Shown piece after piece: positions 1 to 45,014 of a stretch of 45,014 nt of DNA (positions are counted from its first letter, which is position 1; each line of letters starts with the position of its first letter). The notes under the pieces were generated by a model. It was not told where the DNA came from. It saw nothing but the letters and a program-made list of their open reading frames with translations, and did no database searches. The position numbers and the translations under genes were made by a program. The stretch spans positions 1 through 45,014 of the forward strand of contig NZ_JAOPXQ010000047.1 of assembly GCF_025965075.1 (NCBI RefSeq). The letters are read 5' to 3'. This DNA is from Aeromicrobium sp. Its GTDB lineage: Bacteria; Actinomycetota; Actinomycetes; Propionibacteriales; Nocardioidaceae.

Positions 1-1698
1 ACGATGAACGGCGCCGTCCTGCCGGTGCTCGCGCTGTACATCGTCGCGGCGGAGGAGCAGGGCGTGCCGCCCGAGAAGCTCTCCGGGACCATCCAGAACG
101 ACATCCTCAAGGAGTTCATGGTCCGCACCACCTACATCTACCCGCCGGCACCGTCGATGCGGATCATCTCGGACATCTTCGCGTACACCGCGCAGAAGAT
201 GCCCCGGTTCAACTCGATCTCGATCTCCGGCTACCACATCCAGGAGGCCGGGGCGACGAACGACCTCGAGCTCGCCTACACGCTGGCCGACGGCGTCGAG
301 TACATCCGCGCGGGCCTGGACGTGGGCCTGGACATCGACGCGTTCGCGCCGCGACTGAGCTTCTTCTGGGCCATCGGGATGAACTTCTACATGGAGGTCG
401 CGAAGCTCCGTGCCGCCCGCGCGCTGTGGGCCCAGCTCGTCGCCGACTTCAAGCCCCAGAACCCCAAGTCGCTGAGCCTGCGCACCCACAGCCAGACCTC
501 GGGCTGGTCGCTGACGGCGCAGGACGTCTACAACAACGTCGGCCGCACCGCGATCGAGGCGATGGCGGCGACGCAGGGGCACACCCAGTCGCTGCACACC
601 AACGCCCTCGACGAGGCCATCGCGCTGCCGACCGACTTCAGCGCCCGCATCGCCCGCAACACCCAGCTGCTGCTGCAGCAGGAGACCGGCACGACCGACA
701 TCATCGATCCGTGGGGCGGCTCCTACTACGTCGAGAAGCTGACCCACGACCTCGCCAACCGGGCCTGGGCCCACATCCAGGAGGTCGAGAAGGCCGGCGG
801 CATGTCCAAGGCCATCGAGGCCGGCATCCCCAAGATGCGCATCGAGGAGGCGGCGGCCCGCACGCAGGCCCGGATCGACGCCGGCACGCAGGCCGTCATC
901 GGCGTCAACACCTACCGGCTGCCCGACGAGGACCCGCTCGACGTGCTCAAGGTCGACAACAAGGCGGTGTACGCCTCGCAGATCGCCAAGCTCGAGCGGC
1001 TGCGCGCCGAGCGCAACCAGGACGACGTCGACGCCGCCCTCGCCGCCCTGACCAGGAGCGCCGAGCGTGGCTCCGCCAGCGACGGCTCGCTGGACGACAA
1101 CCTGCTGACCCTGGCGGTCAACGCCGCGCGTGCCAAGGCCACGGTCGGCGAGATCTCCGACGCGCTGGAGAAGGTCTACGGGCGCCACCAGGCCGTCATC
1201 CGTACGATCTCAGGTGTGTACCGCACCGAGGCCGGACAGGCCGGCAACGTCGCCCAGGTCATCGCGGCGACCGAGGAGTTCGAGAAGGCCGAGGGCCGCC
1301 GCCCGCGCATCCTGGTCGCCAAGATGGGCCAGGACGGGCACGACCGCGGCCAGAAGGTCATCGTGACGGCGTTCGCCGACATGGGCTTCGACGTCGACGT
1401 CGGCCCGCTGTTCTCGACGCCCGAGGAGGTCGCCCAGCAGGCGATCGACGCCGACGTGCACATCGTCGGCGTCTCGAGCCTCGCGGCGGGCCACCTCACG
1501 CTGCTGCCGGCGCTCAAGGCGTCGCTGGCCGAGCTGGGACGTCCCGACATCATGGTCGTCATCGGCGGGGTCATCCCGCCCGACGACGTGCCGACGCTGC
1601 TCGAGATGGGCGCCGCCGCGGTCTTCCCGCCCGGCACCGTCATCGCCGACTCGGCGCTGGACCTCCTGGACAAGCTGCGCACGGCGTCCGCCGGCTGA
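1..1698 (+). CDS. mutB: Methylmalonyl-CoA mutase large subunit, 5' truncated by window edge
   Basis: Translation has the mutase barrel ([32 protein letters not shown]) and C-terminal B12-binding motif [29 protein letters not shown]; stop TGA 1696-1698. Confidence 0.97.
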
Positions 1699-2669
1699 TG
1701 GTCGACGTCTCTGACCTGTCCGACGACGTCCGGGTGGGCAAGCGGGCCGCGATCTCGCGGGCCATCACGCTGGTCGAGTCGAGCCGGGCCGACCACCGGG
1801 CCGAGGCGCGCGAGCTGCTCGGGATCCTGACCCCCGAGGCCGGGGGAGCCATCCGGGTCGGGATCTCGGGTGTCCCGGGAGTCGGCAAGTCGACGTTCAT
1901 CGAGGCCCTGGGCAGCCACCTGATCGAGGAGGGCCACCGGGTCGGTGTGCTCGCGGTCGACCCGTCCAGCGTACGCACGGGAGGCTCGGTCCTCGGCGAC
2001 AAGACTCGTATGTCGACGCTCGCGGTCAGCCCCGACGCGTACATCCGGCCCTCGCCCAGCGCCGGAACGCTCGGCGGGGTCGCCCGCGCCACGAGCCAGG
2101 CCATGACGATCCTCGAGGCGGCCGGCTACGACGTGATTCTCGTCGAGACCGTCGGTGTGGGGCAGTCCGAGATCACGGTCGCGGGGATGGTCGACACGTT
2201 CCTGTTTTTGACCATCGCCCGCACGGGTGACCAGCTCCAGGGCATCAAGAAGGGCATCCTGGAGATCGCCGACGTCGTCGCGGTCAACAAGGCCGACGGC
2301 GACCGGGCCCAGGAGGCCGAGGTGACGGCCAAGGATCTCGCCGGCGCGCTGCGGCTCGTGCACGCCGGCACGCAGGGCTGGGTCCCGCCGGTGCTGACCT
2401 GCTCGGCGCTCGACGGCACCGGGATCGACACGGTGTGGAGCCGGATCATCCGGCACCGCGAGTTCCTCGGCACCCGCGGGCTGCGCGAGAAGCGGGCCCA
2501 GCAGCAGCTCGACTTCACCTGGGCGCTGGTCCGCGACGAGCTCGACCAGCGGCTGCGCAGCGATCCCAGCGTCGCCGCCGTCCGGGCCGAGATCCGCGAG
2601 GCCGTGCTGTCGGGCGAGATGCCGGCCGCCACCGCCGCCGACCAGATCCTCGCCGCCTACGACTCCTGA
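1698..2669 (+). CDS. meaB: Methylmalonyl Co-A mutase-associated GTPase MeaB
   Basis: ATG overlaps the mutB stop (TGATG); P-loop GISGVPGVGKSTFIEALG, NKADGD, typical ArgK/MeaB sequence. Confidence 0.95.
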   Translation: MVDVSDLSDDVRVGKRAAISRAITLVESSRADHRAEARELLGILTPEAGGAIRVGISGVPGVGKSTFIEALGSHLIEEGHRVGVLAVDPSSVRTGGSVLGDKTRMSTLAVSPDAYIRPSPSAGTLGGVARATSQAMTILEAAGYDVILVETVGVGQSEITVAGMVDTFLFLTIARTGDQLQGIKKGILEIADVVAVNKADGDRAQEAEVTAKDLAGALRLVHAGTQGWVPPVLTCSALDGTGIDTVWSRIIRHREFLGTRGLREKRAQQQLDFTWALVRDELDQRLRSDPSVAAVRAEIREAVLSGEMPAATAADQILAAYDS

Positions 2670-2675
2670 CCCCCC

Positions 2676-2784
2676 GCGATCCGCGAGTGGCGGAAAGCGA
2701 TCCGCGAGTGGCGGAAAGTGCAGTTCTTGGGACGGCGTGTCGTCCACTTCTGCGCCACTCGCGGGATGGTCTGCGCCACTCGCG
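2676..2784. repeat. Mirror-symmetric intergenic repeat element: 2 tandem 21-bp units, spacer, 2 inverted 21-bp-spaced units
   Basis: GCGATCCGCGAGTGGCGGAAA at 2676-2696 and 2697-2717 (identical); CTGCGCCACTCGCG at 2750-2763 and 2771-2784; the two sides share inverted GAGTGGCG/CGCCACTC cores; GGACG-GCGTGT-CGTCC hairpin in the centre. Confidence 0.85.
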
Positions 2785-2914
2785 CTACTGCGTGATCCGC
2801 GGTGCACCTTCCCGCACCCGGCCAGCAGCAGTCCGACGCCGTGACAGTAGGGGACCGGTCAGCGTCACACCCGCTCGGCTGGGGCGATCCGTCCCGCTGT
2901 GACAGGATCGGGAA

Positions 2915-3706
2915 GTGAAGCGAACCGTCTCGGCCCACCTCCAGCTCCACCTCCACGGCGAGGCCGACCTGATCTTCTCGATCGCGGTCGCCGAGCGCGA
3001 GGGCGTGAGCGAGAAGCTCGAGATCACCTCCGGCGGGACGAGGCTCGAGGCGCAGGAGATCGTGGGTCGCCACGGCACTCGCCTGCACCGGCTGACCGGA
3101 CCGGTCGGGCCCATGGTGATCGACTACTCCGCGGAGATCACGGGGCAGGCCGAGCCCGCCCCGATCGAGCAGCTCGACATCATCGAGTACCGCCGGCCGA
3201 GCCGCTACTGCGAGTCCGACACGCTCTTCGCGACCGCGCAGTCGGAGTTCGCCGGGGTCCACGGCAAGGAGCTCCTCGACGCCGTGAGCTCGTGGGTGGG
3301 GGACAAGCTGACGTACGTCCCAGGGGCCAGCCAGCCGACCGACGGTGCCGTTGCGACGATGCTGGCGCGCAAGGGGGTCTGCCGCGACTACGCGCACCTC
3401 GTCGTGGCGCTGCTGCGCTCGCTCGACGTCCCGGCCCGCCTCGCCTCGGTCTACGCCCCGGGCCTCTTTCCGATGGACTTCCACGCCGTCGCGGAGGCGT
3501 ACGTCGAGGGGTCCTGGCGGGTCGTCGACGCGACCGCGCTGGCGCCCCGCAGCAGCCTGGTGCGGATCGCGACGGGGCAGGACGCCTCCGAGACGGCGTT
3601 CCTGTCGCAGCACGGTGCCGCCGTCGACCTGCGGTGGATGGCCGTGACGGCCGTCGTCGACGCGCTGCCGGGCGACGACCTGACCGAGCTCGTCTCGCTG
3701 CGCTGA
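2915..3706 (+). CDS. Transglutaminase-like family protein
   Basis: GTG start; ARKGVCRDYAHLVVALLRSLDVPARLASVYAPG...DFHAVAEAYVEGSWRVVDAT has the Cys/His/Asp transglutaminase core. Confidence 0.9.
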   Translation: MKRTVSAHLQLHLHGEADLIFSIAVAEREGVSEKLEITSGGTRLEAQEIVGRHGTRLHRLTGPVGPMVIDYSAEITGQAEPAPIEQLDIIEYRRPSRYCESDTLFATAQSEFAGVHGKELLDAVSSWVGDKLTYVPGASQPTDGAVATMLARKGVCRDYAHLVVALLRSLDVPARLASVYAPGLFPMDFHAVAEAYVEGSWRVVDATALAPRSSLVRIATGQDASETAFLSQHGAAVDLRWMAVTAVVDALPGDDLTELVSLR

Positions 3707-3722
3707 CCCGCCGGCGTCGGAC

Positions 3723-4367
3723 TCAGCCCCGACGCCGGGCGGCGTCGGTCGCCTCGCGCAGCTCGGCCGACGTCAGCCGAGGTCCGTAGCCCGGGGTGTC
3801 GGGCTGGATGCGCCAGCCCTCGGCCAGCGGGCCGAGGTCCACGACGTCGAAGCCGATCTCGTCGATGAATGCCGCGACCGCCGCCTTCGCGGCCGCATCG
3901 TCACCGGCGATGCTCAGGGCGCGACGACCGGCGGATCCGGTCGGCTGCGCGTGCTCGGTGATGTGCGCGGAACCGATGTGGTTGAACGCCTTGACGACGT
4001 GCGACCCCGGCAGGTGGGCCTGCAGCAGCTCCGAGCTCGTCGTGGACTCGTCGTCGAGTGAGTCGACGTGGCCGTCGCGCTGCGGGTAGTAGTTGTTGGT
4101 GTCGATGACCGTCGTGCCGGCCAGCGGCTCGACCGGGACCGAGTCGATCGCCTTGAGGGGGATCGTGACCACCGCGAGATCGGCGGCTGCGGCGGCCTCG
4201 GCGGGGGTCGCGGCGCGGGCCGACGGGCCCAGCTCGGCGGCCAGGTCCTGCAAGGTCTCGGGTCCGCGTGAGTTGCTGATGACGACGTCGTGGCCGGCCG
4301 CGACGGCGGCGCGGGCGATCTGGCTGCCGATGTGGCCGGCGCCGATGAGTCCGATGGTGTGGGTCAT
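3723..4367 (-). CDS. NADPH-dependent F420 reductase-like / NAD(P)-binding oxidoreductase
   Basis: MTHTIGLIGAGHIGSQIARAAVAAGHDVVISNSRGPETL Rossmann fold; ...VVKAFNHI...; start chosen at the GXGXXG-proximal Met. Confidence 0.88.
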   Translation of the reverse strand: MTHTIGLIGAGHIGSQIARAAVAAGHDVVISNSRGPETLQDLAAELGPSARAATPAEAAAAADLAVVTIPLKAIDSVPVEPLAGTTVIDTNNYYPQRDGHVDSLDDESTTSSELLQAHLPGSHVVKAFNHIGSAHITEHAQPTGSAGRRALSIAGDDAAAKAAVAAFIDEIGFDVVDLGPLAEGWRIQPDTPGYGPRLTSAELREATDAARRRG

Positions 4368-4540
4368 GCAGTCCTCAACGCCCGGCGTCGCGGCATATTC
4401 CTCCTCGGGGATGGCCTGCCTCGGTGGGACCATGGACATCTAGTCCCAAATAACTATGTGTCGAGCAAATGTCAAGACTGCACTTGTCGGCAGTTATTGG
4501 TTACTGTCTTTCACAGATGCACTGACGCGCGAGCGTTGTG

Positions 4541-4579
4541 GGCCGGCCGTCTCGGGGGGATGGCCGGCCTCCTCTTTTT
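4541..4579 (+). terminator. Rho-independent terminator (orphan on + strand)
   Basis: GGCCGGCC (4541-4548) loop GGCCGGCC (4562-4569), followed by TCCTCTTTTT. Confidence 0.6.
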
Positions 4580-4744
4580 CCTGGGAACAGGAGGGGTTAC
4601 CGGACGTCGAGCCGGGCGTACGTCGACGGTCCCGTCGTGAGGGTGTCCCAGCCGCCGATGCGCCAGCTCGGCCGCCCTGGTGGCGCAGTGCCGGTCGAGG
4701 ACGAAGCGGACCGCGGCGCACGCGGCGGCGCGGGCCGGTCCGCC

Positions 4745-6829
4745 TCAGCCGGTGCGGGGTTCCAGCAGGTCGAGGGCGACCATCCGCTGGTACAGGTACG
4801 GCGCGAGGGTCCGCATGAAGGTGAACGTGGGGTGCGACGTGTCGCGATAGACGTTGACCCCGCCGATCACGGCCGGACAGGTGCCGCCGCGACAGTAGAA
4901 GTCGGTCAGGTCGATGCTCGCGCCGTTGTCGGTCACGCGGGCCGCGTCGGGCATCGCGTCGTCGAACCGGAGACCGTGCGCGCGGGTGAACGAGCAGCTG
5001 TCGGGCGTGATGGGCCGCGTCTGCGCGAGGCACGTGTTGGGGTCGCGCCCCGGGTCGGGGTTGTCGCGCAGCGCGAGCACCGGGATCCCCTTCCGGCCCA
5101 TCGAGCTCCACGTGGCGGAGAAGGCCTTGACCCGGGCGGCGTGGCTCCCGCTCTGGTACTTCGCCCGCCCGGTGGTGACGACGAGGTCGATCGACGGCGC
5201 CTGCGCCTCGAGCCACCGGGCGAGCTTGTGCCGCCAGGTCGTGCAGCTCTCGACCCGCAGCGTGTCCTCGTCCTCCAGGGGGATCGAGGTCCAGGCGCAG
5301 CTGCTCTTGAGCTGCGCCGTCAGGGTGATCTGTCGGTTCTTGGCCAGCTCTACGAAGATCGGCAGGTACGAGCGCAGGTGCGAGTCGCCGACCAGGACGA
5401 CGTGCGGCAGGGACGTGTCGCTGACGTCGCCGAACGAGCAGTCGGTGCTGAGGTCGGGCGTGCCCGGGCCGGCGAAGCACCCGGGGTAGGCGTCGTCCTC
5501 CTCCCGTCCCGCGGCCTCGGGTGCCGGCACCAGGGTGCCGACCAGGTCGGGGTTGGTGCACGGATGGTCGGGGTCCATCGCCGCGGCGCCGAAGCAGGCG
5601 GGCTGGTTGGCGTTGAGCCTCTTGGTGACCGCCTCGGCCCGGTCGGCGGCGGCCCCGGCGATCGAGGACCCGACCAGGCTCGTGGTCACGAGAGCCGTGG
5701 CCGCGACACCGGCGAGCGCGAACGTGACGCCGCTGCGCCGCAGGCCGAAGGAGCCGGCGACACGGACCGGGTCCTCGACGTAGCGCTTCGTCAGCACGGA
5801 GAGGGCGATCGTGCCGGCCAGGATGCCGATCCGTGACCACAGCCCGAGCTCGTGGCCCAGCACGAACGGGAGGACGACGATGGGTGCCCAGTGCCACAGG
5901 TACATCGAGTACGAGATGTCGCCCAGCACCTGCACGGGGCGCAGCCGGATCAGGGGGGCGGGGGACACGGGGCCGCTGGGCGTACCGGCCACGATGACGG
6001 CCATGGCCGCCGCGACCGGCAGCAGCGCGGCGACGCCGGGAAATGCGGTCGACGAGGAGAAGGCGAACGCGCACCATGCCAGCGCGAGCAGCCCGCCCCA
6101 CGACACCAAGGCCATCGAGGTCCCCGGCTCGCGGCGGGCTCCGCGCGTCCCCGGCGCACGCCGGGTCGTCCAGAGGGCGAGGAGCGCGCCGGCGCCGAAC
6201 TCCCACGCGCGCGTCGGCGTCACGAAGTAGGCGGCTGCGGGGTTGTGGTCCGTGAGGTACAGCGAGTACGCCAGGCTGGCGAGCGTCACGCCCCCCAGGA
6301 CGAGGGTCAGCGCCCGGCGGCTGGAGATCCGGGAGGTCAGTCCGGCGAGGGCGACCGCCGCGACCACCAGCACCGGCCAGAAGAGGTAGAACTGCTCCTC
6401 GACCGACAGCGTCCAGAAGTGCTGGGCGACGCTCGGCGCGTTGTCCGAGGCCAGGTAGTCGACGGCGTCGGACGCCAGCACCCAGTTCTGCGCGTAGAGC
6501 GCCGAGCCGACGATCTCCCGGAAGTTCTGCGCCCACGCGATCTGCGGGACCCAGACGTACACCGCGATCGCCGAGCTCAGCAGGACGACGTACGCCGCGG
6601 GCAGGAGACGGCGCGCCCGCCGGGCCCAGAACCGGGCCAACCGGACGCGGCCGGTCGACTCGACCTCGCGCAGCAGGTGGGCCGTGATCAGGAATCCTGA
6701 GATCACGAAGAACACGTCGACGCCGACGTATCCTCCGGGCAGCCGCCCCGGCCACAGGTGGTACAGGACCACCATCAGCACCGCGACGGCCCGGAGGGCC
6801 TGCACTTCGAGGCGCAGCTCGTTCTTCAC
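4745..6829 (-). CDS. Acyltransferase 3 family with C-terminal SGNH domain (OafA/YrhL-like)
   Basis: LEVQALRAVAVLMVVLYHLWPGRLPGGYVGVDVFFVISGFLIT; C-terminal VLVGDSHLRSYLPIF and DTSHPTF SGNH motifs. Confidence 0.95.
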   Translation of the reverse strand: MKNELRLEVQALRAVAVLMVVLYHLWPGRLPGGYVGVDVFFVISGFLITAHLLREVESTGRVRLARFWARRARRLLPAAYVVLLSSAIAVYVWVPQIAWAQNFREIVGSALYAQNWVLASDAVDYLASDNAPSVAQHFWTLSVEEQFYLFWPVLVVAAVALAGLTSRISSRRALTLVLGGVTLASLAYSLYLTDHNPAAAYFVTPTRAWEFGAGALLALWTTRRAPGTRGARREPGTSMALVSWGGLLALAWCAFAFSSSTAFPGVAALLPVAAAMAVIVAGTPSGPVSPAPLIRLRPVQVLGDISYSMYLWHWAPIVVLPFVLGHELGLWSRIGILAGTIALSVLTKRYVEDPVRVAGSFGLRRSGVTFALAGVAATALVTTSLVGSSIAGAAADRAEAVTKRLNANQPACFGAAAMDPDHPCTNPDLVGTLVPAPEAAGREEDDAYPGCFAGPGTPDLSTDCSFGDVSDTSLPHVVLVGDSHLRSYLPIFVELAKNRQITLTAQLKSSCAWTSIPLEDEDTLRVESCTTWRHKLARWLEAQAPSIDLVVTTGRAKYQSGSHAARVKAFSATWSSMGRKGIPVLALRDNPDPGRDPNTCLAQTRPITPDSCSFTRAHGLRFDDAMPDAARVTDNGASIDLTDFYCRGGTCPAVIGGVNVYRDTSHPTFTFMRTLAPYLYQRMVALDLLEPRTG

Positions 6830-6856
6830 CCTCGGTAACTCAGTTGGGTGCGAGGC

Positions 6857-7963
6857 CTAGGCCTTGGCCCAGTCCGGGTTCCAGCCGTCGACCTCGTCGG
6901 CGCGGCGCGAGGCCGGACCGGTGTAGATCGCGGACGGACGGATCAGGCGCCCGGTGCGCTTCTGCTCCAGGATGTGCGCGCTCCAGCCGGCGGTGCGGGC
7001 GGAGGTGAACATCGCGGTGAACATGTGCGGCGGGATCTCGGCGTAGTCGAGGATGATCGCGGCCCAGAACTCGACGTTGGTCTCGAGCACGCGGTCGGGA
7101 CGACGCTCCTTGAGCTCCTTGAGCGCGGCCTCCTCCAGCGCGATCGCGACCTCGGCGCGGGGGGCGTTGAGCTCCTGCGCCGTACGACGCAGCGTGCGGG
7201 CACGCGGGTCCTGCGCGCGGTAGACGCGGTGGCCGAAGCCCATGAGGCGTTCGCCGCTGTCGAGCTGCTCCTTGACGTACGCCGTGGCGTCGCCGGACTT
7301 CTCGACGGCCTCGATCATCGACAGCACGCGGGCCGGGGCGCCACCGTGCAGCGGGCCGGACATCGCGCCGACGGCTCCGGAGAGCGCAGCGGCGGCGTCG
7401 GCGCCGGTCGAGGCGATGACCCGGGCGGTGAACGTCGAGGCATTCATGCCGTGCTCGGCCGCGGAGACCCAGTAGGCGTCGATGGCCTTGACGTGGTTGG
7501 GGTTGACCTCGCCGCGCCAGCGCGTCAGGAACCGCTCCGTGATCGTCGAGCACTTGTCGATCTGCGCCTGCGGCACCATCGGCTGGCCCACGCCACGCGC
7601 GGCCTGGGCGACGTAGGAGAGGACCATGACCGCGGTGCGGGCAAGGTCCTCACGTGCCTGGACGTCGTCGATGTCGTAGAGCTGCTTCATGCCCCAGGCG
7701 GGGGCGGTCAGCGCGATGGCGCTCTGCACGTCGGCGCGGATGTCGCCGGAGTGTACGGGGATCGGGAACGGCTCGGCGGGCGGGAGGCCGGGCTCGTACG
7801 TCCCGTCGACCAGCAGGCCCCAGATCTTCTCGAAGGGAACACGCCCGACGAGGTCGTCGATGTCGACGCCGCGATAGCGAAGCGCAGAGCCTTCCTTGTC
7901 GGGTTCGGCGATCTCGCTCTCGAACGCGATGACGCCTTCCAGTCCGTGGTGCACTTCAGTCAT
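6857..7963 (-). CDS. Citrate synthase 2
   Basis: MTEVHHGLEGVIAFESEIAEPDKEGSALRYRGVDIDDLV...AEHGMNASTFTARVIASTGAD...GPLHGGAP...GFGHRVYRAQDPRA. Confidence 0.95.
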   Translation of the reverse strand: MTEVHHGLEGVIAFESEIAEPDKEGSALRYRGVDIDDLVGRVPFEKIWGLLVDGTYEPGLPPAEPFPIPVHSGDIRADVQSAIALTAPAWGMKQLYDIDDVQAREDLARTAVMVLSYVAQAARGVGQPMVPQAQIDKCSTITERFLTRWRGEVNPNHVKAIDAYWVSAAEHGMNASTFTARVIASTGADAAAALSGAVGAMSGPLHGGAPARVLSMIEAVEKSGDATAYVKEQLDSGERLMGFGHRVYRAQDPRARTLRRTAQELNAPRAEVAIALEEAALKELKERRPDRVLETNVEFWAAIILDYAEIPPHMFTAMFTSARTAGWSAHILEQKRTGRLIRPSAIYTGPASRRADEVDGWNPDWAKA

Positions 7964-7999
7964 ACGCTGCATTCTGCCCTGCGCCACTACGGTAGGCAC

Positions 8000-8644
8000 A
8001 TGGAGACCCCGGATCTGGCCCGGATGCGCGAGGAGTACGCCCGTGAGGGCCTCGACGAGACGGCCGCCGGAGACGATCCGCTGGCCCTGTTCGCGCGGTG
8101 GCTGGACGACGCGGTGGACGCCCACGTGCACGAGCCCAATGCGATGGCGCTCGCGACGGCGACCCCCGAGGGACGGCCGTCGGTGCGGGTCGTCCTGCTC
8201 AAGGGCCTCGACGCGCGGGGGATGACGTTCTACACCAACTACGACTCCCGCAAGGGCCGCGAGCTGGCCGCCAACCCGTGGGCCGCGGCGACGATGCTGT
8301 GGCACCCGCTGCAGCGACAGGTCCGGGTCGAGGGTGCCGTGGCGCGGCTCGACGCGGCGGAGTCCGACGCCTACTTCGCGTCCCGCCCGCGTGGCTCGCG
8401 GATCGGTGCCGTGGCGTCGCCGCAGTCGCGTCCCGTCGCGGGCCGGCGGGACCTGGAGCGGGACTTCCGGGAGGTCGAGGAGGCGTACGCCGGCCGCGAC
8501 GTCGACCGGCCGGCGGCCTGGGGCGGCTACCGGATCGCGATCGAGTCGGTCGAGTTCTGGCAGGGCCGGGTCAACCGCCTGCACGACCGGCTCCGCTACG
8601 TCCGGCAGGGCGGCGGCTGGTCGCGGGAGCGACTCGCCCCGTAG
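8000..8644 (+). CDS. pdxH: Pyridoxamine 5'-phosphate oxidase
   Basis: PNAMALATATPEGRPSVRVVLLKGLDARGMTFYTNYDSRKGREL...QVRVEGAV...SRPRGSRIGAVASPQS...EFWQGRVNRLHDRL. Confidence 0.96.
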   Translation: METPDLARMREEYAREGLDETAAGDDPLALFARWLDDAVDAHVHEPNAMALATATPEGRPSVRVVLLKGLDARGMTFYTNYDSRKGRELAANPWAAATMLWHPLQRQVRVEGAVARLDAAESDAYFASRPRGSRIGAVASPQSRPVAGRRDLERDFREVEEAYAGRDVDRPAAWGGYRIAIESVEFWQGRVNRLHDRLRYVRQGGGWSRERLAP

Positions 8645-8738
8645 CCACGGCCCGCTCGCGGGTGCTGACGGGCAGCGTTCACGTCCCGTCCACCGGGCGG
8701 CCCGAAGCGGGACGCCTCGCCCCCGCAGCGTGAGGGGC

Positions 8739-9413
8739 ATGACAGCAATCGTCTGGACCCTGGCGCTCGGCTTCTGCCTGGCCTTCGCGGAGTCGGGGCT
8801 GGGGCTCGGGATGGTCCTGCCCGGTGAGACTGCGGTGGTGGTGCTCGCCGCGACGATGCGCTCGACGCCGGAGATGATCGCGCTCGGCCTGGCCGTCATG
8901 GTCGGCGCGAGCCTGGGCGATCACGTGGGCTACTTCCTGGGCCGTCGTTACGGCGACTCGCTCCGCGAGACCCGGGCCGTACGCCGTCTGGGTCGGCACC
9001 ACTACGACCGGGCGACCGACCTGCTCCGACGCCGCGGCGGGGCCGCGGTGCTCATGACCCGGCTCGTGCCGATCGTGCGGACCCTGACGCCGGCGGCGGC
9101 CGGGGCGTCGGGGCTGGAGTACCGCCGGTTCGCGACCGCCTCCCTGGCCGGCTCGGCGCTCTGGTCGGGCGCGTACGTCGGAGGGGGGTCGGTCGTCGCG
9201 GGGGTCAGCGCGGTGACGAGCGACTGGCTCGGCCGGGCCTGGTGGCTCGTGGTGGTGCTCGTCGCGCTGGTGGTCGTGCCGGTCCTGCTGATCCGGGCCG
9301 TCGTCGGGGTGCGCCCTGCGACCGCCGCACCGGACGTCGCGTCACTCGAGCTCGCCACCGGCGTCATGCCGCCGCGCCCGACCTCCGGGGCACTGGCCGG
9401 CGAGCGTCACTGA
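8739..9413 (+). CDS. DedA family membrane protein
   Basis: LPGETAVVVLAATM...GASLGDHVGYFLGRRYG...MTRLVPIVRTLTPAAAGASGLEYRRF. Confidence 0.92.
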   Translation: MTAIVWTLALGFCLAFAESGLGLGMVLPGETAVVVLAATMRSTPEMIALGLAVMVGASLGDHVGYFLGRRYGDSLRETRAVRRLGRHHYDRATDLLRRRGGAAVLMTRLVPIVRTLTPAAAGASGLEYRRFATASLAGSALWSGAYVGGGSVVAGVSAVTSDWLGRAWWLVVVLVALVVVPVLLIRAVVGVRPATAAPDVASLELATGVMPPRPTSGALAGERH

Positions 9414-9415
9414 GC

Positions 9416-10996
9416 TCAGAGGATCAGCGCGCCGGCCACGACGGCCGGCAGGACGCCCAGCAGGACCCATGCCGAGACGGGGGGCAGGCCGTGGACCAGC
9501 CGGATCGCGACCAGCGCCAGCACGCCCAGCGCCGCCATCACGACGAGCAGCAGGACCGCGTCGGCCTGACGCCCGTCACCGGCGACGCTGTGCGCCACGG
9601 CGGTCAGCGCACCCAGCGGGAACGACGCGACGGCCAGGATCAGGAACGACATGACCCAACGCTGCACCTGCTCGATGCTGAGCTCCCGTCGCGGTCCGGT
9701 CACGATCCCAGCATGGCACTCAGGCGCGGTGATCCGGTAGCGGACGAACGACGGCACGGCGAGTGCCGCGACGACGACGCCGATCACGACCAGCACCCCG
9801 CCACCGGCTGCGGCGGTCGCCGCGCCGACGGACGCCGCGGTCGCGCCGTGCAGCGTGTCGGCGATCCGGGGGCCGCCGGCCACCACGACGATGAAGACCC
9901 CTTGCAGCCGCCCGCGCACCGCGTCGTCGGCCGCCGACTGCAGCATGCTGGTCCGGAACGCCGCGGACGCCATGTCGGCCGCGCCGCCGAGGACCAGCAT
10001 CAGCAGGGCGATGACCAGCATCGTCGTCATCCAGTGGTCCGCGAGGGCCACCGCGACGCCGAAGCCGATCATCGACACGCCCCAGAGCGCGATGCAGACG
10101 ATGACGGCGCGACCCTGCCGGTCGACCCGGGACACCCAGCCGCTGAACACGCCACCGATGACCGATCCGGCGGGGATCGCGGCGAACAGCAGCGCGAACA
10201 CGATGCCACCGTTGTCGGGCCCGCCGAAGTCGAGATGGGCGATCTCGGGGAACAGCGCCCGCGGCATGCCGAAGACCATCGCGATGAGGTCGACGACGAA
10301 CGACATCATCAGCACGGGCTGCGTGCGCAGGTAGGTGAATCCCTCGATGACGGCTTTGAGCCCGGGAGTCCCCGTCACGGCGTCCAGGACCGGCAGCCGG
10401 GGCAGGCGGACGACGGCGCCCAGCGTCGCGAACAGCGTGACCGTGTCGATCAGGTACATCCACTCGAAGCCGATGATCGGGATGAGGATGCCGGCGACCA
10501 GCGGTCCCGCGATCGCCCCGGCCATCGTCACCGTCATGCTCAGCGAGTTGGCGGCGGGCAGCAGGGTGTGGTCGATCAGCTTCGGCAGGATCGCGCTGCG
10601 CGTCGGCTGGTTGACCGCGAAGAACGCCTGCTGCACCGCGAACAGCGTCAGCAGCGTCCACACGTTGGTGTTGCCCAGCGCGGCCTGCAGCCAGAACAGG
10701 CCGCTGGTCACGATGAGGCCGGTCGTCGTGACGATCAGCAGCGTGCGCCGGTCGAACACGTCGGCCAGCGCCCCGCCGTACAGGCCGAACACGACGAGCG
10801 GCACCAGGCCGAACATGCCGGCCAGTCCGACGTACGCCGAGGACCCCGTGTCGGCGTAGATCTGGGCCGGGACCGCGACGACGGTCAGCTGGGCGCCGAC
10901 CACCGTGACGATGTTGGCCAGCCACAACCGGCGGAAGTGCGGGTTGCGCAGGGGCCGGGTGTCGGCGAGGAGATAGGAGATCGATCGCCGGGCCAC
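9416..10996 (-). CDS. MFS transporter (MFS_3/EntS-like) with additional C-terminal membrane segment
   Basis: PLRNPHFRRLWLANIVTVVGAQLTVVAVPAQIYADTGSSAYVGLAGMFGLVPLVVFGLYGGALADVFDRRTLL; about 100 extra hydrophobic residues after RYRITAPECHAG. Confidence 0.9.
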   Translation of the reverse strand: MARRSISYLLADTRPLRNPHFRRLWLANIVTVVGAQLTVVAVPAQIYADTGSSAYVGLAGMFGLVPLVVFGLYGGALADVFDRRTLLIVTTTGLIVTSGLFWLQAALGNTNVWTLLTLFAVQQAFFAVNQPTRSAILPKLIDHTLLPAANSLSMTVTMAGAIAGPLVAGILIPIIGFEWMYLIDTVTLFATLGAVVRLPRLPVLDAVTGTPGLKAVIEGFTYLRTQPVLMMSFVVDLIAMVFGMPRALFPEIAHLDFGGPDNGGIVFALLFAAIPAGSVIGGVFSGWVSRVDRQGRAVIVCIALWGVSMIGFGVAVALADHWMTTMLVIALLMLVLGGAADMASAAFRTSMLQSAADDAVRGRLQGVFIVVVAGGPRIADTLHGATAASVGAATAAAGGGVLVVIGVVVAALAVPSFVRYRITAPECHAGIVTGPRRELSIEQVQRWVMSFLILAVASFPLGALTAVAHSVAGDGRQADAVLLLVVMAALGVLALVAIRLVHGLPPVSAWVLLGVLPAVVAGALIL

Positions 10997-11020
10997 GTCA
11001 GGACAAGATACGCCCGCCGG

Positions 11021-11728
11021 TCAGGCGAATGTGGCGGGGTCGACCTCGATCCAGATCTGCTCCGAGCGCCCCAGCAGCTCGCCGTCGATCGTGTAGAGCG
11101 CCGTGCTGGTCATGAACTTGCGGCCGTCGTGCCGGGTCAGCTCGCCGGCCGACACGTGCGGCTCGTCGGCGCGGGGCGCCCGGACGACCTCGGCGGTCAT
11201 CCGACCCAGCACCATCGTCTGCCGGGTGAAGTCCGCGGCCCAGCCGCCGGGGCAGTCGAGCGCGGCCCACGTCGTCGGCACGTCGAGGAGCCCGCCTGGT
11301 CCGGCGAAGGCCGGGTGCGGTGTCCACGGGCCGGCGGTCCGGCCGTCGCCGACGGGGCCGGTGAACAGGCGCAGCCCGTCACCCTCCTCGCGGGCGGTCC
11401 CGCACGTGAAGCACCGGTCGAACGGGTGGTGGTGGAAGCCGGGATAGGCCGCCAGCCCCGCCTGGGCCTCGGCGTCCGTCGGCCGGGCCGGAGCCTCGCC
11501 CGCGAAGCCGCCGGGTGCTGCCTCGCCGACCACGGCACCGCCGGGGGTGAGGAGCCGGACGGTGTCCCCGTCGTGCTCCCAGCTCAGCGGGACGTCCAGC
11601 GGCGGTGGCAGCCGCAGCGTCGAGGTGACGGGACCCGGACCGCCCTGCGCCGCTGCGAGCATCCCGGCGACGTAGCCACCGTTGCCGGAGTGGTCGGGTC
11701 CGTTGAACTGTCCCGGGATCGTCACCAT
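11021..11728 (-). CDS. Hotdog/thioesterase-like protein
   Basis: MVTIPGQFNGPDHSGNGGYVAGMLAAAQGG...FDRCFTCGTAR...; layout of actinobacterial thioesterase-superfamily proteins. Confidence 0.65.
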   Translation of the reverse strand: MVTIPGQFNGPDHSGNGGYVAGMLAAAQGGPGPVTSTLRLPPPLDVPLSWEHDGDTVRLLTPGGAVVGEAAPGGFAGEAPARPTDAEAQAGLAAYPGFHHHPFDRCFTCGTAREEGDGLRLFTGPVGDGRTAGPWTPHPAFAGPGGLLDVPTTWAALDCPGGWAADFTRQTMVLGRMTAEVVRAPRADEPHVSAGELTRHDGRKFMTSTALYTIDGELLGRSEQIWIEVDPATFA

Positions 11729-11744
11729 GACGCCCAACCTATCC

Positions 11745-13091
11745 TCAGCGGATCGCGTCGTAGCGCCGCAGGGACTCGGCCCGCTCCTCGGCATGGTCGA
11801 CCAGCGGGGGCGGGTAGTCCGCGGGCGGCTCGTCCAGCTCCCACGGGGTCTGCACGTACCGGCTCGGCACGTCGGCGAGCTCGGGGACCCAGCGGCGGAC
11901 GTACTGGCCGTCCGGGTCGAACTTCTTGCCCTGCGTCATGGGGTTGAAGATGCGGAAGTACGGCGACGCGTCCGTGCCGGATCCCGCGACCCACTGCCAG
12001 CCGTGCTGGTTGGACGCGAGATCGGCGTCGACCAACCGGTCGAGGAAGTGCCGGGCCCCGTGCTGCCACTCCAGGTGCAGGTCCTTGACCAGGAAGCTCG
12101 CGACGATCATCCGCACCCGGTTGTGCATCCAGCCCTCGGCCAGGAGCTGCCGCATCCCGGCGTCGACGATCGGGATCCCGGTCATGCCCTGCTTCCACGC
12201 CTCGAGCTCCTCGCCGGGCTGGTCGTACTGCATGCGCTCGAACGCCGGGTTGTAGTAGCCGAACGCGGAGTCGGGGCGCTGGTGCAGGACGTCGGCGTAG
12301 AACTCACGGAAGGCGAGCTCGCGGGCGTACGCCTCGGCGCCCTGAGAGCGCAGCGGGGTCAGGTCGGCCAGCATCGTGCGCGGGTGGATCGTGCCCCACT
12401 TGAGGTGCACCGACATGCGCGACGTCCGGTCCGGACCGGGCAGGTCGCGGGTGTCGTCGTAGTCGGCGACGTCCTCGTCGAGGAACGCGCGCCAGCGCTC
12501 CAGCGCCGCGGCCTCGCCGACCGGGGGCAGGGTCACGCCGGGGGGTGCAGAGGCATCGGGGATCTGGTGCGTACGGCCGTCGGGCCGCAGCCACGGGACG
12601 TCGTCGGGGGTCCGGGCCGGCGCCCGCCAGCCGTGCTCCTGCCAGGCGCGGAAGAACGGGGTGAACACGCGATAGCCCGTCCCGTCGCCCTTCGTGACCC
12701 GCCCTGGCGCGACGGCGTACGGCGAACCCGTGCGGACCAGGGCGATGTCGTGCTCCGCGAGGGCCCGCTCCACGTCGGTGTCACGCTCGGCGCCGTACGG
12801 CGTGAAGTCCGCCGACACGTGCACCGAGCCGGCCCCGACCGCGCGGGCGATCCGCGCGACCTCGGTGGCCGGGGAGCCGTGCACGACGTGCAGGCCGCCG
12901 ATACGGTCGGAGAAGTCGTGGAGCAGCTGCACGAGATAGGCCTGGCGCACGCTGGCCCCCGGTCCCCAGAATGTGTCGTCGAGCACCAGGAGCGGGACGA
13001 CCCCGCCCGGTCCCGCCTCGATCGCCGCCAGCAACGCCGGTTGGTCGTGCAGTCGCAGGTCGGTGCGGAACCACATCACGGATGTCGCCAT
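11745..13091 (-). CDS. phr: Deoxyribodipyrimidine photo-lyase
   Basis: MATSVMWFRTDLRLHDQPALLAAI; DADLASNQHGWQWVAGSGTDASPYFRIFNPMTQGKKFDPDGQYVRRWVPEL. Confidence 0.96.
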   Translation of the reverse strand: MATSVMWFRTDLRLHDQPALLAAIEAGPGGVVPLLVLDDTFWGPGASVRQAYLVQLLHDFSDRIGGLHVVHGSPATEVARIARAVGAGSVHVSADFTPYGAERDTDVERALAEHDIALVRTGSPYAVAPGRVTKGDGTGYRVFTPFFRAWQEHGWRAPARTPDDVPWLRPDGRTHQIPDASAPPGVTLPPVGEAAALERWRAFLDEDVADYDDTRDLPGPDRTSRMSVHLKWGTIHPRTMLADLTPLRSQGAEAYARELAFREFYADVLHQRPDSAFGYYNPAFERMQYDQPGEELEAWKQGMTGIPIVDAGMRQLLAEGWMHNRVRMIVASFLVKDLHLEWQHGARHFLDRLVDADLASNQHGWQWVAGSGTDASPYFRIFNPMTQGKKFDPDGQYVRRWVPELADVPSRYVQTPWELDEPPADYPPPLVDHAEERAESLRRYDAIR

Positions 13092-13093
13092 GA

Positions 13094-13145
13094 CGTCCAT
13101 TGTCGGTGGTGACAGGGCAACCCGCTCGCCATGGAACAATGGACG
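13094..13145. promoter_or_regulatory. Divergent phr/dtxR promoter region with 10-bp inverted repeat
   Basis: CGTCCATTGT (13094-13103) and ACAATGGACG (13136-13145) are exact reverse complements; each ACAAT lies 6-7 bp before a start codon. Confidence 0.6.
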
Positions 13146-13146
13146 G

Positions 13147-13836
13147 GTGAGCGACCTGATCGACACCACAGAGATGTATCTCCGCACGGTCTACGAGCTG
13201 GAGGAAGAGGGCATCGTCCCGTTGCGCGCGCGCATCGCCGAGCGCCTTCACCAGAGTGGACCCACCGTGAGCCAGACCGTCGCCCGCATGGAGCGCGACG
13301 GGCTGCTGGCGGTCGAGGGCGACCGGCACCTCGAGCTCTCCGAGAAGGGGCGCCAGCTCGCGACCCGGGTGATGCGCAAGCACCGCCTCGCGGAGCGGCT
13401 GCTGATCGACATCATCGGCCTGGAGATCGAGTACGTCCACGAGGAGGCGTGCCGCTGGGAGCACGTCATGTCCGAGCAGGTCGAGCGTCGTCTCGTCGAG
13501 CTGCTCGAGCACCCGACCGAGTCGCCCTACGGCAACCCGATCCCGGGCCTGGAGGAGCTGGGCGAGGTCACCAACGAGGCCGTGTTCCTGACCGGCGTGC
13601 AGCCCATGACGAAGGCCGTCGCCGGCTCCGTCGAGCCGATCCGCCTGGTCGTCCGGCGCATCGCCGAGGAGCTGCAGAAGGACACCGAGGTCATGTCGGT
13701 GCTGCGCCGTGTCGGCGCCCTGCCGGGCAACGACGTGCTGGTGTCGACGGGCCACGACGGCGTCGTCGTCGCCCGCCAGGGCGAGACCGCGGAGATCGAC
13801 GCCGAGGCCGCCTCCCACATCTTCGTCACCGCCTGA
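13147..13836 (+). CDS. Metal-dependent transcriptional regulator, DtxR/IdeR family
   Basis: SDLIDTTEMYLRTVYELEEEGIVPLRARIAERLHQSGPTVSQTVARMERDGLL...HRLAERLL...EEACRWEHVMSEQVERRL. Confidence 0.96.
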   Translation: MSDLIDTTEMYLRTVYELEEEGIVPLRARIAERLHQSGPTVSQTVARMERDGLLAVEGDRHLELSEKGRQLATRVMRKHRLAERLLIDIIGLEIEYVHEEACRWEHVMSEQVERRLVELLEHPTESPYGNPIPGLEELGEVTNEAVFLTGVQPMTKAVAGSVEPIRLVVRRIAEELQKDTEVMSVLRRVGALPGNDVLVSTGHDGVVVARQGETAEIDAEAASHIFVTA

Positions 13837-13837
13837 C

Positions 13838-13861
13838 CCCCCACCCACGCGTCAGTGGGGG
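13838..13861. terminator. Stem-loop between convergent genes
   Basis: CCCCCAC (13838-13844) / GTGGGGG (13855-13861). Confidence 0.5.
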
Positions 13862-13871
13862 CGGCGGGGGG

Positions 13872-14675
13872 TCACTTCCTCGGGGGTAGGGGGATGAAGC
13901 CGCTGGTGCGGCGGACGTACTCCTCGTAGCCGGGCTTGGACTTCTTCATGCCCTTCTCGTTGAGCGAGGCGCCGGTGACCTTGGTCAGGAAGATCGTCAT
14001 CGCGATCGGGCTGATGACCGTCGCGAGCCCGGCCCACGAGCCGGCGACGACGATCCAGATGCCGGCCCACACGCACGCGTCGCCGAAGTAGTTGGGGTGA
14101 CGGGTGTAGCGCCACAGCCCCTGGTCCATGAGCCTGCCCTTGTTGGCGGGGTCCTTCTTGAACGCCGCGAGCTGCGCGTCGCCGACCGACTCGAAGAAGA
14201 ACCCGATCGCCCAGACCAGGATGCCGAGGACCAGCAGCGGCACGCTGATGTCTTCGTTGTTGGCGCCGACCATGATGGGCGTCGCGACGAGGAACATCGC
14301 GATGCCCTGCGGCACGAACACCCGCATCAGGGCGACCTGCGCGAACGGTCGACCGTCGGCGTCCGCCAGCTCGGCGTAGCGCGGGTCCTCGGCCTGGCCG
14401 GAGTTGCGCCGGTGCAGGTGCCACGCGAGGCGTCCGCCCCACACCGCCACCATCGCCAGCAGGATCCACCGCAGCGCGGGGTCCCCGTCCCCACCCGAGG
14501 ACACCAGGGCCGTCTCCGCGGCGACCAGGACGAAGCCGAGGCCCCACAACGTGTCGACGACGGTCAGCTTCTTCTGCCGCTGGGCGATCGCGAGACCCAC
14601 ACCCATGAAGGCGATGACGACGCCCAGCCCCCCGAGGAGGCTGGCGCCGGACTGGGACAGGTCGTTGGGGGTCAT
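13872..14675 (-). CDS. DUF1295 / steroid 5-alpha-reductase-like membrane protein
   Basis: LWRYTRHPNYFGDACVWAGIWIV...NEKGMKKSKPGYEEYVRRTSGFIPLPPRK. Confidence 0.92.
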   Translation of the reverse strand: MTPNDLSQSGASLLGGLGVVIAFMGVGLAIAQRQKKLTVVDTLWGLGFVLVAAETALVSSGGDGDPALRWILLAMVAVWGGRLAWHLHRRNSGQAEDPRYAELADADGRPFAQVALMRVFVPQGIAMFLVATPIMVGANNEDISVPLLVLGILVWAIGFFFESVGDAQLAAFKKDPANKGRLMDQGLWRYTRHPNYFGDACVWAGIWIVVAGSWAGLATVISPIAMTIFLTKVTGASLNEKGMKKSKPGYEEYVRRTSGFIPLPPRK

Positions 14676-16000
14676 CGGTCGATCATGTCAGTGCCGGGCA
14701 GCCACGCGAGCGGCGACGACGGCATCCCGCTCACGCCGCGGGCGCTGGGCTTGACCGCGAGGATCTGGTCGACGCCCATGCGATTCTCCTCGAACGCCAG
14801 CGCCCCGCCGGCGAGGTAGAGCCGCCACACCCGTGCGTTCTCCTCCCCGATGAGCTTGACCGCGGCGTCCCAGCGGTCCTCCAGCCGCTCGGCCCACCCG
14901 GCGACGGTCTGCGGGTAGTGCTCGCGCATCGCCTGCACGTCACGGATCTCCAGGCCCGACGCGGCGATCAGGCCGATCGTCTTCGCGAGCGGCTTCATGT
15001 GCATGTCGGGGGCGATGTACGTCTCGATGAACGGCCCGCCGCCGGGTCGGTCCCCGGGGGCGTCGTTGCTGCGCGACATCTGCTGGATCAGGGCTCGGCC
15101 GCCCGGCTTGAGGTAGCGGTGGATCGAGTCGACGAACACGACGTACTCCTCGTCGCCGACGTGCTCGCCCATCTCGATCGAGGCGATCGCGTCGATGTCG
15201 TCGTCGTGGACGCCCGACGCCTCCAGGTCGCGGAAGTGGCGCAGGCTCACGTCGACCCGGTCGGCCAGCCCCCGCTCGGCCGCCCTGCCCAGGACGTAGT
15301 CCCGCTGCTCGACCGACAGCGTCACGCCCGTGACGTGGACGCCGTAGTGCTCGGCGGCGAACAGGGTCAACGATCCCCAGCCCGAGCCGATGTCCACCAT
15401 CTTCATCCCCGGCCGCAGGCCGAGCTTGCGGCACACCAGGTGCAGCTTGGCGGTCTGCGCCTCCTCGAGCGTCATCCCGGGGGTGACGTGGAACCCGCTC
15501 GAGTAGGCCATGGTGGGGTCGAGGATCAGCTCGTAGAAGTCGTTCGACAGGTCGTAGTGGTGCGAGATCGCGGCCTGGTCCCGCTCCTTGCTGTGCAGCT
15601 CGCCGGTCAGGTTGGACTCGGCGTCGGGGGCGGGCGGGCGCCGGCCGACGAGCCCGAGGCGCAGCGCGAGCGCCGCAGCCCGGGCGACCTGCTTGGGACC
15701 GATCCGCGGGCGACCGGCGGCCGGGTCGGCGACCCGGGCGTCGCGCACGGCGTCCCACATCGCCCGCAGCCCGTCACCGAGGTCGCCCTCGACGTCGAGA
15801 TCGCCCTGGACGTACGCCCGCGCGACCCCGAGCTCGCCGGGCTGCCACATGACATGTCGCAGGGCCCGCTTGCTGCGGATCACCACGACGGGAGCCCCCG
15901 GCACGCCGGCCTCGCTGCCGTCCCAGGCCCGCAGGCGGATCGGGAGGGTGAGGCCGAGGGAGTCCTCGACGAGCGACAGCAGGGAGGCGGCGACGTTCAT
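14672..16000 (-). CDS. Cyclopropane-fatty-acyl-phospholipid synthase family methyltransferase
   Basis: AISHHYDLSNDFYELILDPTMAYSSGFHVTPGMTLEEAQTAKLHLVCRKLGLRPGMKMVDIGSGWGSLTLFAAEHYGVHVTGVTLSVEQ; stop overlaps the next gene start. Confidence 0.95.
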   Translation of the reverse strand: MNVAASLLSLVEDSLGLTLPIRLRAWDGSEAGVPGAPVVVIRSKRALRHVMWQPGELGVARAYVQGDLDVEGDLGDGLRAMWDAVRDARVADPAAGRPRIGPKQVARAAALALRLGLVGRRPPAPDAESNLTGELHSKERDQAAISHHYDLSNDFYELILDPTMAYSSGFHVTPGMTLEEAQTAKLHLVCRKLGLRPGMKMVDIGSGWGSLTLFAAEHYGVHVTGVTLSVEQRDYVLGRAAERGLADRVDVSLRHFRDLEASGVHDDDIDAIASIEMGEHVGDEEYVVFVDSIHRYLKPGGRALIQQMSRSNDAPGDRPGGGPFIETYIAPDMHMKPLAKTIGLIAASGLEIRDVQAMREHYPQTVAGWAERLEDRWDAAVKLIGEENARVWRLYLAGGALAFEENRMGVDQILAVKPSARGVSGMPSSPLAWLPGTDMIDR

Positions 16001-16067
16001 GCGCCAAGTCAATCGGGGAGTCGAGGGTTACGCCATCCGAATCCGCCGGATGCGGCAGACTTGGAAC

Positions 16068-16529
16068 ATGAGCGTCGGGACCGTGTTGAGGGTTTGGTTC
16101 CAGCGCACAGGATCGGAGATCCTCGGCTGGACGCTGATCCCTGTCGGCATCGTCCTGATGCCCCTGCCCGGACCCGGCATGATCATCGTGGTGGCCGGTG
16201 TCGCGCTGCTGTCCCGCAACTACGTGTGGGCCCAGAAGCTGCTCGACCCGCTCGAGCGGCGAGCCGTCGAGGCGGCCCGCTACGGCGTCGCGACGTGGCC
16301 CCGGATCGCGCTCGGCTTCCTCGGCGGCCTGTGGCTCGCGGTGCTCGGCGTCATCTGGTGGATCAGCCCCGAGATCCCCGAGTTCGAGATCCTCAGCGTC
16401 GGCTTCGGCCCGCAGCTGCCGGCGCACGGCTGGGCCACCGCCCTGGGCCTGTGGGCCTCGGCCCTCGCGGCGTGGGGCGTGCTGGGCTACAGCGTCGTCA
16501 CGTGGCGTCACCCGCACGAGTCGGAGTGA
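16068..16529 (+). CDS. PGPGW / TIGR02611-type small membrane protein
   Basis: GWTLIPVGIVLMPLPGPGMIIVVAGVALLSRNYVWAQKLLDPLERRAVEAARYG. Confidence 0.85.
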   Translation: MSVGTVLRVWFQRTGSEILGWTLIPVGIVLMPLPGPGMIIVVAGVALLSRNYVWAQKLLDPLERRAVEAARYGVATWPRIALGFLGGLWLAVLGVIWWISPEIPEFEILSVGFGPQLPAHGWATALGLWASALAAWGVLGYSVVTWRHPHESE

Positions 16530-16648
16530 CGGGGTGAGCCGGCTCGAGGGACCCGTGTTGTTCCTCCAGACGCACGGTCCCCGCCCCGAGAACGCCTGAC
16601 ACGACGGCGGCCCGTAACCCGGCCCGGTCCCGCCGCGTTGTCCCTTGT

Positions 16649-17842
16649 GTGGCCCGTCGACGCACCATCGCGATCCTGGCCGCCGTGCTCGCCCTGCTGC
16701 TGGGCGTCGTGCCGGCGGCCGGGGCCGACGAGGGACCGCTCGACGGCGAGGCGCGCAGGATCCTGGCGACGGCGGCCCCCGGGCTCCCGCTCAAGGTCGT
16801 GACGACGTCACGGTCCGACGCCGGCCCGCGGATCACGACCGCCACGGCGTCCTCGGCCGGCGGTGCGCTGGCGTTGATCGAGGCGGCGCTGGCGCGGCCG
16901 TCGACGATCGGCGTCGACATGGCGCAGCGCGTGACGATCGCCGCCAGCCAGGACACCTACCGCTCGAAGCAGTACGCACTGACGCGCTTCCAGGCCGAGA
17001 AGGTCTGGCTGACGTCGTCCGGCCGGGGAGTCGTCGTCGCGGTCGTGGACACCGGGGTCCGGCGGGACCACCCCGACCTCGCCGGGCAGGTGCTGGCGGG
17101 CCGTGACTTCGTCGCCCCGGGCACCCCCGCGACCGACCAGAACGGTCACGGGACGCACGTCGCGGGCATCATCGCCGCCCGCGCCGGCAACGGTCGCGGC
17201 GTCGCCGGTCTCGCGAAGTCGTCCCGCATCCTGCCGGTCCGCGTGCTCGACGCCGCCGGGTCCGGCGACACCGCCGCCGTGGCCCGGGGGATCGTCTGGG
17301 CGGTCAAGCACGGGGCCGACGTCGTCAACCTGTCGCTGGGGACGACCCGCTCGGACACCGCGACGCGGGAGGCCGTCGCGTACGCCGTGTCCAGGAACGT
17401 CGTCGTCGTGGCCGCGGCGGGCAACGACGGCTGCGCCTTCCTGTTCGGCTCGCCCACGACATATCCCGCGAGCTATCCCGACGTCATCGGCGTCGCGGCG
17501 GTCGACCGCAACGGGGCCACCGCGTCGTACTCCAGCTGCGGCTCGTGGGTCGACGTCGCGGCACCCGGCAGCGACATCTTCTCGACGATGATCGCCCGGC
17601 CGGACTCCCGGCTGGGCTGCCCGGCCACGGCGATGTACTGCTCCCTGTCCGGGACCTCGATGGCGTCGCCGCAGGTCGCCGCGAGCGCGGCCCTGCTGAT
17701 CGCGCGGCTGGGCAAGGGCTGGCGGGCCTCGACGGTCGGCTCGATCATCCAGGGCTCGGCCGACGACGTCGGCGCCGCCGGCCGGGACCGGAGCACGGGG
17801 ACCGGGATCATCAACCCGCGGCGGATGCTCCGCGGCCGTTGA
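16649..17842 (+). CDS. S8 family serine peptidase (subtilase)
   Basis: Signal peptide; VVAVVDTGVRRDHPDLAG, NGHGTHVAGIIAA, SLSGTSMASPQVAASAALL catalytic Asp/His/Ser motifs. Confidence 0.96.
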   Translation: MARRRTIAILAAVLALLLGVVPAAGADEGPLDGEARRILATAAPGLPLKVVTTSRSDAGPRITTATASSAGGALALIEAALARPSTIGVDMAQRVTIAASQDTYRSKQYALTRFQAEKVWLTSSGRGVVVAVVDTGVRRDHPDLAGQVLAGRDFVAPGTPATDQNGHGTHVAGIIAARAGNGRGVAGLAKSSRILPVRVLDAAGSGDTAAVARGIVWAVKHGADVVNLSLGTTRSDTATREAVAYAVSRNVVVVAAAGNDGCAFLFGSPTTYPASYPDVIGVAAVDRNGATASYSSCGSWVDVAAPGSDIFSTMIARPDSRLGCPATAMYCSLSGTSMASPQVAASAALLIARLGKGWRASTVGSIIQGSADDVGAAGRDRSTGTGIINPRRMLRGR

Positions 17843-17887
17843 CCCGCTGCGGTGGTCCCACCGCCTGCCGGGTAGCAGGATGGGGAC

Positions 17888-19228
17888 ATGGGTGATCTCT
17901 CGTGTGACGTCGTCGTGGTGGGACTGGGACCGGGCGGGGAGGCGCTGGTCGCCCGCCTCGCCAAGGCGGGGCTCGACGTCGTCGCCGTCGAGGCCGAGCT
18001 GGTCGGCGGCGAATGTCCCTACTGGGGCTGCATCCCGTCCAAGATGATCATCCGCGCGGCCAACGCACTGGCCGAGGCGCGTCGGGTCGACGGGCTCGCC
18101 GGCACCGCGACGGTCGAGCCGGACTTCGCTGTCGTCGCCCGCCGCATCCGCGAGGAGGCGACCGACGACTGGGACGACCAGGTTGCCGCCGACCGCGTCA
18201 CCGCGGCCGGGGCCCGCCTGGTCCGCGGCCGGGGCCGCCTCGCCGGCGCCCGCACCGTCGTGGTCGGCGACGACACGATCACGGCGTCGAAGGGGGTCGT
18301 CCTCAACACCGGGACCACTCCCTCGGTGCCACCCATCCCCGGCCTGGCCGACACCCCCTACTGGACCAACCGCGACATCCTGAAGGCCGAGACCGCCCCC
18401 GCCACGATGATCGTCATCGGTGGCGGCGCGATCGGGCTCGAGCTGGCCCAGGCGTTCGCGCGCTTCGGCACCGAGGTCACGGTGCTCGAGGTCGCGCCGC
18501 GCATCCTCGCGGTCGAGGAGCCGGAGTCGTCCGAGCTGATCGGCACGGTCTTCGAGGCAGAGGGCATCGGCGTGCACGCCGGCATCCCGATCGACGCCGT
18601 GGCGCACGACGGCTCGGTCTTCCACGTGACGTCGGGCGACGTGACGTACGAGGCCGAGCGCCTGCTCGTCGCCGCCGGCCGCCGGTCGCGGCTCGACGAC
18701 GTCGGCCTCGACACCGTCGGGGTCGAGGTGGACCGGTTCCTGACGGTCGACGACGCGATGCAGGTCACCGACGGGCTGTGGGCGATCGGCGACATCACGG
18801 GCCGCGGCGCGTTCACCCACGTCTCGATGTACCAGTCCGAGCGGGCCGCGCGAGCGATCCTGGGCGAGGACCTCGAGCCGTACGACACGAGCTTCCCGCG
18901 GGTGACGTTCACCGATCCCGAGATCGGCGGGGTGGGACTCTCGGAGGCGCAGGCCCGCGACCGCGGCATCAACGTCCGGGTCGGTCTCGCGCCGATCCCG
19001 GAGTCGAGCCGCGGCTGGATCCACGCCGCCGGCAACGAGGGCCTGATCAAGATCGTGATCGACGACGACCGCGGTGTCATCGTCGGCGCGACCAGTGCGG
19101 GGCCGGCCGGCGGGGAGACCCTGGCGGCGCTGGCGTTCGCGGTCCGCGCCGAGATCCCGGTCGCGACGCTCCGCAACACGATCTACGCCTACCCGACGTT
19201 CTGGCGGGCGATCGAATCCGCGCTGTGA
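17888..19228 (+). CDS. Pyridine nucleotide-disulfide oxidoreductase (dihydrolipoyl dehydrogenase-like)
   Basis: CDVVVVGLGPGGEALVARLAKAGLDVVAVEAELVGGECPYWGCIPSKMIIRAANAL; GGGAIGLELAQAFARFGTEVTVLE; LWAIGDITGRGAFTHVS. Confidence 0.93.
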   Translation: MGDLSCDVVVVGLGPGGEALVARLAKAGLDVVAVEAELVGGECPYWGCIPSKMIIRAANALAEARRVDGLAGTATVEPDFAVVARRIREEATDDWDDQVAADRVTAAGARLVRGRGRLAGARTVVVGDDTITASKGVVLNTGTTPSVPPIPGLADTPYWTNRDILKAETAPATMIVIGGGAIGLELAQAFARFGTEVTVLEVAPRILAVEEPESSELIGTVFEAEGIGVHAGIPIDAVAHDGSVFHVTSGDVTYEAERLLVAAGRRSRLDDVGLDTVGVEVDRFLTVDDAMQVTDGLWAIGDITGRGAFTHVSMYQSERAARAILGEDLEPYDTSFPRVTFTDPEIGGVGLSEAQARDRGINVRVGLAPIPESSRGWIHAAGNEGLIKIVIDDDRGVIVGATSAGPAGGETLAALAFAVRAEIPVATLRNTIYAYPTFWRAIESAL

Positions 19229-19231
19229 CCG

Positions 19232-20227
19232 TCAGGCCCGCTTCAGCATCTTCAGGACGTCCCGCTCGAGGGCCCGGCTGATCGTCGCGCCGGGGGCGAC
19301 CCGCCGGTGGTCCCGGCCCACAGTGACCCCGTCGTCGAACAGGTCCACGACCCGCGGGTCGACATAGGACGACCGGGCCACGGCGGGTGTGTTGCCGAGG
19401 TGGTCGGCGACCTCGCGCATGACGGCCGCGACGGACTTCTTGCGACGGACCGGGGTGGAGCCGTCGGCGCCCGCGAGGGCCAGTGCCGCGATCGACGTGC
19501 CACGCCAGGTGCGGAAGTCCTTGGCCGTGTAGTCCTCCCCGAGCAGGTCCTTGACGTACGCATTGACGTCCTCGGCGTCGAGGGTGCGCCACGCCCGCCC
19601 GGACTTGTAGGCCAGCAGCCGGTCCCCGCCGCCGCGGCGCCGGCGCAGCGACTCCAGCACGACCCGGACCCGCTCGTCGCGGACCGTGACCTCGACCTCC
19701 TGCCCGGACTTGGCCGGATAGGCGAACGTCATGCCGCGACCCGAGCCGTGGACGTGGGTCCTCTCCAGCGTCGTGAGCCCGTAGCTGCCGTTCTCCTCGA
19801 CATACCGCTCCGAGCCGATGCGGAACATGCCGAGGTCGAGCAGGCTGAACGCCGTCGCTGCGACCCGCTCGAGCGTCAGCGCGTCGCCGGACAGGTCACG
19901 TCGCGACTGGGGACGCTGCTTCAGCAGGGACGCGGCGAAGCCCTCCATCCGCTCGAACTTCTCGCGGTCGCGGCGCAGCCGCCAGTCGGGGTGGTAGAGG
20001 TACTGCCGCCGGCCTGCGTCGTCCGTGCCGACGGCCTGCAGGTGACCGTTGTCGACCGGGCAGATCCACACCGCCTTCCACGCCGGCGGGATCACGAGGA
20101 GCTTGCACCGCTCGACCTGCTCGGGCTCCAGCGGTCGACCGTCCTCGTCGACATAGCTGAAGCCGCGGCCGCGTGGGACACGGGACCAGCCCGGCGTGCT
20201 GGGGGAGGTTCTGCGGAGGCGCACCAT
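19232..20227 (-). CDS. DNA topoisomerase IB
   Basis: GRGFSYVDEDGRPLEPEQVERCKLLVIPPAWKAVWICPVDNGHLQAVGTDDAGRRQYLYHPDWRLRRDREKFERM; DFRTWRGTSIAALAL. Confidence 0.95.
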   Translation of the reverse strand: MVRLRRTSPSTPGWSRVPRGRGFSYVDEDGRPLEPEQVERCKLLVIPPAWKAVWICPVDNGHLQAVGTDDAGRRQYLYHPDWRLRRDREKFERMEGFAASLLKQRPQSRRDLSGDALTLERVAATAFSLLDLGMFRIGSERYVEENGSYGLTTLERTHVHGSGRGMTFAYPAKSGQEVEVTVRDERVRVVLESLRRRRGGGDRLLAYKSGRAWRTLDAEDVNAYVKDLLGEDYTAKDFRTWRGTSIAALALAGADGSTPVRRKKSVAAVMREVADHLGNTPAVARSSYVDPRVVDLFDDGVTVGRDHRRVAPGATISRALERDVLKMLKRA

Positions 20228-20329
20228 GGTGAGATCACGCTAGGTGAGCGCGCGTGACCCCGCACGTCAGCGGCCACGACACCGATAGGGTGCGGTGGTG
20301 ACCGCACACGATGACGCCGCCGGACCATC

Positions 20330-21502
20330 GTGATGACGATCGCCGACCAGCCGGTCGAGCCGCACGAAGCGGCCGCGATCGAGTCGATGCTGGCCGAGAC
20401 GAGGGCGCTGCTCGGCGCCGACACCGCGACGATCCTGCTCCTGGACGCCAGCCTGACCGCGCTCGACCCGTACCTGTCGGTCGGGCTCGACCGGACGCCG
20501 CGCCTGGCGACCCGTGTCCCGCTCGGTGAGGGCTTCGCCGGACGGGTCGCCCTGCTGCGCGAACCTGTCGTGCTCGAGCACGTCACCCCGGACAACGTCC
20601 TCAACCCCGTCCTGCGGTCGCACGGCGTGGAGTCCCTGCTGGGCGTGCCCCTCGTCGTCGACGACGAGCTGATCGGGGTGCTTCACGTGGGGTCCCGGGC
20701 CGAACGGCGCTACGGCGCCGAGGACGTCACGATGCTGACCAGCGCCGCCCGCCAGCTCGCCTCGGCGATCCGCGCCCAGACCCGCGACCTCGAGCACCAG
20801 GCCGCGATGGTGCTGCAGCGGAGCCTGCTGCCCAGCACCCCGGTCACGGTCCCCGGCCTGGACATCGCGGCGAGGTATCTCCCGGCGGAGGGTGACCTCG
20901 GCGGCGACTGGTACGACGTGTTCACCCTCCCCGACGGCCGGCTCGGCGTCGTGATGGGCGATGTCGTGGGGCACGGGCTGCACGCCGCGGTCATCATGGG
21001 CCGGATCCGCAGCGCCCTGCGGGCGTACGCGCTCGACCACGACGACCCGGCCGAGGTGCTGACCCGGCTGGACCGCAAGATCAGCCACTTCGAGACGGCG
21101 GCGCTGGCCACCGTCATCTACGGCGTCGCCGAGGCGCCCTTCCGGACGTTCCGGTTCAGCTCGGCCGGGCACTGGCCTCCCGTCGTGGTGGGCCAGGACG
21201 CCGACGACGTCGGACAGGTCACGTCGGAGGTCATGCTGGGGGTCAGGCCCGACACCCGACGGACCACGACGGTCGTCGAGCTCGTGCCGGGATCGCTCAT
21301 GTGCCTCTACACCGACGGGCTGGTGGAGCGCCGCAGCAGCGAGCCGGGGACCGATCCCCTCGAGCGCGGGCTGGAGCGCCTCCGTGGCGCGCTGAGCGCG
21401 GATGTCGCCGCCGAGGACAACGTGCGCTCGGTCATCGCGGCCCTCGTGGCCCAGGACGTCATCGAGGACGATGTCGCGCTGCTGGTGATCAAGACGACCT
21501 GA
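20330..21502 (+). CDS. GAF domain-containing PP2C/SpoIIE-type phosphatase
   Basis: GAF-like N-terminus; LQRSLLPSTPVTVPGLDIAARYLPAEGDLGGDWYDVFTLPDGRLGVVMGDVVGHGLHAAVIMGRIRSALRAYAL. Confidence 0.94.
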   Translation: MMTIADQPVEPHEAAAIESMLAETRALLGADTATILLLDASLTALDPYLSVGLDRTPRLATRVPLGEGFAGRVALLREPVVLEHVTPDNVLNPVLRSHGVESLLGVPLVVDDELIGVLHVGSRAERRYGAEDVTMLTSAARQLASAIRAQTRDLEHQAAMVLQRSLLPSTPVTVPGLDIAARYLPAEGDLGGDWYDVFTLPDGRLGVVMGDVVGHGLHAAVIMGRIRSALRAYALDHDDPAEVLTRLDRKISHFETAALATVIYGVAEAPFRTFRFSSAGHWPPVVVGQDADDVGQVTSEVMLGVRPDTRRTTTVVELVPGSLMCLYTDGLVERRSSEPGTDPLERGLERLRGALSADVAAEDNVRSVIAALVAQDVIEDDVALLVIKTT

Positions 21503-21517
21503 TCGACGCTGGCGCTG

Positions 21518-22102
21518 TCACTTCCGGGCGGACGAATCCTCCTCGGAGGCCTTCTTGGCAGCGGCCTTGATGTCCGCAGCGGCCGCGTCGTCGATCGCAT
21601 GGTCGACGACGGCTTCCGCGTGGGTCAGGGCCTGCCGGATCTTGACCTCGCCGGGATCGGAGACGAGGGCGACGATTCCGGAGTGACCCGGTGCGACGGA
21701 GTCCTTCAGCTCATCGGCCAGCTCGCTTCGGTGGTGCCGCTCCCGCACCTTGCCCGTCGCTGCGCCGGCGGCGCCCACGGCGGCTGCACTGCCCAGGATC
21801 GAGGGCGGGAAGATGACACCGAGGGCGATGCCACCGACGACGCCCCACTTGAGCCCCGAGCGGGTGCTGTGGTCCGTGGCCTTCTGGATCTCCAGCTTTC
21901 CGTCGTCACTGCGTTTCACCACGACGACGCCCTCGATGGCGACCGTGGCTCCGTCCTCGGCGGCCTTCAGCTCCTCGTAGGCAACCCACGCGGACTGGGT
22001 GTCCGGGAAGTCGGCCACCATGAGCGAGTACGCCCCGTCGGTGACGCCGGCGACCACGGGGTCGTCGGACCTCGTCGGGCCCGTGTTCTCTGACTCTGAC
22101 AT
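21518..22102 (-). CDS. DUF1269 family protein
   Basis: VADFPDTQSAWVAYEELKAAEDGATVAIEGVVVVKRSDDGKLEIQKATDHSTRSGLKWGVVGGIALGVIFPPSILGSAAAVGAAGA. Confidence 0.85.
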   Translation of the reverse strand: MSESENTGPTRSDDPVVAGVTDGAYSLMVADFPDTQSAWVAYEELKAAEDGATVAIEGVVVVKRSDDGKLEIQKATDHSTRSGLKWGVVGGIALGVIFPPSILGSAAAVGAAGAATGKVRERHHRSELADELKDSVAPGHSGIVALVSDPGEVKIRQALTHAEAVVDHAIDDAAAADIKAAAKKASEEDSSARK

Positions 22103-22201
22103 CGTTCACTCCTTGTCTTGGCCTGTCACGCCTGTATGGGTTCAAGAACCTAGGGCGGAGTCCGCACGCCGACCTCCTTCACAGCGGGTGAGATCCGGGA
22201 G

Positions 22202-22699
22202 TCACGAGCGCTGACCGCTCCCGCTGCGTCGCGGAAGCCAGTCGTAGACGACCATCGTGCGCAGCAGCAGGTCCTGGACCGAGCGGCGTCGAGGGTTCAC
22301 GGCACACCACAGCAGTCCCATCGGGAAGACGGCGCACAGCGCGGCGCGAGCCAACGCCCGGGCAGGACCCAACGGACCCCTCGCCAGGGTGACCACGCGG
22401 ACCCCCATGACGTGGTCACCGAAGGTGCGGCCCCCGATCGACCACGCGGCAGCGAGGTACAGCACGAGGACGGTGAGGTAGACGGCGACGTCCAGGACGA
22501 GGGCCAGGTCGGGGAACTCGAAGCGGCGCGGGTCGACGACGAAGAGGAACGCGGCGTAGCCGGCGTACGACCCGATCAGCACCGCGCCGACCGCGAGACC
22601 GTCGATGCTGCTCGCCGCAAGCCGCGTGACGACCCCGGCAGCTGTCCCCTGGTGCGAGCGAGCCTCGAGCGGGATGATCGACAGGTCTGGTTCGTTCAC
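22202..22699 (-). CDS. RDD family membrane protein
   Basis: GVVTRLAASSIDGLAVGAVLIGSYAGYAAFLF...GGRTFGDHVMGVRVV...RRRSVQDLLLRTMVVYDW. Confidence 0.9.
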   Translation of the reverse strand: MNEPDLSIIPLEARSHQGTAAGVVTRLAASSIDGLAVGAVLIGSYAGYAAFLFVVDPRRFEFPDLALVLDVAVYLTVLVLYLAAAWSIGGRTFGDHVMGVRVVTLARGPLGPARALARAALCAVFPMGLLWCAVNPRRRSVQDLLLRTMVVYDWLPRRSGSGQRS

Positions 22700-23400
22700 G
22701 GTGCGTCGGCCCCCGGCCCGTCCGGGGCCCTCGGGCGCCGGCGGCGGAGGAAGTGCCGCTCCAGCGTCCGGCTGATGGCGTCGTCAGCGGAGATGCCGGT
22801 CATGCGGGCGCCCCGCACGGTCTCCGACGCCATCGAACCGGTGGAGTCCCTGATGATGGCCGGCAGGTCGATCGCGGCGATCACCTCCTCCACCACGGCC
22901 ACGAGGTCGACCCGGTCGATCACCGCACCGATGTCCAACCGGTCCGCGATCGCGTCGACGTCGACGTCCTCGACGACCGCGTCGAGGTCGACATGGCGAG
23001 TCACGATCCCGGTCAGGTCGAGCCGGGAGACCACCGTCTCGACGATGACCGGCGCCCACTGGTCAAGCCATCGCTCGACGTCGTGTGCCGCCCGTGCCCG
23101 GTGTCGGGCGCCGCGCCGAGCAACCTCGTCGAGGACAGCGGCCGGTTGCCAGCGAGCAGGAACGAGCGGCGGGTGCCACAGGGCCCACGAGCGGAGGACC
23201 GGCAGCCCGGAGGTGGCCCGCACCACCCTCATGCCGGCGCCGACGGTGGTGCTGACGATCCCCACCGCCACGTCGACCACGAGCTCGGCGTCGGAGCGCG
23301 CCCCAAGCACCTCCAACTCCCGTGGGACCTCGGCGAGGTGTGTCACCGTCTCAGGCTGCCCCGGTGCGACCAGGCTCGCTTCACCCACGTCGGATGACAT
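22696..23400 (-). CDS. Hypothetical protein with tandem VDxxAV-type degenerate repeats, overlapping the RDD gene
   Basis: ATGA overlap with the RDD gene; VVSRLDLTGIVTRHVDLDAVVEDVDVDAIADRLDIGAVIDRVDLVAVVEEVIAAIDLPAII. Confidence 0.8.
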   Translation of the reverse strand: MSSDVGEASLVAPGQPETVTHLAEVPRELEVLGARSDAELVVDVAVGIVSTTVGAGMRVVRATSGLPVLRSWALWHPPLVPARWQPAAVLDEVARRGARHRARAAHDVERWLDQWAPVIVETVVSRLDLTGIVTRHVDLDAVVEDVDVDAIADRLDIGAVIDRVDLVAVVEEVIAAIDLPAIIRDSTGSMASETVRGARMTGISADDAISRTLERHFLRRRRPRAPDGPGADAP

Positions 23401-23415
23401 GGGGCGCTGCGGGGG

Positions 23416-23489
23416 TGCCCTCGACAGGAATCGAACCTGTGGCCTACCGCTTAGGAGGCGGTCGCTCTATCCGACTGAGCTACGAGGGC
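23416..23489 (-). tRNA. tRNA-Arg (anticodon CCT)
   Basis: Reverse complement GCCCTCGTAGCTCAGTCGGATAGAGCGACCGCCTCCTAAGCGGTAGGCCACAGGTTCGATTCCTGTCGAGGGCA folds as a cloverleaf; CTCCTAA anticodon loop. Confidence 0.97.
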
Positions 23490-23581
23490 GCGTGCACAGG
23501 TTATCGACTCTCAGGTTGACGACATACGATCGCCCTTGTGTCAGCACTCATCCGCCGCTCCCCGCGACCGGGAATCGAGCG

Positions 23582-24520
23582 TTGAGGCGGCTCCTGGCCG
23601 GCGCCGTGGTCGTGGCGATGGTGATCGCGGGACTCGGGGCGTGCGCGTCCTCCGAGCCCGAGCGGACAGCACCCGACCGGTGCTCCACGGGGCGTCCCCT
23701 GGACGTCGGGACGACGACGCGGACGGTCGTCGTCGGCGGGGTCACCCGCACGTACGTCCAGCACGTCCCGCCCGGTTACGACCCGACGGCGCGCACACCC
23801 CTGGTGATGCTGTTCCACGGGCTGGGCGGCGACCCTCGGGCCGTCGTCCGCACGACCGGCATGGCGCAGGCCGCCGACGAGCGCACCGCGATCCTCGTCG
23901 CGCCGCTGGGCAGCGGCAAGGTCTCGCACTGGGACTTCCGCTCCCCGATGACCGAGCCGACCTCCGACCTCGCCTTCGTCCGGACCCTGGTCAAGGAGCT
24001 CAGGCGCGACGGCTGCATCGACTCGTCACGCACGTACGCCGCGGGCTTCTCCAACGGCTCGGCGCTGACCCTGGCGTTGGCGTGCGACGGGTCGACGGAC
24101 TTCGCGGCATACGCCGCCGTGTCCGGGCCCTACTTCACGCCGGACTGCGCCAGTGCGCCGCCGGCGTCGATCGTGTACTTCCACGGGATGAAGGACCGGA
24201 CCGTGCCGTACGAGGGCGCCACGACCGTGGTCGGCCAACTCCCCGCCGTCAACGACACGATGTCGATGTGGGCGTCGCACGACGGCTGCCCGGCGTCCGG
24301 CGCGACGACCACCGCCTCGGACGACCTCCGGCACTACTCGTGGACGTCGTGCCGCGACGCGACGGCAGTCGACATCTACGCGATCGTGGACGGCGTGCAC
24401 GGCTGGCCCGGCGGCGGTCCGATGTCGCCCGGACGGACGTCGCGGACCGAGGACAGCCCGGTCGACGCGACCCGGCTGATCTGGGAGTTCTTCGATCGGC
24501 ATCCCGCTGGTGGACAATAG
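23582..24520 (+). CDS. PHB depolymerase/LpqC-like esterase, lipoprotein
   Basis: TTG start; lipobox VIAGLGACAS; PLVMLFHGLGGDPRAVV; YAAGFSNGSALTLALAC nucleophile elbow. Confidence 0.88.
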   Translation: MRRLLAGAVVVAMVIAGLGACASSEPERTAPDRCSTGRPLDVGTTTRTVVVGGVTRTYVQHVPPGYDPTARTPLVMLFHGLGGDPRAVVRTTGMAQAADERTAILVAPLGSGKVSHWDFRSPMTEPTSDLAFVRTLVKELRRDGCIDSSRTYAAGFSNGSALTLALACDGSTDFAAYAAVSGPYFTPDCASAPPASIVYFHGMKDRTVPYEGATTVVGQLPAVNDTMSMWASHDGCPASGATTTASDDLRHYSWTSCRDATAVDIYAIVDGVHGWPGGGPMSPGRTSRTEDSPVDATRLIWEFFDRHPAGGQ

Positions 24521-24541
24521 CGGCATGACGGAAGCCCGACC

Positions 24542-25321
24542 ATGACCAAGCCCATCGAGACCTGGCTCACCGACATGGACGGCGTCCTCGTCCACGAGGA
24601 GAAGGCGATCCCGGGCGCCGCGGAGTTCATCGCCCGTCTGCAGGAGACCGGGCGCAGCTTCCTGGTCCTGACGAACAACTCGATCTTCACGCCCCGCGAC
24701 CTCTGCGCGCGCCTGCGCAGCGCGGGGATCGACCTGCCCGAGTCGGCGATCTGGACCTCCGCGCTCGCGACGGCCCGCTTCCTCAGCGAGCAGCGCCCCG
24801 GGGGCACGGCGTACGTCATCGGGGAGGCGGGGATGACGACGGCGCTGCACAACGTCGGCTACATCATGACGAGCCAGGACCCCGACTACGTCGTCCTGGG
24901 GGAGACCCGCACCTACTCCTTCGAGGCGATCACCCGGGCGATCCAGCTGATCGAGAAGGGCGCGCGCTTCATCGCGACCAACCCGGACGCGACGGGGCCG
25001 TCCCCGGCCGGCTCCCTGCCCGCGACGGGGTCGGTCGCCGCCCTCATCACGAAGGCCACGGGAGTTGAGCCCTACTTCGTCGGCAAGCCCAACCCGCTCA
25101 TGATGCGCAGCGCCCTCAACCAGATCGAGGGACACTCCGAGACGACCGTCATGATCGGCGACCGGATGGACACCGACGTGCTGTCGGGGCTCGAGGCGGG
25201 CCTGCGGACGTTCCTGGTGCTGACCGGCTCGACCCACCGCGACGCGGTCGAGCGTTTCTCCTACCGGCCGACCGAGGTCTACACCTCGATCGCGGACATC
25301 GTGCCCTTGATCGGCGGCTGA
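24542..25321 (+). CDS. HAD-IIA family hydrolase (NagD-like)
   Basis: WLTDMDGVLVHEEKAIPGAAEFI; LVLTNNS; MIGDRMDTDVLSGLEAGLRTFLVLTG. Confidence 0.94.
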   Translation: MTKPIETWLTDMDGVLVHEEKAIPGAAEFIARLQETGRSFLVLTNNSIFTPRDLCARLRSAGIDLPESAIWTSALATARFLSEQRPGGTAYVIGEAGMTTALHNVGYIMTSQDPDYVVLGETRTYSFEAITRAIQLIEKGARFIATNPDATGPSPAGSLPATGSVAALITKATGVEPYFVGKPNPLMMRSALNQIEGHSETTVMIGDRMDTDVLSGLEAGLRTFLVLTGSTHRDAVERFSYRPTEVYTSIADIVPLIGG

Positions 25322-25335
25322 TCCACACCCAGGAG

Positions 25336-25364
25336 TTACCCATGGGTAATATCCACCCGGGTAA
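25336..25364. promoter_or_regulatory. Palindromic operator-like sites upstream of the epimerase gene
   Basis: Perfect 14-bp palindrome TTACCCATGGGTAA (25336-25349), then ACCCGGGT (25355-25362) within CCACCCGGGTAA; centres 16 bp apart. Confidence 0.6.
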
Positions 25365-25384
25365 GTTTGTTATCGTTTCGTAAT

Positions 25385-25455
25385 CTCCGAGAGGATCCAC
25401 CGGTCCCGACGGAGGAGCTCCGGCAGAAGCTGCCGGGGGAACCCACCAGGGAGTG
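25385..25455 (+). ncRNA. Candidate structured 5' leader (possible cis-regulatory RNA)
   Basis: CTCCG(25385-25389)/CGGAG(25410-25414) encloses GGATC-CACC-GGTCC (25393-25406); second hairpin CCGGCAG-AAG-CTGCCGG (25420-25436); then GGGGGAACCCACCAGGGAGTGAAAC before GTG 25460. Confidence 0.45.
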
Positions 25456-25459
25456 AAAC

Positions 25460-26362
25460 GTGAAGGTCTTCCTCACGGGTGCGAGTGGAGTGATGGGCCG
25501 ATCGTCCATCGAAGCCCTGCACCGAGCCGGCCACGACGTGGTCGGACTGACGCGGTCCTCGGGGACCGCCGAGCTGGTCGCGGCCATGGGCGCGCAGCCG
25601 TGGCCCGGCGACCTGTACGACCGGCCCAACCTGACCGCGGGGATGCAGGGGTGCGACGCCGTCGCCAACCTCGCCACCAAGGTCCCCGTCGGCACGGCCG
25701 CCCTGCGGCCCGGATCGCTCAAGGCGATCGACCGCATCCGTCTCAACGGGTCCCGGATCGTCGCCGACGCCGCCCACCGCGCGGGGGTCGAGCGGATCGT
25801 CCAGCAGAGCCTGAGCTTCATCTACGCCGACCACGGGGACGGCTGGATCGACGAGCACAGCCCCGTCGACGTCACCCGCGCCACGGAGCCGGTCGTCGTC
25901 GCCGAGGACAACGTCAACAGGTTCGCGGTCGACGGCGGCACGGCGGTCAGCCTGCGCTTCGGCCTCATCACCGGCGACGACGCCAACACCGCCTGGCTGT
26001 TTCGCCGGGCGGCGGCGGGCCGGTCGATCGGCCTGGGGCCCGAGGAGTCGTGGATGCACGTCATCCACCCCGAGGACGTCGGCACCGCCGTCGTCCACGC
26101 CCTCACGGCACCCGGCGGGGTCTACAACGTCGGCGCCGAGCCGGTCCAGCGCCGCGACTACGTCGACATGATTGCACGGGCCGCGGGCCGGGAGGCCGGA
26201 CACTTCCTGCCGGGCTGGATCCTGCGCCTCGGGGCCGAGAAGCTCGAGATCCTCACCCGGTCACAGCGGGTCAGCTCCCAGCTGTTCAGCGACCGGACGG
26301 GCTGGCAGCCGGTGCACGCGACACTGAGGCGGGAGTGGTTCGATGCCCTCGTCCCGGCCTGA
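25460..26362 (+). CDS. NAD-dependent epimerase/dehydratase family protein
   Basis: MKVFLTGASGVMGRSSIEALHRAGHDVVGLTRS. Confidence 0.93.
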   Translation: MKVFLTGASGVMGRSSIEALHRAGHDVVGLTRSSGTAELVAAMGAQPWPGDLYDRPNLTAGMQGCDAVANLATKVPVGTAALRPGSLKAIDRIRLNGSRIVADAAHRAGVERIVQQSLSFIYADHGDGWIDEHSPVDVTRATEPVVVAEDNVNRFAVDGGTAVSLRFGLITGDDANTAWLFRRAAAGRSIGLGPEESWMHVIHPEDVGTAVVHALTAPGGVYNVGAEPVQRRDYVDMIARAAGREAGHFLPGWILRLGAEKLEILTRSQRVSSQLFSDRTGWQPVHATLRREWFDALVPA

Positions 26363-26519
26363 TCCCGCGGAGCGGGAGCGCCGCCGCCGCGCGGCCGAGC
26401 TGCTGGGTGACCTGATGCCCAGCACGACGTCCGACGAGACCGACGAGGGCTGGAGCGAGTTGGGCGGGACATCGCGCGACGAGGACTACCTCCGCGATGT
26501 CCCGCCCCACCACGGCTAG
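26343..26519 (+). CDS. Small conserved-looking hypothetical protein (58 aa), below the ORF-track cutoff
   Basis: ATG within the epimerase 3' end; MPSSRPDPAERERRRRAAELLGDLMPSTTSDETDEGWSELGGTSRDEDYLRDVPPHHG, charged with a Trp/acidic C-terminus. Confidence 0.6.
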   Translation: MPSSRPDPAERERRRRAAELLGDLMPSTTSDETDEGWSELGGTSRDEDYLRDVPPHHG

Positions 26520-26929
26520 CTGGAGCTGCGTCGTGCCTCCGGGCGGGTCGCCAGGGAGTCGCGGATCTCGCGCAGCAGCGCGATGTCCTCCGGAACGGCC
26601 TCTGGCTCGTCGACACCGGGTCCGGGCTTGCGCATGGCCTGCAGCTTCTGTACCGGCACGACGATCGCGAAGTAGATGACCGCCATCGTGACGACGAAGA
26701 CGATCAGGGCGTTGATCAGCCCGCCGATGTTGACGAAGGTCGCATCGCTGTCGGTGATGTTGAAGCCGAAGCCCTGGGCCTTGTCACCTCCGGCGACCGC
26801 GATGATCGGGTTGACGAAGTACGTTCCGAATGCGCCGACGAGCGTCGTGAACGCGACGCCGATCGCGATGCCGACGGCGAGGTCGATCACGTTGCCGCGC
26901 ATCAAGAAGTCCTTGAAGCCTTTGACCAT
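26516..26929 (-). CDS. mscL: Large-conductance mechanosensitive channel MscL
   Basis: MVKGFKDFLMRGNVIDLAVGIAIGVAFTTLVGAFGTYFVNPII...FVVTMAVIYFAIVVPVQKL. Confidence 0.96.
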   Translation of the reverse strand: MVKGFKDFLMRGNVIDLAVGIAIGVAFTTLVGAFGTYFVNPIIAVAGGDKAQGFGFNITDSDATFVNIGGLINALIVFVVTMAVIYFAIVVPVQKLQAMRKPGPGVDEPEAVPEDIALLREIRDSLATRPEARRSSS

Positions 26930-26971
26930 GCTGTCCCCCTGGGGGTGTGGGAAGTGCTGACCGCTCGACAG

Positions 26972-26997
26972 TAGTGGTGACAACGCGGCCACCACTA
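26972..26997 (-). terminator. Candidate stem-loop overlapping the SAF-gene stop codon
   Basis: TAGTGGTG (26972-26979) / CACCACTA (26990-26997). Confidence 0.4.
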
Positions 26998-27585
26998 GGA
27001 CGACGTGATGAGGCTGAATCGCGCCTCCAGGCCGGCCGTCGCCAGCGACAGGGCGTCCTTCTCCGACGTCACGATGCCCAGCGACGTCGCGTCCGGATCG
27101 TCCGGGCCCGGGACGGTGACGACCTCGACGGCGCGCGCGACGACCGTCGCCCGGCTCTCGCCGTCGGGGTCCACCGCGACCACGTCGACCCGGTCACCGA
27201 CCCTCACGCCCGCGGCGCCGTCGGCCAGGTCGACCCGGATCGTGGTGAGGACGGCGCCGGTCCCGTAACCGGCCAGGGCGTCGGCACGCAGGACCCGGAA
27301 GTCGGTGACGGTCTCGCCCCGGCGCATCGGTCCGGCGACACGTCGACCGACGGCGGCGGACCGGTCCAGCGCGTGCCCGGCGGCGGCAGCGGCCGGGACC
27401 GTGGTCGTACGCAGGTCGCGCTCCGTGATGACGTGGCCGCTGCGCAGGTCGTGCCGGGAGACGACGACCGGGATGCCGTCCGTCGGCTGACGCAGCGACG
27501 AGAGCCCGGTCAGGACCGCGAGGCCGGCGAGGACGGCGGCGAGCAGCCTGCGGTGCTCGAGGACGAGCTGCTGGATCCGGTCCAT
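26995..27585 (-). CDS. SAF domain-containing protein (CpaB/RcpC-like)
   Basis: Single N-terminal TM then GIPVVVSRHDLRSGHVITERDLRTTTVPAAAAAGHALDRSAAVGRRVAGPMRRGETVTDFRV. Confidence 0.85.
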   Translation of the reverse strand: MDRIQQLVLEHRRLLAAVLAGLAVLTGLSSLRQPTDGIPVVVSRHDLRSGHVITERDLRTTTVPAAAAAGHALDRSAAVGRRVAGPMRRGETVTDFRVLRADALAGYGTGAVLTTIRVDLADGAAGVRVGDRVDVVAVDPDGESRATVVARAVEVVTVPGPDDPDATSLGIVTSEKDALSLATAGLEARFSLITSS

Positions 27586-27648
27586 GACCAGAGCCTAGGA
27601 AGATCGGCCCGGACCCGCAGGAGTGTGTCCACAGGGGGGGCGAGCGGG

Positions 27649-27945
27649 CTACGCGGCGGAGCCGGAGTCGCTCTTCTTGGCCGGCGCCGCCGCGGCGGGC
27701 TTGCTGTCCGAGGAGGAGCTCTTGCTGTCGCTCGAGGACGGCTTGGCGGCGTCGGACGACGACGACGTCGACCGGCTGTCGTTGCGGTAGAACCCGGAGC
27801 CCTTGAACACCACGCCCACGGCGTTGAACACCTTGCGCAGGTCGCCGCCGCAGGTGGGGCAGACGGTCAGCGCGTCGTCGGTGAAGCTCTGCTGGACCTC
27901 CAGCGCTTCTCCGCAGTCCTTGCACTGGTACTGGTACTTCGGCAC
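27649..27945 (-). CDS. FmdB family zinc ribbon protein with Ser/Lys/Ala-rich tail
   Basis: GTG start; MPKYQYQCKDCGEALEVQQSFTDDALTVCPTCGGDLRKVFNAVGVVFKGSGFYRND. Confidence 0.93.
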   Translation of the reverse strand: MPKYQYQCKDCGEALEVQQSFTDDALTVCPTCGGDLRKVFNAVGVVFKGSGFYRNDSRSTSSSSDAAKPSSSDSKSSSSDSKPAAAAPAKKSDSGSAA

Positions 27946-28044
27946 GACATGCTCCCGCTCGATCGGCAATGCTCCCCAAGGGTACAGTTGCCGCACCGTG
28001 ATCGATCGCATCCCTCGTCGCCAGAGCCCTCTCGGAGCCCATCG

Positions 28045-29412
28045 ATGACCGAATGGCTGCTGCTGGCCACGTCCCTCCTCCTGATGCTCGCCTGCGGGGT
28101 CTTCGTCGCCGCCGAGTTCTCGTTCGTGACGGTCGACCGCGCGACGATCGAGCGTGACGCCGAGGCCGGCGACAAGGGCGCCCAGGGCACGCTGCTCGCG
28201 CTGCGGTCGCTGTCGACCCAGCTCAGCGGCGCCCAGCTCGGCATCACGATCACCAACCTGGCGATCGGCTTCCTGGCCGAGCCGGCGATCGGCAAGCTGT
28301 TGCACGACCCGCTGGAGTCCGCGGGGCTGCAGGACGGCGCGCTCAAGGGGGTCTCGTACGGCATCGCGCTGATCGTCAGCACGGTCGTCACGATGCTGGT
28401 CGGCGAGCTCGTGCCCAAGAACTTCGCGCTGGCGCTGCCGCAACGGACCGCCGCACTGACCCAGTGGCCCCAGCGGGCGTTCACCCGGGCCATGGCGTGG
28501 CCCATCCGGGCGCTCAACGGCCTGGCCAACACGATCCTGCGGGCGCTCGGCGTCGAGCCGCAGGAGGAGCTGCGCTCGGCCCGATCGCCGGTCGAGCTCC
28601 GCTCTCTCGTGCTGCGGTCGGCGGTCGAGGGCGCGATCGACGACGAGACCGCGGACCTGGTCGCCCGCAGCATCGCGTTCGGCGACCGGACCGCGGCCGA
28701 CGTGCGTACGCCGCGGGTGCGCGTCCACTTCCTCGAGGGACGCGACACGGCCTTCGACGTCATCGAGGCCGCCCGCCAGACGGGCCACTCCCGCTTCCCG
28801 GTCATCGGCAAGAGCCCCGACGACGTCCTCGGGATCGTCCACGTCAAGCAGGCCGTCGGCGTCGAGCCGGACCGCAGGCGCTCGGTCCGCCTGACCGACA
28901 TCCTGGACCCGCCGACGATCGTGCCGGACAGCATCGAGCTCGACCCTCTGCTGTCGGTGCTGCGCGAGCAGGGGATGCAGATGGCGATCGTGGTCGACGA
29001 GTACGGCGGCACCGACGGGGTCGTGACCCTCGAGGACCTGGTCGAGGAGATCGTGGGCGACATCGCCGACGAGCACGACCGGCTGTCGTCCCGCAGCCGG
29101 CACCGCCGCGACGGCACGTGGTCGCTGTCGGGCCTGCTGCGGCCCGACGAGGTCGAGGAGCAGACCGGCATCGCACTGCCGGAGGGCGAGGACTACGAGA
29201 CCATTGCGGGCCTCATCCTCGAGCGGCTCGGCCGCCTGGGCCAGCGTGGCGACGTCGTCAGCCTGCGCCTCGACCGGACACCTGACGACGACGAGGACGA
29301 TCCCGAGCCGCTGCTCGTGACGCTGACGATCGAGCGCATGGAGGGCCGCCGCATCGACCGGGTCTCCCTCACGGTCGACGACGAGGCCATGCCCGGGGAG
29401 GTCACCTCATGA
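28045..29412 (+). CDS. CNNM/HlyC-CorC family transporter with CBS pair
   Basis: CGVFVAAEFSFVTVDRATIERDA...ITNLAIGFLAEPAIGKLL...VGELVPKNFALALPQRTA...VVDEYGGTDGVVTLEDLVEEIVGDI. Confidence 0.95.
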   Translation: MTEWLLLATSLLLMLACGVFVAAEFSFVTVDRATIERDAEAGDKGAQGTLLALRSLSTQLSGAQLGITITNLAIGFLAEPAIGKLLHDPLESAGLQDGALKGVSYGIALIVSTVVTMLVGELVPKNFALALPQRTAALTQWPQRAFTRAMAWPIRALNGLANTILRALGVEPQEELRSARSPVELRSLVLRSAVEGAIDDETADLVARSIAFGDRTAADVRTPRVRVHFLEGRDTAFDVIEAARQTGHSRFPVIGKSPDDVLGIVHVKQAVGVEPDRRRSVRLTDILDPPTIVPDSIELDPLLSVLREQGMQMAIVVDEYGGTDGVVTLEDLVEEIVGDIADEHDRLSSRSRHRRDGTWSLSGLLRPDEVEEQTGIALPEGEDYETIAGLILERLGRLGQRGDVVSLRLDRTPDDDEDDPEPLLVTLTIERMEGRRIDRVSLTVDDEAMPGEVTS

Positions 29413-30461
29413 GCGACATCGGAGCCGTCGTCCTGACGGTCGTGCTGCTGGCGCTCAACGCGTTGTTCGTCGCTGCGGAGTTCGCGCTGATCTCGGCCCG
29501 CCGCACCCAGCTGGAGCCGCGCATCGCGGCCGGCTCGGCGCCGGCGCGGTTGGCGATGCGGGCGATCGAGAACATCACGCAGGTCATGGCCGCGGCGCAG
29601 CTCGGCATCACGATCTGCTCGCTGGGCCTCGGCGCCGTCGGCGAGCCGGCGATCGCCCACCTCATGGAGCCCGTCTTCGAGGCGGTCAACGTCCCCGAGG
29701 GGGTCGTGCACCCCGTCTCGTTCGTCATCGCCATGACGATCGTGGTGTTCGCCCACGTCGTGCTGGGCGAGATGGTGCCCAAGAACCTCGCGCTGGTCGG
29801 TCCCGACCGGGCGGCACTGTTCCTCGGCCCGTTCATGCTGGCGGTCGTGCTGGTCCTCAAGCCGTTCGTCGTGCTGCTCAACGGCACGGCCAACATGATC
29901 GTCCGGGCCTTCGGCGTCGAGCCCAAGGATGAGGTCGCCTCGACGTACTCGCACGACGAGGTCGCGGGGCTCGTCGAGGAGTCCCGCCGCGAGGGCCTGC
30001 TCGACGAGGACGAGTACGGACTGGTGTCCGGCGCGCTCGACTTCTCCGACGGCACCGTCGCGCAGGTCCTGCTGCCGCGGGCCGGGCTCGTCACGATCCC
30101 GCCGAGCGCGACCCCGGTCGACGTCGAGCGGGCCTGCGCCGACACCGGCTTCTCCCGCTTCCCGGTCGTCGACGCGATGGGCGACATCACGGGCTACCTG
30201 CACATCAAGGACGTGCTGGAGACCGACGGCGCGGCCCGCCGCGAGACGATCGCGGACAAGTGGCTGCGCCCGCTCGCGACGGTGCACGCTGACTCGGGGC
30301 TCTACGAGGCCCTCCGCACGATGCAGGCCCGGGGCTCGCACATGGCTCGGGTCGCCGACGAGTCCGGCCAGGTGCTCGGCGTCATCATGCTCGAGGACGT
30401 CCTCGAGGAGCTCGTCGGCGAGATCCGCAGCGGCAGTACCGGCGACGGCAGGCGCGCCTGA
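29409..30461 (+). CDS. CNNM/HlyC-CorC family transporter with CBS domains (second copy)
   Basis: ATGA overlap with preceding gene; ALNALFVAAEFALISARRTQLEPRI...VLGEMVPKNLALVGPDRA...VLGVIMLEDVLEELVGEI. Confidence 0.95.
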   Translation: MSDIGAVVLTVVLLALNALFVAAEFALISARRTQLEPRIAAGSAPARLAMRAIENITQVMAAAQLGITICSLGLGAVGEPAIAHLMEPVFEAVNVPEGVVHPVSFVIAMTIVVFAHVVLGEMVPKNLALVGPDRAALFLGPFMLAVVLVLKPFVVLLNGTANMIVRAFGVEPKDEVASTYSHDEVAGLVEESRREGLLDEDEYGLVSGALDFSDGTVAQVLLPRAGLVTIPPSATPVDVERACADTGFSRFPVVDAMGDITGYLHIKDVLETDGAARRETIADKWLRPLATVHADSGLYEALRTMQARGSHMARVADESGQVLGVIMLEDVLEELVGEIRSGSTGDGRRA

Positions 30462-30497
30462 CGGCTGGGCACGGGTCGCGTCGACCCGGGCAGCGGT

Positions 30498-33032
30498 GTG
30501 GGTGAGAATGGCTCGGTGCGCCGCTTCGTCCTCGTGACCTCCTCCGTGCTGTTGCTGGCCGTCCTCGGGGCGGCGATCTTCTCGTTCGTCACGGTCCGCA
30601 AGTCGTTCCCCGACACGACCGGGGAGCTGACCGCGAGCGCGCTCAAGGGCACCGTCACGGTCCAGCGGGACGGCAAGGGCATCCCGCAGATCTATGCCGA
30701 CAATCCCGAGGACCTGTTCTTCGCGCAGGGCTTCGTCCAGGCGCAGGACCGCTTCTACGAGATGGACTTCCGCCGCCACGTCACGGCCGGGCGCCTGTCC
30801 GAGCTGGTCGGCGAGGGGGGGCTGGAGACCGACAAGTTCGTCCGCACGCTGGGCTGGCGCCGCACCGCCGAGAAGGAGCTGGCCCTCCTCGACGACACGA
30901 CGCTCTCGCTCGTCCGGGCGTACGCCCGAGGGGTCAACGAGTACATCGACGACCGGTCGGCGTCCCAGCTGTCGCTGGAGTACTCCGTCCTGTCGCTGAC
31001 CGGGCCGGACTACACGCCCGAGCCGTGGACCGCGGTCGACTCGCTGGCCTGGATCAAGGCCATGGCGTGGGACCTGCGCAGCAACATGGATGACGAGATC
31101 ACCCGGGTGCTGTCGACCGCCAAGCTGTCGGTCGACGAGGTCGAGGAGCTCTACCCTGGCTATCCCTCGGACCACGCCACGATCGCCGGCGAGGGCACCG
31201 TCGGGGGTGGCACGTTCCGCCGGACGGTGACACCCGATCCGGCCCTGGCCCGCTCCGCCGTGGCCTCGCTGTCGTCGGCACAGAAGGGCGCCGAGGCGTT
31301 GCCCGCGCTGCTGGGCATCGGGGAGGGCATCGGCTCCAACTCGTGGGTCGTCGACGGCGAGCACTCCACGACGGGCAAGCCGATCCTGGCCAACGACCCG
31401 CACCTGGCGCCCTCGATGCCGGGCATCTGGTACCAGGTCGGGCTGCACTGCCGCACCGTCAGCGCGGCCTGCCCGTACGACGTCTCGGGCTTCTCGTTCG
31501 CGGGTCTGCCCGGCGTGGTCGTCGGCCACAACGACCGGATCGCGTGGGGCGTCACGACGATGTACGCCGACGTCGCGGACCTGTACCTCGAGAAGGTCAC
31601 CGGCGACACGTACGAGTACGACGGACGGCAGCTCCCGCTCGAGACCCGTCAGGAGACGTTCGAGGTCGCGGACGGGGACACCGAGCGGATCACAGTCCGG
31701 TCGACCCGACACGGACCGATCCTGTCCGACCTCGACGACGACCTGTCGAGGGATGTCGCCGACGTCGGGGCGGGCCAGCAGGCCACGGCGACCCGAGGCG
31801 CGTACGAGGTGTCGCTCGGCTGGACCGCGCTGACGCCCGAGCCCACGATCAAGGCGGTCTTCGCCCTCGACAAGGCGCAGGACTGGGACGACTTCCGGGC
31901 CGCGGCGAAGCTGTTCACGGTGCCGGCGCAGAACCTCGTGTACGCCGACCGGGCCGGCAACATCGGCTATCAGTCGCCCGGCACGATCCCGGTGCGCCGC
32001 AAGGGCGACGGCCGGTGGCCGGTCCCCGGCTGGGACAAGAGCTACGGCTGGACGGGGACGATCCCGTTCGAGGAGCTCCCGACGGTCTACAACCCCGACG
32101 AGGGCTTCATCGTCACGGCCAACAACCGGGTCATCGGCAACCAGTACCCGCACGTCCTGGGTGCCGACACCGCCGACGGCTACCGGTCCGAGCGCATCCG
32201 TGACCTCATCACGGCCAAGGACAAGCTCAGCGTCGCGGACATGTCGCGGATCCAGAACGACACCTACAGCGCCAACGCCGCCCGGCTCGTGCCGGAGCTG
32301 CTCCGGATCCAGCTCGAGAGCGCCTACTACCGCCAGGGGCAGGCGACCCTCCGCGGGTGGGACTTCCGCCAGGACGTCGACTCGCCCGGTGCGGCGTACT
32401 TCAACGCGGTCTGGCGGCACCTGCTCGAGCGGACGTTCCACGACGAGCTGCCCAAGAACGCCTGGCCGACCGGTGGGGAGCGGTGGTTCACGATCGTCGC
32501 GAGCATCCTCGACCAACCCGGCAACCACTGGTGGGACGACACCACGACTCCGGGCATCAAGGAGACGCGCGACGAGATCCTCGCCGACGCGATGCGGGCC
32601 GCGCGGGACGAGCTGACGATGATCCAGTCCCGCAGCCCGAGCGAGTGGCGGTGGGGCACGATGCACAAGCTCGAGCTCGTCAACCCGACCCTGGGTGACT
32701 CGGGCGTCGGCCTGGTCAACCGCATCTTCAACCGTGGCCCGTTCAAGGTCGGTGGCGGCAGCGGCATCGTCGACGCGACGAGCTGGGACGCCACGGAGGG
32801 CTACGAGGTCACCGCGGTGCCGTCGATGCGGATGGTCGTGGACCTGGGCAATCTCGACCGCTCCCGCTGGATCCAGCTGACCGGCAACTCCGGTCACGCG
32901 TTCGACGACCACTACCTCGACCAGGCGCCGCTGTGGGCCAAGGGCGAGACGCTGCCGTGGGCGTTCGGCCGCAAGGCCGTGGCCGCATCGACCGACGACA
33001 CGCTGACGCTCAAGCCCAGCGGGACGAGCTAG
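30498..33032 (+). CDS. Penicillin acylase family protein (Ntn hydrolase)
   Basis: GTVTVQRDGKGIPQIYADNPEDLFFAQGFVQAQDRFYEMDFRRH; autoprocessing site IGSNSWVVDGEHSTTGKPILANDPHL. GTG at 30516 is an alternative start. Confidence 0.95.
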   Translation: MGENGSVRRFVLVTSSVLLLAVLGAAIFSFVTVRKSFPDTTGELTASALKGTVTVQRDGKGIPQIYADNPEDLFFAQGFVQAQDRFYEMDFRRHVTAGRLSELVGEGGLETDKFVRTLGWRRTAEKELALLDDTTLSLVRAYARGVNEYIDDRSASQLSLEYSVLSLTGPDYTPEPWTAVDSLAWIKAMAWDLRSNMDDEITRVLSTAKLSVDEVEELYPGYPSDHATIAGEGTVGGGTFRRTVTPDPALARSAVASLSSAQKGAEALPALLGIGEGIGSNSWVVDGEHSTTGKPILANDPHLAPSMPGIWYQVGLHCRTVSAACPYDVSGFSFAGLPGVVVGHNDRIAWGVTTMYADVADLYLEKVTGDTYEYDGRQLPLETRQETFEVADGDTERITVRSTRHGPILSDLDDDLSRDVADVGAGQQATATRGAYEVSLGWTALTPEPTIKAVFALDKAQDWDDFRAAAKLFTVPAQNLVYADRAGNIGYQSPGTIPVRRKGDGRWPVPGWDKSYGWTGTIPFEELPTVYNPDEGFIVTANNRVIGNQYPHVLGADTADGYRSERIRDLITAKDKLSVADMSRIQNDTYSANAARLVPELLRIQLESAYYRQGQATLRGWDFRQDVDSPGAAYFNAVWRHLLERTFHDELPKNAWPTGGERWFTIVASILDQPGNHWWDDTTTPGIKETRDEILADAMRAARDELTMIQSRSPSEWRWGTMHKLELVNPTLGDSGVGLVNRIFNRGPFKVGGGSGIVDATSWDATEGYEVTAVPSMRMVVDLGNLDRSRWIQLTGNSGHAFDDHYLDQAPLWAKGETLPWAFGRKAVAASTDDTLTLKPSGTS

Positions 33033-33054
33033 CGGGACGAGCCAGCGGCGCCGG

Positions 33055-33615
33055 CTAGGGGACGCGGAACAGCCCGGCCGGGGTGACCGCCATCTGCACG
33101 GGCACGTCGTGCGGCTCGTGCGGCAGCGTCGGCAGCAGCTCGTGGGTGAACACCACGGCGCACAGCGGCGCGGACGTCCCGGCGAGCGCGCGGTCGTAGT
33201 AGCCGGCGCCCCGTCCGAGCCGGTGACCCGCGTGGTCGACGGCCAGCGCCGGCAGGATCACCACGTCGCACGTCTCGAGCGCGTCGACCCCCAGGCGTAC
33301 GCCGGCCGGCTCCGGGATGCCGAGCGCGGTCGGCGTCACCGCTGCGGTCGGGTCGTACGTCGACCAGTCGAGCGTGTGGTCATCGAGGCTGATCGGCACG
33401 ACGACCTCGACCCCACGGTCGTGCAGCGCCGCGACGAGCGGGCCGGTGCCGGGCTCGGTCGGCATCGACAGGTAGCAGGCGACCCGGTTGGCGCGGGCGA
33501 TGACGGGTACCGCGAGCAGGTGCAGCGCGATCGCCTCGGCGGCCTCGGCACGCTCGCCGGGCGACATCGCACGACGTCGGTCGAGGAGCTCGCCGCGCAC
33601 CTGAGCCTTGGTCAC
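33055..33615 (-). CDS. 5-formyltetrahydrofolate cyclo-ligase
   Basis: ACYLSMPTEPGTGPLVAALHDRGVEVVVPI...DVVILPALAVDHAGHRLGRGAGYYDRAL. Confidence 0.94.
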   Translation of the reverse strand: MTKAQVRGELLDRRRAMSPGERAEAAEAIALHLLAVPVIARANRVACYLSMPTEPGTGPLVAALHDRGVEVVVPISLDDHTLDWSTYDPTAAVTPTALGIPEPAGVRLGVDALETCDVVILPALAVDHAGHRLGRGAGYYDRALAGTSAPLCAVVFTHELLPTLPHEPHDVPVQMAVTPAGLFRVP

Positions 33616-33667
33616 GCGCTGACGCTAACCTATGGGCGCCGGAAGGCGCTCGAACTAAGGAGGTCTC

Positions 33668-35038
33668 GTGACGGGCTTGGAGCAGGCGCAGCAACGGATG
33701 GTGGACGCGGGGGTGCCGCAGCGAGCGATCGACGTGTTCTCCTCCTTCTACGGACAGCTCGAGGGGGGCGCCTCCGGGATGATCCCGGAGTCCGAGGTGG
33801 ACCCGCTCGTCGACATCGACCACGCCGGTGCGATCTCGCTGACCGACGAGCAGTGCCGCGAGGCGGCCGCCGTCACGGCTGTCATCAAGCTCAACGGCGG
33901 CCTCGGCACCTCGATGGGGCTCGACCGGGCCAAGACCCTGCTGCCCGTCCGGCCCGACCTGACGTTCCTCGACGTCATCGCGGGACAGGTCCTGCACCTG
34001 CGCGAGCAGCTCGGCGTGACGCTGCCGCTGCTGTTCATGAACAGCTTCCGCACCCGCGACGACACCCTGGCCGCGCTCGCGAAATACGACGACCTCGCGG
34101 TCGAGGGACTGCCGATCGACTTCCTGCAGAATCGTGAGCCCAAGCTCCGCACCGACGACCTGACGCCCGTCGACTGGCCGGCCGACCCGTCGCTCGAGTG
34201 GTGCCCCCCGGGACACGGCGACCTCTACACCGCGCTCGAGGTCTCCGGGATCCTCGACGCCCTGATCGACGCCGGCTACCGCTACGCCACGGTCTCCAAC
34301 GCCGACAACCTCGGTGCCGCGCCGGACCCGGCGATGATGGGCTGGTTCGCGGCCTCGGGCGCGCCCTACGCCGCCGAGGTCTGCCGACGCACTCCCGCGG
34401 ACGTCAAGGGCGGCCACATCGTGGTCCGCAAGAGCGACGGCCGCCTGGTCCTGCGGGAGACCGCGCAGACCCCCGACGAGGACGCCGCGGCGGCCGCCGA
34501 TCCCGAGCGGCACCGCTACTTCCACACCAACAACCTGTGGTTCGACCTGCGGGTCATGAAGCAGACGCTCGAGGACCGCGAGGGCGTCCTCGGCCTGCCG
34601 CTGATCCGCAACACCAAGACCGTCGACCCCACCGACAAGTCCTCGACCGAGGTCGTGCAGATCGAGTCCGCGATGGGTGCCGCCGTCGAGGTGTTCGACG
34701 GGGCGACCGCGATCGAGGTCGACCGGTCCCGGTTCCTGCCGGTCAAGACGACCAACGACCTGCTCCTGCTGCGGTCGGACGTCTACGGCGTGGGGGACGA
34801 CTTCCGCGTGCGCTCGCAGGTCGACGCGGCCCCGCTGGTCGACCTCGACCGCCGGTTCTACTCCACGATCGCGGACTTCGACGCGCGGCTGCCGTCGCCC
34901 CCGTCGCTGGTCGAGGCGCGGCGGCTGACGGTCCGCGGGGACTGGCGGTTCGGCCGCGGAGTCACCGTGCGTAGGGACGTCACCCTGGACGACACCGGCA
35001 CGGCCGAGAGCGTCGCGGCGGACACCCGGTTAGGCTGA
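33668..35038 (+). CDS. UTP--glucose-1-phosphate uridylyltransferase (UDPGP type)
   Basis: VIKLNGGLGTSMGLDRAKTLLPVRPDLTFLDVIAGQ...PPGHGDLYTALEVSGILDALIDAGYRYATVSNADNLGA...FHTNNLWFDL. Confidence 0.94.
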   Translation: MTGLEQAQQRMVDAGVPQRAIDVFSSFYGQLEGGASGMIPESEVDPLVDIDHAGAISLTDEQCREAAAVTAVIKLNGGLGTSMGLDRAKTLLPVRPDLTFLDVIAGQVLHLREQLGVTLPLLFMNSFRTRDDTLAALAKYDDLAVEGLPIDFLQNREPKLRTDDLTPVDWPADPSLEWCPPGHGDLYTALEVSGILDALIDAGYRYATVSNADNLGAAPDPAMMGWFAASGAPYAAEVCRRTPADVKGGHIVVRKSDGRLVLRETAQTPDEDAAAAADPERHRYFHTNNLWFDLRVMKQTLEDREGVLGLPLIRNTKTVDPTDKSSTEVVQIESAMGAAVEVFDGATAIEVDRSRFLPVKTTNDLLLLRSDVYGVGDDFRVRSQVDAAPLVDLDRRFYSTIADFDARLPSPPSLVEARRLTVRGDWRFGRGVTVRRDVTLDDTGTAESVAADTRLG

Positions 35039-35043
35039 CACGC

Positions 35044-36468
35044 ATGTCCTCAGGAGGAAATGACCACGGACCGGAGCAGCGCATGCTCCCGACCGAGCCG
35101 GGTCAACCTCCTGCACAGGCCGGCCCGAGCACCGCTGGGGCCGGCGACGAGGAGCTCACCCAGCCCGTGACGCGTCCCGAGACCCCGGCCAGCGAGGCGG
35201 CACCGGCACCGGCCGTCCGCCCCCGGCCCGAGAGCGTCCGGGAGGGCGTCCTGACGGTCGAGGACCACCTCGAGAAGATCCTGCGCGGCATCGGGCCGCT
35301 GGCCCCCTACGAGCAGCCGCTCGTCGAGTCGCTGGGCCTGCCGATCCATGAGGCGTTCGTCAGCCCGATCGACCTGCCCCGCTTCGACAACTCCTCGATG
35401 GACGGCTACGCCGTGCGCGCCGAGGACATCACCGGAGCCACCCGCCAGCAGCCCGTGACCCTGCCGGTCGTCGGCGAGATCTCCGCCGGATCGGCCAAGC
35501 CGTTCGCGATCAGCGCCGGCACCGCGGTCAAGATCATGACCGGCGCCCCGATCCCGCGCGGCGCCGACGCCGTCGTGCCGTTCGAGGAGACCGATCGCGG
35601 CAACGCCCGCGTGCAGATCTACGCCTCGGCCGACCGGGGCGCCCGGATCCGCCCCCAGGGCGAGGACATCCGCACCGGCGACACCGTGCTGGCCGAGGGC
35701 ACGGTCCTCGGCCCGCGCGAGATCAGCCTCCTGGCCTCGCTCGGCGCGCCCCGGGTCAAGGCCCGGCCGCGCCCCCGTGTCGTCGTGATCTCGACCGGCA
35801 GCGAGCTGCGCGAGCCCGGGACCCACCTCGACTACGACTCGATCTTCGACGGCAACAGCTACATGCTGGCCGCGGCGGTGCGCGAGGCCGGAGCGATCTG
35901 CTACCGCGTCGGGGCGGTCGACGACAGCCCGCGCCGGTTCCAGCGGGTCCTGTCCGAGCAGCTCGTGCGCGCCGACCTGGTGGTCACCAGCGGCGGCATC
36001 AGCAAGGGCGACCACGACGTCGTCAAGGAGACGCTGTCGGCGCTCGGGACGGTCGACTTCAACGAGGTCGCGATGCAGCCGGGCAAGCCGCAGGGCTTCG
36101 GCAAGGTCTTCGACGAGCAGACCCCCATCATCACGCTGCCGGGCAACGCCGTGTCGGCCTACGTGTCGTTCGAGGTGTTCGTCCTGCCGGCGATCCGCCG
36201 CATGATGGGCCGGACGCCCTACCGCCGCCCCATGGTCCACGCCGTGCTGGCGTCCGACCTGCGATCGCGGCCGGGCGTGCGGCAGTACGTCCGCGCGGTC
36301 TTCGAGGTCACGCACCGCGGTGCCAAGGTCACCCCGTTGGAGGGCGCCGGGTCCCACATGGTCGGGACGCTGGCCAAGGCCAACGCGCTGATCATCGTCG
36401 GGGAGGACCAGACCGCCCTCAACCTCGGCGACACGGTCCGCACCCTCGTGCTGGACAGGCCCTTCTAG
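35044..36468 (+). CDS. glp: Gephyrin-like molybdopterin molybdotransferase (MoeA/Glp)
   Basis: [17 protein letters not shown]...[21 protein letters not shown]...[13 protein letters not shown]...[17 protein letters not shown]...[10 protein letters not shown]; long Pro/Ala/Glu-rich N-terminal extension. Confidence 0.93.
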
Positions 36469-36941
36469 TGGCGGACCGTCTGACCCACGTGGACGACTCC
36501 GGGGCGGCGCGGATGGTCGATGTCACGGCCAAGGACATCACCGCCCGGACCGCCACGGCCCGCGGCCGGGTCGAGGTCAGCAGCGAGGTCGTGGCGCTGC
36601 TGCGCGGCGACGGCATGCCCAAGGGCGATGCCCTGGCGGTCGCCCGGATCGCCGGCATCATGGCCACGAAGCGGACGCCCGACCTCATCCCGCTGTGCCA
36701 CCCGCTCGCGATCAGCGGTGTGGAGGTCGACCTCGAGGTCGACGACGGTGTCGTCCTCATCCAGGCGACGGTCCGGACCGCGGACCGTACCGGCGTCGAG
36801 ATGGAGGCGTTGACCGCCGTCAGCGTCGCCGCGCTGACCGTCGTCGACATGGTCAAGGCGGTCGACAAGCTCGCCCGGATCACCGACATCGAGGTCATGG
36901 CGAAGTCCGGCGGCAAGAGCGGGGACTGGCAGCGCTCATGA
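36468..36941 (+). CDS. moaC: Cyclic pyranopterin monophosphate synthase MoaC
   Basis: [34 protein letters not shown]...[25 protein letters not shown]...[23 protein letters not shown]. Confidence 0.97.
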
Positions 36942-37423
36942 AGGCAGCCGTCGTCGTCGCGTCCAACCGTGCCTCGAGCGGTGTCTACGAGGACACCACG
37001 GGCCCGCTGATCGTGGACGCCCTGCGGAGCTGGGACTTCGAGGTCGGCCCGCCGGCCGTCGTCCCGGACGGTCAGCCGGTCGCCGACGCCATCCGTGCGG
37101 CGCTCGTCGATGGCGCGGTGGCGGTCATCACGACCGGCGGGACCGGGATCAACCCGACGGACCGCACCCCCGAGGCGACGCGTCCCCTCCTGGATCGTGA
37201 GCTCCCCGGCGTCGCCGAGGCGATGCGGGCGCGCGGCGTCGCCAACGGGATCGCCACGGCATCCCTGTCGCGGGGACTCGTCGGAGTAGCCGGATCGGCT
37301 ATCGTCGCGAACCTGCCCGGCTCGCGTGGAGGCGTCAAGGATGGTCTCGCGGTGCTGGCCGAGGTCCTGCCGCACGCGGTCGACCAGCTGCAGGGCGGCG
37401 ACCACCCCAGGAGCGAGTCCTGA
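36938..37423 (+). CDS. MogA/MoaB family molybdenum cofactor biosynthesis protein
   Basis: ATG overlaps moaC stop; [27 protein letters not shown]...[35 protein letters not shown]. Confidence 0.95.
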
Positions 37424-38010
37424 GCGCCGGCTGGCCGGTCACGCTGTCGCACGGCTCGATCGGCGTCCGTCCGCTGCGACGTCGCGACGCCCGCGCGTGG
37501 CGGAGGCTGCGAGCCGCCAACGCGGAGTGGCTCGGACCGTGGGAGGCGACGTTGCCCCGGGAGGCCGGACAGACCTCGACGTCGTACGTCGCGATGATCG
37601 GCGCCCTGCGTCGTCGGGCCCGGCTCGGGCAGGCCATGCCGTTCGCGCTGACCTGGGACGACGAGCTCGTCGGGATGCTGACGGTCAACGGGATCACGTG
37701 GGGCTCGGCGCGCTGGGCCAACCTGGGCTACTGGGTCGCGCGGAGCCACGCGGGCCGCGGGATCACCCCGACGGCGGTGGCGCTGGTCTGCGACCATCTG
37801 CTGACGACCGCGGGGTTGCACCGGATCGAGATCTCGATCCGGCCGGAGAACGCCGCGAGCCTGCGGGTCGTGGACAAGCTGGGCTTCTCCGAGGTCGGGC
37901 TCGCTCGCCGCTACCTGCACATCGCGGGGGAGTGGCGGGACCACCGGGTCTTCCAGATCCTGGCCGAGGACGCGCCGAACGGCCTGCTGTCCCGGCTCAC
38001 CTCGCGCTAG
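37420..38010 (+). CDS. GNAT N-acetyltransferase (RimJ/RimL-like), inferred CTG start
   Basis: Conserved N-terminus [44 protein letters not shown] lies upstream of the first in-frame TTG (37552); AGGAG (37409-37413), 6-nt spacer, CTG overlapping the MogA TGA. Confidence 0.88.
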   Translation: MSAGWPVTLSHGSIGVRPLRRRDARAWRRLRAANAEWLGPWEATLPREAGQTSTSYVAMIGALRRRARLGQAMPFALTWDDELVGMLTVNGITWGSARWANLGYWVARSHAGRGITPTAVALVCDHLLTTAGLHRIEISIRPENAASLRVVDKLGFSEVGLARRYLHIAGEWRDHRVFQILAEDAPNGLLSRLTSR

Positions 38011-38059
38011 ACCCTCGGGTGGACCGGTGAGCGGTGCGCCAGCGTTCAAGGGGTGGATC

Positions 38060-38376
38060 GATGTGGCCGCCAGCGCATCAGCCCGGGCGGGCGGCTATTG
38101 GCGGAGGTGGCCGGGTGGGCCCGATGTTGCGAGCCATCCCGACCTCACCGATCACCGACAGCCCCGGATCGCCCTGACCCAGGCCGATCCGGTGGACCGC
38201 TCGTCGTACGAGGCCGCGACCTGGGCGGCCTGCTCGGCCTGCGCCGCACGGATCACCCGGTCCAGCGCGACAATCGCCTCGACCCGGACGAAACCGGTCT
38301 CCACGACCGGCAGCGACTCGAAGTCGTACGACAGCACCTGACCCAACAGGGAGTCGATCGGCGCGTCCTCTAACAT
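38060..38376 (-). pseudogene. Decayed DUF222/13E12-repeat HNH endonuclease-family gene fragment
   Basis: MLEDAPIDSLLGQVLSYDFESLPVVETGFVRVEAIVALDRVIRAAQAEQAAQVAASYDERSTG, then a frameshift into SVIGEVGMARNIGPT, then loss of similarity; HNH part absent. Confidence 0.6.
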
Positions 38377-38566
38377 GCTTCGACTCCAGAGGCCGCCACC
38401 GACACGAACTCTCTGCAAGGGCAGCCCATTCCGTGACCTGTGGAAGCGGTCCCGTCGACGGGAGGGGCGCCGCGGGCCGAGCGAGTCACACACGCCCCAC
38501 AAGTTCTCAGGCGACACACGCCCGTGCTGCGGGTGATGGGGCTGCTGACCGCCTACCGTTTTGCTC

Positions 38567-39373
38567 GTGGGCCAGAGTGGTGGGTTGATCATTGCGTTCG
38601 TCGTCGTTGTCTGGGCGGCGTACTTCATTCCGCTTGCCCTCCGCCGCTATGACGAGGCCGGCAAGAACGACTCCGTCGAGACCTCCGGGTCGCTCGGCCG
38701 TGTCATCTCCCGCCCGACGCCCGCGACCGCAGCGCCTGTGATCGCCGAGAAGGTCGACGTGACGCCGGCCGCTGCGACCGACACCCCCGCTCGTACGCTC
38801 GACCGACCCGCCGCACGACTGGCAGCCCGTCGCCGTCGCCGCACCCTGCTCACGCTGCTGGCGCTCACCGCCGTCGTCGGGATCCTTGCCGGACTCGGGG
38901 TCGTCCCCGTCCTCGCGCTGGCGGTCCCCGCGGTCCTCGACATCGCCTGGCTCGTCGCCTGCCGTGTCCAGGTCCGTGGTGAGCTCGGCCTCGCTGCGCC
39001 CAAGCTGCCGCGCAAGCGGGACACGCCGGTCGCGTTCGACGAGGAGGACACGATCATCGTGTCCGGCCAGTTCGAGGACATCAACCCGGGTCGCAAGCAC
39101 CGGATGGAGGACGTGGCCCTCGAGGTCGACGCCCTCGATGACCAGATCGTGATCGCGGTCCCGTCCGTCTCGACCGCCGGCGAGGCTCTCTGGGACCCGC
39201 TGCCGGTCACCCTGCCGACCTACGTCACCAAGCCGCGTGCCGGCCGGACGGTCCGCACGATCGACTTCTCGCAGCCCGGAACGTGGACCTCGGGACACAT
39301 CGAGGGCGAGGACGTCGAGCTGCCGAAGAGGGCCGACGGACCCGACCAGCAACGCCGCGCAGTGGGTCACTGA
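38567..39373 (+). CDS. GlpR/SepX-like single-pass membrane protein
   Basis: GTG start; VGQSGGLIIAFVVVVWAAYFIPLALRRYDEAGKND (SepX/GlpR-like N-terminal TM signature); second hydrophobic pair in the middle. Confidence 0.75.
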   Translation: MGQSGGLIIAFVVVVWAAYFIPLALRRYDEAGKNDSVETSGSLGRVISRPTPATAAPVIAEKVDVTPAAATDTPARTLDRPAARLAARRRRRTLLTLLALTAVVGILAGLGVVPVLALAVPAVLDIAWLVACRVQVRGELGLAAPKLPRKRDTPVAFDEEDTIIVSGQFEDINPGRKHRMEDVALEVDALDDQIVIAVPSVSTAGEALWDPLPVTLPTYVTKPRAGRTVRTIDFSQPGTWTSGHIEGEDVELPKRADGPDQQRRAVGH

Positions 39374-39416
39374 GTGGCCTGATAAAGTTGGCGAGCGCCC
39401 GCAGTTCGGGGCGCAT

Positions 39417-39492
39417 GGGGCATTGGCGCAGTTGGTAGCGCGCTTCGTTCGCATCGAAGAGGTCAGGAGTTCGAATCTCCTATGCTCCACCA
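39417..39492 (+). tRNA. tRNA-Ala (anticodon CGC), CCA encoded
   Basis: GGGGCATTGGCGCAGTTGGTAGCGCGCTTCGTTCGCATCGAAGAGGTCAGGAGTTCGAATCTCCTATGCTCCACCA; acceptor GGGGCAT/ATGCTCC; loop TTCGCAT. Confidence 0.96.
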
Positions 39493-39536
39493 TTGACAGC
39501 GGGACCGGGAATGCTTTCTCCCGGTCCCGCTGTCAA
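39493..39536 (+). terminator. Perfect 18-bp stem terminator immediately after tRNA-Ala
   Basis: TTGACAGCGGGACCGGGA-ATGCTTTC-TCCCGGTCCCGCTGTCAA followed by TTTG. Confidence 0.85.
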
Positions 39537-39659
39537 TTTGTGTGGCGAGTGATTCGGGGAGGAGCCGCTCTCGGAGCCCCGTGCCGTTTGTCGCCAGTGA
39601 AGTAGGGGTAACCCCAGCCCCAGCGGTCACTCGGGTCCGCCCCACTGAAGGAGCAGACC

Positions 39660-40274
39660 ATGGCGCACGACAGCCAGCACGACCTCACCACCCACGACAG
39701 GGATCACGACCACGACGGGCGTACCGACCTGATCGCGACGGACGAGGACCATGCCCGCGACAAGTTCGGCGGGCTCAACACCGGCGCAGCATTCTTCGGC
39801 TGGATCGTCGCGATCGGTGTGGCGGTCCTCCTGGCCGGCATCATCGGCGCGATCCTGACGGCGGTGGGCTCCTCCGTCGAGGTGACCCAGTCCGACGCGG
39901 AGCGCTCCGCCGGGACGATCGCCGCCTCGACGGCCATCGCCCTGTCGGTGATCCTGGCTCTTGCCTACTACGCGGGCGGCTACGTCGCCGGCCGGATGTC
40001 CCGGTTCGACGGCGCCCGGCAGGGTGTCGGCGTGTGGGTCATCGGCCTGGTCGTGACGGTCATCGCGATCGTGCTGGGAGCGATCTTCGGTGACAAGTAC
40101 AACGTGCTGGACCGGGTCGACCTGCCGCGGATCCCGATCTCGACGGACGAGCTGACCGGGGGTGCCGTCATCACCGGTGTCGCCGTGATCCTCGTGACCC
40201 TCCTGTTCGCGATCGCCGGTGGCCTGATGGGCCACCGCTATCACAACCGCGTCGACCGGGCTGCTCGCAGCTAG
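39660..40274 (+). CDS. Hypothetical multi-pass membrane protein with His/Asp-rich N-terminus
   Basis: MAHDSQHDLTTHDRDHDHDGRTDLIATDEDHARDKFGGLNTGAAFFGWIVAIGVAVLLAGIIGAILTAVG; four hydrophobic helices. Confidence 0.85.
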   Translation: MAHDSQHDLTTHDRDHDHDGRTDLIATDEDHARDKFGGLNTGAAFFGWIVAIGVAVLLAGIIGAILTAVGSSVEVTQSDAERSAGTIAASTAIALSVILALAYYAGGYVAGRMSRFDGARQGVGVWVIGLVVTVIAIVLGAIFGDKYNVLDRVDLPRIPISTDELTGGAVITGVAVILVTLLFAIAGGLMGHRYHNRVDRAARS

Positions 40275-40290
40275 GCATCACCTACGCACG

Positions 40291-40318
40291 ACGGCCCCAC
40301 GCAGACGCGTGGGGCCGT
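40291..40318. terminator. Bidirectional terminator between convergent genes
   Basis: Perfect 12-bp stem ACGGCCCCACGC-AGAC-GCGTGGGGCCGT. Confidence 0.8.
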
Positions 40319-40332
40319 TGCTGCGTACGGGG

Positions 40333-41904
40333 CTACTTCTTCTTCCTGCTCTTGGCTTTGGCCTTGGTCTTGGTCTTGGTCTTGCTGTGGCTCTTCTTCG
40401 CCTTGACGGGCGTGCCGCTGCTCTTGGCGGGGCCCGAGGAAGCAGGGGAGGAGACGGTCGGCTGCCGCACCACCACGGGAGCGACCGCGACCGACAACGT
40501 GATGGTCGTCCCGTCGGGCAGCCGTCCGGACTTGTCCAGCGCGACGACCTCACCGGCGTCAGCGGCCTGGGTGACGTCCTTGCGCGCGACGACGAAGCCG
40601 AGCTTCTCCAGGCCGGCCGACGCCTTCGCGTACGTCGTGCCGATGACGCTTCGCGCCGAGACCCTGATCTTGCCCGAGACCACGGACAGCTCGACGACGT
40701 CGTCGTCACCGGCCTCGTCTCCGCGCTCGGGGGACTGGTCGACCACGAGCCCGGCGGGCTTGCCGGCGACGTCGACCGACTCGCGGCGAACGGTCAGCCC
40801 GGCGTCCCGGACCTTGGCGGTGGCGTCCTTGACGTCGAGCCCGACGACCGAGGGCACGACCGGGGCTTCGTCGGCCTGCATCCGCTGCAGGCCGAGCGCA
40901 GCCAGGACGACCGCGACGCCCAGACCGGCGTAGAGGGTCCGAGGGCGGGGGCGTCGTGCGGCGGGGTGCGCGACGGGATCGGAGGTCCCGGTCGGCAGCG
41001 GGGCGGACACCATCGTGTCCTCGGCAACGAGCTCCGACGGCACGTCGACCCCGACCGGGGGCTCGGCCGAGGGTCCCACCACGACGCGCTCGCTCGCGCC
41101 GGCGGCGGCCGCCAGGAGTGCGACGGCGGCCGCGGTGGACGGACGGTCCTCGGGTGCCTTGGCGCTGAGGGAAGCGATCAGGTCCCGCACGGGCGCGGGG
41201 ACCTCGTCACCGACCGGCGGCAGGTCCTCCTGCAGGTGCGCCAGCGCCGTCGCGACGGGGGACTCCCGGCGGAACGGGGAGACGCCCGACAGGCAGTGGT
41301 AGGCGACGACCCCCAGGGCGTACAGGTCGGACTGCGGCGTGGCCGTGCGACCGGCGGCCTGCTCGGGGCTGAGATAGTCCGCGGTCCCCAGCAGCGAGCC
41401 GGTGTCGGTGAGCGGCTCGCTCAAGGGCGAGCGGGCGATGCCGAAGTCGACCAGGACCGTGCGGCCCGTCGGCGTCACCATGATGTTGGCGGGCTTGAGG
41501 TCGCGGTGGACGATGCCGGTCTCGTGCGCGGCCTGCAGCGCATCGGCGACCTGCATGACGACCGACATGACCTGCTCGGGCGCCATCGGGCCCTGCTTCA
41601 TGAGCTCGGCGAGCGTACGGCCCTCGATGAGCTGCATCGCGATGTACGCCATGCCGCCATGCGTCGAGCCGTCCTCCTCGTAGTCGTAGATCTGGGCGAC
41701 GCCGGGGTGGAGGATCGACGCGGCCAGGCGGGCCTCGCTGCGCATCCGGGCCCGGGAGACGTCGTCCGCGAGCGGTCCGGCCCGCAGGACCTTGATCGCG
41801 ACGGGGCGGCCGAGCCGGGTGTCGTGGGCGCGATAGACCGCGCCCATCCCGCCGGAGCCGAGGATGTCCCCCAGCTCGTAGCGGGCGCTCAGCAGCTCAT
41901 CCAT
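40333..41904 (-). CDS. Serine/threonine protein kinase with two PASTA domains and Lys-rich C-terminus
   Basis: YELGDILGSGGMGAVYRAHDTRLGRPVAIKVL; IVHRDLKPANIMV; VDFGIARS; PVVPSVVGLDVKDATAKVRDAGL; tail KAKKSHSKTKTKTKAKAKSRKKK. Confidence 0.96.
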   Translation of the reverse strand: MDELLSARYELGDILGSGGMGAVYRAHDTRLGRPVAIKVLRAGPLADDVSRARMRSEARLAASILHPGVAQIYDYEEDGSTHGGMAYIAMQLIEGRTLAELMKQGPMAPEQVMSVVMQVADALQAAHETGIVHRDLKPANIMVTPTGRTVLVDFGIARSPLSEPLTDTGSLLGTADYLSPEQAAGRTATPQSDLYALGVVAYHCLSGVSPFRRESPVATALAHLQEDLPPVGDEVPAPVRDLIASLSAKAPEDRPSTAAAVALLAAAAGASERVVVGPSAEPPVGVDVPSELVAEDTMVSAPLPTGTSDPVAHPAARRPRPRTLYAGLGVAVVLAALGLQRMQADEAPVVPSVVGLDVKDATAKVRDAGLTVRRESVDVAGKPAGLVVDQSPERGDEAGDDDVVELSVVSGKIRVSARSVIGTTYAKASAGLEKLGFVVARKDVTQAADAGEVVALDKSGRLPDGTTITLSVAVAPVVVRQPTVSSPASSGPAKSSGTPVKAKKSHSKTKTKTKAKAKSRKKK

Positions 41905-42055
41905 CCCAAGACACCTGTCATCCGGCCCGCGACGGCGTCGACGGTTAGCGGGGGAGTACCCCGAGATCCGGCCGACAAACCGCCCACCGAAGGTGAGGAC
42001 GAGGGCGAGGCGCCGGGGTCATACTCGGGAGAAACACAGCGACGAGGAGGAATGC

Positions 42056-42469
42056 ATGACCAATCTCAACCCCTACATCACGTTCGAGGGCCAGGCCGCC
42101 GAGGCGATGCAGTTCTACCAGTCCGTGCTGGGCGGCGAGCTGACCAGCAACACGTTCTCGGAGTTCGGGATGACGCCGGACCCGGCGTACGCCGACCAGA
42201 TCATGCACTCGCAGCTCGAGACCGAGGACGGCCTGGTCCTGATGGGCGCGGACCTCCCGCCGGGAATGCCCTATAAGCCGGGCATGACGATCTCGATCTC
42301 GCTCAGCGGTGATGACGAGGCGACCCTGCGGTCATGGTTCGACGGGCTGTCGGCCGGCGGGACGATCTCGCAGGCGTTCGAGCCGGCGCCGTGGGGCGAC
42401 ACGTTCGGGATGTTCACCGACAAGTTCGGGATCGACTGGCTGGTCAACGCCGCGGGTCAGCGGGGCTGA
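42056..42469 (+). CDS. VOC family protein (PhnB-like)
   Basis: MTNLNPYITFEGQAAEAMQFYQSVLGGELTSNTFSEFGM...WGDTFGMFTDKFGIDWLVN. Confidence 0.93.
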   Translation: MTNLNPYITFEGQAAEAMQFYQSVLGGELTSNTFSEFGMTPDPAYADQIMHSQLETEDGLVLMGADLPPGMPYKPGMTISISLSGDDEATLRSWFDGLSAGGTISQAFEPAPWGDTFGMFTDKFGIDWLVNAAGQRG

Positions 42470-42471
42470 GG

Positions 42472-43416
42472 TCAGGCTCGTCGGCGCAGGAGGAGGCGGC
42501 CGATCCCTGCGATCACCACGGCGACCAGGGCCCACGGCAGCAGCACGCCGACGATCTCGACGGTGTGGTTGACGGTCGACACCAGGGCGTTCCAGCCGTC
42601 CCGCAGCCCGCCGGTGAAGCCGCCGGGCTCGACCGAGTCGACCTGACGCTTCTGCGACAGGTCGATCGACAACGTCGAGAGCGACACCTGGTCGGCGACA
42701 GCCTTGCGTTGCGCCTCGAGGCTCTCGAGCTGCTCCTGCCGTTGGGTCAGCGCGTTCTCCGCCCTGATGACCTCGCCGCTGCTGCCGGCCTCGGCCAGGA
42801 TCCCCTCCAACCGGCCGATCGAGAGCTGCAGCGCGTCGATGCGGGCATCGAGATCCTTGGTCTGCGCCGTCACGTCCTCATTCTGCAGCGAGACATGCTC
42901 GACCGTCCCGTACGTCGTGAGGCGATCGATCGTCGCAGTCACCCGGGTGCTGGGGACCCGCACCGTGACGAATGCCGATGCCTCGTCTCCCGAGCCGCTC
43001 TCCGAGCGGTTGTCGACGCGGCCGCCGATGCTCTCGACCCACGTGCTGAGACGTTGTGCCGTGCCGCGCGGGTCCTTGACCGTCACGCTGACCTCGCCGG
43101 TCGTGATCACCTGGCGGTCGTCCTCGGGGGCGACGGACTTCGCGTCGCCGGCGGCGGAGCCGCTGCCCTCAGCCGCTGCGCTGTTGCGCTCGGCGCGGCC
43201 TCCGCTGTCGTCGGCCGAGATGCTCGACGAGGGCTGCGTCGAGTCGAGGGACTCGAGCGCGTACCCACCGAGCCCGACGACCAGCACGCTCGCGGCGGTG
43301 AGCCCGATGATGGTGCGCGCGCGGCGGCCGCGGCGCTTGATGTCGCTGTCGACGGAGTGCATGACGGACAGGCGCATCTTGTCGATGCGGTCGTCATGGA
43401 GGGTCGGGGTGGTCAT
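42472..43416 (-). CDS. DUF4349 domain-containing membrane protein (candidate anti-sigma partner)
   Basis: GEVSVTVKDPRGTAQRLSTWVESIGGRV...VTVRVPSTRVTATIDRLTTYGTVEHVSLQNEDVTAQTKDLDARI coiled coil; N- and C-terminal TM segments. Confidence 0.9.
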   Translation of the reverse strand: MTTPTLHDDRIDKMRLSVMHSVDSDIKRRGRRARTIIGLTAASVLVVGLGGYALESLDSTQPSSSISADDSGGRAERNSAAAEGSGSAAGDAKSVAPEDDRQVITTGEVSVTVKDPRGTAQRLSTWVESIGGRVDNRSESGSGDEASAFVTVRVPSTRVTATIDRLTTYGTVEHVSLQNEDVTAQTKDLDARIDALQLSIGRLEGILAEAGSSGEVIRAENALTQRQEQLESLEAQRKAVADQVSLSTLSIDLSQKRQVDSVEPGGFTGGLRDGWNALVSTVNHTVEIVGVLLPWALVAVVIAGIGRLLLRRRA

Positions 43417-43988
43417 GATGTCTCCCTCATCGAGCGGAGGTCGGCACGGAGCCGGCGGCGGAGGCGTGAGATCCGGTTGCGGACGACGGCGTGGGTGACG
43501 CCCAGCTCGTGGGCGGCCATCTCGTAGGTGTGGTCGCCCGCGACGCAGAGGTCGTAGAGGCGGCGGTCGGTCGGTGACAGGGTGGCGGTGGCCTTGTCGA
43601 TCTCGGCGCGGACCAGGCCGGACTCGACCTCGTCCTCGACGGCGCGGTCCGCCGCCACGTCGGGGTCGAGCTCATCGGTGCTGCGCCGCCGGCGGGTGCG
43701 GCTGGCGTTGAGCGCCGTGTAGCGGGCGGTCACGAGCAGCCAGGGGAGGACGGACTCGTCGACGACGGTGATGGTGCGGATCTTGTGCCACGTCGTGATG
43801 AACACGTCCTGGGTGATGTCCTCGGCCTCGCGCTCGTCGCGGACCACGCTGTACGCCTGCCAGTAGACGGGACGCACATGCCGGTCGTACAGCTGTCCGA
43901 ACGCTCCGCGGTCACCGGTCGCGGCGCGCGCCAGCAGCTCCCGGTCGCCGATCGCGGGACCGTCGTCGAGGGTCGTCGGTGAGGTCAC
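43413..43988 (-). CDS. ECF-type RNA polymerase sigma factor
   Basis: FGQLYDRHVRPVYWQAYSVVRDEREAEDITQDVFITTWHKI; AHELGVTHAVVRNRISRLRRRLRADL; overlaps the DUF4349 gene. Confidence 0.94.
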   Translation of the reverse strand: MTSPTTLDDGPAIGDRELLARAATGDRGAFGQLYDRHVRPVYWQAYSVVRDEREAEDITQDVFITTWHKIRTITVVDESVLPWLLVTARYTALNASRTRRRRSTDELDPDVAADRAVEDEVESGLVRAEIDKATATLSPTDRRLYDLCVAGDHTYEMAAHELGVTHAVVRNRISRLRRRLRADLRSMRETS

Positions 43989-44134
43989 CCGGCGCTCCGT
44001 TCTGTGCTGTCGTGCGGACGCTTCTACTGGTAGATGTCCGGACGAGGCTCACCGTCTCACGTCGGCTCGGAATTGATCGGGGATCGGCCGGATCCCTCGG
44101 ACGTACAGTGGAGGCGGGGACCGAGGGGGTGGGC

Positions 44135-44638
44135 GTGAGACGAATCGGACGGGTTCTCGCGGCCTGCGCGCTGCTGGTGCTTGTCGTGTCCTGCGCGAGC
44201 CACGCCCCGGTCCCTTCGCGCTCCATGGAGCTCGCGACGCTGGACCCGGTCAAGCGCGTGACGTCACCGCCGGACGCCGACGTCCGCCGCTCGGTGTATG
44301 CCACCTCGCGGCTCAGCCCCTCGCCGATGCTGCTCAACCTCTGCCGCGGGCCCATCGCGATCGACCTCGGCCCGGACCGACCGGTGCTGGTGGCCGAGCA
44401 CGACTACTGCGGCGGCCGGGCGTGGATCCCGCAGCTCGAGCCCGGGGACGCGGTCGCGCTGACCGGTGACGGTGTCGAGGACGGCACGTATCTCGTGACC
44501 GACATCTCGACCGAGCGTCGCGGCAAGGCGCAGGTCGGTGACCTGCCCGCCGCCGACGTCGTCCTGCAGACCTGCATCTCGCCGGGGGAGATGGTGCTGG
44601 TGGCGGCGAACCGGTTCGTGCCGGCGTTGCAAAACTGA
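44135..44638 (+). CDS. Hypothetical lipoprotein
   Basis: GTG start; MRRIGRVLAACALLVLVVSCASHAP signal plus lipobox; DYCGGRAWIPQLEPGDAVALTGDGVEDGTYLVTDISTERRG. Confidence 0.75.
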   Translation: MRRIGRVLAACALLVLVVSCASHAPVPSRSMELATLDPVKRVTSPPDADVRRSVYATSRLSPSPMLLNLCRGPIAIDLGPDRPVLVAEHDYCGGRAWIPQLEPGDAVALTGDGVEDGTYLVTDISTERRGKAQVGDLPAADVVLQTCISPGEMVLVAANRFVPALQN

Positions 44639-44728
44639 CAGGTTTGCGCGTCAGGCCGTCTGAAAGTCTCTCTAGGGGGTCCGGGGACCCGTCCCGGTCT
44701 CGACCCGCTGTGAGTGGTCGATGCTTGG

Positions 44729-44803
44729 AGGGATTAGTCCGGGCAAGCGGCGACCCTTGGCGTAGGACGGCGTCCGCAACCCAGCCGTCGCATGCCGGAA
44801 TCG
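44729..44803 (+). ncRNA. Candidate structured RNA / long hairpin in right-edge non-coding region
   Basis: TCCGG(G)CA(A)GCGGCG pairs with CGTCGC(A)TGCCGGA; inner TTG(G)CG/CGCAA and GGAC-GGC-GTCC hairpin. Confidence 0.3.
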
Positions 44804-45014
44804 CTGCAAATACAGCAGATATCAACAGCTGGGGAGGGGGATGCTGCCGAGATGTCGAGAAGTAGGACGTGCTCCAGATCACATTTTGTCAGCTATCGAC
44901 GGTAAATGACTACCTGTCATCTAGTCCGAAAGAACTAGAGAAAGATAGTCACAAAAGTGACCCCAAGTCGGGACGTTAGGCCTTACGTTTCTCTCAGGGA
45001 GCGCCACCGTCCGG

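Follow-up and report, generated by a model that had tools for sequence, protein, structure and literature searches.

A dispersed hairpin repeat family of Aeromicrobium and its association with a nuclease-like gene

The window analysed here, a stretch of 45,014 nucleotides from an Aeromicrobium genome, carries between two putative genes a mirror-image repeat that belongs to a family of dispersed hairpins. Copies of this family lie mostly just behind stop codons, keep a constrained core at orthologous sites, show covariation of the hairpin in one clade, and occur together with a nuclease-like gene that is bracketed by two inward-facing copies. We think it probable that these elements are a non-autonomous, REPIN-like family whose partner is this low-copy gene, encoding an AbiEi-like/DUF559/Vsr-like nuclease of the PD-(D/E)XK type. 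The association of element and gene is well supported; that the protein would bind, cut and copy the element is suggested by its predicted fold and by the precedent of REPINs and RAYTs (PMC3116915, PMC3733652).

The element and its family

The whole element occupies positions 2676-2784 of the + strand, as indicated by the sequence, by its BLAST copies and by a covariance-model match at 2701-2782. It starts 7 bp past the stop codon of a putative meaB-like GTPase gene (1698-2669, +) and is followed by a putative transglutaminase-like gene (2915-3706, +); both genes were called from their open reading frames and codon usage, and their names are those of the original prediction. Homologs of the meaB-like gene with 74-98% identity are present in 46 of 49 Aeromicrobium genomes. 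The left side of the element consists of two 21-bp units on the + strand, an outer copy of GCGATCCGCGAGTGGCGGAAA at 2676-2696 and an inner one, again GCGATCCGCGAGTGGCGGAAA, at 2697-2717; the two are 100% identical, and the family consensus of the inner unit is CCGCGASTGGCGCA. The head that follows contains a conserved loop (2727-2741, +), which reads TTGGGACGGCGTGTC here and TGRGACGGCGNGTC in the family consensus, columns 28-41 being nearly invariant among 154 copies. It also contains a small hairpin, GGACG/CGTCC (2730-2745, +; arms 2730-2734 and 2741-2745), evident in both sequence and fold. On the right are two inverted units on the - strand, each reading TCTGCGCCACTCGCG, at 2749-2763 (conserved in the family as TGCGCCASTCG) and 2770-2784 (conserved as TGCGCCACTCG). 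These units are 15 bp each, 100% identical and spaced 21 bp from start to start.

The 21-bp-periodic mirror repeat with its GGACG/CGTCC hairpin, as originally predicted, is confirmed by the sequence. The long hairpin that was expected of it is borne out as well: the inverted arms at 2682-2713 and 2753-2784 are complementary at 81% across 32 nt, and each strand folds better than all 200 of 200 shuffles (z -3.3). Likewise, the window holds no second copy, the sole other exact 10-mer being a lone, intragenic match at 32641. A search of positions 2400-3200 against Rfam matched no curated model at E 1 or better.

In the family as a whole, an 82-bp core is made up of a 21-bp unit on the left, single or repeated up to several times in tandem, a head containing TGRGACGGCGNGTC, and two inverted units. 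Across the 82 columns of 154 full copies, the order is CCGCGASTGGCGCA, a variable stretch, TGRGACGGCGNGTC, a second variable stretch, TGCGCCASTCG, a spacer, and TGCGCCACTCG. The number of left units ranges from one up to several, and nearly all copies have two right units. Judging from the consensus, every unit is nearly palindromic around a centre that is free to be G or C. The ends of the consensus bear neither a GTAG nor a CGTC tag; CGTC is present only within the head. Distant Aeromicrobium species have the same arms with wholly different heads (L061, L066, L071, L086, L091, L093 and L095), which looks as if heads had been exchanged on constant arms.

The Aeromicrobium genome that holds the window contains at least 36 distinct copies of the same geometry and spacing (distinct places counted among 69 BLAST rows), so the repeat in the window is beyond chance. 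A covariance model made from 49 copies and run on 49 Aeromicrobium genomes located the family in 24 of them, leaving 25 without it; closely related species exist without any family member, and the per-genome counts of this model hold some double hits from the two strands of one palindrome. A single copy without conservation in relatives, an outcome for which the original prediction had allowed, is not what these counts show, and the dispersed, extragenic character that it proposed agrees with the finding that only 5 of 157 copies fall within called genes. A scan of 84,980 species returned 34 matching stretches, all from Aeromicrobium, and 22 genomes drawn from other families in the order lack the 31-bp tandem-pair pattern. 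No plasmid, phage or viral contig matched the element, and an origin from any of these was rejected on that ground. Around the likely replication terminus of G029 and G012, copies are few, with gaps of ~1.0-1.1 Mb (p 0.008 and 0.025); avoidance of the terminus was not relied on because G008 and G034 lack such large gaps.

Placement beside genes and constraint

Placement was judged from 157 copies in nine genomes, falling into 74 orthology groups, with a simple codon-usage gene caller. Taken in the orientation of the element, the flanking genes are ++ around 66 copies, +- around 49, and -- around 27; only 10 of the 157 lie between divergent genes (-+), and five are intragenic. Copies are found mostly close behind a stop codon, at a median distance of 12 bp in ++ contexts, and the direction of the element favours that of the upstream gene (66:27, p 6e-5; per site 28:13, p 0.03). 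Within the ++ contexts, 43 of 66 copies are no more than 60 bp from the next gene. The five intragenic copies (L042, L166, L227, L254 and L267) would be translated as repeats within the called genes; the proposal that the element reads as heptapeptides and may be mis-annotated as small open reading frames is relevant for these five and not for the remainder.

Identity at orthologous sites is 92% in the core columns, compared with 62% at fourfold sites of the flanking genes and 62% in the element's own spacer columns, a contrast that somewhat overstates the constraint because well-conserved copies are easier to detect and conservation was also the criterion by which the core columns were picked. 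The spacers at orthologous sites of G000 and G029 are no more similar (0.62) than those of unrelated copies, as homogenisation among the copies of one genome might produce; spacers of closer pairs retain a signal of orthology. The meaB junction contains the element in G000, G065, G029, G012 and G008, and in several relatives the meaB-transglutaminase pair adjoins with the junction empty. Filled and empty junctions are too diverged to define a target-site duplication.

Covariation of the hairpin is confined to part of the family. In three genomes of one clade (G008, G011 and G033), the two variable stretches form pairs that covary in the upper stem, with 45 doubly changed cells vs 21.9 +/- 3.0 in shuffled alignments and at most 10 in slid ones. 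In the clade of the window these stretches are unpaired in the upper-stem register, and a variable pair of the lower stem (columns 8/58) has no compensatory change. The covariation suggested as a check on the original prediction was found in the upper stem of one clade; covariation along the whole arm lacks support, both in the lower stem and in the window's clade.

Together, these observations raise the idea that the element is a hairpin of the 3' untranslated region that serves the host in mRNA end protection, processing or termination, and that it was perhaps once mobile and has been kept for its effect on the preceding genes. Its position just past stop codons, its bias toward the direction of the upstream gene and the covarying upper stem of one clade all fit such a role, and constraint on the core at fixed sites fits a host function as well. 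On the other hand, the variable pairs of the lower stem are uncompensated, the family is wholly missing from closely related species, and neither the bracketing of the nuclease gene nor its co-occurrence with the element (below) would be explained. The plain terminator is disfavoured in particular because so many ++ copies crowd the next gene and because the copies read show no T-run behind their right units; it was for want of this U-run after the hairpin that an intrinsic terminator was rejected. We regard a host-serving hairpin as rather unlikely.

A nuclease-like gene bracketed by the element

The REPIN-like reading draws support from a gene for an AbiEi-like/DUF559-like protein of ~325 aa, which is present in low copy (one or two per genome). 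In G008 there are 9 close element pairs within 3 kb vs 1.45 expected, most of them + then -, and several close pairs bracket this one gene. Homologs of at least 49% identity are found in 16 of the 24 element-bearing genomes and in 0 of the 25 element-free ones (Fisher p 2e-7, with species taken as independent, which they are not). All 18 of the 18 well-resolved copies of the gene have an element on each side, facing inward (+ on the left, - on the right) for either strand of the gene. Flanking elements are present at 0 of 9 loci of paralogs with no more than 34% identity, and two more diverged members (L362 and L363) have weak flanking matches. Element copies are also more numerous where the gene is present (p 0.005, a value that rests on the same false assumption of independent species).

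The gene with its two elements occupies several different sites, and its neighbours vary accordingly (rpsF, MOSC and others). The rpsF-MOSC site carries the nuclease gene and adjacent element units in ten genomes; in four element-free genomes rpsF and MOSC adjoin. Another orthologous site holds element, nuclease gene and element in G008 (L316), and two close elements with no gene in G062 (L333). Divergence of the nuclease follows that of MeaB and the host (rho 0.91, ten genomes), and thus, inheritance of the gene is mostly vertical, like that of RAYTs. Broken-looking copies are present in G012 and G036, and a copy in G062 contains a TGA. Eight element-positive genomes are without a close homolog, one of them being G011, which is 99% complete and has 16 good element copies. 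G011, and the fact that the model stands without observed movement, are the strongest points against the REPIN-like reading. Some other single genes also lie between two elements; in G008 and G034, for example, this is a GNAT-like gene.

Several lines of evidence bear on the kind of protein that the gene encodes. The protein of this genome passes the Pfam DUF559 gathering score marginally (20.9 vs 20.6 bits), the three partner proteins scanned first fall under it, and some members of the family match AbiEi profiles. D216, E227-x-D229 and H233 are invariant across 17 members. The structure model is confident (pLDDT 89), and its fold matches the catalytic domain of I-Bth0305I, R2 retrotransposon proteins and Rv2827c, all at E above 0.001; a PDB sequence search using the nuclease profile gave nothing useful. 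These results suggest a Vsr/I-Bth0305I-type nuclease in which a predicted PD-(D/E)XK-type domain is combined with an AbiEi-like DNA-binding part. The original prediction had looked to a REP-associated tyrosine transposase as the dedicated partner. A partner gene is indeed found, but it is DUF559-like; a PF01797 search of this genome, in which the controls were detected, yielded no Y1/RAYT gene, and a RAYT partner was rejected for this genome. The guess was wrong in name and close in kind. Titles and abstracts of the library searched yielded no paper that links such repeats to DUF559 or MTES_1575 proteins.

Homologs of the partner protein in other genera share about 34-43% identity with it. Inverted repeats of at least 16 nt flank 14 of 23 of these homologs vs 2 of 209 control genes; their arms are unlike those of Aeromicrobium and sometimes follow the same plan of tandem and inverted units. 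Dispersal of these repeats, judged by 20-kb sampling, was largely negative: 400 kb sampled from three other-genus genomes held no convincing dispersed copy (one match with 3 mismatches was near the shuffled background), and a fourth genome had one two-armed copy in the 400 kb sampled. That copy lies at L451:1124-1176, remote from the nuclease homolog of its genome (L376), which is flanked by GGTGGCGGCACACGACA units ~31 bp apart and by inverted units and belongs to a different genus within the same family. Distant Aeromicrobium paralogs of the nuclease (~30% identity; L354, L356, L357 and L359) lie between long inverted repeats of their own, 22-35 nt, which are unrelated to the element.

Possible mechanism and known systems

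Under the REPIN-like reading, the AbiEi-like part of the protein would bind the 21-bp units, a reasonable supposition because Rv2827c and AbiEi antitoxins bind tandem ~23-bp inverted repeats (PMC7319586). The nuclease would then nick or cut DNA, at the element or at the target, and repair or strand transfer would copy the element to a new place. Most new copies would land just behind genes, where insertion may do little harm. The earlier suggestion that four putative protein sites sit on one face of the DNA is plausible, given the resemblance of the partner to these antitoxins.

Binding of this sort would also be expected if the units were operators of an AbiEi-like regulator and the dispersed copies its regulon. 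AbiEi-family proteins bind their tandem repeats in their own promoters (PMC7319586), units of the element flank the nuclease gene, and AbiEi profiles match its product. Copies are located at gene ends, however, rather than at promoters, and very seldom between divergent genes; the element stands downstream of the nuclease gene besides upstream; and the partner protein has a conserved nuclease-type motif. Such a regulon is quite improbable. Very unlikely, finally, is a MITE belonging to a classical transposon with an undetected transposase, with the nuclease gene as a passenger between two copies, a view that suits the small size, the inverted arms and the other single genes flanked by two elements, but not the repeated bracketing of the same nuclease family at several places, its co-occurrence with the element, or the unrelated inverted repeats around homologs of other genera, which would be unexpected for a passenger.

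REP and REPIN elements have been tied to one enzyme class, the Y1 transposases (PMC3116915, PMC3733652). Beyond the REPIN-like reading of this one family, it is possible, and we suggest it tentatively, that AbiEi-like/DUF559-like nucleases represent a second, independent actinobacterial class of repeat and helper, parallel to REPIN/RAYT, in which each lineage's nuclease would lie between arrays of binding units of its own and would spread hairpin copies through the genome by triggering repair. Arms would then be fixed within Aeromicrobium, heads would change, and arms would differ wholly between genera. A repeat family tied to a nuclease of the PD-(D/E)XK type would in itself show that the long-lived partnership of dispersed hairpins and a nuclease passed on vertically had evolved repeatedly, and it would suggest what a set of unnamed genes in Actinobacteria may do.

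BOX, ERIC and MIRU repeats are modular or palindromic, intergenic, and co-transcribed with neighbouring genes. The element resembles them in its modular, palindromic and intergenic character, as compared by description rather than by sequence; we know of no bracketed nuclease partner for any of them. Homing endonucleases of the I-Bth0305I type (Vsr-like) share the predicted catalytic fold of the partner; here there is no intron or intein, and the gene lies between hairpin repeats. AbiEi/Rv2827c antitoxins (PMC7319586) have a similar fold region and profile matches, whereas the AbiEi-like part of the partner is fused to a nuclease-type domain and the partner gene has no common toxin gene adjoining it at the loci read. 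An AbiE system would be marked by a DUF1814 toxin gene next door, and the neighbours of the partner gene vary from site to site. The more distant homologs and paralogs of the nuclease recall TIRtrons (PMC3733652), in which a nuclease gene lies between long inverted repeats that are dispersed or not, although TIRYTs are Y1 transposases. From REPINs and RAYTs (PMC3116915; REPtrons, PMC3733652) the family differs in its helper, which is DUF559/Vsr-like and AbiEi-like instead of a Y1 (HUH) transposase, in arms built of tandem 21-bp units, in its untagged ends and in its unrelated sequence. The likeness lies in dispersed extragenic hairpins with two inverted arms, and in a low-copy, mostly vertical nuclease gene that is flanked by its own repeats and to which copy number is tied.
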